Shown: positions 1 through 64,000 of the stretch, piece by piece | Layout: each line of letters starts with the position of its first letter | How positions within the stretch are numbered: position 1 is the stretch's first letter | Notes under the pieces: model-generated | The model's input: the letters and a program-made list of their open reading frames with translations, nothing else | Database searches by the model: none | Told to the model about the DNA's origin: nothing | Position numbers and translations under genes: made by a program | Origin: an uncultured Butyricimonas sp. | Lineage (GTDB): Bacteria; Bacteroidota; Bacteroidia; Bacteroidales; Marinifilaceae | Assembly (NCBI GenBank): GCA_944320555.1 | Contig: CALUHX010000004.1 | Coordinates: forward strand, 1-64,000 | Length of the DNA stretch: 64,000 nt | Direction of reading: 5' to 3'

Positions 1-218
1 ATAGCAGACAAATAGCAGAACCCTTGCTACACCCTACCTACCCGCCTCCTGCCCCCGACTTTCCCCCGCCGTGTTCCCTCTCAAATTGCTTCTAAAAAGA
101 TAGCCTTTCCGCAGCCTTGCCGGCGGAAACCGCAGGAAAAAACATGCGGGGGAAAAGGCCGCCACGGCGGCTGCGGCATAAAAATAACGGCAAACGAGGA
201 CAATACAAATTCTTTTCG

Positions 219-226
219 TACATTTG
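219..226 (+). promoter_or_regulatory. -7 box of the fucosidase promoter
   Basis: TACATTTG matches the Bacteroidota -7 consensus TAnnTTTG. No clean TTTG -33 element is seen. The box lies 28 bases before the ATG at 254 and overlaps an upstream in-frame ATG at 224, which therefore cannot be the start. Bases 1-218 hold no gene that I can support. Confidence 0.55.
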
Positions 227-253
227 AGCCTTAAACTCAAAAAAACGAAAACC

Positions 254-1591
254 ATGAGAAAAATATTCGCAATCATCATGTTGACGCTGGCGGCGGGAGC
301 GCTGCCCGCGCAGGAAAAGTATGTGCCGTCGGCGGAGAACCTGGCGAACCGCGAATGGTTCCGCGACGCCAAATTCGGCCTGTTCATCCACTGGGGGATA
401 TACAGCATGCTGGCCGACGGAGAATGGGTGCTGACGAACAAGGGGCTGAATGAGAAGGAGTACCAGCAACTGGCGGCGGGCTTCTACCCCTCGCAGTTCG
501 ACGCCCGGGAGTGGGCGCGGCTGGCCAAAGAGGCGGGCATGAAATACATCTGCTTCACGTCGCGCCATCATGACGGCTTCTCCATGTTCGACACGGAGGC
601 CTCGCCGTACAACGTGGTGGACGCCACGCCGTTCGGGCGCGACGTGGTGCGGGAGCTGGCCGAGGCGTGCCGGGAGGAGGGCCTGAAACTGTTCCTCTAC
701 TACTCGCACATCGACTGGCACCGGCCGGACTACTACCCGTGGGGGCGCACAGGGCAGCAGACGGGCCGGGAGCCCTCGGGAACGTGGGACGACTACCTGC
801 GTTTCATGGACGCGCAGCTGACCGAGCTGCTGACGAACTACGGGCCCATCGGCGGACTGTGGTTCGACGGCTGGTGGGACAAGCCCGACGCCGACTGGCA
901 GCTGGAGCGGCAATACGCGCTGGTGCACAGATTACAACCGGGATGCCTCATCGGCAACAACCACCACCGGGCCCCGTTCGAAGGGGAGGACTTCCAGATG
1001 TTCGAGCGCGACCTGCCCGGCCAGAACACGGCGGGCTACTCGGGCGAGGCCACCGTCAGCGACCTGCCCCTCGAGTCGTGCGAGACGACCAACCAAACGT
1101 GGGGCTACAACATCTCGGACCGCAACTACAAACCGGCCAAGCAACTCATCCACACCCTCGTGAAGGCCGCCGGCAACAACGCCAACCTGCTGCTGAACGT
1201 GGGCCCGCGCCCGAGCGGCGACTTCCCCACCGAGGCGGTGAGCCTGCTGCGGGAAATCGGGGAGTGGACGGCGGTGTACGGCCCCACCCTTTACGGCACA
1301 AGGGCGGGGGAAGTGGCTCCGCAGCCGTGGGGCGTGACCACCCGCCGGGGCGACACGACGTACGTGCACATCCTCGACCTCAAGGAGGCGGAATTGCTCC
1401 TTCCCGTCAAGGACAAGCGGGTCAGGAAGGCCGTGACGTTCAAGGACGGGACTCCCGTGGAGCACGAGCGGACGAAGGAAGGACTGTTGCTCCGCCTGGG
1501 TCAGATTCCCACGGACATCGACCACGTGGTAGAAATCATCTGGAAGCCCTCGCGCCAGACGGGCGCGAGGGGGACGAAAACCCACAAATAA
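254..1591 (+). CDS. Secreted alpha-L-fucosidase, GH29 family
   Basis: Retaining alpha-L-fucosidase that removes terminal fucose from glycans, probably in the periplasm or at the cell surface. The 445-residue product starts with a Sec signal peptide (MRKIFAIIMLTL, ending near AQ at 20). The GH29 barrel shows FGLFIHWGIYS (41-51), the FTSRHHDGFS motif (101-110) with the paired His, and GGLWFDGWWDK, where Asp205 is the expected nucleophile. The length fits the short GH29 form without an added carbohydrate-binding module. The start at 254 is chosen because the -7 box sits at 219-226. It is a lone gene upstream of clpP; no transport or regulatory gene accompanies it, so the substrate cannot be narrowed beyond fucosides (host mucin glycans are an inference). 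Strongly GC-rich at third positions, like the following genes. Confidence 0.93.
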   Translation: MRKIFAIIMLTLAAGALPAQEKYVPSAENLANREWFRDAKFGLFIHWGIYSMLADGEWVLTNKGLNEKEYQQLAAGFYPSQFDAREWARLAKEAGMKYICFTSRHHDGFSMFDTEASPYNVVDATPFGRDVVRELAEACREEGLKLFLYYSHIDWHRPDYYPWGRTGQQTGREPSGTWDDYLRFMDAQLTELLTNYGPIGGLWFDGWWDKPDADWQLERQYALVHRLQPGCLIGNNHHRAPFEGEDFQMFERDLPGQNTAGYSGEATVSDLPLESCETTNQTWGYNISDRNYKPAKQLIHTLVKAAGNNANLLLNVGPRPSGDFPTEAVSLLREIGEWTAVYGPTLYGTRAGEVAPQPWGVTTRRGDTTYVHILDLKEAELLLPVKDKRVRKAVTFKDGTPVEHERTKEGLLLRLGQIPTDIDHVVEIIWKPSRQTGARGTKTHK

Positions 1592-1657
1592 CGCGCCCGC
1601 GTGCCTGGATGTTTCTTTTTTTAGTAATTTAGCCGCGAATTTTAAATCATACCATAT

Positions 1658-2332
1658 ATGTTTCCACAAGACGAATTCAAGAAATACGCCACGAAGCACA
1701 AAGGCATCAGCAGCCTCAACCTCGAGCGCTACCAGTCCCTCACTTCGAGCTACATTTCACCGACAATCATAGAAGAAAGACAGTTGAACGTGGCCACGAT
1801 GGACGTGTTCTCGCGCCTGATGATGGACCGCATCATCTTCCTCGGCACGCCGATAGACGAGACGGTGGCCAACATCGTGATGGCCCAGCTGCTGTTCCTC
1901 GAGTCCGCCGACCCCACGAAAGACGTGCAAATCTACCTCAACACGCCGGGCGGATCCGTGTACGACGGCCTTGGCATTTACGACACGATGCAGTACATCC
2001 AATGCGACGTGAACACGATATGCACGGGCATGGCCGCCTCCATGGGGGCCGTGCTCCTGACGGCGGGAACGAAAGGGAAACGCTCGGCGCTGAAGCACTC
2101 GCGCGTCATGATCCACCAGCCAATGGGCGGGGCCAACGGGCAAGCGTCCGACATTGAAATCACCGCCCGCGAGATTTTGAAATTGAAAAAAGAATTGTAC
2201 CAAATCATCGCCGACCATTCCGGCAATCCCATCAAGAAGGTCGAGAAAGACGCCGACAGGGACTATTGGATGACCTCCGAGGAGGCCAAGGCTTACGGCA
2301 TGATTGACACTGTATTAACAAGGGAGAAATAA
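1658..2332 (+). CDS. clpP: ATP-dependent Clp protease proteolytic subunit ClpP
   Basis: Serine peptidase that forms the tetradecameric proteolytic chamber of ClpXP in the cytosol. 224 residues. The catalytic triad is visible: Ser128 in TGMAASMGAV, His153 in MIHQPMGG, and Asp202 in DADRDYWM. The N-terminal ~30 residues (MFPQDEFKKY...) are an extension relative to E. coli ClpP, usual in this phylum and probably a propeptide. clpX starts 3 bases after the stop, so the two are one transcription unit. The trigger factor gene often found upstream is absent here; its place is taken by a fucosidase. Confidence 0.97.
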   Translation: MFPQDEFKKYATKHKGISSLNLERYQSLTSSYISPTIIEERQLNVATMDVFSRLMMDRIIFLGTPIDETVANIVMAQLLFLESADPTKDVQIYLNTPGGSVYDGLGIYDTMQYIQCDVNTICTGMAASMGAVLLTAGTKGKRSALKHSRVMIHQPMGGANGQASDIEITAREILKLKKELYQIIADHSGNPIKKVEKDADRDYWMTSEEAKAYGMIDTVLTREK

Positions 2333-2335
2333 CAA

Positions 2336-3553
2336 ATGGAAGACAAATGTTCTTTTTGCGGAAGACCCCGCAGCCAAGTGGACCTGCTCATCGCCGGGCT
2401 GGACGGTTTCATCTGCGACATGTGCGCCGAACAGGCTTACGAGATTGTCAAGGAGGAGATGAAGGCCCCGTCGCACCCCATGGAACTGCGCCCGGGCGAC
2501 ATCCGCAAACCTATTGAAATCAAGACATTCCTGGACCAGTACGTCATCGGGCAGGACGAGGCGAAGAAGCACCTCGCCGTGGCCGTTTACAACCACTACA
2601 AGCGCCTCATGCAAAAGCAGGAGGAGGATGACGTGGAAATCGAGAAATCAAACATCATCATGGTGGGACGGACGGGGACCGGCAAGACCCTCCTCGCCCG
2701 CACCATCGCCAAGATGCTTCACGTGCCCTTCACCATCGTCGACGCCACCGTGCTCACCGAGGCCGGGTACGTGGGCGAGGACATCGAGTCGATTCTCACC
2801 CGCCTGCTCCAGGCCGCCGACTACGACGTGGCCGCCGCCGAGAAAGGCATCGTGTTCATCGACGAAATCGACAAAATCGCCCGCAAGGGCGACAACCCCT
2901 CCATCACCCGCGACGTGAGCGGCGAGGGCGTGCAGCAAGGGTTGTTGAAGCTGTTGGAAGGCTCCATCGTGAACGTGCCGCCGCAGGGAGGCCGCAAGCA
3001 CCCGGAGCAGAAACTCATTCCCGTGAACACGAAGAACATCCTCTTCATTTGCGGGGGCGCGTTCGACGGAATAGAAAAGAAAATCGCCCAGCGGATGAAC
3101 ACGCAGGTGGTGGGATTCACCGCCAGCAAGGAGACCGCCCGCCTCGACCGGGACAACATGCTGCAATACATCGCGCCGCAGGACTTGAAGTCGTTCGGAC
3201 TCATTCCGGAAATCATCGGCCGGCTTCCCATACTTACCTATCTGGAGCCGCTCGACCGGCAGGCGTTGCGCAACATCCTCACCGAGCCGAAGAACGCCAT
3301 CATCCGGCAGTACGTGAAACTCTTCGACCTCGACCACATCAAACTCACCTTCGACGAGGAGGTGTTCGAGTACATCGTGGACAAAGCCATCGAGTTCAAG
3401 CTCGGAGCCAGAGGGCTGCGCTCCATCTGCGAGGCCATCATGACCGACCTGATGTTCGAGATGCCCTCCCAGCCGCTCGAGGAAATCAACATCACCAAAG
3501 AATACGCCGAGAGCAAGCTCAGCAAACTCAGCGCGCAAAAGCTGCGGGCATGA
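2336..3553 (+). CDS. clpX: ATP-dependent Clp protease ATP-binding subunit ClpX
   Basis: AAA+ unfoldase that delivers substrates, including SsrA-tagged proteins, to ClpP. 405 residues. The N-terminal C4 zinc-binding domain has Cys5, Cys8, Cys27 and Cys30. Walker A is GRTGTGKT (111-118; the second residue is Arg instead of the more usual Pro), Walker B is FIDEID (174-179), and sensor 2 is in GARGLRS near the C-terminus. The usual IGF-type loop contacting ClpP reads VVGF here. It follows clpP by 3 bases and is closed by a strong palindromic terminator. The ssrA gene lies 7 kb away in the same window. Confidence 0.97.
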
Positions 3554-3570
3554 GAGGTCGCCCCCGGGGT

Positions 3571-3615
3571 GTCGAAAAAAAAGGCCTTCCTTTCGCAGGA
3601 AGGCCTTTTTTCGAC
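3571..3615. terminator. Bidirectional rho-independent terminator after clpX
   Basis: Perfect palindrome with arms AAGGCCTTCC / GGAAGGCCTT (3581-3590 / 3598-3607), flanked by A-runs on the left and T-runs on the right and an outer GTCGA/TCGAC pair. It can stop clpPX from the left and the DUF362 gene from the right. Confidence 0.92.
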
Positions 3616-3647
3616 ACTCATGAGGAGGCCGTTCGTTCACCCCGGCT

Positions 3648-4634
3648 TCAATCCAAACGTATCAATTCGTACTTTTGGCTTCCCATGCCGAGAGCCTCGG
3701 CGTGGTCAAGGGTGTGCATGCCGTTCCGGGAGTCGATGCGCTCGATAAGGTGTATCTTGCCATGGTCGTCGGAACTGCGGACCAAATCGGTACAAGCCTT
3801 GTCCAAGGCCACGGGGTCGAGCGAGGCGAGGATGCCGATGTCGCCCATCTGCGGGTCCGCCGGAGAGGAATCGCAGTCGCAGTCCACCGACAGATTGTTG
3901 GCCACGCTGATGTAGAGGATGTTGTCGCCGCAATGGTCGGCCACCGCTTTCGCGGCCTCGGCCATCGATTCGAGGAAATCATCCTGTGCCGGGTTGCCCC
4001 AACTCGTGGTGCTCGCCCCGGCGGAATGGATGTAGCGCTTGCCGTTGGCGGAAGCGATTCCGATGGACATGTTCTTGATGGCGCCGCCGAATCCTCCCAT
4101 CGCATGGCCCTTGAAATGGGAGAGGACGATGACGAAATCATAATTGAGGAAATGGCTGCCCACGATGTCGCGCGTGAGATGACGGCCGCCCTCCAATGGC
4201 AACTCCACTTCCCCCTCCGCGTCCATGATGTCCACGGGGGCAATGGCAGTGAATCCATGCTCCTCTGCGGCCCGCATGTGGTCGGCGGCATTGGTCCGGC
4301 CTCCGCCATAGGCCGTGTTGCATTCCACGATGGTCCCGTTCACCTTCTGCACCAAATCTTTTATCAAGTCCGGGTCGAGAAAATTATGCCCGCCCGGCTC
4401 GCCGGTGGAAATCTTGACGGCCACCTTGCCCGTGGCCTCCCGGCCCAGAGCCTCGTAGATTTTCACGAGATTGTCCGCCGTAATCCCGGTAAACATATAA
4501 ACTTTGGAGACTCTCGCCGAGTCGGACGACAGCGTTTCTTCATTCTCCCCGTTTTGGACGCTCCGCGCGTTGGCGCAGCCCGCCGTAAAAGCCAGCAAAG
4601 CCAGCAAAACGAATGTGCAAATGTTCTTTTTCAT
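3648..4634 (-). CDS. DUF362-domain lipoprotein
   Basis: 328 residues. The N-terminus MKKNICTFVLLALLAF followed by TAGC gives a lipoprotein signal with the lipid-modified Cys at residue 20, so the protein is membrane anchored. The remainder resembles DUF362 proteins (for example the VKISTGEPGGHNFLDPDLI, SHFKGHAMGGFGGAIKN and DPVALDKACTDL stretches). DUF362 is often fused to a ferredoxin domain; no 4Fe-4S motif is present in this copy. The start is 12 bases after the stop of a TonB-dependent receptor gene, so the two are almost certainly co-transcribed and may act on the same ligand. The biochemical role is unknown. Confidence 0.85.
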   Translation of the reverse strand: MKKNICTFVLLALLAFTAGCANARSVQNGENEETLSSDSARVSKVYMFTGITADNLVKIYEALGREATGKVAVKISTGEPGGHNFLDPDLIKDLVQKVNGTIVECNTAYGGGRTNAADHMRAAEEHGFTAIAPVDIMDAEGEVELPLEGGRHLTRDIVGSHFLNYDFVIVLSHFKGHAMGGFGGAIKNMSIGIASANGKRYIHSAGASTTSWGNPAQDDFLESMAEAAKAVADHCGDNILYISVANNLSVDCDCDSSPADPQMGDIGILASLDPVALDKACTDLVRSSDDHGKIHLIERIDSRNGMHTLDHAEALGMGSQKYELIRLD

Positions 4635-4646
4635 GTTTCTTTCTGA

Positions 4647-6554
4647 TTAAATATTGATATGTATGCCTCCCATGAACGTGGCCCTCGGCATGGGATAACC
4701 GGCATTGATTTCATATTTCTGAGCCAGAAGGTTCTCGCCGCGCGCCCAAACGTTGAGCCACTTGCAGGCGCGGAAAGTGCCCCGCAGGTTCCAAAGCGCG
4801 AAATCCTCCTGCCGGGGATTGTCGCCGACGGCGGTGTACAGTCCGGCGATGTATTGCAGTCCGGTGGTGACGCTCCAGCGCCCCTTGGTGAAGTTGGCTC
4901 CGGCGTAGAACTTGTGCTCCGGCGCAGCGGGGACGGGATTCTCCATGTGCAGGAAGCTGTAGTTGCCGTCCACGGACCAGTCTTGGTTGACGCGCCAGGC
5001 CGCCTGGACTTCCACGCCGGCGTTGTCAATCTCGCCGGAGTTCTGGTTGAGCATCCCCGTCCCGTTCGGATTGGGCAGGGTGACAATCAGGTTCTTGCCG
5101 TCGATGTAGAAAACATTGACGCCGTAGTTCAGCCGTCCGCCCAAAAGCGTCTGCGACAGGGCAATCTCATAGTTCCACATCGACTCGGGCTTGAGGTCGG
5201 GGTTCTGCGGCGGGAACATGTACATCTCGCGCAGGATGGGGTAACGGAAGCCCTTGGCGGCCGAGGCCTTCAGCTCGATGGCGCGCGGCAGGTGAAAGGC
5301 GAGCCCCGCCTGCGGCACCCACTCCGTGCCCACCCGCGAGTGGTGGTCGACGCGCAGCCCCGCGTTCAGGGTCAGCCAGTCGCCGAAGCTCTGGCGGAAG
5401 TCCACGTAACCCGCCACCTCGTCCTCGTGCTCGTCCACCAGGTCGTCGCGCGTCCCGGCGTCCTCTCCCGACACGTAGTCCGTCCACGCCTTGCCGCCGT
5501 AGCGGAACCAGTCGAATCCGAGGGTAAGACGGTTGCCCGCGAAGAACCGCGTGCTTTGGTAGAGCGACACGCCCATCATGTCGTCGTACGAATTGAAGCG
5601 TCCGTCCTGCGAGATCTCGCCCGCGCTGGGGGTGTAGCCGTCGTTTATCCAGTGGTCGCCCCAGTTATAGAAGAAGCTCACGGCGCCGGAGGTCTTCTCG
5701 TAGTCGTTGCCAAGCGAGAAGGAAGCCACCCCGCGGGTGATGCGCTGGTCGCCGTCCACCAGGGGGGCGGACACGGGGCCGGGATAGGAGGCGTTGAAAT
5801 GCGTCACGTTCACGTCGGCGTACGCGTTCCAGTGGTCCGTCAAGTCATACCCCAGCTTGGCGTAACCGCCGTACTGCTCGAAACACATGTCGGCGCGGTG
5901 GCCGTCCGTGCGGTTGTACGAGCCGCTCAGCACGCTGTTGAAACGCCCCTTGCGGACGCGGTTGGTCAGCTCCGTCTCCAGCGTGTTGTAGGAGCCGTAA
6001 CCGGCGTGAAGGTCGGTGCGCACGCCGTCCCCGCGCATCTTGCGGGTGACGATGTTGACGACCCCGCCCATAGCGTTGGAGCCGTAGAGCACGGAGGCGG
6101 GTCCCCGCAGCACCTCCACCCGCTCGGCAAGCAGCGACTGGTAGGCGTCGGAGATGGGATGGCCGAATATGCCCGCATATTGGGGATGCCCGTCAATCAG
6201 CACCATCAGCCGGGCGTTTCCCCCGCTCAAGCCGCGCAGGGAGATGCCTCCGGCGGCGCCTCCGGACACGCCGTAGCCCATCACGCCGCGCTCGGTGACG
6301 AAAAGCCCCGGCACCTGCTCCGAGAGGACGGGCAGCAGCGAGGGCTGCAGGCTCCGCTCGATGACCGACCGGTCCACAACCGACACCGTCTGCGACAGGT
6401 GGCGGGGGTCCGACTCGTTGCGCGTGCCGGTGACGACCACCTCGTTTATGTCATAATTTTTCATGGTTTCAGTAGTATCTGTCTGCGCCAACGCCACGTT
6501 GCCGAACGACGAGGCCACGACTATCCATACAAAGAGAAAAAACTTTTTGTTCAT
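4647..6554 (-). CDS. TonB-dependent outer-membrane receptor
   Basis: 635-residue outer-membrane beta-barrel transporter of the BtuB/siderophore-receptor type, not SusC-like (no carboxypeptidase-like domain and far shorter). After the signal peptide (MNKKFFLFVWIVV...) comes a TonB box-like segment DINEVVVTGTR, then the plug (EQVPGLFVTERGVMGYG, ISLRGLSGGNARLMVLIDG, VEVLRGPASVLYGSNAMGGV) and a 22-strand-type barrel ending GGIHINI. A second ATG two codons upstream (6560) is possible. Followed by the DUF362 lipoprotein gene in one unit. Ligand unknown: cobalamin, heme or a chelated metal are candidates from the fold alone. Confidence 0.93.
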   Translation of the reverse strand: MNKKFFLFVWIVVASSFGNVALAQTDTTETMKNYDINEVVVTGTRNESDPRHLSQTVSVVDRSVIERSLQPSLLPVLSEQVPGLFVTERGVMGYGVSGGAAGGISLRGLSGGNARLMVLIDGHPQYAGIFGHPISDAYQSLLAERVEVLRGPASVLYGSNAMGGVVNIVTRKMRGDGVRTDLHAGYGSYNTLETELTNRVRKGRFNSVLSGSYNRTDGHRADMCFEQYGGYAKLGYDLTDHWNAYADVNVTHFNASYPGPVSAPLVDGDQRITRGVASFSLGNDYEKTSGAVSFFYNWGDHWINDGYTPSAGEISQDGRFNSYDDMMGVSLYQSTRFFAGNRLTLGFDWFRYGGKAWTDYVSGEDAGTRDDLVDEHEDEVAGYVDFRQSFGDWLTLNAGLRVDHHSRVGTEWVPQAGLAFHLPRAIELKASAAKGFRYPILREMYMFPPQNPDLKPESMWNYEIALSQTLLGGRLNYGVNVFYIDGKNLIVTLPNPNGTGMLNQNSGEIDNAGVEVQAAWRVNQDWSVDGNYSFLHMENPVPAAPEHKFYAGANFTKGRWSVTTGLQYIAGLYTAVGDNPRQEDFALWNLRGTFRACKWLNVWARGENLLAQKYEINAGYPMPRATFMGGIHINI

Positions 6555-6675
6555 TACCATTAAATTTATTGATTACATGCCGCAAATTTCGAGATTTTCT
6601 TCAAAAAAGAATTTACCCAAATCACAGCAATAGTTACCCGAATTGCACAAAACAGCCATTTTCCCGCCAAACAAA

Positions 6676-7209
6676 TCACTTACCGGCTTTACGCAGATTG
6701 GCCAACATCTTCCTCAAATTCGAGGCATTCTGTTCATCGGAAATGGTAGGGTCTTTCATAAAACGCTCGCAAGGAAGCGACGGGCATTCGCCGCAATGGG
6801 GCTGCCGCTTGCCGTTCACGCAACAATCATACACCCGGCAGCAGTCATCGCCCGTGTATCGCAACCAGAAAACTTTTCCTTTTATTTTCCGGCATCCGCC
6901 ACACTGCCCGGGAAATAGTCCGCATTCCACACATACGGCTCCGCAAGGCGAAACCGTCACATACTCGTCTTTCCAATACCACCACCGACATTTCAACGGA
7001 TCGGGATTCTCCGTATTCACGAAATATTCGACAGCGCGATACAAGTAAAGCTGGCAACGGTCGACAGCATGTCCCCGCAATGCGCACTCTTGCGCGTACA
7101 ACTCATCGGCCCTCTTGCCTTTCAAAGACTCGACGGTGGTGTAGCCCATCGCTATCAAGTCCCGCTCTGTTGCCTTGCCGATGTTTGGGATTTTCCGGAG
7201 CTCAGTCAT
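6676..7209 (-). CDS. Helix-hairpin-helix / DUF3795 fusion protein
   Basis: 177 residues. Residues 1-60 (ELRKIPNIGKATERDLIAMG, then SLKGKRADELYAQECALRG) form a helix-hairpin-helix domain of the TfoX C-terminal/pathogenicity-locus Cdd1 type. Residues ~85-165 form a cysteine-rich DUF3795-like domain with at least twelve Cys (CGAVCVECGLFPGQCGGC, DDCCRVYDCC, HCGECPSLPC), probably metal binding. The fusion would be a small DNA- or protein-binding module with a zinc or Fe-S part; function unknown. It has its own promoter at 7245-7276. The 279 bases upstream contain only that promoter. Confidence 0.82.
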   Translation of the reverse strand: MTELRKIPNIGKATERDLIAMGYTTVESLKGKRADELYAQECALRGHAVDRCQLYLYRAVEYFVNTENPDPLKCRWWYWKDEYVTVSPCGAVCVECGLFPGQCGGCRKIKGKVFWLRYTGDDCCRVYDCCVNGKRQPHCGECPSLPCERFMKDPTISDEQNASNLRKMLANLRKAGK

Positions 7210-7244
7210 TGGCGTTTATTGCTTTCATTGTTTGCACTCGCTTG

Positions 7245-7276
7245 CGAAGTTAGCGAAAAGCGCGGAAGGGAACAAA
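7245..7276 (-). promoter_or_regulatory. Promoter of the HhH-DUF3795 gene
   Basis: On the minus strand TTTG (7273-7276), a 20-base spacer, then TAACTTCG (7245-7252), one mismatch from TAnnTTTG. It lies 36 bases before the ATG at 7209. Bases 7277-7488 between this promoter and the next gene show nothing else recognisable. Confidence 0.6.
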
Positions 7277-7488
7277 CATATCACATTGAAGTTTGTATCA
7301 ACATTCCAATTCCGAAGGCAAACAACACGATATCACATAAAAGAATCCCGCAACGGAAAACCTCGTCACGGGAAATCTTGCAAACGCACAGGACAGTCTC
7401 CATTTCCAACGTCTCCGGACGCCAGCGCTCCGCATTTGTCCTCTACAAAAGGAGAGGGTGTCTCTGCCGGGAACACGCGGCGCATATC

Positions 7489-7830
7489 CTACATCTCTTC
7501 ATCTATCCGCTCCAACTTGAAGACGACAGGGCGCGTGCCGTCGTTGCAGCATGTTATCATCACCTTTTCGTCATTCGTCCAGCCCCGCATGATGGAACCG
7601 CCTTGCAATGCCGCATAGACGTAACGGCTGATACAATCCCACGCTTCGGCACAAAACGTCCCGTTCAACATGCGGAAAAAATTGTCGCTGTCCACCATGA
7701 TTTCCTGTCCTTCATGGAAAAAAGGGCAAGGCCCCGACCGGGGATCCGCCAGGTATTTCTCCTGCAAATCCTTATAACACTCCCGTTTAAGGATGGTAAT
7801 CTTACATTTGTGTTTCATAGGCTTATTCAT
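7489..7830 (-). CDS. TIGR04076 family protein
   Basis: 113 residues from the ATG at 7830 (MNKPMKHKCKITILKRECYK). Residues 5-110 match the TIGR04076 pattern: a KCKITIL start, a CPFFHEGQEI segment, and a CAEAWDCISRYVYAALQGG segment with conserved Cys, ending in a short beta region. The function of the family is not known; the Cys/His content suggests metal or redox work. AGAGGA 6 bases before this ATG is a plausible ribosome site. The reading frame continues open upstream to 7920 and is preceded by a Tat leader broken by an in-frame TAG (see the next entry), so today's product is probably cytosolic. It is divergent from an HxlR regulator, which probably controls it. Confidence 0.72.
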   Translation of the reverse strand: MNKPMKHKCKITILKRECYKDLQEKYLADPRSGPCPFFHEGQEIMVDSDNFFRMLNGTFCAEAWDCISRYVYAALQGGSIMRGWTNDEKVMITCCNDGTRPVVFKLERIDEEM

Positions 7831-7953
7831 ATTATTCCTCTCATCTGAATGATTGTCAAACAACGCCTCGCTTTCGGCAGGCAACGCGTTTCCGCCTATC
7901 GCCACCGCCAAAGCCGTCATGCCGGCTTGCTAAAAAAACTCACGTCTGTCCAT
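7831..7953 (-). pseudogene. Broken twin-arginine leader in frame with the TIGR04076 gene
   Basis: Reading from ATG at 7953 gives MDRREFF, then TAG (7932-7930), then QAGMTALAVAIGGNALPAES in the same frame, running without another stop into the TIGR04076 coding region. One base change (TAG to AAG) would restore MDRREFFKQAGM, a textbook Tat signal (RRxFF, hydrophobic run, ALPA-E cleavage region). The parent protein was therefore probably exported folded with a cofactor. Whether this copy is translated from 7920 or only from 7830 cannot be told from sequence. Confidence 0.7.
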
Positions 7954-8006
7954 TTCTTCTTTTTTTTTTGAGCGTAAAAATAGCATCCTATCACCACGGA
8001 AGCAAG

Positions 8007-8082
8007 TACGGACAAATTATTCATATACGGACAAATTTATCCCTATGTCCATTTTTGTCATAAGAAACGCATACCTTTGTCC
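8007..8082. promoter_or_regulatory. Repeated GGACAAA sites between the TIGR04076 and HxlR genes
   Basis: Two direct copies of TACGGACAAATT (8007-8018 and 8026-8037, 19 bases apart) and one inverted TTTGTCC (8077-8083) occupy the intergenic space. TACCTTTG at 8072-8079 is a -7 box for rightward transcription. Repeated half-sites facing an HxlR-type winged-helix gene are typical of an autoregulated divergent promoter; binding is inferred. Confidence 0.5.
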
Positions 8083-8448
8083 CGTAAACCGACAACATCC
8101 GATTATGTACAAAAAGAAGATTCCCTTAGATATTCAATGGAAGTCATGGGCGGAAAGTGGAAATCGTGCATCCTCTACGAACTGGAGAAAGGCAGCAAAC
8201 GCCCCAGCGAATTACACCGTCATTTCGAAAACACCAGTCCTCGCGTCATCAATCAACAGTTGAAAGAGTTGGAGATTCACGGCATGATCGAAAAAACCAT
8301 CTTCCCTGAACTGCCGCCCCATGTAGAGTATTCCATCACTGACGACGGGCGAAGCCTTATACCCATCATCCGGATGCTGGAGCAATGGGGAGACAGTTTC
8401 CGACCGAAAATGACACGGATATTGGAAAAAACAGAAACGACAGAATAG
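8077..8448 (+). CDS. HxlR-family winged-helix transcriptional regulator
   Basis: Up to 123 residues. The HxlR core is clear: MEVMGGKWKSCILYELEKG, then the recognition region RHFENTSPRVINQQLKELE and the wing PPHVEYSITDDGRSLIPI. It lacks the usual N-terminal Cys before the helix. The start is uncertain: the longest frame begins with TTG at 8077, which overlaps a good -7 box (8072-8079), and the only in-frame ATG is at 8137, which would cut helix 1. A separate upstream promoter or a non-ATG start is needed. It is divergent from the TIGR04076 gene with shared repeated sites, suggesting it regulates that gene and itself. HxlR proteins commonly sense aldehydes, quinones or redox stress. Confidence 0.8.
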   Translation: MSRKPTTSDYVQKEDSLRYSMEVMGGKWKSCILYELEKGSKRPSELHRHFENTSPRVINQQLKELEIHGMIEKTIFPELPPHVEYSITDDGRSLIPIIRMLEQWGDSFRPKMTRILEKTETTE

Positions 8449-8574
8449 TTCTTTTGCAAACGACGTGTCCACTTAAACATTCCGCCGCCCCGAAGAATGT
8501 CCAATATGCCGAAAAATTCGTAACGATTTTACGGACATTCTTCCCGGCCACCGAAAACGACACGTCACGACACG

Positions 8575-9303
8575 TCACTCCGCGACGGCCCGCCCGACAA
8601 GGGCGCGTATGACGACGGAAGCGCAGAAGCAACCAAAAAGCGGGGGTATATAGGAAATCGTGCCGACGGTGGACTTCTTGTTCTCTCCCTCGGAGGCGAC
8701 GACCGCCCGAGGGTCGACAGGCTCGGGAGAGAACACCGCGGAGACTCCCCGGAGGACGCCCAGTTTGCGAAGCCGGGAACGGACGACGCGAGCGAGGGGA
8801 CAGTCGTGAGTGCGGGAAATGTCGGCCACCCGCACTTGCGAGGGATCCATCTTGCCCCCCGCCCCCATGGAACTGACGACAGGAACGCCGTGGCGGACAC
8901 AAGCGGCAAGGAGGGCCACCTTGGGGGCAATAGTGTCAATGGCGTCAACCACGTAATCGAAAGGGCCGGAGGCGAGAAGAGACTCCACGTCGTCCTCTCG
9001 GATAAAACCGCAAACCGCGCGAAGGCGCATGTCCGGATTGATGTCCCGGAAGCGGGCGGCCAAGACTTCCACCTTGGGTCGCCCGACCGCAGAATCGAGG
9101 GCGGGAAGCTGGCGGTTTTTATTCGTGACATCCACACAATCACCGTCGACGACCGTCAACGCGCCCACGCCGGCGCGACACAACAGCTCCGCGGCATACG
9201 CCCCCACGCCCCCCACACCCACAACGAGGACATGGGAGCGCAGCAAACACCCGAGGCGTTCCCGCCCTAATAATAATTCTGTTCTACTCAACCATTCTTC
9301 CAT
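8575..9303 (-). CDS. tcdA: tRNA threonylcarbamoyladenosine dehydratase (ThiF/E1-like)
   Basis: Cytosolic E1-like enzyme that uses ATP to cyclise t6A at tRNA position 37 to ct6A. 242 residues. The Rossmann nucleotide site is VVGVGGVGAYAAELL (28-42), followed by VVDGDCVDVTNKNRQ, the ThiF/TcdA signature, and DAIDTIAPKVALLAAC. The C-terminus ends in a hydrophobic segment as in TcdA. The start overlaps the 3' end of the tatD-like gene by 16 bases, so both are translated from one message. Confidence 0.92.
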   Translation of the reverse strand: MEEWLSRTELLLGRERLGCLLRSHVLVVGVGGVGAYAAELLCRAGVGALTVVDGDCVDVTNKNRQLPALDSAVGRPKVEVLAARFRDINPDMRLRAVCGFIREDDVESLLASGPFDYVVDAIDTIAPKVALLAACVRHGVPVVSSMGAGGKMDPSQVRVADISRTHDCPLARVVRSRLRKLGVLRGVSAVFSPEPVDPRAVVASEGENKKSTVGTISYIPPLFGCFCASVVIRALVGRAVAE

Positions 9304-9950
9304 AAAAACACTTCATTGAAATTAATCCACATTTGACGTTTCAGTTCCCCCAAAGACACCCCCAACCGGGCAGAGGCGGCCTCATAAACAAGGCGGACGG
9401 GGAGAGGACGCTCGTCCGTCTCGAGAAAAAGACAGGCAAGGGGAATCTCCGGCAAGACGCGAAAAGCGTTCGACGAGGGATTCAGCAATGCTCCGCCGAG
9501 GGAAATGTGAAAACCGCAGTCGAGCAGCATGCGAAGAATCCGCTCATTGTTGTTGAAGCCGTGGACAATCCACGGCATTCGAAAACCGCCCGAGCGGCGC
9601 AGGGAGACAAGCTCCGGAAAGGCCCGCACGCAATGCACAATGACAGGCAAACCCCGCGTTTCGGCCAGCCGCGCCTGACGAAGGAACGCCTCCTCCTGCG
9701 CAGACAGAGAAATCGGCAACCGGCGGTCCAAACCACACTCGCCCACGGCCACCACATCCTCCCGCAAAAGAGCCTTGTCCAAAGCCTCCCAGTCACCGGG
9801 AGCGCTCTCCGCCAACCGAACCGGATGAATCCCCGCGGAATAGAACACCCCGGGCGAGGAACCGCCGAAAAGGCCCGTCCCCATGTCCAAGAGAGTCACC
9901 CCCTCCCCGGGAGCATGCGCATGAACGTTAACAAACAGCACGTCTTCCAT
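9288..9950 (-). CDS. TatD-family metal-dependent hydrolase
   Basis: 220 residues, shorter than the usual ~255-265. Metal ligands expected for TatD are seen: the VHAH pair (His10, His12), Glu in VAVGECGLD, His in VIVHCVRA, His in WIVHGFNN and Asp in LETDERPLP. TatD enzymes are nucleases or deoxyribonucleases acting in DNA repair, and this phylum has several paralogues. It is the first gene of a tatD-tcdA unit (16-base overlap). A possible -7 box (TTACTTTG on the minus strand) lies about 25 bases upstream. Confidence 0.88.
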   Translation of the reverse strand: MEDVLFVNVHAHAPGEGVTLLDMGTGLFGGSSPGVFYSAGIHPVRLAESAPGDWEALDKALLREDVVAVGECGLDRRLPISLSAQEEAFLRQARLAETRGLPVIVHCVRAFPELVSLRRSGGFRMPWIVHGFNNNERILRMLLDCGFHISLGGALLNPSSNAFRVLPEIPLACLFLETDERPLPVRLVYEAASARLGVSLGELKRQMWINFNEVFLWKNG

Positions 9951-10256
9951 ATCTCATCGTTTATCAGATGCAAAGTAACAATTTTCACCCCAACCGCGCA
10001 AGAGCTCACAATTTCCACCCCGTCATCTTCCCCCGCCGGCATCACGCATCCCGTCCCTCCATCCCGCAAACATAGTTTCCCCTTCCAAGGCAGAGTCCGT
10101 AGAAAACAATCACTCATGCTCATCCGCCTGTTTTGCGGCCCGCCCTTTGTCGCTGGGGAAAATATAAACACATGCCATTCCAAGACAAGAAGAGCATCCA
10201 AAAAGGAAAGGAGCACGTAAAACACACTTGGAGACAATCTCAACGGATAAACAAAG
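9951..10256. other. Intergenic stretch without recognised genes
   Basis: Roughly 300 bases between the tatD-like gene and the ssrA terminator hairpin. It holds the tatD promoter region near 9975. I see no convincing coding region, repeat or RNA structure in the rest. Confidence 0.5.
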
Positions 10257-10303
10257 GGAGGAAGAAGGACGATTCACCGTCCAACCTTAACCCGTCTTCC
10301 TCC
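10257..10303 (-). terminator. Hairpin downstream of ssrA
   Basis: GGAGGAAGA (10257-10265) pairs with TCTTCCTCC (10295-10303), with an inner GGAC/GTCC pair (10267-10270 / 10279-10282). It begins 16 bases after the mature tmRNA 3' end on the minus strand and is followed by a short T-rich stretch. Probable terminator for ssrA. Confidence 0.6.
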
Positions 10304-10318
10304 GAAAGAGTTTGAAAG

Positions 10319-10718
10319 TGGAGCAGCAGGGAATCGAACCCTGGTCCAAACACGGAATCAATACGCTTTCTACATGCTTAGCTTTTTGTTGGTTTTCGAG
10401 CGTCGCCCGGAAAAAAGCACCCAAACGACACCTTAGCTTCTAAATTTTCGCCCCGGCGCCGAAGCTTCGCAAAGGCTAACCCTGTGTTAACTGCACCCCA
10501 AGTGCCGGGTGGTACAAGGTGGAACCTCCGGCGGGATGTCTTGTCTCCGCTATCCTTGAGCGGAGATTAAGCCTCGACCTACTATGCTTCGATCAGGCAG
10601 CAAGAGCGTAATTTCTTTCGCCAATTATAGTTTTGCGTCCGGGATTAACGGGCCGGCTTCACTACGCCCGACATGCTTACGCACCTATTCTTCATGCTGT
10701 CAAATCCACGTCTGCCCC
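10319..10718 (-). ncRNA. ssrA: Transfer-messenger RNA (tmRNA)
   Basis: One-piece tmRNA of about 400 nt that rescues stalled ribosomes and tags incomplete proteins for ClpXP. The 5' end GGGGCAG (10718-10712) pairs with 3' CTGCTCC plus discriminator A (10319), forming the tRNA-like acceptor stem. The T-arm region GGTTCGATTCC and the 5' TGGATTTGACAGC are hallmark sequences. The resume frame encodes GERNYALAA. CCA is not encoded. A near-perfect promoter lies just upstream and a hairpin downstream. Confidence 0.96.
10593..10622 (-). CDS. tmRNA proteolysis-tag reading frame
   Basis: GGC GAA AGA AAT TAC GCT CTT GCT GCC TGA encodes G-E-R-N-Y-A-L-A-A-stop, the peptide added after the tRNA-borne Ala. 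The ALAA end is the ClpX recognition signal. Arg at position 3 differs from the Asn or Thr I would expect from relatives such as Porphyromonas or Bacteroides. Confidence 0.92.
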   Translation of the reverse strand, partial: GERNYALAA

Positions 10719-10733
10719 ATAGATACGTGGACG

Positions 10734-10765
10734 CAAAGATACGACAATCTTCACAGTTTCCAAAA
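10734..10765 (-). promoter_or_regulatory. ssrA promoter
   Basis: Minus strand TTTTG (10761-10765), a 19-base spacer, then TATCTTTG (10734-10741): an essentially perfect Bacteroidota -33/-7 pair. The mature 5' end is 15 bases beyond the -7 box, consistent with 5' processing of pre-tmRNA. Confidence 0.85.
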
Positions 10766-10823
10766 CCATCCGGAAAAAAGTTGCTACAAAAAAAGTTGCC
10801 ACACATTTTTCAAGGACCGCTTA

Positions 10824-11378
10824 TCATGCGGAAAGATGTTCGACAAGAATTTTCACTCCTATGGCGATAAGAATAATCCCCCCCACCAGCTCCACGTTCA
10901 CCCCCTTGATTCGGCCAAAATGATACCCTCCGCACACTCCCGCAAGCGACAGGACGAAAGTCACCAGTCCGATGAGCAGGGCAGGCAAGCCTATCCCCGT
11001 CTTCAAAAAGGCCATGCTCACGCCGACAGCCAGAGCGTCGATACTGGTGGCCACGCCCAATGTCACCAGCGTCTTCAAAGAGAAAGAGGAAACAGCCTCC
11101 TCGTCCCCGCCGAAAGACTCGTATATCATTTTACCCCCCAGGAATGTCAAAAGAAGGAAGGCAATCCAATGATCGTAGGCCGTGATGTAAGAACTGAATC
11201 CGACACCCAGCGCCCAGCCCAAAAGAGTCATCCCGCCTTGAAAGAGTCCCATCGTGACCGCCAGACGGAGCGACTGCCCCCATCGAAAAGGACGCATCAC
11301 GATTCCGCCACTGACACTCACGGCAAGGCTGTCCATGGCCAATCCCACGGCTATTAACAAAATGGTTCCTGTTCCCAT
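10824..11378 (-). CDS. mntP: Manganese efflux pump MntP
   Basis: 184-residue inner-membrane protein with six hydrophobic segments, exporting Mn2+. The family pattern is clear: an internal repeat of two three-helix halves, each opening with a conserved acidic helix (AVGLAMDSLAVSVSGG and GVATSIDALAVGVSMAF, carrying the Asp residues needed for transport). The start at 11378 gives the family's usual length; a longer frame to 11426 overlaps the promoter. No mntS-like leader or yybP-ykoY riboswitch is visible upstream. Confidence 0.94.
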   Translation of the reverse strand: MGTGTILLIAVGLAMDSLAVSVSGGIVMRPFRWGQSLRLAVTMGLFQGGMTLLGWALGVGFSSYITAYDHWIAFLLLTFLGGKMIYESFGGDEEAVSSFSLKTLVTLGVATSIDALAVGVSMAFLKTGIGLPALLIGLVTFVLSLAGVCGGYHFGRIKGVNVELVGGIILIAIGVKILVEHLSA

Positions 11379-11394
11379 GCGCGAAGATTTTCCG

Positions 11395-11427
11395 CGAATG
11401 TAAACAGAAGTGGCGGAAAGAATCAAA
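11395..11427 (-). promoter_or_regulatory. mntP promoter
   Basis: Minus strand TTTG (11424-11427), a 21-base spacer, then TACATTCG (11395-11402), one mismatch from TAnnTTTG, 16 bases before the ATG at 11378. Confidence 0.55.
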
Positions 11428-11478
11428 AATCTTGCCTACTTTCGCGAAAGAATGATTTATTTATACGCGATATAAATT

Positions 11479-12468
11479 ATGGAACTGCAAACAAAAGTGG
11501 GTATCCCCCGTCCGGATTTCGTGATTGACTACTCGACCCGCATGATGATGCTGGGCTCGTGTTTCACGGAAAACATCGGGGAAAAATTCCGTTACTTCAA
11601 ATTCGACGTCGACGTGAATCCCTGCGGCATCGTGTACAATCCCCTTTCCGCGGCGAACACGCTGCGCCTGCTGCTCGACGGGAAGACCTTCACCCCCGAG
11701 GATTTGATTCTTGTTAACGGGAAATGGGCGAGCCTTTATCACCACGGCGACTTCTCGTCGCCCGACCAGGCGGAGTGCCTCTCCCGCATCAACGACAGAC
11801 TTGAACGGGCCCGCCGCCAACTCGCCGCAGCGGACGCCCTGATTATCACGTGGGGAACAGCGTGGGTGTACGACCATCTCCGCTCCGGCGTCACCGTCGC
11901 GAACTGCCACAAACTTCCCCCGCAAGAATTCAAACGCCGCCGCCTGGACATAGATGAAATCGTGGAGGAATACTCGCGACTGCTCGTGCGAATCCGGGAG
12001 GCAGTTCCATCCATTCGCGTCATATTCACGGTCAGCCCCATCCGCCACTGGAAAGACGGGGCCCACGGCAACCAACTCAGCAAAGCCACGCTGCTCCTCG
12101 CCATCGACGCGCTCCGGGAAAAGTTCCCCGACGTGAGCTATTTCCCGTCCTACGAAATCGTGCTGGACGAACTGCGGGACTACCGTTTCTACGCCGACGA
12201 CATGCTCCACGTATCGCCTTTCGCCGTAAACTATATTTGGGAACGGTTCAAGGAAACCTACCTGCCCGCATCGCTCCACCCCCTCATGGCCCGCGTCGAC
12301 CGCGTCAACAAGGGCGTGAACCACCGACCGTTCGACGCGTCCTCCGAAGAATACCGCCGGTTCGCCCGCAATCTGCTTGCGGAGATGGAAGCCATCACCC
12401 GGAACGCTCCCCGCGCCGACTTCAGTTGCGAACGGGCCGCTCTTCTTGCACGGCTGGAAGCGGAATAA
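11479..12468 (+). CDS. GSCFA-domain protein
   Basis: 329 residues. The defining motif is present as MMLGSCFTENIGEKF (29-43), followed by NPCGIVYNPLSAANTL, and DALIITWGTAWVY; the family is related to SGNH/GDSL esterases, and an HVSPFAVNYIWERF segment carries a conserved His near the C-terminus. No signal peptide, so cytosolic. The substrate is unknown. The 3' end overlaps the convergent SPOR gene by 47 bases. A -7-like TACTTTCG lies about 35 bases upstream, facing away from mntP. Confidence 0.9.
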   Translation: MELQTKVGIPRPDFVIDYSTRMMMLGSCFTENIGEKFRYFKFDVDVNPCGIVYNPLSAANTLRLLLDGKTFTPEDLILVNGKWASLYHHGDFSSPDQAECLSRINDRLERARRQLAAADALIITWGTAWVYDHLRSGVTVANCHKLPPQEFKRRRLDIDEIVEEYSRLLVRIREAVPSIRVIFTVSPIRHWKDGAHGNQLSKATLLLAIDALREKFPDVSYFPSYEIVLDELRDYRFYADDMLHVSPFAVNYIWERFKETYLPASLHPLMARVDRVNKGVNHRPFDASSEEYRRFARNLLAEMEAITRNAPRADFSCERAALLARLEAE

Positions 12469-13009
12469 GGGAGTCACGCAGCAGCAGGAAAAGACTGTCC
12501 CCCACCAACACGCTGTCCTGCTCGGCGACAGGCAGCAAATCACGCACCGAGATGGGCGACTTCACGATATAGGCCCGGGGATATTTTTCCCGCACTTTCA
12601 TCAACGCCGGCAAAGTCTCGATGCGAGAATAAAAATTCCCCACCCGGATTTTAAAATCCGGGTCGAAATATTGCAAGTAAGCCCTGTATTCCGGAAATTC
12701 CTTCTCAAACTTCTCGCAGTAGGAACGAAGCGTGTCAACGTTGGCCGTGTACGAGCTGGCCGACAGGATTTGAATCCGGTATCCCTCGAACGTGCATCCC
12801 TGCCTATAAACGTCGCGGCGCACCTTCAGGAGCTCTCCCAAGCGGGGATCCGCATGAATATTCACTTTCCCGCCTGTCAGCGAGTCCGGCAGCGTCACCT
12901 CTTGCAAGAAATCCCTCTCCACCACATCGGGAACGGGTATCGTGTCCGTCTGGGCCCATCCAAAGCGGACGAGCGCCGACAAGAAAATCGTCATCAATAA
13001 TGCTTTCAT
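12422..13009 (-). CDS. Exported SPOR-domain protein
   Basis: 195 residues. The signal peptide MKALLMTIFLSALVRFGWAQ is followed by a linker and a SPOR domain (about 95-160: GYRIQILSASSYTANVDTLR, then ...DPDFKIRVGNFYSR), which binds denuded peptidoglycan glycan strands at division sites. The start is set by the signal peptide and by a perfect promoter at 13047-13078 that lies inside the longer open frame. The 3' end overlaps the GSCFA gene tail-to-tail by 47 bases. Confidence 0.88.
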   Translation of the reverse strand: MKALLMTIFLSALVRFGWAQTDTIPVPDVVERDFLQEVTLPDSLTGGKVNIHADPRLGELLKVRRDVYRQGCTFEGYRIQILSASSYTANVDTLRSYCEKFEKEFPEYRAYLQYFDPDFKIRVGNFYSRIETLPALMKVREKYPRAYIVKSPISVRDLLPVAEQDSVLVGDSLFLLLRDSLIPLPAVQEERPVRN

Positions 13010-13046
13010 TGGTTCAACTTTGTCTATACGGTTTAATTTCAATGGC

Positions 13047-13078
13047 CAAAGATACATATTATTTGGCAACACGCAAAA
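13047..13078 (-). promoter_or_regulatory. Promoter of the SPOR gene
   Basis: Minus strand TTTTG (13074-13078), a 19-base spacer, then TATCTTTG (13047-13054). The gene starts 37 bases downstream of the -7 box. Confidence 0.82.
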
Positions 13079-13142
13079 GCCGCTCCGCCATGTTTCCCGA
13101 AAACATTCCCCGCAAGAAAATCAATGAAGCGGCAAAACGGTG

Positions 13143-13173
13143 TTTGCGGGCTGACAAATAATTGCTACTTTTG
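13143..13173 (+). promoter_or_regulatory. Promoter of the cysteine desulfidase gene
   Basis: TTTG (13143-13146), a 19-base spacer, then TACTTTTG (13166-13173). It rules out the upstream in-frame start at 13162. Confidence 0.82.
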
Positions 13174-13206
13174 CGGCAAAGAACAATGACCCAAAAAGAC
13201 AATAAC

Positions 13207-14487
13207 ATGAACCAAGTATCGGACAAACAAATCATTGAAATACTCCACCGCGAAGCAGTGGCAGCATTGGGATGCACGGAGCCGGTGGCATGCGCGCTGG
13301 CATGCGCCAAGTGCAGGGAAACCCTCGGGGGCACTCCGGACAGCCTCCGCGCGCAAGTGAGCGGAAACATTTACAAGAACGGGATGGGCGTCGGCATTCC
13401 GGGAACAGGAATGACAGGGCTTCCCATCGCGGCCGCCCTGGGCGCGGTATGCGGCAAAACGGAATACGGCTTGGAAGTGTTGAAAGAGGTGCTCGTCGGC
13501 GACAACCTGCAACAGGCCAAGGCACTCCTTCCCCGCGTCAGTATCGAATTAAAGGAGGACGCCCCGGACAAACTTTACGTGGAAGCGGAAGCCACACGGG
13601 GAACGGACCGCGCCAAAGTGGTCATCATTCACGCCCACACGAACATCGTCTACGTGGAAAAGAACGGGGAAACGATTCTGAAAAACGAATACAAGGTCGA
13701 CAACCAAACCGAGAGCAAAGCCCCCGAATTGAGCGTGAAACGCATCTGGCAATTCATCCATGAAATAGACCCTAAAGAAATCGAGTTCGTCTTGGAAGGC
13801 GCGGAAATGAACAACGCCATATCGGACGCCGGACTGCGGGAAGCTTACGGGTTACAAATCGGACGGACACTAAAAGAGAATATCGACAAGGGTCTTTTGG
13901 AAGACGACCTCCTGAACGAAGCCCTGATCCGGGCCACGGCCGCCTCTGACGCCCGCATGGACGGCTGCCCGAAGCCGGTGATGACAAACTCGGGCAGCGG
14001 CAACCAAGGAATCACAGTGTACATGCCCGTCATCGTGGCCGCCGAAAAACTGGGTTCCTCCCGCGAGCAACTGACACGCGCGTTGGCATTCAGCAACCTG
14101 GTCGCCGCCCACATCCACTATTATCTGGGCCATTTGTCGGCATTGTGCGGAATCATGATCGCCGCCACAGGCGCCGCCTCGGCCATCACGTACCTCATGG
14201 GCGGGGACTACGACAAGGTGGTCAACGCCATCAAGACCATGTGCTCCAACCTCACCGGCATGATGTGCGACGGCGCCAAACAAGGATGCGCGCTGAAAGT
14301 ATACTCCGGAGTATCGGCCGCGGTCCAAGCGGCATTGCTGGCCAGCCGCGGCATCAAGCCTCATAACGACGGCATCGTGGAAGAAGACATCGAGCGCACC
14401 ATTCGCAACGTAGGCCGCGTGGGCACGGAAGGCATGGAAGAGACCGACCGCACCATCCTCAACATCATGTGCCACAAAAAAGGATAA
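13207..14487 (+). CDS. cyuA: L-cysteine desulfidase family protein (UPF0597)
   Basis: 426-residue cytosolic Fe-S enzyme of the L-cysteine desulfidase/serine-dehydratase-alpha-like family, which breaks L-cysteine into pyruvate, ammonia and sulfide. Visible features: Cys23 in the ALGCTEPVACA motif, the NSGSGNQG segment, and the C-terminal cluster IKTMCSNLTGMMCDGAKQGC, whose Cys together with the N-terminal one are the expected 4Fe-4S ligands. Starts at 13186 and 13207 are both possible; 13207 matches the family N-terminus. No CyuP-like transporter or regulator lies beside it. Confidence 0.87.
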   Translation: MNQVSDKQIIEILHREAVAALGCTEPVACALACAKCRETLGGTPDSLRAQVSGNIYKNGMGVGIPGTGMTGLPIAAALGAVCGKTEYGLEVLKEVLVGDNLQQAKALLPRVSIELKEDAPDKLYVEAEATRGTDRAKVVIIHAHTNIVYVEKNGETILKNEYKVDNQTESKAPELSVKRIWQFIHEIDPKEIEFVLEGAEMNNAISDAGLREAYGLQIGRTLKENIDKGLLEDDLLNEALIRATAASDARMDGCPKPVMTNSGSGNQGITVYMPVIVAAEKLGSSREQLTRALAFSNLVAAHIHYYLGHLSALCGIMIAATGAASAITYLMGGDYDKVVNAIKTMCSNLTGMMCDGAKQGCALKVYSGVSAAVQAALLASRGIKPHNDGIVEEDIERTIRNVGRVGTEGMEETDRTILNIMCHKKG

Positions 14488-14516
14488 CCACGCAAGGAGC
14501 CGAGGTGAAATCCTCC

Positions 14517-14608
14517 GGCGGCTTTGCCGCCGCCTCTCCCGCTCCAGGGAATGAGTTGCGGAAGAATGACACTCAGTCTGTCATCCACCTCCGCACAACT
14601 CTTCCCTG
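14517..14608. repeat. Hairpin plus long imperfect inverted repeat
   Basis: GGCGGC-TTT-GCCGCC (14517-14531) is followed by a compound inverted repeat, 14545-14608: outer arms CAGGGAA / TTCCCTG, middle GAGTTG / CAACTC and CGGA / TCCG, and an inner ATGACA / TGTCAT hairpin. There is no clean T-run, so it is not an obvious terminator; it could be a 3' mRNA structure or a small repetitive element. The rest of the 14488-14802 gap shows nothing else. Confidence 0.65.
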
Positions 14609-14802
14609 AGACAAAGGGAGCACCCCGCAGAGGGCACGGGCATGAAAACACATTCCGCCACGACCTCTTTTTTTTCACTCGGCCGACACGCTTCTTGGCA
14701 CATGATTTGTAACATTACTCCAAAAAAACGGAACAGCTATCTTGGGATAACCGATTCTGCCAATAGTGACATTATTTAATTTAAAACAAAGGAGATTTTA
14801 CT

Positions 14803-14925
14803 ATGGGAGCAGCAGGAAACAAAAAACCAAAGAAAAGCAAGGAGAAAAAACACGTGGCGTCCTATCTGGCCGAGGAAGCGACACACGAAACTCCTCTCAA
14901 GAACAAACACACTAACACCAAATAG
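14803..14925 (+). CDS. Small lysine-rich protein, 40 residues
   Basis: MGAAGNKKPKKSKEKK opens a 40-residue product with 11 Lys and a short acidic helix (YLAEEATHET). AAAGGAG 8 bases before the ATG is an unusually good Shine-Dalgarno for this phylum, and the frame is closed by TAG and then a strong terminator 70 bases later, which supports a real gene. I do not recognise the family. It is convergent with cas6. Confidence 0.6.
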   Translation: MGAAGNKKPKKSKEKKHVASYLAEEATHETPLKNKHTNTK

Positions 14926-14993
14926 GGAAACAAGCCAAAAGCGAACACCTTCCAGACGAAGGAAGGGGGAAGCCGGGAGCGGAGTCCCTGTCA

Positions 14994-15033
14994 AAACAAA
15001 AAAAACTGTCAGCTTGACAGTTTTTTTTGTTTT
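14994..15033. terminator. Bidirectional terminator between the small ORF and cas6
   Basis: ACTGTCA (15005-15011), loop GCT, TGACAGT (15015-15021), with an A-run on the left and eight T on the right plus an extended AAAC/GTTT pairing. The stop codon of cas6 (TGA at 15011-15009) is inside the left arm. Confidence 0.93.
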
Positions 15034-15806
15034 TCCAAGACTTCCATGCAGCCGAATCCTTGGCTGTTGAGCCTGCCAATCCCCACATGGTAAGCGATGG
15101 ACAGCAACTCAGGCTCCCCCTCCAATGCGAAACGGCAGAGATAGCCGCGCAATCTCGTGGGCATGCCCGAGGACTGCTTGATCGCTATCACCTTCGACTT
15201 CAGAGAGCCAAGCAGGCGGAAGCGGGTCGGCTCCCATTCCTCTGGCGGAGGACATTTGTGGATGGCCCGGTACTTCTCCACAAGGTTCGCATGAATCAAC
15301 GGCCCGAAAGCGGGATCGTCCGGTGAAAGGTGGCGGGTGGGATTCTTCCGTCGTCCCCGCCGCTCGTCCATGAAAATCGGCGACAACGCGCGGAACTCCA
15401 TTTTCCGGGAAAACTCCACCTCCGGGCAACGCTCCACCGCCTCCACGGAGAAATGGATTTGCGACTTGCGGTCGCCCAGCACGAAAGAGCAGTCGCAGAA
15501 CGTCCCGCTGACAAAAGGCTCCGCCAGTTCCATCGGATAAAACGAGACCACCAACCCTATCCGCTCGCTGCGGATGTCCATGCGGTCGCCTTTCACTTGG
15601 AAGGCGGGCACCTGCAAATGGGAAAAGGTGAACAACTTGAAATTCTTTCCCTCCCCGCAATACCCCCTCTCGTGGAGCCATGCGCCAAAACGGCTGTCGC
15701 TCCTGTTCAGCAGACGGTATATCCACGACGACAACTCATACTGATAGTTCAGCGGAAGCAACGTTCCTTTCTCCCGCTCCACGCGCAACGTCAACCTGAA
15801 CCTCAT
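15009..15806 (-). CDS. cas6: CRISPR-associated endoribonuclease Cas6, without other cas genes
   Basis: 265 residues. Two RAMP/ferredoxin-like halves: MRFRLTLRVEREKGTLLPL at the start, then the FGAWLHERGY helix carrying the candidate catalytic His, KNFKLFTFSHLQ, and the C-terminal glycine-rich loop GIGRLNSQGFGCMEV typical of Cas6. Cas6 cleaves CRISPR precursor RNA within the repeat. No array, Cas1/Cas2 or interference genes are in the window. It lies 3 bases behind a PAS-domain gene in one unit. It may process RNA from a distant array or another transcript. Confidence 0.9.
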   Translation of the reverse strand: MRFRLTLRVEREKGTLLPLNYQYELSSWIYRLLNRSDSRFGAWLHERGYCGEGKNFKLFTFSHLQVPAFQVKGDRMDIRSERIGLVVSFYPMELAEPFVSGTFCDCSFVLGDRKSQIHFSVEAVERCPEVEFSRKMEFRALSPIFMDERRGRRKNPTRHLSPDDPAFGPLIHANLVEKYRAIHKCPPPEEWEPTRFRLLGSLKSKVIAIKQSSGMPTRLRGYLCRFALEGEPELLSIAYHVGIGRLNSQGFGCMEVLEKQKKLSS

Positions 15807-15809
15807 CTT

Positions 15810-16142
15810 TCAGGTCGTTTTGGGCTTGCGCACGTAATGAGGCATCTCGAACGGAATTTCCATCGACAACTCCACCAATCCCCGGAACTCCCCGTTCTCG
15901 TACCAAGGCGTCTGGTAAATCAGCTTCTTCACACCGTTCTTCTCGATGGTGTAGGCGTTCGTCGATTGGTTCGCCATAATGTCGGCCAACTTGCTCCGGG
16001 CCGGCTCGGGATGGCAGTCGTACACATTTTTCCCTTCCAGCCCCTCACCGTTCACTTCGCGCGACCTGTCATTCAAATGCAACAAGTTTCCCTCCTTGTC
16101 GCACACCGTAATCGCCACGTTCACTTCTTTCAAATAATCCAT
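15810..16142 (-). CDS. Single PAS-domain protein, first gene of a cas6 operon
   Basis: 110 residues. A PAS fold covers nearly the whole chain: VAITVCDKEGNLLHLNDRS, the GKNVYDCHPEPARSKL segment with a Cys-His-Pro motif as in DUF438-linked PAS domains, and a C-terminal sheet EFRGLVELSMEIPFEMP. No output domain and no signal peptide. The CHP motif might bind heme, a metal or a small ligand. cas6 follows after 3 bases, so the two are translated together. A -7 box lies at 16168-16175. Confidence 0.85.
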   Translation of the reverse strand: MDYLKEVNVAITVCDKEGNLLHLNDRSREVNGEGLEGKNVYDCHPEPARSKLADIMANQSTNAYTIEKNGVKKLIYQTPWYENGEFRGLVELSMEIPFEMPHYVRKPKTT

Positions 16143-16167
16143 AATCCTTTAATTTTAAAAACCGGGA

Positions 16168-16220
16168 CAAAACTACAACTTTCCAAGCACTCCGCATAAC
16201 TTTCACGGACACTTATGTCC
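16168..16220 (-). promoter_or_regulatory. Promoter and palindrome upstream of the PAS-cas6 pair
   Basis: TAGTTTTG on the minus strand (16168-16175) matches TAnnTTTG, 26 bases before the PAS start. Thirty bases further upstream GGACA-CTTA-TGTCC (16207-16220) is a palindrome with perfect arms and could be an operator. The -33 element is weak. Confidence 0.5.
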
Positions 16221-16261
16221 AAACGAAAAGTCACTTTTATTGAATTTTTTCCTCCGAAAAG

Positions 16262-16292
16262 TTTGCACATTCGGACAAACTCGCTACCTTTG
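16262..16292 (+). promoter_or_regulatory. Promoter of tRNA-Asn
   Basis: TTTG (16262-16265), a 19-base spacer, then TACCTTTG (16285-16292), 18 bases before the mature tRNA 5' end. Confidence 0.85.
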
Positions 16293-16310
16293 CAGCGCTT
16301 TAAGAAAAAT

Positions 16311-16384
16311 TCCTCAGTAGCTCAGTTGGTTAGAGCGGCGGACTGTTAATCCGTAGGTCGTAGGTTCAAGTCCTACCTGGGGAG
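16311..16384 (+). tRNA. tRNA-Asn (anticodon GTT)
   Basis: 74-nt cloverleaf: acceptor TCCTCAG pairs with CTGGGGA, discriminator G; D-arm AGCTCAGTTGGTTAGAGC; anticodon loop CTGTTAA with GTT at 16345-16347; T-arm with GGTTCAAGTCC. CCA is not encoded. Own promoter and terminator. Confidence 0.97.
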
Positions 16385-16387
16385 CAT

Positions 16388-16416
16388 AAAAGAGCCGCTT
16401 TTGTGCGGCTCTTTTT
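16388..16416 (+). terminator. Terminator of tRNA-Asn
   Basis: AAAAGAGCCGC (16388-16398), a 6-base loop, GCGGCTCTTTTTT: an 11-base stem followed by T-run, starting 4 bases after the tRNA. Confidence 0.95.
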
Positions 16417-16498
16417 TCATGACCTCCCGCCTTGTAGAAAAATTCATCGATAAAAATTCCCGATTAGTAGGATATTTATGGAAATATTTCTAATTTTG

Positions 16499-16529
16499 TT
16501 GCGTAAATGATTCCGCCGCCATACTTTTG
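16499..16529 (+). promoter_or_regulatory. Promoter of the efflux operon
   Basis: TTG (16499-16501), a 20-base spacer, TACTTTTG (16522-16529). It lies 24 bases before the ATG at 16554 and overlaps an upstream in-frame start at 16527, which it excludes. Confidence 0.7.
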
Positions 16530-16553
16530 CTTCAGAAAAAAACGAAACAATGT

Positions 16554-17885
16554 ATGAACAAGCGGATACACATTACAACCATCATTCTTATAATCATTCC
16601 ATCCTTGGTGGGTTTCTCTCAGGAGAAACCCACTTCTTCTTGGACCCTGAGAGAATGTATCGAGTACGCCCGGAAAAACAATATCCAAGTGCAAACCACC
16701 CGGGCCAACAGTGAAAGTGCGAAAGTGGACTTGCTCACCAGCAAGGCGCAATTGTTTCCCTCCCTCATATTCTCCAGCGATCAAGGCCTGAGCCATCAGA
16801 AAACGGAACAGGCAGACGGGAGTTACGAAGGACAAAGCGCCTATTCGGGCAGCTACTCTCTCAGCGCGGGAGTTTCCTTATATAATGGAGGCCGCCTCAC
16901 CCGCTCCATCCGCCAGCAGGAAATGAACACCGAGGCGATGGAATACCAAGTGGCCATGGCGGAAAACGACATTGAAATCAGCGTCACGGAAGCCTACCTG
17001 CAAATATTGTACGCCAGCGAATCGTTAAAGACCAACCGGTTGACGGTGGAGACCTCCCAAGCGGACTTGCAACGCTCGAAAGCCCTGTTGGAAGCCGGCC
17101 AAATCGCAGAAAGCGATTACGCCCAAATTGAGGCGCAATACTACAACGACTTGTACCAAGTGACAATAGCCGAGAACACTCTGGCCTCGGCAAAACTGGA
17201 CTTAAAACAACTTCTGGAATTGGACATCGACGACCCGTTTGAAATCCACTTCCCGGAACTGGACGACACCCAGGTTCTGAAACAAGCCCCCTCTTTGGAA
17301 GAAGTGTACCGGACAGCTTTGGAAGTCATGCCCGAAATGCAAAACAGCAGACTGAACGTGAGCGCAGCCGAACTGGAAGAGAAAATCGCCGCCAGCGACC
17401 GCTTGCCCAGCGTGTCGCTCAACGCTTCCGTTTCCACGGGCCACAATTCCCAAGACGACACCTCTTTCGGCAAACAACTGAATCACCGGCTGAGCGAGAA
17501 CATCGGACTGAGCATCAGCATACCCATCGCACAAAACCGACAAACCAAATCCGCAGTGGAAAAGGCCAGGCTGGCCACCGAAACGGCCCGTCTGGAGGAA
17601 ATCAGCACTCGCAAAACGCTGCTCAAGACCGTGGAAACGCTGCACCAAAACGTGCTCTCGGCGCAAAGCCGCTATCAAGCCGCCGCGAACAGCGTGAAAT
17701 CGGCCTCCACCAGCTACCGCCTCGTGCAAGAACAATTCAACGCCGGCATGGCCAACACGGTCGAATTGCTGACGGAAAAAAACAATTACCTTTCCGCCCT
17801 GCAGGAACAAATACAGGCCAAATTCGACGCCATCCTGTCGCTCAAACTGTTGAATTTCTATCAAAACCAACCTATCGAACTATAA
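16554..17885 (+). CDS. TolC-family outer-membrane efflux protein
   Basis: 443 residues with a Sec signal (MNKRIHITTIILIIIPSL...FSQ). Two outer-membrane-efflux repeats: WTLRECIEYARKNNIQVQTT in the first and long Gln/Glu/Ala-rich helices such as LETVETLHQNVLSAQSRYQA in the second. It forms the trimeric channel of a tripartite pump. The membrane fusion protein follows 13 bases downstream, then the MacB-type ATPase and permease, so all four act as one MacAB-TolC-like exporter. Confidence 0.94.
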   Translation: MNKRIHITTIILIIIPSLVGFSQEKPTSSWTLRECIEYARKNNIQVQTTRANSESAKVDLLTSKAQLFPSLIFSSDQGLSHQKTEQADGSYEGQSAYSGSYSLSAGVSLYNGGRLTRSIRQQEMNTEAMEYQVAMAENDIEISVTEAYLQILYASESLKTNRLTVETSQADLQRSKALLEAGQIAESDYAQIEAQYYNDLYQVTIAENTLASAKLDLKQLLELDIDDPFEIHFPELDDTQVLKQAPSLEEVYRTALEVMPEMQNSRLNVSAAELEEKIAASDRLPSVSLNASVSTGHNSQDDTSFGKQLNHRLSENIGLSISIPIAQNRQTKSAVEKARLATETARLEEISTRKTLLKTVETLHQNVLSAQSRYQAAANSVKSASTSYRLVQEQFNAGMANTVELLTEKNNYLSALQEQIQAKFDAILSLKLLNFYQNQPIEL

Positions 17886-17898
17886 AACAAAAGATACA

Positions 17899-19068
17899 AT
17901 GAAAAAGATAACGATTATCATCATCGTCGTGGCCGTTGCGGTCGGAGCCTACTTCCTTTTCTTCAACGGCAAAGAGAAGCCCGTCACTTATACGACGACC
18001 CCCGTCGAACGGGGAAACATCAACACCACTGTCACTGCCACCGGCACGCTCGAGGCCATCATCCAAGTCGACGTGGGAACCCAAGTGTCCGGCAAAATCG
18101 CGAACATATACGTGGACTACAACAGCATAGTCACCAAAGGCATGGTGCTGGCGGAACTGGACCAAGAACTGCTGAAAGCCACGCTCGCCTCGCAGGAGGC
18201 CAGTCTGGAGTCAGCCAAAAGCGAGTACGAGTACCAGAAAAAGAACTTCGCCCGCCTCTCCGGCCTTCACGACAAAAATCTGATTAGCGACACGGAATTC
18301 GAAGAGGCCCAATACCAATACGTCACGGCGGAGAAAAGCTACGAGCGGGCGCAAGCCGAAATGGTCAGCGCCAAGCAAAACCTTGACTACGCCACCATCA
18401 CCTCGCCCATCGACGGAGTGGTCCTCTCCCGCGAGGTGGAGGAAGGACAGACCGTCGCCGCGAGCTTCGAGACCCCGACCATGTTCACCATCGCCAACGA
18501 CCTGCGCAAAATGCAAGTGATCGCCGACGTGGACGAGGCCGACATCGGACAGGTGCGCGAGGGCCAACGGGTGACATTCACTGTGGACGCCTATCCGGAC
18601 GACACCTTCAACGGCGAAGTGACCCAGGTGCGCCTTTATCCGACCACGGAGAACAACGTCGTCACCTACGAGGTGGTCATCAACGCCCCGAATCCCGACC
18701 TTAAATTGAAACCGGGACTGACGGCCAACATCACCGTCTACACCATGGAGAAAAACGACATACTGCTCGCGCCGTTGCGCGCCTTCCGCTTCACCCCCAA
18801 CGACCCCGCCCTGCAAACTCCGACCGCCCAACGCGGCGAGGAAGTGGTGTGGCTGCAAACCCCCGAGGGACTGAAAGCCTCCGTCGTGAAGACCGGAGTC
18901 TCCGACGGCATCAATCAGGAAATAATCTCGGGAGTGAAAGAGGGCGACTTGCTCGTGACCGGCGTCCAGCTGGACGACATCCCGCAAATGGGAGGCCCCG
19001 CCGACGAGACCAACCCCTTCATGCCCAGCCACCCGGGCTCTGACCGCAACAAGAACAAAAAGAAATGA
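17899..19068 (+). CDS. macA: MacA-like periplasmic adaptor (HlyD/RND family)
   Basis: 389 residues. A single N-terminal TM anchor (MKKITIIIIVVAVAVGAYFLFF) precedes the barrel-sandwich/lipoyl half (TGTLEAIIQVDVGTQVSGKI), a coiled-coil hairpin (about 95-145, SLESAKSEYEYQKKNFARLS), the second lipoyl half (ATITSPIDGVVLSREVEEGQ) and a beta-barrel. It links the MacB inner-membrane complex to TolC. Three bases separate it from the ATPase gene. The last 15 residues are a basic, Asn/Lys-rich tail. Confidence 0.93.
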   Translation: MKKITIIIIVVAVAVGAYFLFFNGKEKPVTYTTTPVERGNINTTVTATGTLEAIIQVDVGTQVSGKIANIYVDYNSIVTKGMVLAELDQELLKATLASQEASLESAKSEYEYQKKNFARLSGLHDKNLISDTEFEEAQYQYVTAEKSYERAQAEMVSAKQNLDYATITSPIDGVVLSREVEEGQTVAASFETPTMFTIANDLRKMQVIADVDEADIGQVREGQRVTFTVDAYPDDTFNGEVTQVRLYPTTENNVVTYEVVINAPNPDLKLKPGLTANITVYTMEKNDILLAPLRAFRFTPNDPALQTPTAQRGEEVVWLQTPEGLKASVVKTGVSDGINQEIISGVKEGDLLVTGVQLDDIPQMGGPADETNPFMPSHPGSDRNKNKKK

Positions 19069-19071
19069 GCC

Positions 19072-19815
19072 ATGTCAAACACCATCATCAAAATAGTAAA
19101 TCTAAAACGAGACTTCAAAGTCGGTTCAGAAACGGTGCATGCCCTCCGGGGCATCACCTTTTCAATCGAGGAAGGAGAGTTCGTGACCATCATGGGCACC
19201 AGCGGCTCGGGAAAGTCCACCCTCCTCAACATCCTCGGCTGTCTCGACACGCCCACGTCGGGCGACTACTTCCTTGACGGCATATCCGTCCGGGAGATGG
19301 GGAAAAACGACCGGGCGACCCTGCGCAACCGGAAAATAGGTTTCGTATTCCAATCCTACAACTTGTTGCCCAAGACCACCGCCCTCGAGAACGTGGAACT
19401 GCCTCTGCTCTACAACCCCTCCGTTTCCTCCCGGGAACGACGGGAAAAAGCCATCAGGGCCCTCGAGGAAGTGGGACTGCATGACCGCATCAACCACCGG
19501 TCCAACCAAATGTCCGGAGGGCAACAGCAACGCGTGGCCATCGCCCGCGCCATCGTCAACGACCCCGTCATCCTCCTCGCCGACGAGGCAACGGGCAACC
19601 TCGACACCCGCACCTCCTTCGAGATACTCACCCTCTTCCAACGCCTTCACGACGAGGGACGCACCATCATTTTCGTCACCCACAACCCCGAGATAGCCCA
19701 GTTCAGCAGCCGCAACATCGTGCTGCGCGACGGCCACATCACGGAGGACAAGACAAATTCGTCAGTCGCCTCGGCCAAAGAGGTCCTGGCCACATTACCA
19801 AAAGAAAACGAATAA
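19072..19815 (+). CDS. MacB-type ABC transporter ATP-binding protein
   Basis: 247-residue ATPase of the MacB/LolD group. Walker [10 protein letters not shown] (42-50), Q-loop [10 protein letters not shown], signature SGGQQQR (148-154), Walker [10 protein letters not shown] (166-174), H-loop VTHNPE. In this operon the ATPase and permease of MacB are separate genes, common in this phylum. Overall role: mechanotransmission-type export of a lipopeptide, toxin or drug; the substrate is unknown. Confidence 0.96.
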
Positions 19816-19818
19816 GCC

Positions 19819-21039
19819 ATGAATTACGGAAATCTCATACGCATCGCGCTGCGCGCGCTAAACAACAACAAATTCCGGGGCTTCCTCACCATGCTCGGCA
19901 TCATCATCGGCGTGGCCTCCGTCATCGCCATGCTCGCCATCGGACAAGGCTCCAAACGCAGCATACGGGAACAAATCTCAGAAATGGGCTCCAACATGAT
20001 TATGATCCACCCGGGCCAGGGCCGGTTCGGAGGCGTGCGCCAAAGCGCGGCCGACATGGAGACACTCAAAATCAGGGACTACGAGAGCATTCGCCGCGAG
20101 GTGCGCCTCATCGACAACTGCAGTCCCAGCGTCAACGCAAGCGGACAAGTCATCTACGGGGCCAACAACTCCCCCACCACCATGTACGGCATCAACCGCG
20201 ACTACCTCGACATCCGCAAGCTCGTCGTCGAAAAGGGAGAGATGTTCACCGACCACGACATCGCCACCTCCGCCAAAGTATGCGTTGTCGGCACCACCAT
20301 CGTCAAGGAACTCTTCACCAACGGAGAGGACCCGCTCGGCAAGACCATCCGTTTCGACAAAACCCCGTTCCGCATCATCGGTGTCCTCGAGTCCAAGGGA
20401 TACAACTCCATGGGCCAGGACCAGGACGACCTCATCCTTGCCCCGTACACCACCGTCCAAAAACGGATTCTCGCCATCACCCACCTCCAAGGCATATACG
20501 CCTCCGCCGTCACGGAAGAAGCTTCCGAGCCGGCCATAGAGGAGATATCCGCCATCCTGCGTCAAAACCACAACCTCGCCGCCGACGAGGAAGACGACTT
20601 CAACGTCCGCTCCCAGGAAGAGCTCAGTTCCATGCTCAGCAGCACCACCGAGCTGATGACCGTCCTCCTCGCCTGCATCGCCGGGATATCCCTGCTTGTG
20701 GGCGGCATCGGAATCATGAACATCATGTACGTCTCTGTCACAGAGCGCACCCGAGAAATCGGCCTCCGCATGTCCATTGGCGCCAAAGGCCGGCACATCC
20801 TCTTCCAATTCCTCATCGAGGCCGTCATCATCAGCGTCACGGGGGGAATCATCGGCGTGCTGCTCGGCATCGGAGCCTCCATGGTCATCAAATACGGAAT
20901 CGGATGGCCCGTCTACATCCAACTCTATTCCGTCGTGCTGTCATTCCTTGTCTGCACCATCACCGGAATATTCTTCGGGTGGTACCCGGCCCAAAAAGCC
21001 TCCAACCTTAACCCGATAGACGCGATCCGCTACGAGTGA
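19819..21039 (+). CDS. MacB-type ABC transporter permease
   Basis: 406 residues: one N-terminal TM (FRGFLTMLGIIIGVASVIAM), a ~230-residue periplasmic MacB_PCD domain (GSNMIMIHPGQ... onward) and a C-terminal FtsX domain with three TMs (LLVGGIGIMNIMYVSVTERT, then two more). It starts 3 bases after the ATPase gene and ends the exporter segment. Confidence 0.94.
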   Translation: MNYGNLIRIALRALNNNKFRGFLTMLGIIIGVASVIAMLAIGQGSKRSIREQISEMGSNMIMIHPGQGRFGGVRQSAADMETLKIRDYESIRREVRLIDNCSPSVNASGQVIYGANNSPTTMYGINRDYLDIRKLVVEKGEMFTDHDIATSAKVCVVGTTIVKELFTNGEDPLGKTIRFDKTPFRIIGVLESKGYNSMGQDQDDLILAPYTTVQKRILAITHLQGIYASAVTEEASEPAIEEISAILRQNHNLAADEEDDFNVRSQEELSSMLSSTTELMTVLLACIAGISLLVGGIGIMNIMYVSVTERTREIGLRMSIGAKGRHILFQFLIEAVIISVTGGIIGVLLGIGASMVIKYGIGWPVYIQLYSVVLSFLVCTITGIFFGWYPAQKASNLNPIDAIRYE

Positions 21040-21042
21040 CCC

Positions 21043-21073
21043 TTTCATTTTCTGCGAGGAATCACTAACTTTG
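21043..21073 (+). promoter_or_regulatory. Promoter of the two-component system
   Basis: TTTC (21043-21046), a 19-base spacer, TAACTTTG (21066-21073), 14 bases before the histidine kinase ATG. It suggests the sensor and regulator can be expressed independently of the pump. Confidence 0.6.
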
Positions 21074-21087
21074 CGAAAAACACCGCC

Positions 21088-22158
21088 ATGAGAAAAAGTG
21101 CGATACAAAAGACCGTGCTCGTCGCCATCCACGTGATAGGCTGGGGATTCGTGTTCCTGTTGCCGCTCTTCATCGTCCGCAACGCCTCGCGCCCCATCAC
21201 GTGGACGTGGTATTCCGGGTTCTGCGCCCTTCCCCTGGCCTGCGTCCTTCTCTTCTACACCAACACCTTCCTCATCATCGAGCGCACCCTGTTCCGGAAA
21301 AGAATCATCCGCTTCGTTCTCGTCAACCTGATATACATCGTCTCCCTCGGCCTCCTCCTCCACGCCTGGCAGGAATTCCACCGGGACCATTTCTATCCAC
21401 CCCAGACGGAACAAAACGAAAAGGAGACCGAGCAAAAAAAATACCCCCACCCACCCATTGTCCTCTTCATCGGGCGCGACATGCTCCTCATGGGACTCAC
21501 GGTGGCCCTCAGCGTGGCCCTCAAAATCACCGGCAACTGGTACAAAATAGAACGGGAGAAACAAGAACTGGAAAAAGCGCGCGCGGAAGCCGAGCTCAAA
21601 AATTTGAAAAGCCAACTGAACCCGCACTTCCTTTTCAACACGCTCAACAACATCTACTCCCTCATCGCCATCAACCCCGACCGGGCGCAATACGCCGTCC
21701 AAGACCTCAGCAAACTGCTCCGCCACGTGCTCTACGACAACACGCAAGACCTCGTCCCTCTCGACAGGGAAATCGACTTCACCCGCAGCTACATCGAACT
21801 GATGAGCCTGCGGCTCTCCCCCAACACCAGGCTCGAGGTCCGCTTCCCGGAAAATGGCAAAGGCGCCCTCGTCGCCCCGCTGCTCTTCATTCCTCTTGTT
21901 GAAAACGCCTTCAAACACGGAGTCAGCGCCACCCGCGACTCGTTCATACGCGTCTCCGTCTCGCTCCCCGACTCCGACCGGCTCGAATGCCTCGTGGAAA
22001 ACAGCAACTTCCCGAAGGCGGACAACGACCGCAGCGGCTCCGGCATCGGAATCCAGAACCTGCGCCGCCGCCTCGAGCTTCTGTACCCGGGAAAATACTC
22101 TTTCCAAACCGGCATTTCCGGCGACCGTTTTTCGGCACATCTGATTATTCACCTTTAA
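21088..22158 (+). CDS. LytS/YehU-type sensor histidine kinase
   Basis: 356 residues. Four N-terminal TM segments (about 10-30, 45-65, 75-95, 125-145) with a short charged loop, then a coiled coil and a His_kinase domain (LKSQLNPHFLFNTLNNIYSL, phospho-acceptor His180) and an HATPase domain (PLVENAFKHGVSA as N-box, SGIGIQNLRRRLELLY as G-box). The response regulator follows 10 bases downstream. By position it probably regulates the TolC-MacAB exporter just upstream. Confidence 0.94.
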   Translation: MRKSAIQKTVLVAIHVIGWGFVFLLPLFIVRNASRPITWTWYSGFCALPLACVLLFYTNTFLIIERTLFRKRIIRFVLVNLIYIVSLGLLLHAWQEFHRDHFYPPQTEQNEKETEQKKYPHPPIVLFIGRDMLLMGLTVALSVALKITGNWYKIEREKQELEKARAEAELKNLKSQLNPHFLFNTLNNIYSLIAINPDRAQYAVQDLSKLLRHVLYDNTQDLVPLDREIDFTRSYIELMSLRLSPNTRLEVRFPENGKGALVAPLLFIPLVENAFKHGVSATRDSFIRVSVSLPDSDRLECLVENSNFPKADNDRSGSGIGIQNLRRRLELLYPGKYSFQTGISGDRFSAHLIIHL

Positions 22159-22168
22159 CATCAAAAAC

Positions 22169-22885
22169 ATGAATCTGAACTGCATCATCGTGGATGACGA
22201 GCCGCTCGCTCTCGACCTTCTGGAAACATACGTCCGCCGCACGCCCTTCCTCCGGCTAACCGCACGCTGCGACAACGCAGTCGAGGCCCTCGCCGCTCTC
22301 GACAAAGAACCCGTCGACCTCGCTTTCCTCGACATTCAAATGCCCGAGCTCAACGGGCTGGAACTCTCACGCCTCATCACCCACCGCACAAAAATTGTCT
22401 TCACCACCGCCTTCGAACAATACGCCCTCGAAGGATTCCGCGTCGACGCCGTGGACTATCTCCTCAAACCGTTCAACTACGCCGAGTTCCTCCGCGCCGC
22501 CACCAAGGCGCAGCACCTCGTCGAACTGGAACGCAACCAGACCGCCGACGCCTGCCACCCCGACAGCATATTCGTCAAGAGCGACTACAAGCTCGTCCAA
22601 ATCGAGTTGCGCCACATTCTCTACATCGAAGGCCTCAAGGACTACGTGCGCATCCAGACCGACACCCCGCAGGGCGGAATCCTCACCCTCATGAACATGA
22701 AAAACATCGAGGAACGTCTTCCCGCCGACACCTTCCTCCGCATCCACCGCTCATACATCGTCAACATCAACCAAATAAAGACCATCGAACGCAACCGCAT
22801 CGTGTTCGGCAAAGTCTACATCCCAGTGTCGGACTCCTACAAGGACCGATTCGCCGAAATGCTCGAAAAACGCTCCATCAACTGA
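22169..22885 (+). CDS. LytTR-type response regulator
   Basis: 238 residues. Receiver domain 1-115 with the acidic pair at 9-10, phospho-acceptor Asp55 in LAFLDIQMP, and Lys99 in DYLLKPF. LytTR DNA-binding domain from about 135 (IFVKSDYKLVQIELRHILYI, then FLRIHRSYIVNINQI, RNRIVFGKVYIPVSDSYK). LytTR regulators bind direct repeats; no obvious operator was identified by eye upstream of the pump operon. Confidence 0.95.
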   Translation: MNLNCIIVDDEPLALDLLETYVRRTPFLRLTARCDNAVEALAALDKEPVDLAFLDIQMPELNGLELSRLITHRTKIVFTTAFEQYALEGFRVDAVDYLLKPFNYAEFLRAATKAQHLVELERNQTADACHPDSIFVKSDYKLVQIELRHILYIEGLKDYVRIQTDTPQGGILTLMNMKNIEERLPADTFLRIHRSYIVNINQIKTIERNRIVFGKVYIPVSDSYKDRFAEMLEKRSIN

Positions 22886-22938
22886 ACGCGTCTTGAAAAA
22901 TATGCTAACTTCGCGGGAAAACCGTAAAACCACATCGC

Positions 22939-24120
<1,182 letters not shown>

Positions 24121-24311
24121 CCCCGCCCGGCGGTTGCTCCCGGCGGGGCGACCGCCAGCCCTTGCGGTCACTACAACTTCCCCTGCGAAAAATAGGAATT
24201 CGCCGAAGGAATCTCCGGCAGTATCCCCCACTTATTATCAACAATCGTAATGCTATCCTTTTACTATCTGCCACATTTTGGGGACACTCCTTAAAAGCTA
24301 AAGGCAATTTA

Positions 24312-25847
24312 TTATCTCTTCTTGTACTTATACAAACATTTACCGTTTTCTAAATACATTACGGGGAATACGTCTTGCAAATCAATATTCAATAAATATC
24401 GCTCTCTTAAATAATTCAAATCCGATAACAACAAATAATAATCAGTTTGATGGTTTTTATCCAGCTTATCACAAAGTCTAATATCACATATGCCAAAGTT
24501 ATCATCGCATACATTCTGATATAAAAGAACATTCTCACATATGAGTACACTTTTTGATGAATTTGCTTGCATGTAATTACTAACCATCTGCACTTCCTTA
24601 AACCGTTCTTGATATTCAAGCTCTGACATTCTTAATCTGAGAGAGTAAGTTGTATATAACGAAAAAACCAAAGCCATACAGGCTATTAGTCCTATTTGAT
24701 TAAACTTGCATTTTATAGAAACGAACATTAGAGGTATTAAATAGAAAAAATTATTGATATACCTATATGTCTCAAATGAAGAAACACGTTCTTCTTTAAT
24801 GAAGAAATAGCCCCTATAATGTAATGTATATAATAAAAGATACACACTAAATAAGACAAACGGGAATACCATATCTAATGTCAATCTTTTGTTACGAATA
24901 AGAAGGTAAATTAGCCACGCAACAGTTATTATAAATACAAAAGAAAAAGCCTCAATACCGAACATAGCTTCAATAAAAGCTGGGAAGAGTATTGTCATAT
25001 ACCGAATTGAGAATGTCGCATTCTTTATATCTTTGGACTCAATTTTTTCTATGTCAAAAACATTTTGGACAAACAAAAAATAGACGCATATAATAAACAC
25101 AAAAGGAATGTATTTCAACAATTCTACAATGTGATTTTTAATATTGAATCTATATTTTCCAAAAGTCAGATAAACAAATTCAATAGCAGGCAAGGTAAGT
25201 AAAGCCAAATTTTCCCTTTTACACATAATTGCCACAAGAAATGCGACAAGACATAGGGTATAGTTATATATACTTTTTCCCCTAAAATAAGTATAGACGA
25301 ATATCAAACAAACAAAACTTGAAAATATCTCTGATAAGAAACAGGTAGTAAACACGTTTATTATAGGCGCACAGCAATAAAGAACCGGTGGAACAAACCA
25401 GGATTTTTGATTCTTTGGAAGTATCGACAATATGAGTAAAATAAAAAAGGCGATGCTGGTATTTGCTATACTCAAAATGGTTGGAGACCATCCAAAAATA
25501 TTCGTAAATAGAGACAAAAAGGTTGGATACATAATAAAATGCCCACCATAAGTAGAGGTTAACATCGGCTCCGTAAGACTTCCGACAGAAACAGCGTCAA
25601 CCAAGAAAGAACTTGGAAATATGTTATATAAGAATTGTCTTGCGCAAAAGCTAAAAACATAAGCATCCTCATACTCCAATCCCCAAAAATGAACGCCATA
25701 ATTATATTTAAACAAAAGAGTTAGAACCAAACAAAGCAATATGCGCTTATACGGTTTTTGTATGGACTTAAAATCCCATATAAGTTCATGAATAAATAGA
25801 ATGAATAAAAATATGATTAGAACGACACATAGATAATACTGCCCCAT
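24312..25847 (-). CDS. Multi-TM membrane protein, probable GT-C glycosyltransferase
   Basis: 511 residues with at least ten hydrophobic segments and an acidic first external loop (GLEYEDAY) in the position where GT-C enzymes carry their catalytic DD/DE motif. I do not recognise a named family. GT-C enzymes transfer sugars from polyprenyl-phosphate carriers on the outer face of the inner membrane. The start at 25847 is chosen because it lies 2 bases after the stop of the polyprenyl-phosphate-type glycosyltransferase gene, with a GGAGAAAGGA ribosome site. AT-rich, like the hxs genes ahead of it, and unlike purM, with which it converges. It is the last gene of the hxs cluster. Confidence 0.6.
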   Translation of the reverse strand: MGQYYLCVVLIIFLFILFIHELIWDFKSIQKPYKRILLCLVLTLLFKYNYGVHFWGLEYEDAYVFSFCARQFLYNIFPSSFLVDAVSVGSLTEPMLTSTYGGHFIMYPTFLSLFTNIFGWSPTILSIANTSIAFFILLILSILPKNQKSWFVPPVLYCCAPIINVFTTCFLSEIFSSFVCLIFVYTYFRGKSIYNYTLCLVAFLVAIMCKRENLALLTLPAIEFVYLTFGKYRFNIKNHIVELLKYIPFVFIICVYFLFVQNVFDIEKIESKDIKNATFSIRYMTILFPAFIEAMFGIEAFSFVFIITVAWLIYLLIRNKRLTLDMVFPFVLFSVYLLLYTLHYRGYFFIKEERVSSFETYRYINNFFYLIPLMFVSIKCKFNQIGLIACMALVFSLYTTYSLRLRMSELEYQERFKEVQMVSNYMQANSSKSVLICENVLLYQNVCDDNFGICDIRLCDKLDKNHQTDYYLLLSDLNYLRERYLLNIDLQDVFPVMYLENGKCLYKYKKR

Positions 25848-25849
25848 TT

Positions 25850-26551
25850 TTATTTTCCTTTCTCCTTTTGTTTTATTGTATAATATACTACTTGACACCC
25901 ATATCTCGCCGAACGTAAAAATTTTATCGAGGATGAAAGATTGTCATATCTCGCAGGGCAATATATTTCTTGTATTTCATACCCTTTTGAGAACGCTTCT
26001 ATAATAATCTGATTGTCAAAAATGAAATCATTTGAAAAATCATGATACTTTATGGACATAAGCACATCTTTTCTATAAGCCCTATAGCCCGTATGATATT
26101 CTGACAAATGTTTCTTAAAACAGATATTTTGAAACATTGTAAGTATTCTATTGCACAAATACTTGTATAACGGCATTCCATTCTTCACCGCCTCCCACCC
26201 TTTTAGCATACGAGAAGCAAGAACAATATCTGCCCCTTGTAGAATTTTGTCTACAATAAGTGTTATCAAATTGGGGTCATATTGATAATCTGGATGAAGC
26301 ATTACAACAATATCAGCGTCTAACATTAACGCTGTATCATAACATGTTTTTTGATTTGCTCCGTATCCAAGATTTTTATTGTGCTTGACGATATGTTTAA
26401 TACGACATTCTTTGGCAACATTTAAAGTGTCATCAGAACTAAAATCATCTACCAAGACGATATCATTGACAATATCATGAGGTATCTCTGATATCGTTTT
26501 CTTTAGAGATTTTGCACAGTTGTAAGCTGGCAGAACAACAATAACTTTCAT
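25850..26551 (-). CDS. Family-2 glycosyltransferase, polyprenyl-phosphate sugar synthase type
   Basis: 233 residues. GT-A fold with MKVIVVLPAYNCAKSL, VLVDDFSSDDT, the nucleotide/metal motif LMLDADIVVMLHPDYQYDP and HTGYRAYRKDVL, the pattern of dolichol-phosphate-mannose synthase-like enzymes. It has no TM tail, so it is cytosolic or peripheral. The expected product is a polyprenyl-phosphate sugar that the following GT-C-like membrane protein would use. It starts 78 bases after hxsA2, behind a hairpin. A role in modifying the HxS peptides is inference from context. Confidence 0.85.
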   Translation of the reverse strand: MKVIVVLPAYNCAKSLKKTISEIPHDIVNDIVLVDDFSSDDTLNVAKECRIKHIVKHNKNLGYGANQKTCYDTALMLDADIVVMLHPDYQYDPNLITLIVDKILQGADIVLASRMLKGWEAVKNGMPLYKYLCNRILTMFQNICFKKHLSEYHTGYRAYRKDVLMSIKYHDFSNDFIFDNQIIIEAFSKGYEIQEIYCPARYDNLSSSIKFLRSARYGCQVVYYTIKQKEKGK

Positions 26552-26579
26552 AAATCAATATCAATTTAAAGTTTCCAAA

Positions 26580-26605
26580 GTGCGCCCAATAAAAATCGGG
26601 CGCAC
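26580..26605 (-). terminator. Intercistronic hairpin between hxsA2 and the glycosyltransferase genes
   Basis: GTGCGCCC / GGGCGCAC, a perfect 8-base GC-rich stem with a 10-base loop, followed on the minus strand by only TTTGG. It is GC-rich in an AT-rich area. It may act as a partial terminator or mRNA stabiliser, making precursor mRNA more abundant than glycosyltransferase mRNA. Confidence 0.65.
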
Positions 26606-26629
26606 CGAAGAATCATTTAGCCTCACAAC

Positions 26630-26887
26630 TCATATGCTCGAATAGTGAGAACTATGCGACCTATGCGAAGTGTGGGAGCTATGCGAACTATGTGAGCTAT
26701 GGGAACTGTGGCTTGCGAGTAGATTAAACTCGGCAGAGGACTGTTCCAGCACCAACGTCTGTTCTTGCTGCTGTTCGATTTGAGTGTCGCTGTTTGTCAC
26801 TTTGGCGACAATCTTTTCTCCAACAGAAGTACAGTAGCTCGCTCCTGCAAGAATTGCAGAGACCGCAAAGAACAAGAGTTTCTTCAT
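26630..26887 (-). CDS. hxsA2: His-Xaa-Ser repeat precursor peptide (Sec-exported form)
   Basis: 85 residues. Residues 1-20 are a Sec-type signal (MKKLLFFAVSAILAGAS). A linker of ~38 residues rich in Gln/Glu leads to eight consecutive His-Xaa-Ser triplets at 60-83 (Xaa = S,S,S,S,T,R,S,Y), and the chain ends HYSSI. This is the substrate type of the Hxs radical-SAM system. It starts 33 bases after hxsC. The end HYSS plus Ile/Leu is shared with the first precursor at 28063-28284. The export signal differs (no lipobox), so the mature peptide should be periplasmic or secreted. Confidence 0.88.
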   Translation of the reverse strand: MKKLLFFAVSAILAGASYCTSVGEKIVAKVTNSDTQIEQQQEQTLVLEQSSAEFNLLASHSSHSSHSSHSSHTSHRSHSSHYSSI

Positions 26888-26920
26888 TGATACCTCCTTC
26901 TTTTAATGTTAGACAATCAG

Positions 26921-28066
26921 TTAATTAACACACGATATATCGGATGATATATATTCAATTCTCTTAATATGTGAACTATGGATTTCTCTGCTGGATTCAA
27001 AAAGACCTGCACATTGATTTCGCAATGCACAGCCTTCGCATTCAGAAATATATATATCCTTCCAGTCAGAGATAGACTGTTGGGCATAAGGCCTTACATC
27101 TTCAGGCAACACACATAATTGTGCATTGTATATATACGGCTTCATTCCTCTATCAGCGAGCAATAAAACAGCTTCCCGTAATTCTGTCCTATAATCAAAT
27201 GGGTCTATCCAAAGTTGTTCAATATTTTCCTTTGCTAAACCAACAGTTTCCATTTGAATAAATGCGACCTGTGCAACAAAGGGAAAATTGTGATAAATAT
27301 AATCTGCAAATTGTGGCAATCGCTTATAAGTCTGTTTATGGACTACAATTCTAATCCCTATTCGTTGATGGAACAATGCAAGGTTGTATAAGCCTTGCAC
27401 AGTCTTATAAAAAGTCTTTGCTCCAACTATACGATTGTGTTCTTCTGCTATGTCTGAAAAAAGCGGAATGTCTATCTGCAAATCATGATGCCTACATTTT
27501 GCCAATTTCATTGCATACTCCTTATCTGCAAACTTTACTCCATTTGACAGAATACTGATTGCAGTTTTAGGAAGTTCTTCCTTAATATGATTTATCAAGA
27601 CAAACAAATTATCTCCGATAAGTGTCGGTTCTCCTCCGGTTATACCGATTTCTTGAGTACTCTTGTCAAACAGAGAAATCAATTTCAAGTTGAATGGAGT
27701 CTTGTCCTTTTCTTGTAGTATTGGAGGTTGTGGGCACATAATGCAACGATGGTTGCATCGTTCTGTAGCCATTATCGCATTATGAATAGATTTAATTTCA
27801 TATACAAAAATTATTTCTCCTTGTTTATTTACGACTACAACATCTCCCTCATTAAAAACACCTATACTGCTAACAATGCAATAAGGTTTACCATTATCTG
27901 TAATGAATTCATTTGCTGTAATTGTTGCAACATATCCAGATTTCGGACTCGTGGCGTTTTTATTAACCCATATTTCATTAGTACGATGAAACACATTCTT
28001 TTTGAATGTTATTCGCCCAATAATATCTTCATTTATATTATATGAAATTCCTTTTATCTGTTTCAT
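26921..28066 (-). CDS. hxsC: His-Xaa-Ser system radical SAM maturase HxsC
   Basis: 381 residues. A ~95-residue N-terminal beta-rich domain precedes a radical SAM core with CNHRCIMC (Cys104, 108, 111), ITGGEPTLIG (142-151) and LQIDIPLFSD. Three further Cys near the C-terminus (343, 346, 352 in CEGCALRNQC) resemble an auxiliary cluster site. The last residues contain IHSSH, like its substrate. The ATG overlaps the stop of hxsA (ATGA), so the two are translationally coupled. Radical SAM chemistry on His or Ser of the repeat is expected; the product is not established as far as I know. Confidence 0.9.
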   Translation of the reverse strand: MKQIKGISYNINEDIIGRITFKKNVFHRTNEIWVNKNATSPKSGYVATITANEFITDNGKPYCIVSSIGVFNEGDVVVVNKQGEIIFVYEIKSIHNAIMATERCNHRCIMCPQPPILQEKDKTPFNLKLISLFDKSTQEIGITGGEPTLIGDNLFVLINHIKEELPKTAISILSNGVKFADKEYAMKLAKCRHHDLQIDIPLFSDIAEEHNRIVGAKTFYKTVQGLYNLALFHQRIGIRIVVHKQTYKRLPQFADYIYHNFPFVAQVAFIQMETVGLAKENIEQLWIDPFDYRTELREAVLLLADRGMKPYIYNAQLCVLPEDVRPYAQQSISDWKDIYISECEGCALRNQCAGLFESSREIHSSHIKRIEYISSDISCVN

Positions 28067-28284
28067 AAACTCGAATAATGTGATATATGTGAAAAATGTG
28101 ACGAATGTGATGAATGTGAAGCGTGCTGTATGCGGTCTATTATTGGCTGTTGGGTTGATGGTTGCAGAATCAATGAATCCACGTTGTTGCTTATGGATTC
28201 ATCCTCTTTTGCATTTTTTGTCGTCGAACAAGTTATTAAGCCCCAAAATGCAAATAGCAATATAACAATCTTTTTCATATTCAT
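28063..28284 (-). CDS. hxsA: His-Xaa-Ser repeat precursor peptide (lipoprotein form)
   Basis: 73 residues from ATG 28284 (a second ATG at 28278 is equally possible). A lipoprotein signal with Cys19 in GLITC, a ~34-residue linker, then six His-Xaa-Ser triplets at 54-71 (Xaa = A,S,S,F,I,Y), ending HYSSL. The mature repeat would be tethered to the membrane by its lipid, unlike hxsA2. It sits between hxsB and hxsC, 8 bases after hxsB, and overlaps hxsC by 4 bases. The Phe/Ile/Tyr in the Xaa positions become more hydrophobic toward the end, as in hxsA2. Confidence 0.87.
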   Translation of the reverse strand: MNMKKIVILLFAFWGLITCSTTKNAKEDESISNNVDSLILQPSTQQPIIDRIQHASHSSHSSHFSHISHYSSL

Positions 28285-28292
28285 TTTTATTT

Positions 28293-29717
28293 TCAATTTA
28301 ACCAAGACCAAAAAATTCTGTTTATCTCAGGGTCATGCTTGTGCAGTAACTCAAACAAATAACGTATTATTGATTTTGTCTTTTTACACATTTCATTTGT
28401 CGGTCTGAAACCAATCATATCTCCCTGTTCAGACATATTACGTACGGGGTCTGCACCGCAATAAGGCTGGAACACACATTCGGAACATACGGGTAGGCAC
28501 TCAGTACAAGCAGAAGAAATAATATGGTGTAGAAGTTCACCATTGAACATTTCCTGATAACTGTTTTCATTCACATTGCCCAGCCTGAAATAGTAGTTCT
28601 TGAAACGTGCCATCATTCGGGCTTCATCCGATACATATACACTCCCGTCATAATCATAGATGACGCCTGCAATTCCAACGCCTGCGGGAGATTGTAAATC
28701 AACAAAGCCTGTTGCAAACGGTGTAAGCATCCTCCTTAAAAGGAGTGCGGCAAATCCCTCTACAAAAAATGTTCCTTTCTTGTTCAATTCTATGATATAG
28801 TCAAGACCCTCTTTATAATTTTCAATGAAATCCTCTATAGGGTAAGCTATCTTTTCCTTGTACTGTTTTGCAAAACCGTATGGGTTAAGAGAGCGTAAGA
28901 ATATATTGTTGAATCCCAATCGTATGTATTCGTCAATTATTTCTGTAAAACGCCCCAAACTATATTTCGAGGTCGTCATAAGTGCGGAAGCACAATCATT
29001 GTTTCCCCATATTTCCCGTATCATGGAGAGATGCTTCTCAAAGATTGCATGATGGTCTAACTCGTTGTCTTGCAGCGGACGATTTGTGTCGTGCAGATCT
29101 TTAGGACCGTCCAACGATGTAGAAATCATACAGTTATGTTTCTTCAGGTATTTCACCATCTTTTCGTTCAGCAAGGTCAAATTGGTACAAATAACGAAAT
29201 CCAACTCTTTCTTTTTGAAAAGGTTTTGCCACTCTGCTTCCTCTATGATATATTTCACCATTTCAAAATCGGTTGAAGGGTCGCCGCCCTGAAACTCTAT
29301 CTTGATACACGGTGAAGGTGATTGGAAGATTGTTTTTACAATATTCTTAGCCGTCTGTTTTGTCATATCGGCAGAGTGGTCGTCCCGATTTTTGCGTGCG
29401 ACCTGACAATATATGCAACTGGAATTACAACGCAATGTCGGAACCACCATGTGTAGAGAAGTGAAGTCACGAAGTATGCTTTTCTTTGTGCGAAATTTTG
29501 TCGCAAGCATTGAAACCACATCTTCAACCTTATCTGTCGTAGCAATTTGTTTCGATTCAATATCATAAAACAAATCAGTATGTATATCCATTTCTCCATC
29601 CACAAAACGATGAAAATCCTCGTTTTGCAAGAAGATATATTCCCCGACTTCATTTGTAAGGAGATATTCTGTATCATTGAACCGTTCAAAACGGAATGGC
29701 AATAACTGATAATCCAT
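28293..29717 (-). CDS. hxsB: His-Xaa-Ser system radical SAM/SPASM maturase HxsB
   Basis: 474 residues. Residues ~5-80 form a small domain (FERFNDTEYLLTNEVGEYIF) resembling peptide-recognition elements of other RiPP maturases. The radical SAM motif is CNSSCIYC (Cys97, 101, 104), followed by FQGGDPS and STSLDGPKDLHD. The C-terminal SPASM domain carries Cys404, 407, 411, 414, 420 and 444 (CTECLPVCSEC, YCGADP), enough for two auxiliary 4Fe-4S clusters. It follows hxsD by 4 bases. This is the main maturase of the system. Confidence 0.93.
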   Translation of the reverse strand: MDYQLLPFRFERFNDTEYLLTNEVGEYIFLQNEDFHRFVDGEMDIHTDLFYDIESKQIATTDKVEDVVSMLATKFRTKKSILRDFTSLHMVVPTLRCNSSCIYCQVARKNRDDHSADMTKQTAKNIVKTIFQSPSPCIKIEFQGGDPSTDFEMVKYIIEEAEWQNLFKKKELDFVICTNLTLLNEKMVKYLKKHNCMISTSLDGPKDLHDTNRPLQDNELDHHAIFEKHLSMIREIWGNNDCASALMTTSKYSLGRFTEIIDEYIRLGFNNIFLRSLNPYGFAKQYKEKIAYPIEDFIENYKEGLDYIIELNKKGTFFVEGFAALLLRRMLTPFATGFVDLQSPAGVGIAGVIYDYDGSVYVSDEARMMARFKNYYFRLGNVNENSYQEMFNGELLHHIISSACTECLPVCSECVFQPYCGADPVRNMSEQGDMIGFRPTNEMCKKTKSIIRYLFELLHKHDPEINRIFWSWLN

Positions 29718-29721
29718 ATTC

Positions 29722-30054
29722 TCATTTTGAATTTACTGGTTTGAACGCTTCTTCAACTATCATATCACGAATGTGCCCAAATTGGGCATTAACGTCATGC
29801 CGCAGTTGTTGGTCTATCAATTCATTGCAAAATTGCTTGGGAATGCCAACGGTAATGACATTGTCATCCTTTGATTCAAAAATGACAAGCACCAAATTAG
29901 GATTGGATTTATCCGTTTGCTGATGAATATAAAACAAATGTGAAAACTTATAGATTGCTGCCGTTATTACATCTTTGGAATACAGAGCCAAATCTACAAT
30001 TACTTGAAACTTGTTATTATCAAGCTCGACAACGGGAAATTGAATCTTTGCCAT
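29722..30054 (-). CDS. hxsD: His-Xaa-Ser system protein HxsD
   Basis: 110 residues with no signal peptide. The family core DLALYSKDVITAAIYKFSHL is present near 21-40, followed by a beta-alpha segment. HxsD is the small partner always found with HxsB and HxsC; its role is unknown, probably substrate delivery or a maturase subunit. First gene of the operon, preceded by the structured leader at 30114-30426. A second ATG 5 bases upstream is out of frame. Confidence 0.85.
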   Translation of the reverse strand: MAKIQFPVVELDNNKFQVIVDLALYSKDVITAAIYKFSHLFYIHQQTDKSNPNLVLVIFESKDDNVITVGIPKQFCNELIDQQLRHDVNAQFGHIRDMIVEEAFKPVNSK

Positions 30055-30113
30055 ACCATCTTCAATGTCCTCCAGTCCCTCGAAGACTTTTCTACGTTAT
30101 TAAACACCAAAGC

Positions 30114-30426
30114 GTGGGACCGAGTCTGTCGCTCGTTCCACCATGTAAAGGCTCTCGCATTGCCCGATCAGTCGAAACGAGCAACGCCGAAAGCCCCACG
30201 CCGATGTCATTATATGTACCCTTGATTTTCCTGCCACAGAAGCGTGGCAAGACATGAAAAGGGTCGTGTATAACATCCCCAGGGACGTTCCCGTTGCCTT
30301 GTTTTTGACTGATCATAGAATTTGCGAGATTCTTACATGGTCAAAACACAAGCGTCCAGTAAACGCCTTTTATGTATCCGTGTCCCACCCTCACCAACAG
30401 CCGGCGGCTTTCGGCATAGGTGGAAC
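30114..30426 (-). ncRNA. Structured leader RNA of the hxs operon, family unknown
   Basis: Long-range perfect pairings, read by eye: GTTCCACC 30135-30142 with 30419-30426; CCATGTAA 30141-30148 with 30333-30340; TCTCGCA 30153-30159 with 30323-30329; GATCAGTC 30166-30173 with 30307-30314; a local TGCCAC/GTGGCA hairpin at 30232-30249. GTGGGAC 30114-30120 pairs with 30382-30388 across the outer helix, giving a pseudoknot or an alternative fold. The -7 box at 30431-30438 puts the transcript start at the outer helix on the minus strand. I cannot match it to RNase P, 6S, tmRNA or a riboswitch class. Confidence 0.72.
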
Positions 30427-30430
30427 ATGA

Positions 30431-30438
30431 CAAAGGTA
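30431..30438 (-). promoter_or_regulatory. -7 box of the hxs leader
   Basis: TACCTTTG on the minus strand, a perfect TAnnTTTG. The expected start point falls within a few bases of 30426, the first base of the outer helix of the leader RNA. No TTTG at -33 is seen. Confidence 0.65.
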
Positions 30439-30617
30439 GGGAAAAGTATTCAGAATTGGTATCACATCGCAGAAAAATTTATACAAACCGCCTCTTACAA
30501 ACAGAGCTTTGCCGCAGCCGCACCACCGTTCCCTCTTCAAGTGTCCCGCCGGGGCTTCGTCCGCCCTCCATCCCCACTCATCACCCGCTACAAAAACACT
30601 TCAAAAACATAACACAA

Positions 30618-30686
30618 GCCTATCAAAAGCAATAATTATAGCCTTTGATAAGCTTTTGATAAGCTTTTGGTAAGCTTTTGATATGG
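30618..30686. repeat. Four tandem 11-bp units with one inverted copy
   Basis: Units of TTTTGATAAGC at 30643-30653, 30654-30664, 30665-30675 (one change) and 30676-30686 (diverged end), preceded by an inverted copy GCCTATCAAAAGC at 30618-30630. The 11-bp period equals about one helical turn. The surrounding noncoding bases 30439-30617 and 30687-30837 show nothing else. Confidence 0.8.
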
Positions 30687-30837
30687 GCAAGACACAGGGA
30701 AAAGCCAACGCACAGGGAGCTCCGCAGAACGATTGCGACTGACTCCGCTCCAAAACACGACACATCGACAACCGCCATGTGCCATATTAGGCATTTCGCT
30801 CGAATTCAACTCATGCGGAGGTCTCTGAAAAAAGCAC

Positions 30838-30860
30838 AAAAAAAGAGCGGGAAAACGCTC
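30838..30860 (-). terminator. Terminator, probably the ancestral asmA terminator
   Basis: On the minus strand GAGCG, 6-base loop, CGCTC, then seven T. It lies 43 bases beyond the stop codon of the displaced asmA 3' copy (30903). Confidence 0.8.
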
Positions 30861-30902
30861 CGGCATGCCGTTTTTGCGTTTCCCCGTTCTTTTCCGCCGG
30901 AA

Positions 30903-30983
30903 TCATTCCCGAGCCGTCTGGAACATGCGGCGGATTTGGACCCCGGACGTTGAGCCGGGCGCTGTCCACCTTGGCCCGGCCGG
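30903..30983 (-). pseudogene. Displaced copy of the 3' end of asmA
   Basis: 81 bases align with 32140-32219, the last 26 codons and stop of the asmA-like gene, with six or so substitutions and one extra C that shifts the frame. Only the 3' end is present, no start or upstream coding. It lies before a terminator and behind the DUF1016 gene, as if that gene had been inserted at the end of asmA. Confidence 0.88.
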
Positions 30984-31031
30984 AAGATTACAACCATCAA
31001 GCCGAACTCACTTCACACTACCGCTTTTCTG

Positions 31032-32078
31032 TCACTCATCCTCTTTTCCATGCTGTTCCATAAAGAAACGTTTCTGCTGCTCAATCTCCCGGCGCAATTC
31101 CTCTTCGGTAGGCATGTATGTCATATATTTGGCAGCAAAAATCTGGTCGCTGTCGTGCAATACTGAATATTTTGCTATGGTGTTGTCCGTATCTGTGCAG
31201 AGCAACACGCCGACGGTCGGATTGTCATCCTTTCCCTTAACCAAATCATCGTACATACGGATGTACATATCCAGCTGTCCGATGTCCTGATGGGTCAACT
31301 TATGGGTCTTCAGTTCAAAGATGACGAACCGTTTCATCTTGTAATTATAGAATACAAGGTCGATGTAGAAATCAGCCGTATCGGTCACAATATGTTGTTG
31401 TCTTTCCACGAAAGCGAATCCACGACCGAGTTCCATGATGAATTTTTCGAGATTGTCAATCAATGCCTGTTCCAGTTCTGACTCGGAATAGTCGATGCTT
31501 TGGTGGAATCCCATAAATTCGGCCACCACCGGATTCTTTATGTATTCCAACGGATCCGCTTGACTGGTATAAGGCGCGGGCAGAGTCGAACTCTCCTTTT
31601 GGGCCGCAAGCCGTCGTTCATAATATTGGGTGGAGATATTCCTGTCAAGATCGTCCACACTCCACATATCCTCGGCGGCTGTATTCAGATACCATTCCCT
31701 TGCTCGCGTATTGCTGACGGAAAGAAGCCTGCGGACATGTGACCAAGTAAGATTTTGCACACGCGTGTGCAAAATCTCCACGTCTCTGAATTCCAGATAG
31801 AACTTCCGATAATATGCCAAATTACGCTTACCATAGCCGGTTCCGTATTCCGCAGAAAGCCTGGCTGCAAGAGCCGGAATAAGTTTTTGTCCGTATGCAG
31901 CCCTGCTTGCTCCATGTTGCTCCTCTTCCACGATACGCCGTCCGATGTTCCAATAAGTCATGATGGCTATTTGGCCTGTTGCGGCATACGCTTGTTTCCG
32001 TCCTTGCTCTATAATGGTTCTGATATCGGAAACGAGATTCTCGGTTATTACATCGATCTGTTGTTTATTCTTTTCCAT
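31032..32078 (-). CDS. DUF1016 / YhcG-type PDDEXK nuclease-domain protein
   Basis: 348 residues. The N-terminal DUF1016_N winged-helix part (TYWNIGRRIVEEEQHG, GYGKRNLAYYRKFYLEF, LSVSNTRAREWYL) is followed by the YhcG PDDEXK domain: DNLEKFIMELGRGFAFVERQ, FYIDLVFYN (Asp) and RFVIFELKTHKLTHQD (Glu-x-Lys). Predicted DNA endonuclease of a family tied to mobile DNA and phage defence; some members stimulate recombination. Flanked by the asmA tail duplication, so likely a recent insertion. 48-62 bases of spacer lie on each side of the gene. Confidence 0.9.
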   Translation of the reverse strand: MEKNKQQIDVITENLVSDIRTIIEQGRKQAYAATGQIAIMTYWNIGRRIVEEEQHGASRAAYGQKLIPALAARLSAEYGTGYGKRNLAYYRKFYLEFRDVEILHTRVQNLTWSHVRRLLSVSNTRAREWYLNTAAEDMWSVDDLDRNISTQYYERRLAAQKESSTLPAPYTSQADPLEYIKNPVVAEFMGFHQSIDYSESELEQALIDNLEKFIMELGRGFAFVERQQHIVTDTADFYIDLVFYNYKMKRFVIFELKTHKLTHQDIGQLDMYIRMYDDLVKGKDDNPTVGVLLCTDTDNTIAKYSVLHDSDQIFAAKYMTYMPTEEELRREIEQQKRFFMEQHGKEDE

Positions 32079-32139
32079 ATTCCAAGAATTACACGGCCAC
32101 GAAGATAAGAGTATTTAGAATATACATAATATATCAAAT

Positions 32140-32220
32140 TCATTCCCGGGCCGTCTGGAGCATGCGGCGGATTTGGGCCCGGACGTTGAGCTGGGCGCTG
32201 TCCACCTTGGCCCGGCGGGA
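32140..32220. repeat. asmA 3' end, right-hand copy of an 81-bp direct repeat
   Basis: Partner of 30903-30983. The two copies start at the asmA stop codon and extend 80-81 bases into the coding region, enclosing the DUF1016 gene in a 1.24-kb unit. Confidence 0.85.
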
Positions 32221-35200
32221 GGGGATGAAGAGGTCTTTGTACTTGGCCTTGGTGAGCTTGAATTTCATGTCGTCCAAAGAACCGTAGACATCCACTCCGA
32301 GACGGAAGGGCACGGGAGACTTGAGGACGGAGATATGGTAATCGAAGGTCATATCCACCTTGTGCTCGCCACCGACGGCGACCTTGTAGCGGTCCATCTC
32401 GACAAGGAAGGGGAATATCTCGATGACCCCATCCTTGACGAGGAAGTCGACGGACACGCTGTCGATGAGGTTGCGCTCCTTGTTCTTGAACATGAGCATT
32501 TTCGAGATTTCGGCAAAGGTCTCACCGTCCATCAGCACCAAATTACGGCCGTCAAGGTACGCAGCGCTGCGAAGCGTGGGCAAATCAATCATGAAGGTGG
32601 AATCCAAGTCTGACTCTCCGGCGATGTGGAAATCGACCTGTCCCTCGAAAGAGCGGAGCATGGGGACGATGGAGTCCAAGGAAGGCATGAAGTCGATCAA
32701 GGAGGCCACGTCGATGTCGTCCATGCGGAGGTCGAACCCGGCGTAGGCCCGCCGGGGAGTGGAGGCCTTGTAGATGAGGGTTGTCTGCACGTTCGCAGCC
32801 ATAGAGCGGAGACTAAGGTCGGTCATCTCCACGCATTGGTCTTTCATGACCAATTCTCCATGGATATCCTCCAGCTTCAAACGGCCGTAACGCACCTCCC
32901 CGATTTCCGTTTCGAAATGGAAATCGACTTTCGGGGGAACCACGAAAACCGCCAAGGAAGTGGAATCGGCCATGGCGACGGAATCCGTGACCATCTCGAG
33001 GGAATCCATTTGCCGGTCGGTAATCTCGTCGCCGTAGGCAAGTTCCCACTGCTCCATCCGCTTCGCCCCAATCTCCATCGCCCGCATGAGCTGGTTGCAA
33101 TTAATGCGGCGGGACTTCACTTCGAGGTCGGCCCGCAAGTCACCCCCCTTGGTGAGAGCCTCGGCCAGATTAAAGACGCGTCCGGTAAGAAGCACGTCGG
33201 AACGCCCGACTTTCACGGCCGCCCCTTTGAGCCGTATCTCTCCGGGTTTCAACGTCAGCCTGGTGCCGGGCACTTGGACCCGCAGGGGAAACATCGGGGT
33301 GAAAAGACGCAAGTCCTTGAACCCTACCGTGCCTGCGGTGAGCCACTTGCGGATGTCGGTGGTGTCCGCGTTCTTTTCCGTCACCAAGGCGAAATCGGCT
33401 TTGGCCAGACGCAAATGGCTCTTCCTCGCCCTGACCCGCAGGCTGTCCATCTTCAAGGAGGAAGAAAGGAATGGTATCTTTTTGTCGCGTTTCGACGGTT
33501 TCAAGGCCAGCGTGGCCCGCGTGTTCCCCGTGCGGAGGCGCAGGGAGTCGCCAAGACGCAAGTCCATCCACCCGAGATGGAGGTCGGCAGACATGGAGGC
33601 GACCGCGGTCGTGTCACGCAAAGGGGAGGTCTTCACTTTCACGTAAGAAGTGTCCACGTGAAACTCCAACTTGTCTTTCACGCTTATGTCCACACTGTCG
33701 AAACCGAATATCCCGGAAAGAAGATTCTTTCCCTGCAATATGGTGGAATCCGCCATGTTCGTCCCGAATCCCAAGCCGGCCGACTTGGAGCGCAAGAGAA
33801 AACTGTCCCGCTCGCTCACGAGGCGGACGTCCTTCAACTCACATCCACCCCGGATATCCAGCTTGCCAAAATTCCCATCCCGGACGTCGGACAAGAGCAC
33901 GTCGGCATTCAAGGCGGCGGAGAGGTTGCCCGTCATGGAAACGCCCTCCTCGAGCGGGAATATCTTGGGAATAAGGTCGAAGTCCACGTCGGCCTTCAAC
34001 TTGGCCATCACCCGGGGATCCGCGAGCAATTGCTCGACCCGCCCCGAGAGGTCGATGTCCACAGACTGGCCTTTCATGACGAACTTGTTGACTTTCAAGA
34101 AGGAGGGCTGTTCTTTCTGCAAATCGACAATGCCCTCGACATCCACGTCCAATTGTTCCAACGAGTGGGGCATTCCGGCATATTTGGCATGTCCGCCGGT
34201 AATCAGGAAGCGGGCCTGGAGCACGGGGACACGGTTTTTCCCGTACTTGCCTTTCAATGTGCCGCCGAATTTGACATCTCCCCCCACGTCCACTTTTTGG
34301 TCGCGCTTCATGATAGTCTCGGGCACCAGCTCCAGCAACGTCTTCAAGGACGGGACATTGACCCCGAACGCCAAATCCACGTCCAGCAAGCGGGACAGCG
34401 TGTCGGCCCGCAAACGCCCCTCCACGCCGAACTTGATGCCATTGACGGCGACCTCGGCCTTGTCCAAGACGTAGAGCAGGGAGTCGCGGTTGAGCCGCAT
34501 CCCGGTCTCGACATCCAAAGAGGTCCGCTTCACGAGCAAATCACCCTCCTGCCAAAGCAGCAAATCCTTCACCCCCAAATCCACAAACAAACGGGAACGC
34601 CGCTCGGCGAAAGAGCCTTTCAAATGGAGGTCCAGGCCTTCGATCCGGGTGTACAATTGCGTGGAACGGTCGTCGAATATCAGATTCCCGTCCACTATCC
34701 GGATATTCCGGATATCAATCCGTCCGCGGAACGGGGCCATCGTGTCCGCAGGCACCGTGTCCGCGTCGACAAGCGTGTCCGCGGACGCGGCCCGGACGAC
34801 ATCCCAACCCGGCACGCCATTGGTGTCCACGTAGGCGTATATGTCCGGCCGGACCAAAATGATTTTCCTTACGATGACATTCTGCCGTTTCAAGAAGGCG
34901 ATTGGATTCACCACCACTTGACAACGCTTGAAACTGACCAAAGAGTCCGTCCGGGCAAAAGCCGCCTCCCGGGTCGTGTCCTGAAACACTTTCGTCACCA
35001 TGCAGCCGTCCTCGATGTCAATTCCAAAATTGGGGAAAGTCGAATAAAATGTCAAGTCTATCGACTTGAAACGCACATCGGCGTCAAGGTACTCGTTCGC
35101 ATACTTTTCCACGATCGGGGTCAACTTCTCCGGAGTAAACACGATATTCAGCACAATTCCCACGGTGGCCCCCACCAAAACAACCAATATCAACACGGAT

Positions 35201-35232
35201 ATGATTGTCCATCTTAAGACACGCCAAAACAT
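32140..35232 (-). CDS. AsmA-family protein
   Basis: 1030 residues. One N-terminal TM (WTIISVLILVVLVGATVGIV) anchors a long beta-rich periplasmic region, with AsmA N-terminal motifs (LTFYSTFPNFGIDIEDG; RIDIRNIRIVDGNLIFDDRS) and a C-terminal DUF3971-like repeat region (DFHIAGESDLDSTFMIDLPT). AsmA-like proteins form bridge-like channels that move phospholipids to the outer membrane. It is the last gene of a seven-gene envelope cluster, 12 bases after namZ. Its 3' 81 bases are duplicated at 30903-30983. No terminator lies directly downstream; the ancestral one appears displaced. Confidence 0.92.
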   Translation of the reverse strand: MFWRVLRWTIISVLILVVLVGATVGIVLNIVFTPEKLTPIVEKYANEYLDADVRFKSIDLTFYSTFPNFGIDIEDGCMVTKVFQDTTREAAFARTDSLVSFKRCQVVVNPIAFLKRQNVIVRKIILVRPDIYAYVDTNGVPGWDVVRAASADTLVDADTVPADTMAPFRGRIDIRNIRIVDGNLIFDDRSTQLYTRIEGLDLHLKGSFAERRSRLFVDLGVKDLLLWQEGDLLVKRTSLDVETGMRLNRDSLLYVLDKAEVAVNGIKFGVEGRLRADTLSRLLDVDLAFGVNVPSLKTLLELVPETIMKRDQKVDVGGDVKFGGTLKGKYGKNRVPVLQARFLITGGHAKYAGMPHSLEQLDVDVEGIVDLQKEQPSFLKVNKFVMKGQSVDIDLSGRVEQLLADPRVMAKLKADVDFDLIPKIFPLEEGVSMTGNLSAALNADVLLSDVRDGNFGKLDIRGGCELKDVRLVSERDSFLLRSKSAGLGFGTNMADSTILQGKNLLSGIFGFDSVDISVKDKLEFHVDTSYVKVKTSPLRDTTAVASMSADLHLGWMDLRLGDSLRLRTGNTRATLALKPSKRDKKIPFLSSSLKMDSLRVRARKSHLRLAKADFALVTEKNADTTDIRKWLTAGTVGFKDLRLFTPMFPLRVQVPGTRLTLKPGEIRLKGAAVKVGRSDVLLTGRVFNLAEALTKGGDLRADLEVKSRRINCNQLMRAMEIGAKRMEQWELAYGDEITDRQMDSLEMVTDSVAMADSTSLAVFVVPPKVDFHFETEIGEVRYGRLKLEDIHGELVMKDQCVEMTDLSLRSMAANVQTTLIYKASTPRRAYAGFDLRMDDIDVASLIDFMPSLDSIVPMLRSFEGQVDFHIAGESDLDSTFMIDLPTLRSAAYLDGRNLVLMDGETFAEISKMLMFKNKERNLIDSVSVDFLVKDGVIEIFPFLVEMDRYKVAVGGEHKVDMTFDYHISVLKSPVPFRLGVDVYGSLDDMKFKLTKAKYKDLFIPSRRAKVDSAQLNVRAQIRRMLQTARE

Positions 35233-35244
35233 ATCAATTCCAAT

Positions 35245-36408
35245 TTAATCATACATCAAATATTTTTGCCTCATCGCCATAAATCCGGGCAACTCGTTTT
35301 CCCACAACGCCCGTATCTCGCGTTCGCTTTTTCCCGCCTCGATATACTCCCGCACGCGAGAGTCGCCTGTCAATTTATCGAACAATGAATTAAAAAACGG
35401 TTCCTCGCCTTCATATTTTTCATAAGCCGACAACAACCATTCCAAATTTATCCGCCGCATGGACAATATTCCAGCCGCCTCGGCCCGCAAATCCATGCCA
35501 TGACAAATCCGCCCCTCACACTTGGGCCGGGAACACATGCCCTCTATCGGCTCCGGGACAAACGAAAAAGGCATGTCCGCCAAGTCCGGGTGGCCGAAAA
35601 GCTGGAAAGGCCGGAGGGTACCCCTTCCCTCGCTGACCACAGTCCCCTCAAAAAAGCAGGTGGAAGGATACAGCAACACCGACACGCTGTCCGGCAGATT
35701 CGGCGACGGGGCATGCGGCAAAGCCACAATCTGTCGGCGGTCCCATCCCTCGCAAGGAATCACTGTCAACTGACAAGCCACTCCCCCTTTCAGCCAACCT
35801 TCTCCGTTTATCATGCGCGCGTATTCCCCTATCGTCATGCCATAAACAACCGGAACCGGATGCATCCCCACAAAAGAGGCATGCTCCCCGCGCAATATCG
35901 GCCCGTCCACATAAAAAGCGTTCGGGTTTGGCCTGTCCATGACAATCAAGGGAATCCCCGTTTCCGCACAGGCTTCCATCACGTAATGGAGGGTGGAAAG
36001 ATAAGTGTAGAATCGCACGCCCACATCCTGAATGTCAAACAAAACGACATCCACGTCCCGCAAATCTTCCGGACGGGGCTTCTTATGCTTCCCGTAAAGA
36101 GAAAGCACAGGCAGTCCGCTTTCCGCGTCCACGTAATTCCCGATATTCTCTCCGGCATCCGCATTTCCCCTGAAACCATGCTCCGGACAAAAGACTTTCA
36201 CGAGATTAACCCCCTTTCCCCTCAAGAAATCGACAGCATGCGAGTCTCCCACACAGGAAGTCTGATTGGCCACAATCGCCACCTTCCTACCAGCCAGCAA
36301 GTCACGATAGCAAGCGAAGCGCTCCACGCCCGCCTGCAGGTTTACGGAAATAGCATCCAAATTGAAGGATGCTATCAACCAAACCAATATCGCTATTTTC
36401 ACTCTCAT
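35245..36408 (-). CDS. namZ: Exo-beta-N-acetylmuramidase NamZ (DUF1343, GH171)
   Basis: 387 residues with a signal peptide. Family motifs: GRKVAIVANQTSCVGDSHAVD, CPEHGFRGNADAGE, VVLFDIQDVGVRFYTYLSTL (catalytic region), DRPNPN and GRGTLRPFQLFGHPDL. NamZ removes N-acetylmuramic acid from the non-reducing end of peptidoglycan fragments and supports cell-wall recycling. It overlaps the DUF4837 gene by 4 bases (ATGA) and precedes asmA by 12 bases. Confidence 0.92.
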   Translation of the reverse strand: MRVKIAILVWLIASFNLDAISVNLQAGVERFACYRDLLAGRKVAIVANQTSCVGDSHAVDFLRGKGVNLVKVFCPEHGFRGNADAGENIGNYVDAESGLPVLSLYGKHKKPRPEDLRDVDVVLFDIQDVGVRFYTYLSTLHYVMEACAETGIPLIVMDRPNPNAFYVDGPILRGEHASFVGMHPVPVVYGMTIGEYARMINGEGWLKGGVACQLTVIPCEGWDRRQIVALPHAPSPNLPDSVSVLLYPSTCFFEGTVVSEGRGTLRPFQLFGHPDLADMPFSFVPEPIEGMCSRPKCEGRICHGMDLRAEAAGILSMRRINLEWLLSAYEKYEGEEPFFNSLFDKLTGDSRVREYIEAGKSEREIRALWENELPGFMAMRQKYLMYD

Positions 36409-37460
36409 TTTTTCTTTCCGCCTTCATCCCGGTAATCAAAAGTCATCGTGTTCATAACGGCCTCGACTTGCTTCATCATGTTCCGCTTCTCATTGTTCGG
36501 ATAATAGACGTATCCCATCATATAAATAATCCGGCCCCTCTCCTCGTCCAGAACGGCATTCAAGACGAAAGGTCCCGCCATGAAATCGTTCGTCACCGTC
36601 CACAGTCCGCGAATCAGCACGGCATAATGCCCGTTATATTTATAAGGTATGACGGAATAAGGCACAGACGTGTCGACAGCCATGAAAGAACGGATTGTGA
36701 TTTTTTTTCTTCCTTGCGGCCCGCTCACTTCCCGGACATTGCCGTCCAAGGGGCCGGGGATGAACTTCTCCAACATCTCGTTGACCCGGTCGATCATCAC
36801 GACATCGTTAAATTGACTCTCGTGCTCGTAATCATCCGTGAAGAAGACAACGCCTTTGCTGTCCCGCGGGGTCTCGCTGGAAAACCAGACAAATCCGGTC
36901 GTGTCTTTGTTCACATAGTAACCGGATGGGGCGGACAGCAATATGTGGTACTTGTTCTTAAACAAATTGTAAATGGCCACATCCGCGGTCCTCCGATAAA
37001 CGGCCACCAACCTATCTTGCTCGGCCTTGGCGTATATACCCATGATTTTCAACTTATTCTCGTCAAACACCCGATAGAATTCTTTCTCGTCGCTCACCCG
37101 TATTCTCACAAACTTCTGAGTCTTGGCCCAAGGACTGTCGTAATATTCCACGACGGTGGAATCCACCGCCGGAGATATGGTTATCTCCAAAACGTTCCTG
37201 TGATTCTTCAGATTTTTGTCGAAAAACTGCGCCGGCAGATTGAGCATGTCAAAGGCAGGTTCCGCCTGAGGCAATCCCGCCACGTCCTGCCCGAAAAAGG
37301 CCCGAATCGTGTCGCCCACCGGGCCGTTCCAATAATTCTTTTCCGCCACGACCAGCAATTCGTTCATCCGGCCCGTAATATGCTGCTGCAAGCCTTTGGA
37401 CGCCTCCTTGCAAGCCCCCATGCCCGCTATTAAAACACATGCAAACAATAATTTTTTCAT
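36405..37460 (-). CDS. DUF4837 lipoprotein
   Basis: 351 residues. Lipoprotein signal MKKLLFACVLIAGMGAC with Cys17. The DUF4837 region begins near GLQQHITGRMNELLVVAEK and contains an FVWFSSETPRDSKGVVFFTD stretch and a YVYYPNNEKRNMMKQVEAV end. Function unknown; probably periplasmic or outer-membrane inner leaflet. Part of the envelope cluster, overlapping namZ by 4 bases. Confidence 0.88.
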   Translation of the reverse strand: MKKLLFACVLIAGMGACKEASKGLQQHITGRMNELLVVAEKNYWNGPVGDTIRAFFGQDVAGLPQAEPAFDMLNLPAQFFDKNLKNHRNVLEITISPAVDSTVVEYYDSPWAKTQKFVRIRVSDEKEFYRVFDENKLKIMGIYAKAEQDRLVAVYRRTADVAIYNLFKNKYHILLSAPSGYYVNKDTTGFVWFSSETPRDSKGVVFFTDDYEHESQFNDVVMIDRVNEMLEKFIPGPLDGNVREVSGPQGRKKITIRSFMAVDTSVPYSVIPYKYNGHYAVLIRGLWTVTNDFMAGPFVLNAVLDEERGRIIYMMGYVYYPNNEKRNMMKQVEAVMNTMTFDYRDEGGKKK

Positions 37461-37489
37461 AGCCTCTATATTTTATTGCGTTAATCTCT

Positions 37490-38254
37490 TCAATATTCGC
37501 TCTCAGAGTCGTCCAATATGCCTTTCACCGAGCCCACCAATATTTTGGCCTCCACCATGACCGGCACCCGGCGCTCGTCGTCGCTCACCCAGACTTTCAT
37601 GTTTTCCCCGCCTTTAAACACATCTCCCTCCACCAGCAAAGGGGCAAAAACATGGCAGTTCCACTTTTTTTTGTCGACCTTGATTTCCTCCTTTCCCAAA
37701 TAGCGGATATACAAGTCGTATATGCCGTCGTCGAGCAATATGCGTATGGGTATCTGGTCGCCTTTTTTGTATTGATTGAAATCCAACCGCCGCGCCAACC
37801 AAGCCACGGAAAGCATATCGTAAGTATCCGGTTTCAATGCGATTGTGTCCTGCCGGCGATACTTATCTATTTTGTGAATGTCGGCGAGGATTCTACTTTT
37901 TCCATAATCCCACACGTAATCAAACGTCTTGTGGTAGTTTCCTTCATGGGCTTTCCGGGAAAACTCATAAGGCATAAATGTCGTACTGTCGTGAAAAGAA
38001 ATCAACGTGTCGCGCAACTTGAAAATCCAGTCCCACGAGGAACTGGTCCTACCCACCGCAAACAACCGCTGGGCATGGGGATACTTTCCCGAAGGAGTCA
38101 ACGTGAATTCCACGCTTCCGGCCTTGATCCAAATAAACCCCCAATTGTAATACCCCGTGTATGCCAATTTCTCTATGGTCTTCACCGGTCCCCGCCGTTG
38201 GGAGAACAGAGGGATGCTACACAATAGCGCCATTATCAATAGTATCGTTCTCAT
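37490..38254 (-). CDS. DUF3108 exported protein
   Basis: 254 residues with a Sec signal (MRTILLIMALLCSIPLFSQ). The DUF3108 pattern is seen: YTGYYNWGFIWIKAGSVEF, then FEFSRKAHEG-like and DTYDMLSVAWLARRLDF, and VWVSDDERRVPVMVEAKILVG. A beta-rich periplasmic protein of unknown role. It starts 9 bases after the Ig-like lipoprotein gene. Confidence 0.85.
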   Translation of the reverse strand: MRTILLIMALLCSIPLFSQRRGPVKTIEKLAYTGYYNWGFIWIKAGSVEFTLTPSGKYPHAQRLFAVGRTSSSWDWIFKLRDTLISFHDSTTFMPYEFSRKAHEGNYHKTFDYVWDYGKSRILADIHKIDKYRRQDTIALKPDTYDMLSVAWLARRLDFNQYKKGDQIPIRILLDDGIYDLYIRYLGKEEIKVDKKKWNCHVFAPLLVEGDVFKGGENMKVWVSDDERRVPVMVEAKILVGSVKGILDDSESEY

Positions 38255-38263
38255 GCGTCTCTT

Positions 38264-40174
38264 TTAATTTCTTTGTCTGTTTCTATCCTCCGCGTCTTTC
38301 TTCTTGCTCGGGTCCTCCCTCACGTAAGTCCGGCTGACATCATACGACTGTTCTATATCAAAATTTTTCTTTATCTTAAACTCTCCCGGCAGGTATTTGA
38401 TTTCCTCCGGCTGCAAATGCTCCATGTAATTACCCGTGTCCCACTTTTTGTTGCCATTGCGGTCCAAAATCACCCGCACCATATAGGAGCCTTCGTTCAA
38501 GTACTCGAACACGATTTCTCCGTCTTCTTCCAAATATTTCTCGTCCACAATCTTCAGCTCTTTTGAACCTCCTTGATAAAGCTGCACGACAAGCGGATAT
38601 TCCAACTCCGAGAATGTCAAGAATATTCGCCCGTAATCCTCTATCGCTTTTGTCTTAAAGGTGCTCTCCAGTTTATTGTTAAACAATCCGTATATGCTGA
38701 ACACGCTGGCGGAATCTATCTCCAGGCGGTATTCCGTCTCCGGTTTCCAAGTCGTTTTCAAATAGTAACGCCGAATCTTCAAACTGTCGTGCTTTATCTC
38801 GAAAGGCGCCGGAGTCCACACGGAATCGACCATCTCGAACAATTTGACACTATCCAACGTGGAAGGCACGACAGGGCGGTCGAATTCCAGCAAAATGTCC
38901 TTGTTCAAATCCATCACACCTCCCACAGGAGTGTTCAGGCCCAAGTATTTGATTTCCGGAATGGTATCTTGCTCCTTACGTTTTCCTTTAGGTTTGGGTT
39001 TGTCCTTGTACACAAACCACACGGTATCGGTCGTCATCACCCGAGCGCCCGTCGTGTCCGTCATCAAATAACGAAGTTCCGCTTGCAAAGAGTCTATTTT
39101 GTAAATCAACGAATCTTTTATCCACAAGGTGACCGTGTCTTTTCCTGCGGAACGTTCTTCCAGAAACAAATTCTTTTGGTCCGGATCTTTCAACAATTGC
39201 AGGCCGAGGAAACGCACGTTCAACTGGTTGTCCGCAGGAATTGTAAATGTGAAATCCAACTTGTCCCTTTCCGACCGGGAAGAATTATCCAAATCCAAAT
39301 GTATGTCTTCCTCCTCGAACAGCGTCATAAACAAATTAATCGGCCCGTAAGCCGTGTAGTTTCTTACGATGACCGTATCGTGCGTCAACACTTCCACTTC
39401 CACGCCTTTCTTAGTTTTCTTGGCGGCCAGCTTCACGGTGTCCGGCCTAAGCGTGTCATATTGCACCGCCGGGAAAGAAATTGTTTTCACGAGCGTGTCG
39501 ACGAATCCGACTTTTTGCCCCTCCGCCCTCGGAACATATTGCAAACTTTTGGTTTCCGTGGAAAGCGCCAATACCCGGTATATGGAATCCCGCATATTGG
39601 TCACCCGGAAATTCCCGGAACTATCCGTCATCGCCACATAACTCGGCAATTCCAACATCGCCGCCGAGTCCGCATGATTCGCATAAAACAACACCATCGC
39701 CCCCAAGACAGGCAATTGCGTTTCCGCATCCAACACTTTACCCGCCAACTCCATAGAGTCCAGCTTGCTTCCCGTCGAAAACACGTAACGATAATACCCC
39801 AAAAGATTTCCTTCGTTATTGTCGGCAATGGCCGTTCCAAAATCGAGGGAATACGTCGTGCCGGGCTTCAAGGTGTCTTGAAATTCCACCCGTATGTATT
39901 TGCCGCGCAAAGATGTCTTCGGCTTTTTCTTCATGGGGGGAGAAATCACAAATTGATTGTTAATGTCTTTCAACTGAACAAACTCGTCAAAATATATGTC
40001 TATATGCTCCGCCGCAAAATTAGTCGAGAAGGACACGGGCACTTCGGCCATGATTTTAGGAGGAGTCACGTCTCTCTCGCCCCCTTCTATCATTCCACGA
40101 TTGGCACAAGCATAAATGATTAATGCCGTGACTATCGCCACAAAACAAAACCCGTTCCATAGAAATTTATTCAT
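38264..40174 (-). CDS. Ig-like (SbsA/Big_5) domain lipoprotein
   Basis: 636 residues. The N-terminal signal MNKFLWNGFCFVAIVTALII ends at YAC (Cys23), a probable lipoprotein. Residues ~35-140 form an SbsA-type Ig-like domain (DVTPPKIMAEVPVSFSTNFA, KPGTTYSLDFGTAIADN). A second Ig-like stretch (~150-230) and a C-terminal half with beta-sandwich character follow (GGVMDLNKDILLEFDRPVVP). Of unknown function, common in this phylum next to DUF3108 genes. Confidence 0.85.
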   Translation of the reverse strand: MNKFLWNGFCFVAIVTALIIYACANRGMIEGGERDVTPPKIMAEVPVSFSTNFAAEHIDIYFDEFVQLKDINNQFVISPPMKKKPKTSLRGKYIRVEFQDTLKPGTTYSLDFGTAIADNNEGNLLGYYRYVFSTGSKLDSMELAGKVLDAETQLPVLGAMVLFYANHADSAAMLELPSYVAMTDSSGNFRVTNMRDSIYRVLALSTETKSLQYVPRAEGQKVGFVDTLVKTISFPAVQYDTLRPDTVKLAAKKTKKGVEVEVLTHDTVIVRNYTAYGPINLFMTLFEEEDIHLDLDNSSRSERDKLDFTFTIPADNQLNVRFLGLQLLKDPDQKNLFLEERSAGKDTVTLWIKDSLIYKIDSLQAELRYLMTDTTGARVMTTDTVWFVYKDKPKPKGKRKEQDTIPEIKYLGLNTPVGGVMDLNKDILLEFDRPVVPSTLDSVKLFEMVDSVWTPAPFEIKHDSLKIRRYYLKTTWKPETEYRLEIDSASVFSIYGLFNNKLESTFKTKAIEDYGRIFLTFSELEYPLVVQLYQGGSKELKIVDEKYLEEDGEIVFEYLNEGSYMVRVILDRNGNKKWDTGNYMEHLQPEEIKYLPGEFKIKKNFDIEQSYDVSRTYVREDPSKKKDAEDRNRQRN

Positions 40175-40285
40175 ATTCCATTCAATTAACCTTACAAAAC
40201 TAACAAAAAAACATCACAATAAACCCCTTTCTTCCGATAACTTTATCAAAACTCGTTCCATTCTCTTTCCCGAACTCTTTTTCCT

Positions 40286-41026
40286 CTATTGTTTGACAAA
40301 ATTGTAAGTTATCGTCCCCGACTGTCGCTCCGGAGCCCGCTCGTCAACATTGAACTCAGACCGCAAAGCGGCATCAACAGCCACCTCCCGCAAGCAATCG
40401 TCCTCTTTCGACTCATGTTCCACGACTTCCGCCGCCAACACCCTTCCCTCTCGGCTCACGACGATTGTCACCACCACCCGGCCTCCGAATTCACACTTAA
40501 ACACGGGTATTGGCAAGTAAGTCTTATAACGTCCCTCCAATTTATAAGAAACGCTGCTTTCCCCCACATATACGGTGGAACGCAAAGAGTCCAACACTTG
40601 CCGTCTCTTTTCTTCCTCATATCTCAAACTGTCCTCCTGATGATGGCGGTCTTTCCGCACCTGATACCGGGTGCCGTAGTCCCCCAACTCCTGTTCGATT
40701 TCCCGGATATAATCTTCAATCCGCTCCCGTTCATCTCCCCCGACCCGCCTTTCCACCGCCGCCTCATTGACCGCTATCGAACGCAACATTTGCTCCACTT
40801 CCGCGTCTGTCGTCAATTTTCTAATCTCCGCCCTTTTTATCTCTTCTTGCCGCCGCAATTCCTGTTCCTCCGGTGTCGGCATGTCCAATTCGACTTTCAT
40901 CTCCACGCGCCTCATCTCTTTTGAAATACCCACGCTCACCATACAGATAAAAAGCAACAAATGAAAAATCACCGTTCCCATCAAACCGTACCGATGCGTC
41001 TTTACAAATTCCTTCCAATTATTCAT
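40286..41026 (-). CDS. TonB-like energy-transducer protein
   Basis: 246 residues: a cytoplasmic N-terminus, one TM (YGLMGTVIFHLLLFICMVSV), a charged Glu/Arg-rich coiled spacer (about 50-160; no Pro-Lys TonB linker) and a C-terminal TonB-like fold (GGRVVVTIVVSREGRVLAAE...SGTITYNFVKQ). It may transduce energy to a receptor or act as a structural envelope protein. The ATG at 41026 is preferred over a TTG at 41035 because GGAG lies 4 bases before it. A -7 box is at 41047-41054. Confidence 0.78.
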   Translation of the reverse strand: MNNWKEFVKTHRYGLMGTVIFHLLLFICMVSVGISKEMRRVEMKVELDMPTPEEQELRRQEEIKRAEIRKLTTDAEVEQMLRSIAVNEAAVERRVGGDERERIEDYIREIEQELGDYGTRYQVRKDRHHQEDSLRYEEEKRRQVLDSLRSTVYVGESSVSYKLEGRYKTYLPIPVFKCEFGGRVVVTIVVSREGRVLAAEVVEHESKEDDCLREVAVDAALRSEFNVDERAPERQSGTITYNFVKQ

Positions 41027-41046
41027 AATCTCCAAATTTGAGCAGC

Positions 41047-41054
41047 CAAATTTA
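41047..41054 (-). promoter_or_regulatory. -7 box of the TonB-like gene
   Basis: TAAATTTG on the minus strand, with a TTTCG 19 bases further upstream. It suggests that the distal part of the envelope cluster has an internal promoter. Confidence 0.55.
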
Positions 41055-41088
41055 ATTGATTATCCATTTCCACCGAAATATTTCCGCT

Positions 41089-42318
41089 TTATTCGAAACG
41101 AATCGCTTTTATCGGACTGATTCGGGAGACCAGCATCGTAGGCAAAACAAGCATGACGACAGTCACAAACATGACTCCCGCGTTTAATAACAAAACATGC
41201 CACAAATTGAAATTAATGGGCACCTCGCTCATATAATAGACGGCCGGATCCAAATGTATCACGCGGAAACAAATCTGAATTCCAGCCAAAACAAAAGCCA
41301 ACGCATTGCCCCACACCATCCCCCGCAACATCAACTCACACGATATGTACAAAAACAATTTCCGCAACGACACGTCCCTGCACCCTAACGCTTTCAACAC
41401 GCCTATCAAAGTGGTTTTGTCCAAAATCAGAACCAACAACCCCGACACCATGTTAAATCCTGCCACCGTGACAATCAACACAAGTATCACCCAAACATTC
41501 ATGTTCAACAAGGACAACCAATCAAAAATCTGAGGCGCCTCATCCCGCAAGCTCGTGACCAAGTATGATTTGTCCCACATATCCAATTTATCATAAACCT
41601 GCTCCCGGAACATTTCCGATTGTCTTGCGTCATCCACATTAATCGCCACTCCGGACACCTCCCCTTGCCGCCAATCATTCAACCGGGCCAAATGACGCAA
41701 GTCAACCAAAACGATCACATCGTCATATTCCTTAAAACCAGTGTCATAAACGCCCGTCACGACCAATCGCCTTGCCCGTGGAGGATCTTGCACGAAATGC
41801 GCCGTCAACTTGTCTCCCACGTCCACCTTCAGCATATCTGCCACGGTTGAAGAAATCAACACCTCATTGGAAGCTTTCTCTCCCGAAAAATCAGGCACAT
41901 CTCCCCTCCTCATATTTTGCTGAAAAAAGTCCATCCGGAAAGTCGAATCCACTCCTTTCATAACCACACCGTGAATTTCCGACTCGCTTTTCAATATGGC
42001 AGGCTTTTCTATATATTTATAAACTTCCGTCACCCCCCTTATATGCCGCAAAGCATCCATCAGCGAATCTCCCGGTTCCACATTCATCTCTCCCTGGACA
42101 TTCCCGGAAGCATAAGGCACCACATTCAAATGAGAAACAAATCCTGACAATTTACCCGTGATTTCATTTTTGAACCCTGTAATCACAAACAAAGACAACA
42201 GCATCACACACAAACCCAAAGCGATTCCCGCCACAGCGATTTTCACAATAGGCACAGCCACAGACTTTCTCCCTTCTCCAGCTAACAACCGACGCGCAAT
42301 AAACCATTCTACATTCAT
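41089..42318 (-). CDS. FtsX-like ABC permease, LolC/LolE type
   Basis: 409 residues from ATG 42318 (MNVEWFIARRLLAGEGRKSV). One TM at ~25-50, a large periplasmic domain (~55-260), then three C-terminal TMs (NVWVILVLIVTVAGFNMVSG; FVLAGIQICFRVIH; LLNAGVMFVTVVMLVLPTML) and the SPIKAIRFE end typical of lipoprotein-release permeases. A LolD-like ATPase is not adjacent. First gene of the envelope cluster. A longer start at 42366 is excluded because TATCTTTG (42354-42361) overlaps it. Confidence 0.88.
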   Translation of the reverse strand: MNVEWFIARRLLAGEGRKSVAVPIVKIAVAGIALGLCVMLLSLFVITGFKNEITGKLSGFVSHLNVVPYASGNVQGEMNVEPGDSLMDALRHIRGVTEVYKYIEKPAILKSESEIHGVVMKGVDSTFRMDFFQQNMRRGDVPDFSGEKASNEVLISSTVADMLKVDVGDKLTAHFVQDPPRARRLVVTGVYDTGFKEYDDVIVLVDLRHLARLNDWRQGEVSGVAINVDDARQSEMFREQVYDKLDMWDKSYLVTSLRDEAPQIFDWLSLLNMNVWVILVLIVTVAGFNMVSGLLVLILDKTTLIGVLKALGCRDVSLRKLFLYISCELMLRGMVWGNALAFVLAGIQICFRVIHLDPAVYYMSEVPINFNLWHVLLLNAGVMFVTVVMLVLPTMLVSRISPIKAIRFE

Positions 42319-42353
42319 AAACAACGGATTCAAAATTGACGATTTAGACTCCC

Positions 42354-42361
42354 CAAAGATA
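42354..42361 (-). promoter_or_regulatory. -7 box of the envelope cluster
   Basis: TATCTTTG on the minus strand, 35 bases before the permease ATG. The -33 element is unclear. The remaining bases to 42580 show nothing else of note. Confidence 0.6.
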
Positions 42362-42580
42362 CGCATTATTTATAAGAATCCTGATTTCCTCCCTTCCACA
42401 TTGCCCACCCCGGGAAATGGCAATTGGGGAAATTCTCCACACCCAAGACACATTTTCCCCACCACAGGCCAAAACAACATTTTATTAATACATTAAAAAT
42501 CAATCAAATAACATCCACCACCTCTCACTGGCACGCCCATTGCTTTATTCACAATTGCAATTACGAAAAAAACGGAGATT

Positions 42581-43459
42581 ATGAAACGAGTTACACTTTT
42601 AAGCATAGTATTAGGTTCCATCGCCATTCTGAGCGGTTGCGTGGAAAGTTCAAAGAAATACAAGACATTATTAGCCAAAACAGACTCTCTAACAGCCGTC
42701 GCAAACGCTCAGAATGCAGAGATGGAAAGCCTTCTTGCCGGACTGAACGAAATCAGCGCGGGAATGCAATCCATCCGGGAAGCCGAGCATTTGCTCGCCA
42801 TTCAATCCGAGACTGACGGAAAGAAAAACAAAACCCAAGAGCAAATTGCCGTCCTAAAAAACGACATCCAGTCCATTAGCGACGCGATCAACGGATACAA
42901 GGAACAAATTGCCCGCTTGGAAGCCCAGAACAAACGGCAATCGGCGGAATTCAAAAAGTTAATCGCCAACTTGAACGCCGAACTGGAAAAAAGCAACCAA
43001 CAAATACAACAACTCAACGAACAAGTGTCCGCCCAGGCAAAAGAATTGGGGATTAAAACACAGCAAATTGCAGACTTGAACCAGAATGTAAGCAATTTGC
43101 AGGCAGAATCCTCCTCGCAAAAAGAAACCATTGTCAATCAAGACAAGACACTGAACACCGTCCACTATCTGCTAGGCTCGCGCAAGGAATTAAGAGAGGC
43201 CAACGTGATTTCCCGGCAAGGCATTTTCTGCCCGCCCATCGTGTCCGCCCAAGCCCAAAATGCGAAATTCACAAGCATCGATTTGCGGGAGACCACGACG
43301 ATTCCGTTGAACTCTAAGAAAGCCAAGATTCTTTCCGTTCATCCTGCCGACTCCTACACTATCGCGGAAGATGAAAACGGGATGCAGGTTTTAAACATCA
43401 CAAACACGGCCGCATTTTGGAAACAAACCAAATATCTGGTTGTCATGATTAATGAATAA
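42581..43459 (+). CDS. Coiled-coil lipoprotein, Cbp1-family adhesin-like
   Basis: 292 residues. Lipoprotein signal with Cys20 (ILSGC), then a ~130-residue coiled coil rich in Gln, Asn, Glu and Ala (residues ~30-185), and a compact C-terminal domain (HYLLGSRKELREANVISRQG; SIDLRETTTIPLNSKKAK; FWKQTKYLVVMI). The C-terminal pattern matches the Cbp1 family, whose founding member is a Bacteroides collagen-binding glycoprotein; collagen binding here is not shown. A ribosome site ACGGAG lies 7 bases upstream. Monocistronic, with its own terminator. Confidence 0.75.
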   Translation: MKRVTLLSIVLGSIAILSGCVESSKKYKTLLAKTDSLTAVANAQNAEMESLLAGLNEISAGMQSIREAEHLLAIQSETDGKKNKTQEQIAVLKNDIQSISDAINGYKEQIARLEAQNKRQSAEFKKLIANLNAELEKSNQQIQQLNEQVSAQAKELGIKTQQIADLNQNVSNLQAESSSQKETIVNQDKTLNTVHYLLGSRKELREANVISRQGIFCPPIVSAQAQNAKFTSIDLRETTTIPLNSKKAKILSVHPADSYTIAEDENGMQVLNITNTAAFWKQTKYLVVMINE

Positions 43460-43492
43460 CACATCCACACACATATACAAACACACACTTTC

Positions 43493-43528
43493 GGGTGCCA
43501 GGCAACTACCGGCACCCTCTTCTTTTTT
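43493..43528 (+). terminator. Terminator of the Cbp1-like gene
   Basis: GGGTGCC (43493-43499), an 11-base loop, GGCACCC (43511-43517), then TCTTCTTTTTT. Confidence 0.92.
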
Positions 43529-43602
43529 ATACCACACAGCTCCTCCCCGCTCGTAAAAAGCAAGTTCTGTAATAAAGAATGCGGAAAGTTCATTTTTTTG
43601 AA

Positions 43603-43610
43603 TAACTTTG
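43603..43610 (+). promoter_or_regulatory. -7 box of trxB
   Basis: TAACTTTG, 32 bases before the trxB ATG. The -33 region is not distinct. GAAAGGAG precedes the start codon. Confidence 0.6.
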
Positions 43611-43642
43611 CCTATCATTAATTTAATGAAAGGAGACACACT

Positions 43643-44602
43643 ATGTCAACAGAAAACACCATAGAAAAAGTTAAATGCCTGATTATCGGTTCAGGACCAG
43701 CCGGCTACACGGCAGCCATTTATGCCTCGCGCGCCAACCTGCACCCCGTATTATACACGGGACTGCAAATGGGCGGGCAACTGACCACCACCACCGAAGT
43801 TGAGAACTTCCCCGGATATCCGGAAGGCGTAACAGGTCCCGTGATGATGGAGGACATGCGCAAACAAGCCGAACGGTTTGGCACGGAGATTCGTTTCGGA
43901 ATTGTGACCGACGTTGATTTCTCCGGACATCCGCACAAAGTCACCATCGATGGAGAGAAGCAAATTGAAGCCGACGCTGTCATCATCGCCACTGGCGCCG
44001 CCGCCAAATATTTAGGACTCCCGTCCGAAGAAAAATTCAAAGGTATGGGAGTCAGTGCGTGTGCCACATGCGACGGTTTCTTTTACCGAGGCAAAAATGT
44101 GGCCGTTGTCGGAGGAGGTGACACCGCCTGCGAGGAAGCCACCTATCTTGCCGGCTTGTGCCAAAAAGTGTACCTCATCGTGCGCAAAACCTACCTGCGG
44201 GCCTCAAAAGCCATGCAAAAAAGGGTGTTCGAGACCCCGAACATCGAAGTCCTGTTTGAACACAACACCGTGGAATTATTAGGAAACGACATGGGAGTGA
44301 CAGGAGCGAAACTCGTGTATAAAAAAGGAACTCCGGAAGAAAGCCTCAAAGAAATCGCCATCGACGGATTCTTTTTGGCCATCGGCCACACGCCCAACAC
44401 GGATGTGTTCAAAAAATACATCACGCTGGACGAGCAAGGCTACATCGTGACGGAAGGGAAATCGTCCCGCACAAACATTCCGGGAGTCTTCGCAGCCGGA
44501 GATGTCATGGACCCCACCTATCGTCAAGGCATCACATCTGCCGGAGCCGGCTGCCGTGCCGCCATTGACGCAGAACGCTATTTGGGCGAATTGGGACACT
44601 GA
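43643..44602 (+). CDS. trxB: Thioredoxin reductase
   Basis: 319-residue cytosolic flavoenzyme that reduces thioredoxin with NADPH. FAD site LIIGSGPAGYTAAIYA (14-29), redox motif CATCDG (Cys139 and Cys142), NADPH site VAVVGGGDTACEEA, and FAD C-terminal motif GVFAAGDVMDPTYRQ. Standard length. AAAGGAG 12 bases before the ATG is a good ribosome site. Monocistronic, between two terminators. Confidence 0.96.
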   Translation: MSTENTIEKVKCLIIGSGPAGYTAAIYASRANLHPVLYTGLQMGGQLTTTTEVENFPGYPEGVTGPVMMEDMRKQAERFGTEIRFGIVTDVDFSGHPHKVTIDGEKQIEADAVIIATGAAAKYLGLPSEEKFKGMGVSACATCDGFFYRGKNVAVVGGGDTACEEATYLAGLCQKVYLIVRKTYLRASKAMQKRVFETPNIEVLFEHNTVELLGNDMGVTGAKLVYKKGTPEESLKEIAIDGFFLAIGHTPNTDVFKKYITLDEQGYIVTEGKSSRTNIPGVFAAGDVMDPTYRQGITSAGAGCRAAIDAERYLGELGH

Positions 44603-44615
44603 CAACACACAAAAC

Positions 44616-44654
44616 AAAAATAAAGGAGGGACGTTGTTTCCCTCCTTTATTTTT
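44616..44654. terminator. Bidirectional terminator between trxB and the SSS transporter
   Basis: AAAAATAAAGGAGGG pairs with CCCTCCTTTATTTTT around an 8-10-base loop. It serves both convergent genes. Confidence 0.94.
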
Positions 44655-44668
44655 ATTTCCTCCTGAAG

Positions 44669-46294
44669 CTACCACATAAAAACATAAATCGCCGCCAAAA
44701 TAATACATATTATATAGGCGCAGATATTGAATGTTTTGTCCGTACGGAACATCTCTTTGGTCAACACCAGCCCTTTTGCGTCATCGTCAGCAGGATTGGA
44801 ACTCAAACTGACCATGGCTATCGTGGCAATCGTGATAAAGAACGTATACATCATCTGATCCAGGAATGGCATATCTATCGGCAGGAATTTCAGCAACAAC
44901 GCCACCGGAATGGAAATCAGCACACCGGTGATTGCGCCCTTGTTCGTTGTCTTTTTCCAGAACAATCCCATCATGAACACCGCCAAGATGCCTGGACTTA
45001 CCAATCCCGTGTACTCTTGAATATACTGGAACATTTGATCGAAACTGGCCATCAACGGAGCCAGACACCCAGCCACGACCAACGCCACCGCGGCCGTCAA
45101 TCGTCCGACATTCACCAACTTACGCCCGGAAGCTTGCGGATTAATATGCGGTTTGTATATGTCCATCGTGAAAATAGTCGAGGTGGAATTCAACATGGAA
45201 GCCAAAGAAGAAACTATCGCCGCGGCCAACGCAGCCAAAACCAATCCTTTCAATCCCGTGGGAATAAACGTGCTGATTAACCACGGATAAGATTTGTCCG
45301 GCCCTCCTGTCGCCTCAAACATGGAAATCACCGCCGGATCTTTCGACTCCGAGTACATCACAAAAGCCACAATTCCGGGAATAACGACAATCAGAGGCAC
45401 AATCAATTTCAAAAACGCCGCGAAAATAATACCATGTTGCGCCTCCCGTAACGACTTGGCCGCCAACGTCCGTTGGATAATGTATTGGTTAAATCCCCAA
45501 TAATAAAGATTCGCCACCCAAAGCCCGCCAATCAGCACGGCAATGCCAGGCAAATTATTGAATTGTGGATTATCCTTGTCGATAATCATGTGGAACTTTT
45601 CTCCCGCCACGTCTGTCACGTGCGCCAAACCGGATATCACGCCGCCGTCCGGAGAGACGTTAGCCAATGCTATCAGCGTTGTTATCACACCGCCGACAAT
45701 CAACAGGACCACCTGCACCACGTCCGTCCAAGCCACCGCGGACAAACCTCCATAAATGGAATAAGCCGCCGCCACAAACGCCAATCCCAATATCGAAGGG
45801 ACAAGCAAATCGCCATTTCCCGTCCCAACGATCATGTCGATGGCCTTGGCCCCCAAAAACAAAACGGATGTCAAATTCACAAACACGAACAAGGCTATCC
45901 AGAACACGGCCAAAATCGTCTTCAAGTTTGCCGAAAACCGTTTTTCCACGAACTCAGGAATCGTGTATAAGCCCTGCTTGATAAATATCGGCAAGAAATA
46001 CTTGCCCACAATCACCAGCGTCAAGGCCGACATGAATTCATAGGAAGCGATGGCCATCCCTATGGCAAAGCCGGAACCTGACATCCCGATAAACTGTTCC
46101 GCCGAAATGTTTGCGGCGATCAACGAGGCTCCGATGGCCCACCAAGGCAATGATTTGCTTGCCAGAAAATAGTCCTCCGTGGTCTTCTGTCCTCCCTGCT
46201 TGTTTCGGGAAACCCATAACCCCATGGCAATGATTACCACGGCGTAAAGTCCGAACACCAAATAATCCCAAGTTTCAAAATGTGCGTTCAACAT
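44669..46294 (-). CDS. Sodium/solute symporter (SSS family), probable sodium-galactose transporter
   Basis: 541 residues with about 14 TM segments. SSS motifs: the SLPWWAIGASLIAANISAEQ region (TM2), NLYYWGFNQYIIQRTLAAKS (TM8 region, family signature) and AAIVSSLASMLNSTSTIFTM (sodium site). Residues align with the vSGLT/SglT sodium-galactose type. It lies 23 bases after galK in one unit, which fits galactose uptake. Confidence 0.92.
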   Translation of the reverse strand: MLNAHFETWDYLVFGLYAVVIIAMGLWVSRNKQGGQKTTEDYFLASKSLPWWAIGASLIAANISAEQFIGMSGSGFAIGMAIASYEFMSALTLVIVGKYFLPIFIKQGLYTIPEFVEKRFSANLKTILAVFWIALFVFVNLTSVLFLGAKAIDMIVGTGNGDLLVPSILGLAFVAAAYSIYGGLSAVAWTDVVQVVLLIVGGVITTLIALANVSPDGGVISGLAHVTDVAGEKFHMIIDKDNPQFNNLPGIAVLIGGLWVANLYYWGFNQYIIQRTLAAKSLREAQHGIIFAAFLKLIVPLIVVIPGIVAFVMYSESKDPAVISMFEATGGPDKSYPWLISTFIPTGLKGLVLAALAAAIVSSLASMLNSTSTIFTMDIYKPHINPQASGRKLVNVGRLTAAVALVVAGCLAPLMASFDQMFQYIQEYTGLVSPGILAVFMMGLFWKKTTNKGAITGVLISIPVALLLKFLPIDMPFLDQMMYTFFITIATIAMVSLSSNPADDDAKGLVLTKEMFRTDKTFNICAYIICIILAAIYVFMW

Positions 46295-46317
46295 ATAGTC
46301 TGTGTTTTGTTAATTGT

Positions 46318-47472
46318 TCAACAAATTTTCCTCGCACCGTCTCCGATGTCTGCGACATAAAACTCCGCCCGCAAGCCGACTTTCCCCGTGTATATCTCGC
46401 CCAATCGGCGAACAAAAGCGTCCACGGCGTCCTCCCTCACCAGACTCACCGTGCATCCCCCAAATCCGCCTCCCGTGATCCGGGACCCCAAAACGCCATC
46501 CAACCCCTGCGCCTCTTCCGCCAAGACATCCATCTCCACTCCGGTCACCTCGTAATCTTCCTTCAAGGAATGATGCGACTCGTTCATCAATCTTCCGAAC
46601 CGCGACAAATCACCCGTCCGCAATGCCTGTATGGCCTCGTTCACCCGCGCGTTCTCAGTTACGGCGTGACGGGCCCGACGGTACAACACTTCATCCGAAA
46701 ACAAGTCGGCGGCCTTCTCCAATTGCTCTGGAGTCAATGCGCACAATGCGTCCACCGGATAACGCTGCCGCAAAATCTCCAACGCCTTCTCGCATTGGGT
46801 GCGCCGCATGTTATATTCCGAAGTCACCAAATCATGGTGCTTGTTCGAATTCGCAATCACCAATTTATACCCGTCTATATGTAATGGCACCAACTCATAA
46901 TCCAACGTCGCGCAATCCAACGCGATGGCAAATCCGCTTCGTCCCATTCCCACGGCGAACTGGTCCATAATGCCACAATTCATCCCCACGAAATCATTCT
47001 CAGCATGTTGTGACATTTTCACCAACTCTATCCGGTCAAATCCCGCTCCCGACAAATCGTTCAACAACACGGCCGTCACGACCTCCACGGAGGCAGAAGA
47101 GGAAAGTCCGGCCCGGTTGGGTATGTCGCCCCAATAAAGCAAATCATATCCCCACGGCTCGAATCCCCGGTCAGCGAACTCCTTCACCACCCCAAGCGGA
47201 TAATCTGTCCATTCGCCCGATTTTCGCTCTAACGCGTCTTTTCCCTTTACCGTCGAATAAGGCATATTCAGGCTGGTGAAAGCCATTCGAGAATCCTGCC
47301 GTTTCGCCGCCAGAAGATAAGTCCCGAAACTCAATGCGCAGGGAAACACCCGCCCTCCGTTATAATCAATATGCTCGCCTATCAGATTCACTCTCCCCGG
47401 AGCGAAATAAAGACTCTCCGCGTCCCTCCCGTAAACCTCCTTGAACTTTTGTCGCAACGTATGTGTATTCAT
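46318..47472 (-). CDS. galK: Galactokinase
   Basis: 384-residue GHMP kinase that phosphorylates galactose at C1. Signature FAPGRVNLIGEHIDYNGGRV, phosphate-binding loop GLSSSASVEV and the third GHMP motif GGGFGGCTVSLV are all present. ATGs at 47481 and 47472 are both open; the latter gives the usual N-terminus. -7 box TAATTTTG on the minus strand at 47503-47510. Divergent from galM; the SSS transporter follows. galT and galE are not in the window. Confidence 0.95.
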   Translation of the reverse strand: MNTHTLRQKFKEVYGRDAESLYFAPGRVNLIGEHIDYNGGRVFPCALSFGTYLLAAKRQDSRMAFTSLNMPYSTVKGKDALERKSGEWTDYPLGVVKEFADRGFEPWGYDLLYWGDIPNRAGLSSSASVEVVTAVLLNDLSGAGFDRIELVKMSQHAENDFVGMNCGIMDQFAVGMGRSGFAIALDCATLDYELVPLHIDGYKLVIANSNKHHDLVTSEYNMRRTQCEKALEILRQRYPVDALCALTPEQLEKAADLFSDEVLYRRARHAVTENARVNEAIQALRTGDLSRFGRLMNESHHSLKEDYEVTGVEMDVLAEEAQGLDGVLGSRITGGGFGGCTVSLVREDAVDAFVRRLGEIYTGKVGLRAEFYVADIGDGARKIC

Positions 47473-47502
47473 GGGTCTCATTTATATTAATTAGTAGTCT
47501 TA

Positions 47503-47510
47503 CAAAATTA
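47503..47510 (-). promoter_or_regulatory. -7 box of galK
   Basis: TAATTTTG on the minus strand, a perfect TAnnTTTG, 30 bases before the galK start. An equivalent rightward TAATTTTG lies at 47595-47602, 29 bases before galM, so the divergent genes have near-mirror promoters. Confidence 0.6.
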
Positions 47511-47631
47511 AATCATTTTTGTCATATACCCACAATTTCACTCTCCGTTCCATGTTAAAAAATCAAATCCGGACACATGGAACCCGAATTTCATTAATTT
47601 TGGGCATATCAACGTCAAATCATAACGAACC

Positions 47632-48636
47632 ATGGAAATAAAAGAACACATACTTAAAAATCAATGCTTGGAAATCCACGTCCTCAACTTAGGGGGCATC
47701 ATCAAAAACATCTTTGTGCGGGACTGTCATTGGCATTTGACGGACGTGGTTCTCGGTTTCGACTCCCCGGAGCAATACGTCTCTCCGGAATACCTTGCCG
47801 ACTATCCTTATTTTGGTGCCGTCATCGGGCGTTATGCCAACCGCATCCAAGGAGCCTCGTTCGAGATCGAAGGGCAAAACCATCAACTGGACAACAATGA
47901 AAGGGGGAATTGCTTGCACGGAGGCTTCGTCGGACTCGACCGTAAAATATGGAATGTGGAACAACCCGACGACGAGCATCTGAACCTCCATTACTCCAGT
48001 CCGGACGGCGAAGGCGGCTTCCCCGGCAACTTGGATGTCACCGTCCGTTACGCCATCGAGGAGCACGTGTTCCGCATAGCATACGAAGCCTTGTGCGATG
48101 CCCCGACCCACGTGAATCTGACCTCCCACCCTTACTTCAACCTGAATCCGGACGACGACACGGTCCGCAACCACGAATTGCGCCTCTACACCAAACATTA
48201 TCTGGAGACCGCCGCCGACCTCATTCCCACGGGCAAAATACTCGACGTGGACAAAAAACACGGCTTCAATTTCAACAAACCGCTCTCCATCACGCTGGAC
48301 GAAGGAGGGCTGGACGACTGCTACGTTTTCGAGGATCCCATCGAGCCGCAACTCATGGCGGAACTAGCCAGTCCCAAAAACGGCATCGACATCACCGTCC
48401 TCTCCGACTATCCCGGTTTGCAAGTGTACACTGGAAACGGCCTGCGGGTGACGAACGGCAAAGACGGACGCTCCTATGGCCCATTTGCGGGCATTGCCCT
48501 TGAGCCTCAAATGTTGCCCGACAGCCCCCACCATCCCAATTTCCCTAGCACGCTATTGCGTCCGGGCGTACCCTACCGCCACCGTGTCTCTTACGTGTTC
48601 AACTGTTTCAGCGTCGATGCGGAGCCAGAATATTAG
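47632..48636 (+). CDS. galM: Aldose 1-epimerase (galactose mutarotase)
   Basis: 334 residues, no signal peptide, so cytosolic. It interconverts alpha- and beta-galactose. Catalytic motifs: GRYANRIQGASFEIEG, NCLHGGFVGLDRKIW (first His), VNLTSHPYFNL (second His), and FAGIALEPQMLPDSPHHPNF carrying the catalytic Glu. Divergent from galK and the galactose transporter, completing the first steps of galactose use. Confidence 0.95.
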   Translation: MEIKEHILKNQCLEIHVLNLGGIIKNIFVRDCHWHLTDVVLGFDSPEQYVSPEYLADYPYFGAVIGRYANRIQGASFEIEGQNHQLDNNERGNCLHGGFVGLDRKIWNVEQPDDEHLNLHYSSPDGEGGFPGNLDVTVRYAIEEHVFRIAYEALCDAPTHVNLTSHPYFNLNPDDDTVRNHELRLYTKHYLETAADLIPTGKILDVDKKHGFNFNKPLSITLDEGGLDDCYVFEDPIEPQLMAELASPKNGIDITVLSDYPGLQVYTGNGLRVTNGKDGRSYGPFAGIALEPQMLPDSPHHPNFPSTLLRPGVPYRHRVSYVFNCFSVDAEPEY

Positions 48637-48652
48637 CCGTCCTTTTTACCCA

Positions 48653-48705
48653 AAGCTCCTTTCACATTCACTGCCTGCCGCAGAAAACGAATGTGAAAGG
48701 AGCTT
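48653..48705. terminator. Perfect 17-bp inverted repeat after galM
   Basis: AAGCTCCTTTCACATTC (48653-48669) and its exact complement at 48689-48705 with a 19-base loop. There is no T-run on either side, so termination would be atypical. It may protect the galM mRNA or be a repeat element. Confidence 0.6.
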
Positions 48706-48799
48706 GTCTCACAAATTAGAAACTGTCAAAAACGAGACCTGTGACTTGGGCTATAAACTCAAATCCCCATTTCCCCGCATGCCGCATGAGACGCAAGGC

Positions 48800-49474
48800 C
48801 TATTCCCTGCGTCCCAAATAAATCATAATATAATATATCAGCGTGGCCAAAGAGGAGAGCGCCGCAATGACATACGTGTAAGCGGCCCATTTCAAAGCGT
48901 CGGCGGCCTTGTCCTGCGACTCGTAAGTCGTGATGCCTGAATTCCGCAACCACACCAACGCCCGGTGGCTCGCGTTAATCTCCACAGGCAACGTGACAAA
49001 GCTGAACAGCGTGGTGAGACCGAACAGGCAAATACCTATCAGCAACAACTGCGGGAACGTGTTCACCAACAAAATTCCGGCCAGCAACACCCACTGCACC
49101 CACTGCGAGGCAAAACTCACCACCGGCACCAAAGCCGAACGCAACTCCAACATGCTATACGCCTGAGCGTGCTGCAATGCGTGTCCCGTCTCGTGGGCGG
49201 CCACGGCGGCGGCGGCCACATTTGCGCCGTAATACACCTCCTTGCTCAAATTAATCGTCTTGTTTGTCGGATTGTAATGATCCGTCAACTGACCGGACAC
49301 GCATCCGATTTTCACGCCTTGTATCCCATTGTCCCGCAACATCTTCTCCACCACGTCCCGTCCCGTCATCCCGTTTGCGGTGGGAATCTTCGAATACTTG
49401 TCAAAACGACGCTTCAACTGCATGCTGACCAACCAGCTCAACAAGGCAAAACCTATAAAAATAATCCAAATCAT
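48800..49474 (-). CDS. YugP-type membrane zinc metallopeptidase
   Basis: 224 residues. N-terminal TM, then AAAVAAHETGHALQHAQAYSM with the HExxH zinc motif, followed by two closely spaced TMs (WVQWVLLAGILLVNTFPQLL; IGICLFGLTTLFSFVTL) and a C-terminal TM (YVIAALSSLATLIYYIMIYL). Neutral zinc metallopeptidase_2 family; substrate unknown. Divergent from the EF-G2 gene. Confidence 0.92.
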   Translation of the reverse strand: MIWIIFIGFALLSWLVSMQLKRRFDKYSKIPTANGMTGRDVVEKMLRDNGIQGVKIGCVSGQLTDHYNPTNKTINLSKEVYYGANVAAAAVAAHETGHALQHAQAYSMLELRSALVPVVSFASQWVQWVLLAGILLVNTFPQLLLIGICLFGLTTLFSFVTLPVEINASHRALVWLRNSGITTYESQDKAADALKWAAYTYVIAALSSLATLIYYIMIYLGRRE

Positions 49475-49671
49475 ACGTTCTTATTATTACAATTAAAATT
49501 CTTTTCAAAGATAAGCAAAAAACGCGCCACACACAAACTCCACAAAAAAATTACACGGCAAGCAAGAAAAAAGGAAGAAAACCTTGTTTTTCTCGGAATC
49601 GTTTCCTACATTGTAACCGGCATTCTGAAGAGTGAATGCGGGATAGTAATATTCACCAAAATCATACTATA

Positions 49672-51828
49672 ATGAAAACCTACAAACCCAACGAGATTAA
49701 AAACATCGCCTTGGTGGGCAGCGCCGGTTCCGGCAAAACCACCTTGGCCGAGTCCATGATGTACGAAGGCGGGGTCATCCCGCGCAGGGGTAGCGTCAGT
49801 GCGAAAAACACAGCTTCCGACTACCGCCCGGTGGAACAAGAATACGGCTCGTCGGTATTCCCGGCCGTGCTCTACACGGAATGGAAAAACTACAAGCTGA
49901 ACTTCATCGACACCCCGGGGGCAGATGACTTCGTGGGAGGTGTTATCTCTGCGCTCAACGTGGCCGACACCGGCGTCATGGTCATCAACGCCGTGAAAGG
50001 CGTGGAAGTCGGGACAGAAATCATCGCCCGCCACGCGCAACGACTCAACAAACCGCTCATTTTCATCATCAACCAACTCGACCACGAAAAAGCCAATTTC
50101 GAACAAACCGTGGAACAAGCCCAAACGGCTTTCGGCTCCAAGGTCGTGCTCGTGCAATATCCGGTGAACCAAGGCACGGGCTTCAACAAAGTCGTCGATG
50201 TCTTGAAAATGGAAATGTACCAATGGAAACCGGAAGGCGGAAAACCGGACGTGTTGCCCATACCCCCCGAGGAAATGGACAAGGCCCAGGAACTGCACAA
50301 CGCCCTCATCGAGGCGGCCGCCGAGAACGACGAGGGACTGATGGAGCTTTATTTCGACAAAGGAAGCCTCTCGGAAGACGAAATGCGGGCCGGAATCCGC
50401 AAAGGACTCATCGCCAGAGACATGTTCCCCGTATTCTGTGTCTCCGGTGAAAAAGACATGTGCGTGCGCCGTTTCATGGAATTCCTCATCAACGTGGCCC
50501 CCAAAGCCAGCGACATGCCCCCCAGCGTGACGCTCGACGGCACGGAACTTCCCTACGACGAGAACGGCCCCACCACGCTGTACATGTTCAACACCACCGT
50601 TGAGCCCCATTTGGGCGAAGTCATCTACTTCAAAGTCATGTCGGGAACCGTCCACGAGGGCGACGACCTCTACAACTCGACCAACGACACGAAAGAACGC
50701 CTCTCGCAACTCTTCGCCGTGGCCGGAAAGAACCGCACGAAAGTGACCGAACTCATGGCCGGAGACATCGGAGCCACCGTGAAACTGAAAAACACAGCCA
50801 ACGGCGACACGCTCAATGAAAAAGACCACGCTTACAAATTCGCCCCCATCGTCTACCCCAACCCGCGCTTCCGCTCGGCTGTCCGGGCCGTAAACAGCGG
50901 TGACGACGAAAAACTGGCCGAAGTCTTGCAACGCTTCCATCAGGAAGACCCGACCTTCAACGTGGAATACTCCAAAGAACTGAAACAAATGATTGTCTCC
51001 GGGCAAGGCGAGTTCCACCTGAACACGATGAAATGGCGCGTCGAGCATAACGACAAAATAGATATAGAATACTACCCGCCCAGAATCCCCTACCGGGAAA
51101 CCATCACCAAATACGCCTATGCCGACTACCGTCACAAAAAGCAATCGGGCGGAGCCGGACAATTCGGCGAGGTCCACCTCGTGATTGAACCCTACACGGA
51201 AGGCATGCCAGAACCCACATCCTACAAAATCAACGGCGCGGACAGCAAAATGACCGTCAAGGACAAAGAAGTCGTCGACCTCCCGTGGGGCGGCAAACTG
51301 GTCTTCTACAACTGCATCGTGGGAGGAGTCATCGACGCCCGCTTCATGCCCGCCATCCTCAAGGGAATCATGGAAAAAATGGAGGAAGGCCCGCTCACAG
51401 GCTCCTACGCCCGCGACATCCGCGTATGCGTGTACGACGGAAAAATGCACCCCGTCGACTCCAACGAAATCTCGTTCAAACTCGCCGGACGCCATGCGTT
51501 CAGCGACGCCTTCAAACAGGCCGGGCCGAAAATCCTGGAACCCATCTACGACGTGGAAGTCCTCGTGCCCGACGACTGCATGGGCGACGTGATGAGCGAC
51601 CTTCAAACCCGCCGCGCCATCATCATGGGAATGGAAGCCGACGCCGGATTCCAAAAACTGACGGCCAAAGTGCCTCTGAAAGAAATGCAACGTTACTCCA
51701 CGGCCCTCAGTTCCATCACCGGAGGACGGGCCACATTCTCGATGAGCTTCTCCGGCTACGAGAAAGTGCCTGCCGAACTTCAGGAAGAATTGCTCAAAGC
51801 CTACCACGAGGAGGAAGACGAAGAATAA
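49672..51828 (+). CDS. fusA2: EF-G2-type elongation factor with altered GTPase centre
   Basis: 718 residues with the five-domain EF-G layout. G1 loop GSAGSGKT (16-23) replaces the usual A-H-x-D-x-G-K-T; G3 reads IDTPGADDF (79-87), with Ala84 where EF-G has the catalytic His (DTPGH); G4 is NQLD (134-137) instead of NKMD; switch I lacks the ERERGITI motif. Domain IV motif (KQSGGAGQFGEVHL) is intact. This fits the Bacteroides EF-G2 group, reported to translocate without GTP hydrolysis under starvation. The ATG at 49672 is 12 codons inside the longer frame and gives the family N-terminus. Divergent from yugP. Confidence 0.88.
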   Translation: MKTYKPNEIKNIALVGSAGSGKTTLAESMMYEGGVIPRRGSVSAKNTASDYRPVEQEYGSSVFPAVLYTEWKNYKLNFIDTPGADDFVGGVISALNVADTGVMVINAVKGVEVGTEIIARHAQRLNKPLIFIINQLDHEKANFEQTVEQAQTAFGSKVVLVQYPVNQGTGFNKVVDVLKMEMYQWKPEGGKPDVLPIPPEEMDKAQELHNALIEAAAENDEGLMELYFDKGSLSEDEMRAGIRKGLIARDMFPVFCVSGEKDMCVRRFMEFLINVAPKASDMPPSVTLDGTELPYDENGPTTLYMFNTTVEPHLGEVIYFKVMSGTVHEGDDLYNSTNDTKERLSQLFAVAGKNRTKVTELMAGDIGATVKLKNTANGDTLNEKDHAYKFAPIVYPNPRFRSAVRAVNSGDDEKLAEVLQRFHQEDPTFNVEYSKELKQMIVSGQGEFHLNTMKWRVEHNDKIDIEYYPPRIPYRETITKYAYADYRHKKQSGGAGQFGEVHLVIEPYTEGMPEPTSYKINGADSKMTVKDKEVVDLPWGGKLVFYNCIVGGVIDARFMPAILKGIMEKMEEGPLTGSYARDIRVCVYDGKMHPVDSNEISFKLAGRHAFSDAFKQAGPKILEPIYDVEVLVPDDCMGDVMSDLQTRRAIIMGMEADAGFQKLTAKVPLKEMQRYSTALSSITGGRATFSMSFSGYEKVPAELQEELLKAYHEEEDEE

Positions 51829-51835
51829 TCCGACC

Positions 51836-51870
51836 AGAGAAGCGATTGCCACCCGGCAATCCTTCTCTTT
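51836..51870 (+). terminator. Terminator of the EF-G2 gene
   Basis: AGAGAAG-c-GATTGCC, loop, GGCAATC-c-TTCTCT: a 13-14-base stem with one symmetric C-C mismatch, 7 bases after the stop and followed by TT. Confidence 0.8.
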
Positions 51871-52005
51871 CCACTACGAGAATCGCTTTTGAAAGTCCGC
51901 TTAATTGCTGCCAAAAACGGTTTCTTTTTCCCCATTTTCCACCAAATTTGCTCCCTGCTTCAACAAAAATAGCGGAAAAGCCATAGAAAAAAAGTCAGGA
52001 CAAAG

Positions 52006-52050
52006 TCGACAGTCATCGGCTTTGTCTCGGCTTTATCTCAACTTTGTCTC
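52006..52050. repeat. Three tandem 11-bp units with an inverted copy
   Basis: GGCTTTGTCTC (52018-52028), GGCTTTATCTC (52029-52039), AACTTTGTCTC (52040-52050), preceded by the opposite GGACAAAG about 52000. Same design as 30618-30686: 11-bp period, an inverted copy to the left. The rest of 51871-52132 shows nothing else. Confidence 0.65.
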
Positions 52051-52132
52051 CTCTTTAATGGAAAAAAGATGGTGGAAAGTACTTGCAAAGCTTTCGGAAT
52101 TGTGTCTTTCGCCTTCCTCCCAAACATGCGGC

Positions 52133-53287
52133 TCACTTCGCCACAGGAATCCTCACGCCGACCTCGGCGGAGAAGACCAAGCGCATATCCCGGCGTTCCC
52201 GAATGGTGCGGCCGATTGTGGCTGCGCTACGCTTCACATTTCCTTGAAACAACGTCTTGCCGCCATATTCCACCGTCACAGGCTTGTCCAGATTCACCAT
52301 ATCGTCATTCAGGCAAATCGTAAATTCGGAATAATCGCAACGCTCCACGACGAAACGGTTTCCCTCCCGCCGGACAACCAACTGCATGCCGGGACGAGCC
52401 TCGGACCGTTCAACCTCCAGCCAATACATGGAAGGACGAACCGTCTCTTCCTGCCTCCACACAATCCTGTCAGGATAGGGATTCCGCTTATATTGCGACA
52501 TCCAAGCTATTGCCGCCGTGTCGGCACGGTCCATCCAATGCCCCTTGCCCCGAACAATGTGAGTCTCGTGGACATATCCCTCCGGATCCGCCGAATGAAG
52601 ACTGTCGAGGACACGCCCTTTCTCCGCAGCCAACGCATTGCGGTTATACGCACCGTCGTGCTCTCCCATCCAAATCATAAAAGGAACATTGCGCAAATTG
52701 AGCTGCGAAGCCTCTCCGGGATGCCCGGCCATCATGGAAGCCGCCGCCCAACGGTCGGCCATGCGGGGTGCCATCCGCCACACGCCGTCGCCCCCTGCGG
52801 AATAGCCAAGAAGATAAACCTTGTCCGGATTCACCCCGAATTCCGTGACCGCAGCCAAAATGAGTTCTTCAAAAAATTGGTCCATTTGCGGACGAAACCA
52901 CATATTCCAATCGTCAAACGGAGCCCGGGGTGCCACATAAACGCCCTCTTCCGGGGCGTAAAGCCTTATCTGGTTCTGCCACTGTTGGTCGTTAAGCTCC
53001 TTCGGGGCATTCCCTCCGCCATGCATGGAAATATAAAGGCTACGCCCGTCATCCGGCGTCTCTCCAAACACCCGATACAAAACCGGCATCCGCAAAGAGT
53101 CCAACCGGAACTCCCTATTCCGCCACGCCTCATGATTCTCCCCACGCACCTCTTCCCAAAACGCCTCGACCTGTTCCCGCCTCTCCACCCGCGCCTTCTC
53201 CTCGGTCAAACCTTTTTGAGCAAACACCTCAACACTCTGCCCAACGCCTATAATCATCAAAAGCAATATCCATTTTTGTTTTCTCAT
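52133..53287 (-). CDS. Secreted alpha/beta-hydrolase (esterase)
   Basis: 384 residues with a Sec signal (MRKQKWILLLMIIGVGQS). Alpha/beta-hydrolase core with the LYISMHGGGNAPKEL oxyanion region, nucleophile elbow YLLGYSAGGDGVW (Ser), Asp region FMIWMGEHDGAYNRN and His near HIVRGKGHWMDRAD. A ~90-residue C-terminal beta domain follows. Resembles polyhydroxybutyrate-depolymerase/feruloyl-esterase-type enzymes; substrate unknown. Own perfect promoter at 53343-53373. Confidence 0.82.
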   Translation of the reverse strand: MRKQKWILLLMIIGVGQSVEVFAQKGLTEEKARVERREQVEAFWEEVRGENHEAWRNREFRLDSLRMPVLYRVFGETPDDGRSLYISMHGGGNAPKELNDQQWQNQIRLYAPEEGVYVAPRAPFDDWNMWFRPQMDQFFEELILAAVTEFGVNPDKVYLLGYSAGGDGVWRMAPRMADRWAAASMMAGHPGEASQLNLRNVPFMIWMGEHDGAYNRNALAAEKGRVLDSLHSADPEGYVHETHIVRGKGHWMDRADTAAIAWMSQYKRNPYPDRIVWRQEETVRPSMYWLEVERSEARPGMQLVVRREGNRFVVERCDYSEFTICLNDDMVNLDKPVTVEYGGKTLFQGNVKRSAATIGRTIRERRDMRLVFSAEVGVRIPVAK

Positions 53288-53342
53288 TTCTTCTCAATCT
53301 ATGTGACAATCCGTTTTCTTTCCCTATCTCCATATCATCACA

Positions 53343-53373
53343 CAAAAATACAACGCATCACCCCACTTCCAAA
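53343..53373 (-). promoter_or_regulatory. Promoter of the secreted esterase
   Basis: Minus strand TTTG (53370-53373), a 19-base spacer, TATTTTTG (53343-53350). The remaining bases 53374-53601 are AT-rich and hold no gene that I can support. Confidence 0.75.
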
Positions 53374-53601
53374 CTTTTCAAACAAAATTTTTCCTTTCTC
53401 TCAATTTCAAATACCCTCATACCACAATAAACTCATTTTTCTCAATAACAAGCAACAAAGAAATTTCAAAAGAACAAATTTACTTTTTACAACTGAATGT
53501 CGAAAAAAATCTCCATCGAAGGCACAAATAAAACAAGAGCGACTCTGACTTTTTGAGCCGCCCTCTTTACCATTGCTCACATTCAAAATATCTCCACACT
53601 A

Positions 53602-55905
53602 TCAACGCCCTTTTCTACGAAGCCACAACAAAATTGCAGAACCAACAATCAAAGCCGGCAGCACCAACACAAGAAGCCACTTTATTATGTCAAATCCCAC
53701 CCTCCCCAAATAAAGTTCTCTATCAGGAGGCATTGGACGTCGAACATCAATTGGAACCTCATTATCCGAAAGCCAAAAGAATCCACCCGTTATAATCGAA
53801 AAATTTGAAGCACGAATACCTTTTCGGCTTCCCATCAATTCTCCATTACTAATGCAATCCGCATCCCCAGACAAAATAATCCGTTGCTCCTTGCCATTTA
53901 TATCCCGAGTTAAAGCCACTATTGTCGGATAAGACTGTTCAACTTCTCCTATCGATGGATTTAAGCGAATCGTATCATCTACAAAATCTGTCGTTTCCAG
54001 TTCATTCCAACTACCCACTGTATCACTTCTAAACAATTCCGTCACTTTATACCCTTTATTTTCCACTTGCCTTAAGCCACTTACACCTTGCGAAACAATC
54101 ACAAAATTATTTCTGTACATCGTTCCAAAATCATAAGCTATTGAATTAGCCTCTTTTGTCGGCCAAGAGATAATCACATCCGCCTGCAAATTAGTGTCTT
54201 GTTTCACTAATTGACCTTCCATTAATTCAAATCCAAATTTGGCAAACAAAGGATTCATCACTTCCCGACGCTTGGGCTCACCAAGAACAAAAAGATTACC
54301 GCCTCGATCAATATATCGCTGCAATATCACATTCTCCGCCTCTGTAAACGGTTCTCGACATTCAGCTATCACCATAATATCAATATCCTCCCGTACGGGC
54401 TTATCCAATGTCACATACTCCACATCAAATCCTTGGTTCATCAATGCGTAGCGGAATTTTTTATCATTGGCAAAAGAACTATAATCACGGTCTTTATTAT
54501 GATTATAACTACGTTCCCCATGCCCTGTAACAAAACCAACCACAGGCAATTTCATAACCATTCGTTTGAAGGCCGCAGAAATCTCCCGCTCACTTGGGAA
54601 ACGTTGCATGTCATTGTATACCCGCAACCACGCTTTCTCTCCATTCTCTCGCACTATCTGTCGAACAAACGTATTCCCTTCTCCTGAAAGGTCTATCATC
54701 GCACGAATCTCTTCTGGTGTCAAAAACTTATTTGTATCAAGCCCATGGATCTTACACACTTCCAGCATTTTCTCTCGTAGACTTCTACCCGGATACAATT
54801 TGTCCAATTGTTCATTAGCACAAGTGTCATAATAATATACATATCTCAACTTCATATCCGGCTTGAAACGCAAATATCGCTCGAAACGTTCCATATCCGG
54901 ATTCAAAAAGTAACCCGCCGCATACCATGTTCCTGATTCTTCCAAAAGATTCACATATGTAGTAATCGTCATCCCTCCTTCTAACTTTTTGACAATCTCT
55001 TGACTATTGGGTGTCAAAGTGTTCATCTTTGTTGCCGTCGCATCATAATATACCTTCATTGTAGGCATGGATGAAAAATAACCTATCAAACAAGCACACA
55101 AAATGACCACCACGTTACGCCCCAATACTATTGAGAATGGTATTTTCTGCCGAACAGCATTCAAACGAATAATCGTCAATGCCAAGAACAGACAAATAAC
55201 CACGAGGAAATAAAGCACATCCTCACTACAAATCAATCCTGCTATAAAAGTATCGCTACGTCCATTGATTGACAACCAATATGTGATATCCCTCACAAAA
55301 TCATAATCTTGCCACCAACCTCCTACCATACTCAACAACATCAAAACAATCAATGTTCCTATGGCCGCCACAATTTGATAAGAAGTCAAACTTGACATAA
55401 AAATACCAATCGCAGCATAAGCACAAAGCAACAAATAAAGCCCCAAAATTCCAGTCAACACCAACGGCCAATCAAAATTCTTTACCACACAAAACCCACA
55501 ACACATCAATAACACCAACACACCAAGCATTATGGCACCATAAAGCATCATGGCGAAATACTTACCAATGATTATTTGAACGTTTGTAACCGGTGAGGAA
55601 TAAAGCAATTTGATAGAACCACTACTCAACTCCCGACTCACAACCCCCATCGTCAATAACGGGATATAAAAATAAAGATAACTTTGGAGCGAGGCAAAAA
55701 CTCCGCTCCAAGGGTTAGCAAACACATTGTATGAAACAGCATATATATCATATCCCATCTCCAATGAAGTCACCATCCCTTCTAACCGTCCTGTAAATAA
55801 TATAGCAGATTGTAAAGTAAACACCACGAGCAGCAGCCAGGCCACCGGCGAGTAGAACAGCATCTGCAACTCCGTCCTCGCAATATTGTATATCATCTTG
55901 AACAT
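53602..55905 (-). CDS. gldG: GldF-GldG fused ABC transporter permease/auxiliary protein
   Basis: 767 residues. Residues 1-260 are a GldF-type ABC-2 permease with six TM segments (YSPVAWLLLVVFTLQSAILF; GAIMLGVLVLLMCCGFCVV, others). A further TM (~275-295) opens a large GldG/ABC-auxiliary extracytoplasmic domain (~300-735; LTPNSQEIVKKLEGGMTITT, FVTGHGERSYN) and the chain ends in one TM plus LRRKGR. GldA, its ATPase, lies 12 bases upstream. In gliding flavobacteria this system is needed for motility; here it follows a SusCD operon, suggesting export or envelope maintenance. Confidence 0.88.
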   Translation of the reverse strand: MFKMIYNIARTELQMLFYSPVAWLLLVVFTLQSAILFTGRLEGMVTSLEMGYDIYAVSYNVFANPWSGVFASLQSYLYFYIPLLTMGVVSRELSSGSIKLLYSSPVTNVQIIIGKYFAMMLYGAIMLGVLVLLMCCGFCVVKNFDWPLVLTGILGLYLLLCAYAAIGIFMSSLTSYQIVAAIGTLIVLMLLSMVGGWWQDYDFVRDITYWLSINGRSDTFIAGLICSEDVLYFLVVICLFLALTIIRLNAVRQKIPFSIVLGRNVVVILCACLIGYFSSMPTMKVYYDATATKMNTLTPNSQEIVKKLEGGMTITTYVNLLEESGTWYAAGYFLNPDMERFERYLRFKPDMKLRYVYYYDTCANEQLDKLYPGRSLREKMLEVCKIHGLDTNKFLTPEEIRAMIDLSGEGNTFVRQIVRENGEKAWLRVYNDMQRFPSEREISAAFKRMVMKLPVVGFVTGHGERSYNHNKDRDYSSFANDKKFRYALMNQGFDVEYVTLDKPVREDIDIMVIAECREPFTEAENVILQRYIDRGGNLFVLGEPKRREVMNPLFAKFGFELMEGQLVKQDTNLQADVIISWPTKEANSIAYDFGTMYRNNFVIVSQGVSGLRQVENKGYKVTELFRSDTVGSWNELETTDFVDDTIRLNPSIGEVEQSYPTIVALTRDINGKEQRIILSGDADCISNGELMGSRKGIRASNFSIITGGFFWLSDNEVPIDVRRPMPPDRELYLGRVGFDIIKWLLVLVLPALIVGSAILLWLRRKGR

Positions 55906-55917
55906 AATCCTCCTCCT

Positions 55918-56847
55918 TTACTTTTTGGTTTTCTTTGACAATTCCGCAAATATGTTATCCAGCGAGCTCTTCTCCACCCGTATCTCCGACAGGCGCCACT
56001 CCTGAGCGACGCTCTCCCTCACGATGGCGTCCGTCGTCTCCTGGGCGTCGGCGAAACGGACGCGGAAACGGCCCTGCCCCAGCTCCTCGACGCCCTGCAC
56101 CCCGTCCAGGCGGGCGATCGTCTCGGCCGTCGGGGCGTCCACGAACGACACGTACAGCGAATTCGGCGTGATGTAATTATCAAACTCCTCCATCGTTCCC
56201 ATAAACACCAAATGCCCCTCTTCTATCATCATAATACTATCACATATCGCCTGCACTTCCGTCAAAATATGAGTGGAAAGAATCACAGTTCGTTCCTCCG
56301 CAATATCCTTTATCAAATGGCGAACTTCCATTATTTGATTAGGATCCAATCCATTTGTTGGTTCATCAAAAATCACCAGTTCCGGCTCATGAACAATCGC
56401 CTGTGCAATCCCCACCCGCTGCTGATAGCCACCAGAAAGGTTCTTAATCAACCGTTTCCGAAAATGCATGATACCGCAACGATCCATCACATCTTCCACA
56501 GCCGACCGCAACCGACTAGAGGCCACCCAGCGCAGGCGCGCCGTGTGTGTCAAATACTCCTCTACTGTCAAGTCACCATACAAAGGAGGCTTTTGCGGTA
56601 AAAAACCAATAAGGCGTTTTGCCCGAACAGGATTCTTCCTTGTATCAATGCCTTTGATAAATACATTACCTTCCGTCTGTTTAATGACACCACTGATGAT
56701 GTTCATCGTCGTCGACTTACCGGCACCATTGGAACCAAGCAAACCATAAATACCCTTGCTCGGTATTTCAAAGTTGATATCTCGCACCGCCCATTGAATA
56801 CTGTAGCGGTGCGATAATCTTTCTACTTTAACTACTGGTTCTTCCAT
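55918..56847 (-). CDS. gldA: GldA-like ABC transporter ATP-binding protein
   Basis: 309 residues. Walker A GLLGSNGAGKSTT (36-48), Q-loop FLPQKPPLYGD, signature NLSGGYQQRVG, Walker B PELVIFDEPTNGLDP, then a ~95-residue C-terminal DUF4162-like domain. Starts 5 bases after the PKD-like lipoprotein stop, 12 bases before gldG. The 3' part (55965-56170) is markedly GC-rich while the rest is AT-rich, indicating a recombined segment. Confidence 0.94.
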   Translation of the reverse strand: MEEPVVKVERLSHRYSIQWAVRDINFEIPSKGIYGLLGSNGAGKSTTMNIISGVIKQTEGNVFIKGIDTRKNPVRAKRLIGFLPQKPPLYGDLTVEEYLTHTARLRWVASSRLRSAVEDVMDRCGIMHFRKRLIKNLSGGYQQRVGIAQAIVHEPELVIFDEPTNGLDPNQIMEVRHLIKDIAEERTVILSTHILTEVQAICDSIMMIEEGHLVFMGTMEEFDNYITPNSLYVSFVDAPTAETIARLDGVQGVEELGQGRFRVRFADAQETTDAIVRESVAQEWRLSEIRVEKSSLDNIFAELSKKTKK

Positions 56848-56852
56848 TCAAA

Positions 56853-58373
56853 TCAAATATTTTTATAATATGTGTCGACAACTTCACCATCAACGCTCGT
56901 ACTATAAACGATTTTATCCTCCTCGCCACCACTTACCAAAACCTCTTCTGATACATCCAATATATAGAATTCCCCATTACTTAATCCAACACCTATCTGA
57001 TTATCATCTGTAAAATCAGATTCTATTGCCGTAATTTCACCAGCGTCAAATGTCTTAAAGACAACACTCCTATCCGTTCTAGTGTCATAATAATAAAGTT
57101 GTGAGCGATTGTTTTGTGGGACAAAGAACACATAAGACCTCGAACGCAAAGCATGCATCTCTGCCGCATCCTCCAATAATGTAGCGGAAGCACTCGATAT
57201 TTGGCTACATGTTATATTTGACACATATTGATTATACCAAAATGAACTATAATCAAAAGAATACAAATAAAGATTCCCATCTGTGATTCGCCTTAATACT
57301 GCCAACACATTTTGGTCATAATCCACAGCATCTTTTAATTGACAATAGAGCACCTCGTACGCACTCAAATCATTGGGAGAAGGGGCATTCATTCCGGTCC
57401 AATCCGCAGGTGGTAACAACTGGTATATTCTTCCTGCGTCATAAAATGAAGCTCCATGCATCACAAAAAATGAATGATGCGTTTCATCAAAAAACACAGG
57501 ATCATGTGTTTTACCTCCCGGAGAAGCCTTCAACAAATGAGTAATCTTCAATGGCTCATTGTTTAATTCTAATGGCACATTCACAAAGTATTCGTAAGCG
57601 TATTCCTCAAAAACTTTTGTATACAAATTCCCATTTTCCCCTGTCATTACAGCCACATACGACCCCACACTAAATCCTTTCGGTCTAAATCCTTCCGGAT
57701 ATTTCCCATCCACAAACTCATCCGCAAAAGTTCCCACCAATTCACATGTGCCATCTCCAAGAAGGACAAGATCACCTTCCGGCCCGTCCTGCAACACTCG
57801 AATTTCGTATCTTCCGACACGATTCCCTATCAAGCCGACAGGTTGTGTTCCCAAATCTTTTTGATAAAGTGTTTGATAAATATCCTTATCCGTATACCAT
57901 TCCCCATTTTGCAGTCTCACCAAATTCAACGTACTCTTTCCCCCATTATCTGACAATATCACCCAACCCACTTTATACTGACTTGTATAAGAAAAAGATA
58001 TGCGTTGCGAATAATAGGCACCTGTCAATGTATCCTCCGCTATCACTATTCCATCGTACGCCTTATTCAATTCGACACCACTAAGCACGACATTCATGTC
58101 TCGCTCTGTGCACACACATCCCAAATCATCAAAATAGTACGACCATTTATACATATTCGTGTCTCCGGACGTTTTTTGTTCCTCATTTGCATATATTACT
58201 TGAGGTTTGAACACAACAGGCTCTCCCGCATAAGCACTATACGTATAACTTGAAAAACGAATCGTTATCTCATGCGTATTCAAATCTTTATAATCATAAT
58301 TTCCATCATCCTCAAAACAAGCAAAAAAGGAAAAAGTGATTATACCTAACAAAAATGTCATTATATTTTTCAT
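56853..58373 (-). CDS. PKD-like family lipoprotein
   Basis: 506 residues. Lipoprotein signal with Cys19 (FFACFEDDGNYDYKDLN). An Ig/PKD-like domain (~25-140: ITIRFSSYTYSAYAGEPVVF) is followed by a beta-propeller-like region (YKVGWVILSDNGGKSTLNLV; LYYYDTRTDRSVVFKTF). Surface-exposed partner typical of SusCD-DUF4843 operons of this phylum; it may bind the imported ligand. It lies 18 bases after the DUF4843 gene. Confidence 0.85.
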   Translation of the reverse strand: MKNIMTFLLGIITFSFFACFEDDGNYDYKDLNTHEITIRFSSYTYSAYAGEPVVFKPQVIYANEEQKTSGDTNMYKWSYYFDDLGCVCTERDMNVVLSGVELNKAYDGIVIAEDTLTGAYYSQRISFSYTSQYKVGWVILSDNGGKSTLNLVRLQNGEWYTDKDIYQTLYQKDLGTQPVGLIGNRVGRYEIRVLQDGPEGDLVLLGDGTCELVGTFADEFVDGKYPEGFRPKGFSVGSYVAVMTGENGNLYTKVFEEYAYEYFVNVPLELNNEPLKITHLLKASPGGKTHDPVFFDETHHSFFVMHGASFYDAGRIYQLLPPADWTGMNAPSPNDLSAYEVLYCQLKDAVDYDQNVLAVLRRITDGNLYLYSFDYSSFWYNQYVSNITCSQISSASATLLEDAAEMHALRSRSYVFFVPQNNRSQLYYYDTRTDRSVVFKTFDAGEITAIESDFTDDNQIGVGLSNGEFYILDVSEEVLVSGGEEDKIVYSTSVDGEVVDTYYKNI

Positions 58374-58391
58374 AATTCTACCTCCTTTAAA

Positions 58392-59063
58392 TTATATTCT
58401 TACTGGTACCGTCATCAATGAGCCATCTTCATCCTCTGTCGGATTTGCATCCAAATAATCTTTAAATTCCAATGCCCATGCCCGAATCCAGCTTTCACTG
58501 ACATTCGTCAAATCAGGCTGAACCACCTGCATTAACAATCTAAACTTTTTATCAGAATAAATTCCTAAAAAATACTCATCAACCCTATCATCCCACCACT
58601 CCGGTTTTGCGGCATTGTCATTCACCTGCAAGTAAATTCGCCGATAATCTCTATCTCCCAGCTTAAACATTGCATTCTCTCGCAATTCCAAGCACAACAA
58701 CACCTTTTCCGTTGCCAAATCCTCATAATTAATAAGATTAACATAAAATGTATCCAACATACTCATCGGTTGAAACATCGGCTTCTCCGGCAATTGATAG
58801 TACCCTTCTTTCATTGTTGTTTCATCTTCCACGACGACCACACTAAATTCCTGTTCAACCTCTTGCGGAATCCCAGTATAACGAATTTCAATAGGGCATG
58901 CATACTCGCTCAAATTTCCAAGCAAAAAGAATGAAACCTCCATTGTATCTTGTTGCACATTTGTAAACGAGATGTAGTTTTCTGCTTTATACACTTCAAT
59001 TTCTCGCTCATTACATCCCAATACACCAACGAAAAACAATATCAAATAAACATACTTTTTCAT
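58392..59063 (-). CDS. DUF4843 lipoprotein
   Basis: 223 residues. Lipoprotein signal MKKYVYLILFFVGVLGC with Cys17. DUF4843 pattern: ENYISFTNVQ, then QEVEQEFSVVVVEDETTMKE, and PEWWDDRVDEYFLGIYSDKKF. Calx-beta-like sandwich of unknown role, seen after SusD in peptide or glycan uptake operons. 18 bases separate it from susD and from the PKD lipoprotein. Confidence 0.88.
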   Translation of the reverse strand: MKKYVYLILFFVGVLGCNEREIEVYKAENYISFTNVQQDTMEVSFFLLGNLSEYACPIEIRYTGIPQEVEQEFSVVVVEDETTMKEGYYQLPEKPMFQPMSMLDTFYVNLINYEDLATEKVLLCLELRENAMFKLGDRDYRRIYLQVNDNAAKPEWWDDRVDEYFLGIYSDKKFRLLMQVVQPDLTNVSESWIRAWALEFKDYLDANPTEDEDGSLMTVPVRI

Positions 59064-59081
59064 AGCTCTTACATTTATTCG

Positions 59082-60554
59082 TTAATAAAAAATCTGGCTG
59101 TCGGGCACTTCCCAAACCATACGCTCATTAGTTGCCGTAATTACGCCTCCCGCAACTTTTATGTCCCGATTCAAGCGTTTATACATAAAGAACAATTGCC
59201 CTTCTCCAACAAACTCTCGACGCGCATCATTAATCAATATTTCGTACAAATCATTTACCCCATTAATTGAAGCTATCTGTCTTTTACATCCTTTTTTCGC
59301 CCTAAATTCATTTAGCAAACGCACACTCTCCTCCGTATTTCCTTTCAAATAATTGCATTCAATCAAAATATAATAAATCTCGCTCATCCGCAATATCGGT
59401 ATTGTCAAGCCTTCAACTTCATCAATAGATTGATTTCCAACTTCACGATATTTGTAGACGTTATGCGCATCATCGGAACTGAACAAGTAACTCCGCCAAT
59501 CGTCTCCATCGTCCGCAAAAATACCGTCATAATCCGCCAATCTTGCTTGAGAATATCCAGATGCAGAATAATACGATTCAACATCCAATAACAGATTCGC
59601 ATTGTAAAAACCAAACAAACACTCTTCCAGATACTTCTTTTGCTTATCACTCAAGGATGTTGTATAATAAGTTGATGAACTAAAAGAAAACCACTTATTA
59701 CCATTATAAAACCTATCGTAAAAATGTTTCGCATAGAACAATGCATTGTCAACATCACCTTTATACAAATACGCCCGTGCCAATAATCCAACTATTGCGC
59801 AATAATTCAGGCGATAACCCCGTTTATTATAAAAATCGCCACCATTTATTGTATTAATGTATATCCCATCAAAACGAGCATCCTTTTTATAAAGCATCCC
59901 ATTTCTATTATATATGGTATCATGATAAGCAACCAAATCTTTCGCTTTCAACAAATCTTCTATACACAAATCTATAGCATCTTTTGTCGGCAACGCATTC
60001 GTTACCTCGGAAGGATATACCACATGATAAGGAACCAACGCCGCTTGTTCATCCACCACAGGAGCAGGCGCAAACAAACGAATTAAATCCAAATGACAAA
60101 AAGCCCGTAACGCATACGCTTCTCCCATAATCAAATCTTTAGCAATGGTGTCCAAGGCAAATTTTGAAGGAGACTCGTCTGAAATTTCTTTCAACAACAA
60201 GTTACAATTCGCAATTGCGTTATAAAGTCCAGACCACACATTGTCTATCACGGGCAAAGAATAATCTGCTTCATAATATTCAAAACTTCCCATCAAGGCA
60301 TCTGTATAGTCGTATGCATAATTAAGGTCATAATCTTGTTCCATAAAACTCAAAGCGCCCCAACTCAAAACCTTACCATACAAACTCGACTCCGCCAATT
60401 TCTGATAAATTCCGTTCAACGCATTTTGAAAACCCATTTCATCTTCAAAAAGCTTGTTTTTACTAATCTGATCCGCAGGCTCGACCTCCAACCAATTATT
60501 ACAAGAGCAGAACAATCCGACTTGTACACACAATATTATCAAAATTCTTTTCAT
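59082..60554 (-). CDS. RagB/SusD family nutrient-binding lipoprotein
   Basis: 490 residues. Lipoprotein signal with Cys18 (LFCSCNNWLEVEPADQIS). SusD family pattern: LFEDEMGFQNALNGIYQKLA at the N-terminus, YALRAFCHLDLIRLFAPAP in the TPR helix, RMSEIYYILIECNYLKGNT toward the C-terminus. Surface lid of the SusCD importer; the ligand may be a peptide or glycan. It starts 17 bases after susC. ATG 60554 is preferred to the GTG at 60557. Confidence 0.95.
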   Translation of the reverse strand: MKRILIILCVQVGLFCSCNNWLEVEPADQISKNKLFEDEMGFQNALNGIYQKLAESSLYGKVLSWGALSFMEQDYDLNYAYDYTDALMGSFEYYEADYSLPVIDNVWSGLYNAIANCNLLLKEISDESPSKFALDTIAKDLIMGEAYALRAFCHLDLIRLFAPAPVVDEQAALVPYHVVYPSEVTNALPTKDAIDLCIEDLLKAKDLVAYHDTIYNRNGMLYKKDARFDGIYINTINGGDFYNKRGYRLNYCAIVGLLARAYLYKGDVDNALFYAKHFYDRFYNGNKWFSFSSSTYYTTSLSDKQKKYLEECLFGFYNANLLLDVESYYSASGYSQARLADYDGIFADDGDDWRSYLFSSDDAHNVYKYREVGNQSIDEVEGLTIPILRMSEIYYILIECNYLKGNTEESVRLLNEFRAKKGCKRQIASINGVNDLYEILINDARREFVGEGQLFFMYKRLNRDIKVAGGVITATNERMVWEVPDSQIFY

Positions 60555-60571
60555 CACATTCTATTTTATCG

Positions 60572-63500
60572 TTAGAAACTTATTCCCAATGTAAAATCAA
60601 AATTACGAGCAAAAGGATAGCTCGTTCCTCTCTCTTGTCTTATAGAAGACCAATGCGCAACATCGTTCATTGTAAATTGCAATTTCAATTGATTCAACTT
60701 TAGTTTTTTCACAAAACCTTCTCGAACAACCCAAGAGAGACTCAATGAATTAAATTCCAACACATTGTTATCTTGAACAAAACGAGAAGTAGGGCGAGAA
60801 TAGCTACTCCTATCTGCGATATCTTTTAAGGGAGTAACATCACCTATTTTTATCCAACGATCAGAGAGCACTCTACGATCCGCATTATAATTATATAAAT
60901 CGACACTCTCTATTTTTGTCGGCAATGTCGTATTATACACCTGACCTCCACACTCATACATAAAGCTAGCGAACAATGTCAGTGTTTTCCATTGAAGATT
61001 CAAGCCAAAAGCACCTTGAACATTGGGCAATGTATTACCCAATATTTGTTGTTCATTCGCTTCCCATTCATACGTAATTGTTCCATCTTTCCGAACAAAA
61101 ACTTCCTGTCCGCTTGCAGGATCAATACCTAATGACTTCATTCCAAAAATTGATGTAGTGGAACCTCCTTCTTCATATTTTGTAAATGATTCCGCATATT
61201 TTTCTTGATTACTTTGACCATTGTCATAATCCGAATAATAATCATCAACCATCTCATTATAATGTTTCAGCGAATTAGCGATTTTCAATATTTTGTTCTT
61301 ATTATGCGCCATATTTCCATAGAGAGACACATACCAATCACCTGTACGCACAATATCCGACCTTACATTTAACTCATACCCAACATTCTCCACCTCTCCT
61401 AAATTGTCATAATAGGAAGTGAAACCAAATGAAGAAGGTATCGTGATTGTCGTTATCATATCTTTCGTTCTCGCATAATAATAAGCCAATTCCGCATAAA
61501 ACAAACCATCACAAAGATTAACCTCCAATTTCAAATCATAGCTATTCTTTTTCTCCCACTTCAAATCAGAATTTCCCAAAGCCATCAACTTCACACCCAT
61601 ACCTGTAGCATACCACTTATCGGAAAACACTTCATAAATATCTTTTGCCGCATAAGGTTCAAAGTTCAACTTTCCTGTTTGTCCATAAGTCCCTGTTATT
61701 TTTAATTGGGTCAAGATCGGATTATCTTTCAAAAACTTATAATTATGGAAATTCACTCCGACCCCTGCAGACCAAAATGGGGCGAACTTTTTATCGGAAC
61801 CGAATTCCGAAGAGCCGTCAAAACGCAAAGAACCATCAAACAAATAAACATCATTGTATGAATAATTCAACCGAGCAAAGGCTCCGACCAAACGAGTATG
61901 GTTATCCGTTTCTGTCGGTTTTCCATTGACTTCCTGCGCATACATTACGGAACTCAAATTGCCGGAAGGGAATCCCTTATAATTAACAGTAATTGTCGAT
62001 GTTATATTCTCAGTAGTATTCAAGCCTAAAGAACCACTGATATAATTTACCCCTATCGAACGATTATACAATACTTGCAAGTTAGTCGTCCAATTATAAC
62101 TCTTGCCTTCTGTCGTTGTCAACGTTCCCTTAGGCTCATCACTAACATTATAAAACTGTCCGGAGGCTGGATCGACAAAATCTTTTCCTGATTCTATTTG
62201 CCGTGTGAAACCGATTTGCGCTTTAATATTCCAATGTTCGTTTAAATACCAATCCACAAGCAAATTATCCGCAAATTCCTCTGAAATAGTATTATCATAA
62301 TTTTGTGTTTCTGCTCCTTCATACATTGGATTTATATATGGAGCACCTGTATGCCAACTCACAAAATGATACAAGTAATGACCGAATTTATCGTACAATT
62401 CATTATAAGGCAACTGTTTCACATAATCCGCAAAACTTCCATAAGGAGATGCTTTCGCCGTTACTTTATTAAAAGAAGCTCTATTAATCACATTTAAATT
62501 AGACAATCGATAATCTATCCGCAACTCAGCACCTAGTCTGCGTCGTAAATCTTTTTTCATCACCCCTTTTTGATTATCATAAAAGAAGTTTATGCCATAA
62601 CGAATATTATCATCTCCACCGTCGATTGCGATACTATGTTTATGATTATATCCTACTCGCAAAGGCAATGCCAACCAATCCGTATTAACTCCTTTAGCAA
62701 TAGCCATTTGCTTTTTCATTAATTCAGCATATACCGCACGGACACCTCGATTAGGCGGATCTAACTCATAATATCCAGCCAATTTCTCAACCTCCAACTT
62801 TTCAGCAGCTTCAAAATAATCATAACTTGTCAAATCTGGCGCAGTAATAGAACCTGTCAAATTATAAGTAATATTAAATTTTCCTGCTTTAGGTGCTATC
62901 GTTTCAATAACCACAACTCCATTTGAAGCTCGAGAACCATAAACAGCAGTTGCCGCCGCATCTTTCAATATTGTAATACTATGAATTCTTGTCGGATCCA
63001 TATCATAAATTTTTTCTACTCCAACCTCCAAACCATCCAAAATAAAAACCGGCAAATTAGGATTATTTTTAGTCCTAGATTCATTAATATCTGTAAGACT
63101 CAAATTGCCTATTCCTGATTGTCCTCGAATATAAAATTCCGGAATAGCATTCGGGTTCGACCCCATCGCATTATTTTCCATAATTCTGAAAGATGGATCA
63201 AACACCTGCAATGCAGAAATCACATTACGGTTTGCCACTTTAAGAAGTTCCTCTCCTTCCACACGGACAGCCGTACCCGTATATGATTCTTTTCTCACAT
63301 TCGCATATCCCGTAACGACCACGTCATCCAAACTCTCTGTGGATTCCACCAATGTGATTTCATAATCCTTTTTTCCTGCCAAAATTTCTTCATCTTTGAT
63401 ATCACTCAGTTTAACCTCTTTTGTCTCCATCCCGACAAAACTAAACACCACGACCACGTCTTTTATATCCTTTAGTGGCGGCAATTGAAATCTTCCTAAT

Positions 63501-63991
63501 GAATCTGTCACAACACCCAGCGTTGTACCTTTTATCACAATCGACACTCCTGGCAACGGTTCTTTCTTCAAATCCAAGACTTTTCCTCGTATTTTCACAA
63601 AAACGTTTTCTTCATTGACGGTCTTCTTCTCATCTTTCACCACAATCACAAAATCATCCTCCAAACGATAAGAAAAACCATTGACGGACAACACGCGACT
63701 CAACAAATCCTCCAATTCAATCTCTCCAAAATCAGCCCGCACTTTAAGATTCTTGTCCAACACGTCGCTGTTGTACATCACCACCACGCCCGTCTGTTTG
63801 CGAATTTCATCAAACAAACGCTCATAAGTCACATCTTTAAAATTCACATTCACTTTCTGCTGGGCCAAAACGGATGAATAACCGCCCAACACAAATGCGA
63901 AAAGCATCACACTCACGATTCTCATTACAAGAAACATTTTCGTCAATTTATTTTTCCATAAAACAAACTGACTTTGTCGTTTTTTCTTCAT
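60572..63991 (-). CDS. SusC/RagA TonB-linked outer-membrane protein with STN domain
   Basis: 1139 residues, complete. After a long basic signal (KKRQSQFVLWKNKLTKMFLV...SSVLAQ) comes an STN domain (about 47-115, VNVNFKDVTYERLFDEIRKQ), then a carboxypeptidase-regulatory-like domain (KIRGKVLDLKKEPLPGVSIV), TonB box region (LDDVVVTGYANVRKESYTG), plug and a 22-strand barrel ending FDFTLGISF. The STN domain usually means signalling to an ECF sigma/FecR pair, which would lie upstream, beyond the right edge. First gene of the SusC-SusD-DUF4843-PKD-GldA-GldFG operon. Confidence 0.95.
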   Translation of the reverse strand: MKKKRQSQFVLWKNKLTKMFLVMRIVSVMLFAFVLGGYSSVLAQQKVNVNFKDVTYERLFDEIRKQTGVVVMYNSDVLDKNLKVRADFGEIELEDLLSRVLSVNGFSYRLEDDFVIVVKDEKKTVNEENVFVKIRGKVLDLKKEPLPGVSIVIKGTTLGVVTDSLGRFQLPPLKDIKDVVVVFSFVGMETKEVKLSDIKDEEILAGKKDYEITLVESTESLDDVVVTGYANVRKESYTGTAVRVEGEELLKVANRNVISALQVFDPSFRIMENNAMGSNPNAIPEFYIRGQSGIGNLSLTDINESRTKNNPNLPVFILDGLEVGVEKIYDMDPTRIHSITILKDAAATAVYGSRASNGVVVIETIAPKAGKFNITYNLTGSITAPDLTSYDYFEAAEKLEVEKLAGYYELDPPNRGVRAVYAELMKKQMAIAKGVNTDWLALPLRVGYNHKHSIAIDGGDDNIRYGINFFYDNQKGVMKKDLRRRLGAELRIDYRLSNLNVINRASFNKVTAKASPYGSFADYVKQLPYNELYDKFGHYLYHFVSWHTGAPYINPMYEGAETQNYDNTISEEFADNLLVDWYLNEHWNIKAQIGFTRQIESGKDFVDPASGQFYNVSDEPKGTLTTTEGKSYNWTTNLQVLYNRSIGVNYISGSLGLNTTENITSTITVNYKGFPSGNLSSVMYAQEVNGKPTETDNHTRLVGAFARLNYSYNDVYLFDGSLRFDGSSEFGSDKKFAPFWSAGVGVNFHNYKFLKDNPILTQLKITGTYGQTGKLNFEPYAAKDIYEVFSDKWYATGMGVKLMALGNSDLKWEKKNSYDLKLEVNLCDGLFYAELAYYYARTKDMITTITIPSSFGFTSYYDNLGEVENVGYELNVRSDIVRTGDWYVSLYGNMAHNKNKILKIANSLKHYNEMVDDYYSDYDNGQSNQEKYAESFTKYEEGGSTTSIFGMKSLGIDPASGQEVFVRKDGTITYEWEANEQQILGNTLPNVQGAFGLNLQWKTLTLFASFMYECGGQVYNTTLPTKIESVDLYNYNADRRVLSDRWIKIGDVTPLKDIADRSSYSRPTSRFVQDNNVLEFNSLSLSWVVREGFVKKLKLNQLKLQFTMNDVAHWSSIRQERGTSYPFARNFDFTLGISF

Positions 63992-64000
63992 AACTTTGAC

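Follow-up and report, generated by a model that had tools for sequence, protein, structure and literature searches.

The operon on the minus strand of the window (the whole 64,000-nucleotide stretch of DNA analysed, from a gut bacterium) is, by its gene sequences, a complete Hxs system. It belongs to a known kind of system, and what sets this one apart is an unusual pair of sugar-transferase-type genes and a structured leader RNA of a kind not described before. We assign a probability of roughly 0.7 to the whole picture, in which a complete, horizontally acquired Hxs operon would modify two exported His-Xaa-Ser repeat proteins. The analysis established the gene content, the close spacing of the genes in one direction, the common anatomy of the precursors, and the conservation and mobility of the operon. 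Hxs systems have so far been defined only by sequence models. In line with the initial annotation, no published Hxs product or chemistry was found in the literature that could be searched; a term search of a survey of Bacteroidales RiPPs (PMC10352776) found no mention of Hxs.

Organization and mobility of the operon

The seven genes proposed in the initial annotation were all found where it placed them, on the minus strand and in the order hxsD-hxsB-A1-hxsC-A2-GT2-membrane gene, forming a single operon (Table 1). The gaps of 4 to 33 bases that it gave hold for hxsD-hxsB (4 bases), hxsB-A1 (8 bases, with the A1 ATG at 28284) and hxsC-A2 (33 bases), but A1 and hxsC overlap as ATGA. The gap is 78 bases between A2 and the GT2 gene, and 2 bases between the GT2 gene and the last gene, whose ATG is at 25847.

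Table 1. Features of the Hxs operon and its leader
Feature	Position	Strand	Remarks
TAnnTTTG match (Bacteroidota -7 promoter box), TACCTTTG	30431..30438	(-)	5' end of leader
Structured 5' leader RNA	30105..30430	(-)	~330 nt; one long hairpin and a weak 3' terminator-like hairpin
hxsD	29722..30054	(-)	110 aa; TIGR03976 92.8 bits, cut-off 50
hxsB, radical SAM/SPASM maturase	28293..29717	(-)	474 aa; TIGR03978 644 bits, cut-off 370
A1, second His-Xaa-Ser precursor	28063..28284	(-)	73 aa counted from ATG; ORF open to 28311
hxsC, second radical SAM maturase	26921..28066	(-)	381 aa; TIGR03977 381 bits, cut-off 268
A2 (hxsA2), precursor	26630..26887	(-)	85 aa; NF038296 62.8 bits, cut-off 48
GT2 glycosyltransferase, polyprenyl-phosphate-sugar synthase type	25850..26551	(-)	233 aa; PF00535 66.3 bits, cut-off 23.3
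Membrane protein, GT-C-like layout, unclassified	24312..25847	(-)	511 aa; at least 8 hydrophobic segments, EYED motif

The GC content of the operon was 32-39%, against about 57% in the surrounding region, and between genomes the operon was more similar than the flanking purM-like gene. This sequence evidence marks the operon as an AT-rich island spread by horizontal transfer. The Hxs system was conserved in relatives, namely in 44 other Bacteroidales-type loci, at least 32 of which carried an A2-type gene after hxsC. The slot of A1 varied largely among them in place, length and anchoring. The second precursor was lipoprotein-like in L019, L044 and one protein of L036, and more often had a plain Sec signal (L010, L016, L017, L030, L047); in some cases it carried an additional domain, and in some relatives a peptidoglycan-binding domain stood C-terminal of the tract. 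An extra domain shared by the long proteins in this slot (L017, L018, L030 and L035) was considered and dropped, as no convincing relation among them emerged and Pfam gave no match. A weak match between L017 and L030 probably reflects the HXS tract.

Anatomy of the two precursors

Read directly from the sequence, the tail of A1 consists of six perfect triplets (HAS HSS HSS HFS HIS HYS-SL) and that of A2 of eight (four HSS, then HTS, HRS, HSS and HYS-SI), both with the HYSS(I/L) end that had been described. A1 is composed of a signal sequence, the motif LILQ 12 residues ahead of the repeats, the six triplets and HYSSL, and A2 of a Sec signal, the motif LVLE, the eight triplets and HYSSI. A common substrate anatomy was thus visible, with an [LIF][VIL]L motif 10-15 residues ahead of (H-X-S)n and a HYSS end. 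Motif and spacing were present in 38 of 51 non-redundant precursors from several phyla, compared with a mean of 2.4 and a maximum of 8 in shuffles. This recurrence of the motif makes A1 a credible second substrate, a candidacy drawn solely from motif and tract: HxsD, HxsB, HxsC and HxsA2 scored above the cut-offs of their models, in agreement with the initial annotation, but A1 stayed below every HxsA model (best TIGR03979, 31.8 bits, cut-off 121.65).

Serine occupied the third position in 419 of 427 tract triplets (98%), and the middle position was free. Over all tracts His was encoded by 218 CAT and 209 CAC codons, and Ser mostly by TCN with mixed wobble bases; such a mixture of synonymous codons indicates selection on the protein and not a young DNA repeat. 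Alanine replaced Ser in 4 of 427 triplets, too few for a Ser/Ala exchange to serve as proof of a bond at C-beta.

The lipobox claimed for A1 proved to be LITC. It is non-canonical, as its -1 position holds Thr where [AGS] is usual; Thr at -1 was seen in 3 of 40 lipobox-like N-termini among the loci examined. Lipidation of A1 is possible from its sequence, but the proposal that one precursor is lipid-anchored and the other released was not supported as stated, the lipobox being non-canonical and the anchoring not conserved in relatives.

Maturases and their partner

HxsB contains CX3CX2C and eight more invariant cysteines, and HxsC contains CX3CX2C and a conserved four-cysteine set. The invariant Fe-S cysteines speak for the proposed modification. 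Both matched their own NCBIfam models above cut-off and were not placed in unrelated radical-SAM families. Over its radical SAM and SPASM parts HxsB resembled anaerobic sulfatase maturases (TIGR03942, E 8e-23; 4k36, E 2e-10), with a TIGR03942 score of 81.1 bits that failed the cut-off of 349 for an anaerobic sulfatase-maturating enzyme. It also matched crosslinking maturases, PapB best, and was below the cut-offs of the cyclophane maturases GrrM/OscB (48/310 bits), YhhB (52/445) and AmcB (52/425).

The fold predicted for HxsD, the partner protein, was b-b-a-b-b-a (mean pLDDT 90). A RiPP recognition element in the strict definition has its elements in the order bbb-aaa (PMC12710340), and HxsD was rejected as a classical recognition element by this order, not by missing fold hits. 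Fold searches gave ferredoxin-like matches of middling quality, the best with Z 6.8 over 60 residues, and these prove nothing. Because HxsD lacks the classical element order, recognition of the motif by HxsD is a guess; HxsD may have a recognition role of another kind.

Genes following A2

The initial annotation described both genes after A2 as glycosyltransferases. For the first this is supported by PF00535 and by resemblance to dolichol phosphate mannose synthase (5mlz, E 3e-13), pointing to a glycosyltransferase of the DPM-synthase type. The second is unclassified: it had no match in Pfam, NCBIfam or PDB, it showed no profile match to two PMT_2 proteins encoded in this genome, and its structure prediction was of low confidence (pLDDT 43) and was not used. 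Any glycosyltransferase role of this protein is putative. All four known occurrences of the membrane gene were in Hxs loci, and the pair occurred in only 3 of the 44 relatives.

Structured leader RNA

The leader upstream of hxsD showed a fold z of -5.9 and covariation in 22 pairs with changes on both sides (55 cells versus 14.6 +/- 3.2 in shuffles). A TAnnTTTG-like box was present at the corresponding place in most homologous leaders, and we infer a promoter function for TACCTTTG from this sequence match. Neither the operon leader nor the L103 copy matched any of the 4227 covariance models of Rfam to E 1. Copies were present in 27 of 295 Bacteroidales genomes, where they also head restriction-modification operons, defence-like operons (helicase and kinase sets) and envelope (lipoprotein) operons; plasmid records gave no match.

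A riboswitch with a terminator was considered and rejected, the 3' hairpin GTGGA...TCCACGTTTT being weakly stable and poor here. Because of this weak hairpin, the term "attenuator" is a guess. The structured leader probably governs expression of the operon. There is an even chance, in our estimate, that it belongs to an undescribed family of structured RNAs of about 330 nt that would regulate in cis the accessory operons named above, together with Hxs operons, across Bacteroidales. If so, radical-SAM peptide maturation and defence-type cargo would stand under one kind of RNA device.

Proposed mechanism and alternatives

Most likely, two radical enzymes chemically alter two exported proteins with His-X-Ser tails. 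HxsD, together with HxsB or HxsC, would recognise the [LIF][VIL]L motif, and the enzymes would proceed along the adjoining triplets in the cytoplasm, altering each His/Ser pair (i,i+2). HxsB, a SPASM enzyme that appears closest to maturases attacking side-chain carbons, probably makes one change of minus 2 Da per triplet, and HxsC would make a second change. The SPASM enzymes HaaB and YhhB make i,i+2 His crosslinks, and MscB makes a Phe-to-Ser crosslink (PMC11002830). We tentatively favour a crosslink from the His ring to Ser C-beta, although the near-strict Ser exceeds what such a bond needs; an oxidation or an ether at the Ser hydroxyl is only slightly less likely. The modified proteins would be exported by Sec and remain in the periplasm or at the surface, with A2 as the constant product, while A1 would carry the same tail in a form specific to the lineage. 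In the four loci known to have them, the polyprenyl-phosphate-sugar synthase and the dedicated membrane protein probably glycosylate the exported product.

Other readings of the tails are less probable. HxsB could act like an anaerobic sulfatase-maturating enzyme and convert the triplet Ser to formylglycine, placing aldehydes beside imidazoles at the surface. Its matches to TIGR03942 and 4k36 and the 98% Ser, as a hydroxyl-requiring reaction would demand, agree with this, but HxsB also matches crosslinking maturases with PapB best, lies far under the sulfatase-maturase cut-off, and serine oxidation has no need of a strict His at i-2; we regard it as unlikely. Formylglycine and the crosslink have the same mass change, minus 2.016 Da per triplet. 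Slightly less plausible still, in our judgement, is that the tails belong to export proteins binding a metal such as copper or zinc, the radical SAM change being minor, for example an epimerisation. The exported tails do carry six to nineteen histidines, and noursin, a crosslinked peptide containing His, binds copper selectively (PMC11002830). Metal binding alone, however, needs neither a Ser as strict as His nor a spacing of exactly three, and no conserved metal transporter or sensor adjoined the genes in the compared loci of relatives.

The place of individual genes in the system can also be disputed. That A1 is a decaying duplicate or relic, with A2 the sole working substrate, would fit its low model scores and the lack of A1 in L004 and L005, but is very improbable: its six triplets are intact with synonymous codon variation, and it keeps LILQ at 12 residues, HYSS, the signal sequence and the ATGA coupling to hxsC. 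Moreover, about 12 of the 44 relatives have a second HXS protein with the same elements, so that the paired precursors proposed in the initial annotation do recur, but with unrelated sequences in a variable slot. A more serious doubt, still on the unlikely side, concerns the last two genes, which might be chance neighbours serving the cell envelope and not the Hxs product. The pair is rare among relatives, and GT2 enzymes of the polyprenyl-phosphate-sugar synthase type are general, with 19 GT2 places in this genome. Against this, the pair always lies directly after A2, in two lineages whose membrane genes are only 40% identical, and a search of about 780 further Bacteroidota genomes and of plasmids did not find the membrane gene.

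The precursor rules (LVL-type motif, 10-15 residues, HXS tract, HYSS end) make the chemistry approachable by co-expression. Further rules are the constant A2, the variable second slot and the peptidoglycan-binding domains attached in other loci. Because of these rules, including the attachment of such domains elsewhere, the sequences suggest that the Hxs product is retained in the envelope and does not act as a released antibiotic. The Hxs-only membrane gene family offers a handle on the possible glycosylation step, and the leader is a separate candidate for a new regulatory RNA.

Comparison with known systems

The Hxs (His-Xaa-Ser) system reportedly goes back to Haft and Basu in 2011. The present operon agrees with the Hxs models (TIGR03976/03977/03978/03979, NF038296) in its HxsB, HxsC, HxsD and HxsA2 above cut-off, in the C-terminal repeat tail on an exported protein and in the adjacency of the genes. 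It differs in the extra precursor A1 below every model, the GT2 gene with the Hxs-exclusive membrane gene, the structured RNA leader and the order D-B-A1-C-A2.

With anaerobic sulfatase-maturating enzymes (TIGR03942, PDB 4k36), HxsB shares homology over the radical SAM and SPASM parts and a Ser substrate, but it scores 81 versus 349 bits and has repeat substrates and no sulfatase. The triceptide systems (HaaB, YhhB, MscB; PMC11002830) are alike in a SPASM radical SAM enzyme, repeated three-residue motifs, and an aromatic residue or His at i with a small residue at i+2, as in H-X-S in 419 of 427 triplets. HxsB is, however, far below those family cut-offs, and the Hxs system includes HxsD and another radical SAM enzyme, uses carriers exported by Sec, and has a crosslink that is putative. 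The bicyclostreptin system HghB/HghC/HghD (PMC11002830), compared by description, likewise combines two radical SAM enzymes with a small third protein and has His and Ser as targets, but it has a single HGH motif without repeats and an RRE-type partner, whereas HxsD is predicted to have another order of elements.

The window holds a complete Hxs operon

The window holds a real, complete operon of the His-Xaa-Ser (Hxs) system, a kind already known. All seven reading frames proposed in the initial annotation were found at their places on the minus strand, and their spacing fits a single operon, with an ATGA overlap joining hxsC to the gene of A1, a precursor with six triplets. The assignment of five genes to Hxs models held for HxsD, HxsB, HxsC and A2 (a precursor with eight triplets), but A1 fell below the cut-off of every NCBIfam HxsA model. 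HxsB and HxsC, both matched by Pfam Radical_SAM, scored above the cut-offs of TIGR03978 and TIGR03977, so they were not placed in unrelated families. What is novel here is the additional variable precursor, an Hxs-exclusive membrane-protein gene with a GT2 gene, and an RNA leader.

Features of the operon and its leader in the window, and variable-slot proteins of loci in other genomes (L-numbers)
Feature	Position	Strand	Remarks
Putative promoter	30431-30438	minus	TACCTTTG; upstream of leader
Leader RNA	30105-30430	minus	upstream of hxsD
hxsD	29722-30054	minus	first in transcription order; TIGR03976, 92.8 bits (cut-off 50)
hxsB	28293-29717	minus	second; TIGR03978, 644 bits (cut-off 370)
A1	28063-28284 from ATG, ORF open to 28311	minus	third; best HxsA model 31.8 (cut-off 121.65)
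hxsC	26921-28066	minus	fourth; TIGR03977, 381 bits (cut-off 268)
A2	26630-26887	minus	fifth; NF038296, 62.8 bits (cut-off 48)
GT2 gene	25850-26551	minus	sixth; 233-aa product, Pfam Glycos_transf_2
Membrane-protein gene	24312-25847 from ATG	minus	seventh
Variable-slot proteins, few or no triplets	L017 9432-10004; L030 9435-9989; L018 9558-10004; L035 9495-9992; L019 2338-3171		

Distribution and genomic context

Scanning a single genome per species turned up 44 relatives. Almost all carry Bacteroidales in their titles (one bin was titled Roseburia). HxsD-HxsB-HxsC remained grouped among them, and an A2-type precursor followed hxsC in at least 32, many of the others being loci broken by contig ends. 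Occurrence is sporadic, with HxsB above cut-off in 15 of 393 genomes sampled from the order and not found in G001, the single other genome of the same genus examined. Outside the Bacteroidales-type group, an HxsB relative was found in 380 plasmid records. Klebsiella accounted for 316 of these, about 30% identical and mostly conjugative, and forms a large, distinct and common group.

The GC content of the operon is 32-39% against about 57% in the region. At the DNA level, L004-L008 and further loci are homologous as far as 24282 and 30120. In comparison with the genomes holding L005 and L004, the purM-like flanking gene was 74-77% identical and the operon 83-91%. Different genes are found in G001 past both the purM-like and the AsmA-like gene, and the interval between these two looks like an exchangeable slot. 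In the window this interval (24091-32142) contains the Hxs operon and a YhcG/DUF1016 nuclease gene (31032-32078), with short tandem units of type TTTTGATAAGC between leader and nuclease gene (30637-30690); in G001 (L159, L162) it contains other genes, one resembling a sacsin-type ATPase fragment by eye.

A structured RNA leader

About 330 nt lie between the putative promoter and hxsD, and their folding was far better than that of shuffles (z -5.9). One long hairpin with strong covariation was common to ten leader sequences, with both-side changes at 22 pairs, distributed across several helices and sequences. Both-side-change cells numbered 55, while shuffles gave 14.6 +/- 3.2 and slid partners at most 11; the structure was taken from the same alignment, which inflates the percentage paired. 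The leader, which had no Rfam match, is in our view a genuine structured RNA.

Ten other Hxs loci have a homologue ahead of hxsD, and homologues also precede unrelated genes in Hxs-less genomes. Copies lie in L103-L108 and L139-L158. A search with a model built on the sequence of the 3' part hit 27 of 295 Bacteroidales genomes, with up to 8 copies each, and in all 20 copies examined an ORF on the same strand started 7-218 nt downstream. Genes following the copies code for type II methyltransferases, SNF2/HKD and UvrD-like helicases, a vWA/PP2C/kinase set and lipoproteins; the operons are accessory, namely restriction-modification, helicase/kinase defence-like sets and lipoproteins. The leader is probably cis-regulatory. 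In the Segatella copri Hxs locus L016, the leader is closely preceded by an abiF RNA (RF03085, above gathering score, 3905-3942), which again hints at defence-type surroundings.

The GT2 and membrane-protein genes

The annotation of the last two genes as glycosyltransferase-type was supported for the GT2 gene, the best solved relative of whose product is dolichol phosphate mannose synthase. The product of the last gene is unclassified, with no NCBIfam or Pfam match and no credible PDB match; it is a GT-C candidate by layout only, having 8 or more hydrophobic segments, an EYED motif around residue 60 and a soluble C-terminal part. The pair occurs immediately after A2 in the Paraprevotella loci L004 and L005 (GT2 76-86%, membrane gene 78% identical) and in L028 (55% and 40%). 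A profile of the membrane gene found no further match in 393 genomes of the order, 395 of the phylum (the two samples share a few genomes) or plasmids. Within these samples the family is confined to Hxs loci, and this speaks for the membrane protein acting on the Hxs product.

Precursor rules and A1 as a substrate

In 427 triplets from 63 distinct precursors, the middle position took 15 kinds of residue, while the third was Ser in 419 (the exceptions being Ala in 4, Phe in 3 from a single protein, and Asp in 1). The final triplet was H-Y-S or H-Y-x in 51 of the 63, usually followed by Ser. His codons of the tracts were 218 CAT and 209 CAC, and third-position Ser was mostly encoded by TCN, with each of the four bases used at the wobble position; this synonymous variation indicates selection for the protein pattern, and the tracts are not a DNA repeat of recent origin. 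The tract is preceded by the motif [LIFV][VILT]L, whose spacing from it hardly varies: most A2 have 11 residues, A1 has 12 and the Proteobacteria proteins have 10-13. Of 51 non-redundant precursors, 38 had the motif at an allowed distance; 2000 rounds of shuffling gave a mean of 2.4 and a maximum of 8. Because A1 has the motif (LILQ), the triplet tract and the HYSS end, it would by this evidence be a substrate of the same maturases despite failing the family models.

Long precursors of about 19 triplets with an HYSA end were found in L036 and L047 (9528-9989 in both), several triplets being spaced by additional Gly-Thr or Ser. These are a natural test of the working range of the maturases.

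Additional HXS proteins and their carriers

About 12 of the 44 relatives have an additional HXS protein, placed between hxsD and hxsB (e.g. L010, L016, L017, L030, L036 and L047), between hxsB and hxsC as in the window (L035, L037), or between hxsC and A2 (L007). Motif and tract excepted, these proteins are mutually near-unrelated; they are 81 to 190 aa long, and some (L017, L030) have a stretch beyond the tract. Lipoprotein-like N-termini occur in A1 (LITC), L019, L044 and one of the L036 proteins; most others have a plain Sec signal. Lipid-anchoring of one precursor and release of the other, as proposed for the window, is no more than a possible case: Thr at -1 of the lipobox, as in A1, is uncommon, occurring in 3 of 40 lipobox-like N-termini, and anchoring varies among relatives.

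The distant comparison covered ten loci from Proteobacteria, Cyanobacteria and Cytophagales. Distant Bacteroidota and Aeromonas have a longer C-terminal part beyond the tract, which in L074 is a peptidoglycan-binding domain (PF01471); proteins of L077 and L081 carry a peptidoglycan-binding annotation. Taken together, the near and distant proteins share one pattern, in which an HXS tail would be retained in the envelope on differing carriers. Exported proteins with few or no triplets and unclassified domains also occupy the variable slot, and in L019 and L020 hxsB and hxsC are separated by the gene of a Sel1-repeat protein.

Maturases and likely chemistry

HxsB has CX3CX2C at 97-104 and Cys 177, 196, 404, 407, 411, 414, 420 and 444 invariant in 41 homologues, as would be expected of a SPASM enzyme with auxiliary Fe-S sites. 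It is closest in sequence to PapB, Nif11/SCIFF-type and sulfatase maturases, with cyclophane enzymes more distant. HxsC, similar to viperin- and MoaA-like enzymes, combines C104/C108/C111 with a set of four Cys (318, 343, 346, 352; 97-100%) that is consistent with one auxiliary cluster. HxsD does not appear to be a RiPP recognition element: its predicted structure (good confidence) is b-b-a-b-b-a with a long last helix, against the defining bbb-aaa order (PMC12710340). Fold searches with HxsD gave generic ferredoxin-like matches only.

In maturation, the motif would be recognized and the enzymes would proceed along the tract. The precursors would then be exported by Sec with the modification already in place, since no conserved protease or peptide exporter adjoins the Hxs genes in the neighbourhoods of the relatives.

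The single most likely reaction may be a His-Ser i,i+2 crosslink (probability about 0.4). The near-strict Ser at the third position favours chemistry that requires the hydroxyl, and formylglycine or ether, taken together, is the next candidate, itself short of even odds. Crosslink and formylglycine are equal in mass change, so mass alone cannot decide between them. The His-Ser crosslink is put foremost because of known enzymes: HaaB and YhhB form a bond between C2 of His and C-beta of residue i+2, MscB forms one between C4 of Phe and C-beta of Ser, and the HghB/C/D system uses two radical SAM enzymes with His and Ser as targets (PMC11002830).

Follow-up and report, generated by a model that had tools for sequence, protein, structure and literature searches.

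A polyprenyl-phosphate sugar synthase and a GT-C-like membrane protein behind hxsA2 in an uncultured Butyricimonas: a candidate optional sugar-transfer arm of Hxs modules

The whole stretch of DNA analysed here, hereafter the window, spans 64,000 nucleotides of an uncultured Butyricimonas sp. and carries on its minus strand, in this order, hxsD, hxsB, a gene for an HxsA-like peptide, hxsC, hxsA2, a terminator-like hairpin, a glycosyltransferase gene (GT2) and a gene for a membrane protein (GTC1). HxsD (29722-30054; 110 aa) and the radical SAM maturases HxsB (28293-29717; 474 aa) and HxsC (26921-28066; 381 aa) score 93, 644 and 381 bits against the NCBIfam models TIGR03976, TIGR03978 and TIGR03977, with cut-offs of 50, 370 and 268 bits, respectively, and the 85-aa HxsA2 precursor (26630-26887) scores 62.8 bits against a cut-off of 48 (NF038296). 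As all four exceed curated cut-offs, this is an hxs cluster, and it shares with the Hxs systems as modelled (TIGR03976-TIGR03979, NF038296), whose founding paper is that of Haft and Basu as cited in the accessible text of PMC9062424, both these proteins and an exported HxS-repeat precursor; it differs in the glycosyltransferase pair that follows hxsA2. HxsA2 has an N-terminal hydrophobic segment and the C-terminal sequence SHSSHSSHSSHSSHTSHRSHSSHYSSI. The second HxsA-like peptide (28063-28284; 73 aa), encoded between hxsB and hxsC and ending in the tail HSSHSSHFSHISHYSSL, scores under the cut-off of every HxsA model, and is absent at two related loci discussed below (L051 and L052). Extra HxS proteins were also seen between hxsD and hxsB at other loci (L057, L061 and L085). 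The GC content of the block is 31-40%, against 55-60% in its flanks, so that it looks acquired.

Nucleases are recurrent near hxs. In the window, a DUF1016/YhcG-type nuclease (31032-32078, minus strand; PADLOC PDC-S02) lies near the cluster, and nucleases of this type also occur at L052, L054 and L068; a thermonuclease is encoded past hxsC at L049 (10588-11304), an Endonuclease_NS protein near hxs at L079 (5858-6880), and an SNase with an N-terminal hydrophobic segment immediately past GTC1 at L094 (14862-15437). Elsewhere in the window, the minus strand carries a tmRNA gene (10318-10718; tag GERNYALAA) and a putative Cas6-like open reading frame of 265 aa (15009-15806), the latter recognized by eye only.

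GT2 (25850-26551, minus strand) encodes a 233-aa DPM1-like polyprenyl-phosphate sugar synthase without a TM segment, and the ATG of GTC1 (24312-25847, minus strand), which encodes a multi-TM, GT-C-like protein of 511 aa with the motif GLEYEDAY at residue 56, stands 2 bases past the GT2 stop codon; an alternative GTC1 frame of 528 aa opens at an upstream GTG. A preliminary description of this DNA had noted just such a succession beside hxs, a DPM1-like enzyme and, 2 bases on, a multi-TM protein, and both the reading frames and the sequence agree with it. GT2 matches PF00535 (E 4.2e-18; 66 bits against a cut-off of 23), its best solved relative in a PDB search is the dolichol-phosphate mannose synthase of P. 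furiosus (5mlz, E 3.2e-13), and its nearest NCBIfam models are polyprenyl- and dolichyl-phosphate sugar synthases (AglJ, 4.4e-19; PpgS, 4.2e-16). The motif DADLQ binds metal in enzymes of the DPMS type; GT2 carries HPDYQ in its place, retaining the second Asp and the Gln.

The GT2 subfamily extends beyond hxs loci, being found elsewhere in three genomes (G538, G579 and G573), and we accordingly rejected the notion that GT2 is hxs-specific. Its closest relative away from hxs (54% identical; in G538, the genome of locus L052) adjoins GtrA (PF04138) and a PMT_2 protein, and in G573, the genome of locus L087, a subfamily member has two large, TPR-tailed TM proteins and a type IV pilin-like gene for neighbors (L182, 2884-8255). 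The latter stretch looks like a pilin glycosylation locus, although the pilin is a reading of the sequence alone. Such varied membrane partners would be expected of a donor synthase working for more than one kind of membrane transferase. The pair in the window thus resembles the combination of a DPM1/GtrB-type GT2 with a PMT_2 (GT39-like) GT-C enzyme, both in the two-step polyprenyl-phosphate sugar logic and in the neighborhood of that closest relative; it differs in that GTC1 is unmatched by Pfam PMT_2 or PMT and that no GtrA accompanies it.

How often such a pair accompanies hxs was surveyed by an HxsB alignment scan of 84,980 species genomes, from which the best 80 of 572 confirmed loci were used; as the best of the 572, these lean toward HxsB proteins like that of the window, and absence at some of them weighs little because contigs end near hxs. 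By tblastn, GTC1 is present at four of these best 80 loci in addition to the window: in a Paraprevotella MAG (L051; HxsB 98% and GTC1 78% identical to those of the window), a Bacteroidaceae MAG (L065; 80% and 39%), a Smithella MAG (L094; 46% and 29%, E 2e-36) and, on a 6.2-kb contig whose bin is uncertain, a MAG labelled Lokiarchaeota (L091; 47% and 24%, E 1e-19). A GT2 gene lies adjacent to or near GTC1 in three of the four, with the window's gene order at L051 and L065 and on the opposite strand at L091, while the Smithella genome has its GT2 of this subfamily (47%, E 1e-63) on a different contig. The GT2 of L051 (11010-11704) is frameshifted into a 208-aa frame and an out-of-frame tail, reflecting either real decay or an assembly error. 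An HMM search of the 1,160 open reading frames of the 80 loci agreed with this, returning these four GTC1 and three GT2 proteins plus two weak generic GT2 matches. The PMT_2 profile matched a single one of these 1,160 frames, at L088, where it lies at least about 6 kb from hxs, and GT-C enzymes are therefore uncommon beside hxs in general.

The pair is absent at 76 of the 80 other loci (again the best 80 of 572), including one whose HxsB is 90% identical to that of the window (L052) and where DNA similarity to the window ends where hxsA2 ends, to be followed by another gene. We therefore reject the pair as a fixed part of Hxs, and with it the broader claim that it forms a general arm of these systems. 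The pair is thus optional, and its gain or loss has been that of one unit at a single site; no GTC1 remnant was found at sister loci. On the HxsB tree, a quick tree of 79 rows with 20 inner branches open, from which rows without an HxsB frame of more than 430 aa were dropped, the presence of GTC1 needs at least four changes (the window with L051; L065; L091; L094), and sisters L067, L087 and L052 are without it. Downstream of hxs, in the 63 of 109 listed open reading frames that a Pfam overview took in, no family occurs in more than three, and the neighbors are otherwise diverse. At four of the five loci with GTC1, hxsA is directly followed, without an intervening gene, by the leading gene of the pair or by GTC1, and outside this block the flanking genes differ. 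Recurrence of this kind argues against the pair as an ordinary chance neighbor, which we likewise rejected.

Searches away from hxs point the same way as far as GTC1 is concerned. Whole-genome searches of 50 of the 80 hxs genomes with a profile of the five GTC1 members (A2) gave four matches, each at an hxs locus. Among 344 genomes of the window's order a full-length match to GTC1 occurs only in the window's own genome, the eight other matches to the GTC1 profile being partial (E 4e-7 to 7e-4); among 198 genomes from the phylum to which the Smithella MAG belongs, only that MAG has a full-length match, with two others partial; and among 119 genomes of the phylum of the L091 genome, only that genome matches the profile. 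BLAST with the GTC1 of the window gave no other good match in 395 genomes of its phylum and 144 of its relatives (samples which overlap with each other and with the 344 genomes of the order, and were kept unmerged), tblastn of plasmids with the GTC1 of the window and of L094 gave no match, and scans of viral contigs with GTC1 and DUF6056 alignments gave no relative. The tie of GTC1 to hxs is thus well supported, and GTC1 is apparently exclusive to hxs; since four of the five copies came to light through inspection of hxs loci, this exclusivity rests on the samples, which cover a small share of existing genomes. The preliminary description, which had tied the pair to Hxs, withstands this neighborhood survey in its GTC1 half, found with hxs only in everything searched, and does so less well in its GT2 half, which also occurs away from hxs.

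That description had also placed the pair at the end of the hxs operon. The position holds, but a strong, terminator-like hairpin (26574-26611, minus strand; z -3.2 for an 81-nt region) lies between hxsA2 and GT2 and ends 22 nt ahead of the GT2 start codon. Terminator-like hairpins of unrelated sequence follow hxsA in most of the 22 loci examined, with or without glycosyltransferase genes, which points to a general trait, namely a precursor gene that is highly expressed and behind which transcription ends. As the hairpin parts the pair from hxsA2, the pair is at best a tail reached by read-through. GT2 starts 22-30 nt past the hairpin in the window, L051 and L065, which would leave too little room for an ordinary promoter of its own, and at L094 GTC1 starts 91 nt past it.

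There is an architectural precedent for this order of acceptor gene, terminator, glycosyltransferase and membrane protein in the Pgf system of Streptococcus mutans (cnm-pgfS-pgfM1-pgfE-pgfM2). In the accessible text of its description (PMC5856776), cnm is followed by a rho-independent terminator, the glycosyltransferase gene pgfS and the membrane protein gene pgfM1; cnm, pgfS and pgfM1 are co-transcribed across the terminator by RT-PCR; and deletion of pgfS or pgfM1 abolished Cnm modification. According to the same portion of that source, pgfS is of the GT-A type, the membrane protein is co-translated, and the system glycosylates a Thr-rich stretch of an exported protein, which we count as a further likeness. 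Against this, Pgf is without radical SAM genes and the window without an epimerase, and GT2 is only remotely PgfS-like (36 bits against a cut-off of 500 for NF047588).

A membrane protein of another type occupies the same place at two further loci. Among the loci listed, a same-strand gene begins within 100 nt past hxsA at seven (L070, L062, L079, L065, L051, L088 and L052): two of these genes start a GT2-GTC1 pair, two are of the DUF6056 type, and three are other (an endonuclease, a second HxS protein and an unknown gene). The DUF6056-type multi-TM proteins of L062 (12871-14151) and L070 (12894-14219) start about 11-20 nt past the hairpin behind hxsA, holding the place of GT2-GTC1 in the window; that of L070 matches DUF6056 (E 2.5e-15) and that of L062 is its relative (35% identity), and a deacetylase-like gene and a GT2 gene lie further on at L070. 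Membership of DUF6056 in GT-C, suggested by a conserved ACDD motif, is at best a guess: the structure model of the L070 protein has a pLDDT of 39, and profile comparisons of DUF6056 with GTC1 and with PMT_2 were not significant.

We favor, with slightly better than even confidence, a reading in which the pair is an optional extracytoplasmic sugar-transfer arm of the Hxs module, with HxsA as its likeliest acceptor. An unlikely competitor is a lipid- or glycan-modifying cassette, akin to ArnC/ArnT modification of lipid A or to Gtr-like polysaccharide glucosylation, that merely rides the mobile hxs island. The block is a low-GC island, as such a rider would suggest, and the ArnC/ArnT system likewise pairs a GT2 with a GT-C enzyme: ArnT (5ezm) is the first, non-significant row of a Foldseek search with the GTC1 model (E 0.21), and GT2 weakly matches ArnC chains in the PDB and the NCBIfam ArnC model (NF007986; 5.8e-10). 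The latter score, at 38.7 bits, is nonetheless far under the ArnC cut-off of 529, and is bettered by those for DPM synthase, AglJ and PpgS; no GtrA flippase stands beside the pair; the pair is linked to a peptide module; and a cassette that was only along for the ride should not recur in four distinct hxs lineages while the samples otherwise lack it.

It is less likely again that HxsA is spared and the pair glycosylates a different exported protein, such as a surface protein of the host, and that hxs and the pair were co-selected as surface-modifying functions. The optional nature of the pair would fit this, as would the company that the GT2 subfamily keeps with other membrane proteins (GtrA and PMT_2 in G538; the TM-TPR proteins and pilin-like gene in G573) and the modification by S. 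mutans Pgf, in the accessible text of its report, of WapA besides Cnm (PMC5856776); the recurrent placement of the pair or GTC1 directly past hxsA in four of five GTC1 loci, within flanks that differ, speaks for HxsA instead. The general protein O-glycosylation of Bacteroidota offers a likeness within the same phylum, in that it places O-linked sugar on exported proteins outside the cytoplasm, and in the accessible part of its description requires a D-S/T-hydrophobic motif (PMC12871550). By sequence, this motif does not occur in HxsA2, whose one Asp lies in DTQ and whose HxS repeats are without Asp; the second HxsA-like peptide has one DSL, outside its repeats. HxsA peptides at loci bearing glycosyltransferases look like those elsewhere, and the idea that they are recognizably different was rejected on comparison.

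The sugar-transfer reading depends on what GTC1 is. The 528-aa frame of the window matches no Pfam or NCBIfam family at E <= 1, the Pfam PMT models do not match the GTC1 of L065, L091 or L094 at E <= 0.1, and a PDB sequence search with the GTC1 profile returned no match. The residues G56-L57-E58-Y59-E60-D61, which place an acidic pair in the first large loop, are invariant in all five members, as is H343-Y344-R345; simple hydropathy and loop-charge counts disagree between members as to the side of the membrane on which this loop lies. The AlphaFold2 model, built from the five-member alignment (A2), is poor (pLDDT 56.8), and Foldseek gave no match to it at E <= 0.001. In VIA-align, the rows that align over more than 340 residues are all GT-C enzymes (STT3, DPY19, ALG9, ALG12, PglB, AglB and ArnT), at Z 5.5-7.5, in a range (under 8 to 13) where Z can reflect a common arrangement. 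Eight weak outside matches of the GTC1 profile, taken from the eight of the order sample and five of the Smithella-phylum sample with members excluded, comprise five PMT_2 or PMT proteins, a TMEM260-like O-mannosyltransferase, a TPR protein and an aquaporin-like protein. With hhalign, GTC1 aligns to eight PMT_2 proteins selected by Pfam family at prob 70.8 (E 3.8e-5), to random five-member PMT_2 subsets at prob 0.8 to 56, and to the profile's own PMT_2 matches, proteins picked by that same profile, at prob 96.

Together these comparisons lend moderate support to GT-C as the best reading of GTC1, short of proof; the GT-C fold proposed in the preliminary description is thus favored by the PMT_2 profile matches and the long structural rows, and is held back by the poor model. 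That GTC1 is instead another polytopic membrane protein, such as a peptide transporter or protease, with a GT-C likeness due to chance in hydrophobic sequence, is improbable: the lack of family matches, the poor model and the presence of MFS transporters among the short VIA-align rows (about 95 residues) would allow it, whereas the profile matches to PMT_2 and TMEM260, the prob of 0.2 for an MFS transporter control in hhalign, the invariance of E58, E60, D61 and H343-Y344-R345, and the adjoining GT2 donor synthase argue against it.

In the sugar-transfer reading, GT2 would load one sugar onto polyprenyl phosphate at the cytoplasmic face, a protein encoded elsewhere would flip the resulting sugar-lipid, and GTC1, through the conserved acidic E/ED of GLEYED in what would be its first large outer loop, would transfer the sugar outside the cytoplasmic membrane. 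Exported HxsA, whose gene lies directly upstream of the pair, would be the likeliest acceptor, and the Ser of the HxS repeats, the most abundant hydroxyl in HxsA, a candidate acceptor residue; the pair would be expressed below the level of hxsA, by read-through of the hairpin past hxsA2. A different residue or a different molecule may instead receive the sugar, which may or may not be mannose, as in the O-mannosylation logic of the preliminary description. The preliminary suggestion of a glycosylation arm for HxS peptides emerges stronger than its author could have known, although for a minority of Hxs loci only. In the literature searched, which took in few subscription papers, we found no report of Hxs glycosylation and no account of the product and role of Hxs systems.

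More broadly, and with a confidence just short of even, we propose that Hxs modules in microbes unrelated to each other have on several occasions acquired a dedicated membrane glycosyltransferase at one fixed place past the hxsA terminator, namely GTC1 (with or without GT2) in four or more lineages and a DUF6056-type protein in two others, and that the product is a glycosylated, radical-SAM-modified, exported HxS peptide. If so, this would be a kind of modified peptide that we have not met in any description. A dedicated sugar arm would imply surface exposure and glycosylation of at least some mature HxS peptides, would offer a handle for their purification by lectin or by hexose mass shift, and would define, in GTC1, a new GT-C family whose candidate substrate is linked to it genetically.

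Follow-up and report, generated by a model that had tools for sequence, protein, structure and literature searches.

Classical attenuators, such as the leaders of amino-acid operons, are built from four RNA segments that pair either as 1:2 and 3:4 or as 2:3. Orphan riboswitch candidates and the c-di-GMP classes are conserved cis-acting leaders that occur in many copies ahead of diverse genes.

RNA motifs of the Bacteroidales were described in 2010, and selected ones were deposited in Rfam (PMC2864571). Bacteroidales-1, Bacteroides-1 and Bacteroid-trp (Weinberg 2010, PMC2864571) are, like the RNA described here, structured RNAs of Bacteroidales or Bacteroidetes. A list from the human microbiome comprises 3161 RNA candidates (PMC8040213), among them HMP2_1881, an expressed Bacteroidetes candidate of 108 bp near radical SAM genes (PMC8040213). 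The FopS RNAs are paralogous trans-acting Bacteroides sRNAs of ~65-70 nt (PMC11697453). The median 5' UTR of B. thetaiotaomicron has a length of 32 nt (PMC7366714).

We analysed a stretch of 64,000 nt (the window) from an uncultured Butyricimonas sp. (contig CALUHX010000004.1, positions 1 to 64,000), in which a preliminary description had placed a folded leader RNA at the head of an hxs operon.

The hxs operon and its leader

The genes downstream of the leader gave the following matches to protein family models.

29722..30054, minus strand: hxsD, first gene of the operon (NCBIfam TIGR03976, E = 1.2e-26)
28293..29717, minus strand: hxsB, radical SAM maturase (TIGR03978, 644 bits)
28063..28311, minus strand: His-Xaa-Ser repeat protein, HxsA-like (TIGR03979, E = 1.3e-7, under the cut-off)
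26921..28066, minus strand: hxsC, radical SAM maturase (TIGR03977, 381 bits)
26630..26887, minus strand: HxsA2-type His-Xaa-Ser repeat protein (NF038296, 62.8 bits, cut-off 48)

By these predicted products, the genes after the leader are a true His-Xaa-Ser system. The next gene upstream (31032-32078, minus strand) encodes a YhcG/DUF1016-type PDDEXK nuclease (PF06250, PF17761), and tandem-like AAGCTTTTGATAAGCTTTTG repeats are found at 30612-30690, upstream of the promoter region of the leader.

The window copy of the leader RNA runs from 30438 to 30046 on the minus strand and belongs to a family of ~400 nt. Long-range helices of exact complementarity had been proposed within this region and exist at the stated coordinates; the exact helices of the window include:

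30419-30426/30135-30142, minus strand: proposed outermost helix
30333-30341/30140-30148, minus strand: 9-bp helix
30323-30329/30153-30159, minus strand: helix
30307-30314/30166-30173, minus strand: helix
30406-30415/30186-30195, minus strand: 10-bp helix
30382-30388/30114-30120, minus strand: proposed crossing helix

The density of exact pairing is indeed above chance. The 313 nt of 30114-30426 (minus strand) can form eight helices of 7 bp or more by exact Watson-Crick pairing; the expectation from shuffled sequences was 2.2 ± 1.5, and none of 200 dinucleotide shuffles had eight. The minimum free energy of the region 30055-30430 was -151 kcal/mol (z = -6.6). The helices had also been described as nested in order, which does not apply to all of them: the 10-bp helix crosses the 9-bp helix of the arm, and the outermost helix and the next one have bases 30140-30142 in common.

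Distribution of the RNA family

A blastn search of the segment against 60 related genomes revealed copies with 72-77% identity in three other genomes, one of which has two copies, and weaker copies in two further genomes. For the family searches we used a covariance model, R1. It matched in 12 of 57 genomes from the family of the window and in 65 of 393 sampled Bacteroidales genomes, while the genome of the window itself was the sole match in a phylum-wide sample of 296 genomes; there was no covariance-model match in the genomes sampled outside the order Bacteroidales. A deeper search of 15 genomes gave 3 to 12 copies per genome. Carriers include Parabacteroides distasonis NM39_I3, Paraprevotella xylaniphila YIT 11841, Prevotella ihumii and Bacteroides caecigallinarum, as well as Muribaculaceae and Alistipes MAGs.

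The genome of the window carries two more, more divergent copies (G000:C51:20740-20979, locus L081, and G000:C41:11232-11432). Three IMG/VR contigs labelled viral also harbor RNA copies (L221, L222 and L223). A further stretch, near 382402-382447 at locus L016 (G023:C9), has 82% identity over 46 nt to the 3' end of the window leader and its hairpin D (see below); it is followed by a 486-aa gene and may be a degenerate or related type of leader.

When the whole window was searched with Rfam 15 at the gathering score, only tmRNA and tRNA matches were found, all of them elsewhere. At E up to 5 the region of the leader gave just chance miRNA models (30583-30895), and no model lay over the RNA at nine other loci. 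Membership in any Rfam 15 family was rejected, as neither the window copy nor these nine loci reached the gathering score. Comparison of the copies shows that the candidate RNAs are a Bacteroidales-specific family of ~400-nt structured leaders that is new to Rfam 15.

Parts of the family may have been listed before, e.g., among the candidates of PMC8040213, as judged by description from the open-access literature. HMP2_1881 could overlap part of the family, again when compared by description alone. FopS (PMC11697453) is likewise a multi-copy RNA family of Bacteroides, and identity with it was rejected, since sRNAs of ~65-70 nt are too short compared to the ~400-nt leader.

Core structure and covariation

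An alignment of six cores contained 16 pairs with both sides changed. In a larger alignment of 47 copies (A5), 93.7% of the cells were paired, compared to 77.4% after shuffling and 36-47% when the columns were slid by 1-3 positions. Both sides were changed in 51 of 69 core pairs (36.9 ± 2.5 in shuffled alignments), and none of 500 shuffles matched the observed values. A5 was fitted to the model structure and is hence biased towards it; the consensus fold of a structure-free alignment agrees with it. Compensatory changes exceed the controls, which argues for a truly structured RNA and not for chance folding.

For 123 copies we also compared the energy of each duplex inside one copy with its energy between copies (native versus cross); the resulting z values are inflated by the kinship of the copies and are to be read against controls, not as probabilities. 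Reversed or displaced control pairings gave z values of -2.3 to +0.6. The core elements are as follows.

30381..30427, minus strand: P0, hairpin of variable length at the 5' end of the RNA; its arms covary (z = -6.2)
30367..30378, minus strand: 5' strand of the closing helix P1 (z = -5.4); its partner, 30104-30112, includes the U tract
30350..30368, minus strand: P2, small hairpin AGGCGUUUACUGGACGCUU; helix 1 of A5, 93.9% paired, 5 of 8 pairs changed on both sides
30141..30346, minus strand: P3, long central arm; helices 2-8 of A5, 45 of 57 pairs changed on both sides
30411..30417, minus strand: 5' strand of PK1 (AUGCCGA), pairs with 30198-30204
30198..30204, minus strand: 3' strand of PK1, the core bulge (UCGGCGU), pairs with 30411-30417

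P3 has conserved internal loops, and the length of its tip varies. A pseudoknot had been part of the preliminary description, and the pseudoknot PK1, in which P0 pairs with the core bulge, does covary (z = -5.4, or -4.7 for a tight segment; controls -1.7 to +0.6). Compensatory cases were found at L013, L116, L084, L097 and L178, and the pairing reached -6 kcal/mol or lower in 84 of 123 copies. Comparison of the copies thus shows P0 to P3 and PK1 as predicted elements of the family.

Applied to the helices that had been proposed for the window, the homologues upheld only the three helices of the arm. The outer helix (30419-30426/30135-30142) was without covariation over the 123 copies (z = -0.6), and so was the crossing helix (30382-30388/30114-30120; z = -1.2).

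Promoter, leader position and downstream operons

The RNA had been supposed to start at its own promoter, and a matching box is present:

30431..30438, minus strand: -7 promoter box TACCTTTG (motif match to the Bacteroidetes TAnnTTTG)

Of 123 copies, 96 have an exact TAnnTTTG in the 110 nt that precede the core, most often at a distance of 50-75 nt; the reverse-complement control gave 11. Among 46 copies with long flanking sequence, 44 are followed by a co-directional ORF. In the larger set this applied to the first downstream ORF of 104 of 110 copies and to the nearest upstream ORF of 69 of 115; since a simple length rule defined the ORFs, single gene starts are approximate. At the median, the first ATG lay 71.5 nt past the core. 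An upstream, co-directional position at short spacing is that of a cis-acting leader, and the comparison shows both this putative leader position and the promoter box for most copies of the family.

The downstream operons are unrelated to each other. They encode SNF2/DrmD-like helicases with DNA methylases, Hsp70, DUF2971 proteins, BspA leucine-rich repeat proteins, kinases with FHA, PP2C or caspase domains, BACON proteins, LPP20 lipoproteins, outer-membrane barrels and the hxs RiPP system. The preliminary description of a folded leader RNA that heads the hxs operon is borne out by the compensatory changes in homologues and by the confirmed HxsD, HxsB, HxsC and HxsA; its restriction to hxs is not, as many unrelated operons are headed by the RNA.

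A guide RNA or the partner of one protein family was rejected, since the downstream proteins belong to many unrelated families. A regulator of defence only was also rejected: PADLOC matches are frequent, yet many operons encode surface proteins, lipoproteins or RiPP enzymes. As a riboswitch the leader would bind a small ligand directly, and the varied downstream genes point to no particular one. Since the operons are varied, a general signal would be expected rather than a pathway metabolite.

Some operon types accompany the RNA in more than one genome: DUF6175/LPP20-like operons at L072 and L088, Hsp70 at L012 and L013, and an operon with a DrmD-like helicase and a methylase at L068, L074, L075, L077 and L067. 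Joint inheritance or transfer is therefore possible. The first ORFs of L094, L112, L173, L024 and L126 start with M-V/I-H-I/V-G-x-L-I, like small helix-turn-helix proteins; L094 gave a weak match to HTH_3, the sole one among those first ORFs scanned.

The RNA might also belong to a mobile element or an insertion module, as a guide-like or recombination-target RNA that moves with cargo operons. Its patchy presence with several copies per genome, the varied cargo, often of defence type (DrmD-like, methylases), and the three matches on viral contigs would fit such a module. However, the copies within one genome are divergent, the downstream genes share no common associated protein, and collections of plasmid and phage records gave no blastn match. 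We consider this explanation very improbable.

Terminator-like hairpin and alternative pairings

The 3' part of the RNA contains a hairpin, T, a U tract and a second hairpin, D. Five segments are formed by the arm pair (1 and 2), hairpin T (3 and 4) and D (5).

30291..30304, minus strand: segment 1 (AAACAAGGCAACGG), covaries with X, its partner within the arm
30174..30185, minus strand: segment 2 or X (GUUGCUCGUUUC), pairs with segment 1 or segment 3
30128..30141, minus strand: segment 3, 5' arm and loop of T (GUGGAACGAGCGAC), ~12 bp with X
30114..30122, minus strand: segment 4, 3' arm of T (CGGUCCCAC), forms hairpin T with segment 3 or pairs with segment 5 (D)
30102..30113, minus strand: U tract (GCUUUGGUGUUU), degenerate in the window copy
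30072..30088, minus strand: segment 5, hairpin D, whose loop (30073-30081, GAGGGACUG) complements segment 4

Each segment can pair with its neighbour. Covariation of 1:2 (5' side of the arm with X) had a z value of -4.5 overall and of -3.4 in copies with a variant X. For 2:3 (X with the loop of T) z was -2.9 overall and -8.9 in the 17 copies with an X other than GUUGCUCGUU, and the X:T5' duplex was present in all 123 copies. The stem of T (3:4) gave z = -8.4. The strongest covariation of all was seen for 4:5, the 3' arm of T with the loop of D (z = -10.3): in 109 copies several pair types occurred at most positions, and the duplex of the window copy had -14.9 kcal/mol. All four alternative pairings are thus shown by comparison of the copies as predicted duplexes. 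Because their base ranges overlap, neighbours in the series 1:2, 2:3, 3:4 and 4:5 are predicted to be mutually exclusive, and two complete states are therefore expected, {1:2, 3:4} and {2:3, 4:5}.

The preliminary description had proposed a switch between the outer and the crossing helix. Mutually exclusive pairings do exist in the leader, though they are formed by different pairs, lie partly beyond 30114-30426 and depend on 30072-30088, which is outside the region described. On the whole, the original observation is real and more general than described, and was partly confirmed in detail.

The mean energy of hairpin T was -11.6 kcal/mol, and in 106 of 123 copies a run of 10 nt with 7 or more U comes after it. 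T with the U tract has the shape of an intrinsic terminator, as the 3:4 hairpin of an attenuator would, in degenerate form in the window copy. A simple terminator scan misses T, as its loop of ~18 nt exceeds the limit of the tool (8 nt). The competing pairing of putative antiterminator type (2:3) is conserved as well. The U tract doubles as the 3' strand of P1.

Hairpin D is located 35-50 nt past the core, at variable spacing from the ATG. Polymerase reaches segment 5 only past the U tract, so that this segment cannot itself prevent termination; its conservation would instead point to the read-through mRNA as its place of action, perhaps at the start of translation. The strong covariation of 4:5 suggests a function in translation or in the completed fold. 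With its weak U tract, the window copy may terminate poorly, and control there may be mainly translational.

These features bear on two further explanations. The leader might be a single ligand- or protein-binding element acting on translation only, with T3':D and X:T5' in one final fold, the U tract as a strand of P1 and no termination. This would agree with 4:5 being the strongest covariation, with the position of D between the core and an ATG at ~72 nt, with the pairing of the U tract to the 5' strand in P1 (z = -5.4) and with the poor U tract of the window copy. It is difficult to reconcile with a T stem that covaries at z = -8.4 and is then followed by the U tract in most copies, or with the variable spacing of D to the ATG, and we regard it as doubtful. 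The second explanation is a stand-alone gene, with a promoter and a terminator of its own, for a trans-acting sRNA of ~310 nt; the downstream genes would be incidental. The promoter box, the terminator-shaped 3' hairpin and the multi-copy nature of the family, as in other paralogous sRNAs (PMC11697453), are compatible with this. The co-directional downstream ORF (104 of 110) and its narrow ATG spacing are not expected for such a gene, and a covarying helix with a region past the U tract, near the start of the ORF, needs one shared transcript. A stand-alone sRNA is therefore quite unlikely.

Proposed mechanism

We favor a family of cis-acting, two-state, attenuator-like leader RNAs with their own promoter and a ladder of five segments, the state of which is chosen by the conserved domain, and estimate the probability of this reading at roughly 0.6. 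Each copy would be transcribed from its own promoter, and the conserved domain (P0, P1, P2, P3 and PK1) would feed the five segments. Between its lower and upper parts the arm has a large internal loop, which may allow it to fold back; X would then lie beside T and the core bulge beside P0. In state A (1:2 and 3:4) the terminator-shaped hairpin and the U tract would halt transcription, and an RNA of ~310 nt would be released. In state B (2:3 and 4:5) hairpin 3:4 would be dismantled, leading to read-through, and segment 4 would be held by the loop of the hairpin just before the start codon, altering the translation-initiation region. The domain would pick the state by a signal common to many operons, which may be a small molecule, an RNA-binding protein, or the status of polymerase or ribosome. 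That regulation acts through these two states is an inference, as is the choice of the ON state. The leader would control read-through and/or translation.

A conserved ~400-nt leader with several covarying alternative pairings that is present in gut Bacteroidales in up to 12 copies per genome ahead of unrelated, mostly uncharacterised operons would represent an unrecognised shared control layer. Its signal, once found, would reveal the condition that switches on defence, surface and peptide systems together. Culturable carriers such as Parabacteroides distasonis and Paraprevotella xylaniphila exist.

Comparison with known systems

Like the classical attenuators, the leader precedes an operon, has exclusive 1:2, 2:3 and 3:4 pairings and forms a terminator-shaped 3:4 hairpin followed by a U tract. 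In contrast to them, it has a much larger, highly conserved folded domain, a fifth segment past the U tract, and pseudoknots. Classical attenuators serve one pathway, whereas the leader family heads unrelated operons.

The family resembles orphan and c-di-GMP riboswitches in its many copies ahead of diverse genes and its apparent expression platform. It differs from riboswitches such as the c-di-GMP classes in the unusually long, rod-like arm and in its confinement to one order. Unlike Bacteroidales-1, Bacteroides-1 and Bacteroid-trp, it has no match in Rfam 15.

Antitermination by UpxY-type NusG paralogues at the capsule leaders of Bacteroides also takes place in this order and controls long operons ahead of the first gene. 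However, the leader RNA heads many operons other than capsule operons, and the loci examined showed no link to UpxY. The tally contained one NusG match among the first genes, but the suspected locus L096 turned out to encode DUF4230, and a UpxY/NusG link was rejected.

We consider it an even call whether the family would represent a new large class of riboregulators, a common module for accessory operons (defence, RiPP, surface, chaperone/kinase) with one shared signal and a strand-exchange flip of five segments. On comparative grounds, it is a new RNA family of predicted leaders of the attenuator or riboswitch type, the general kind of which is already known.
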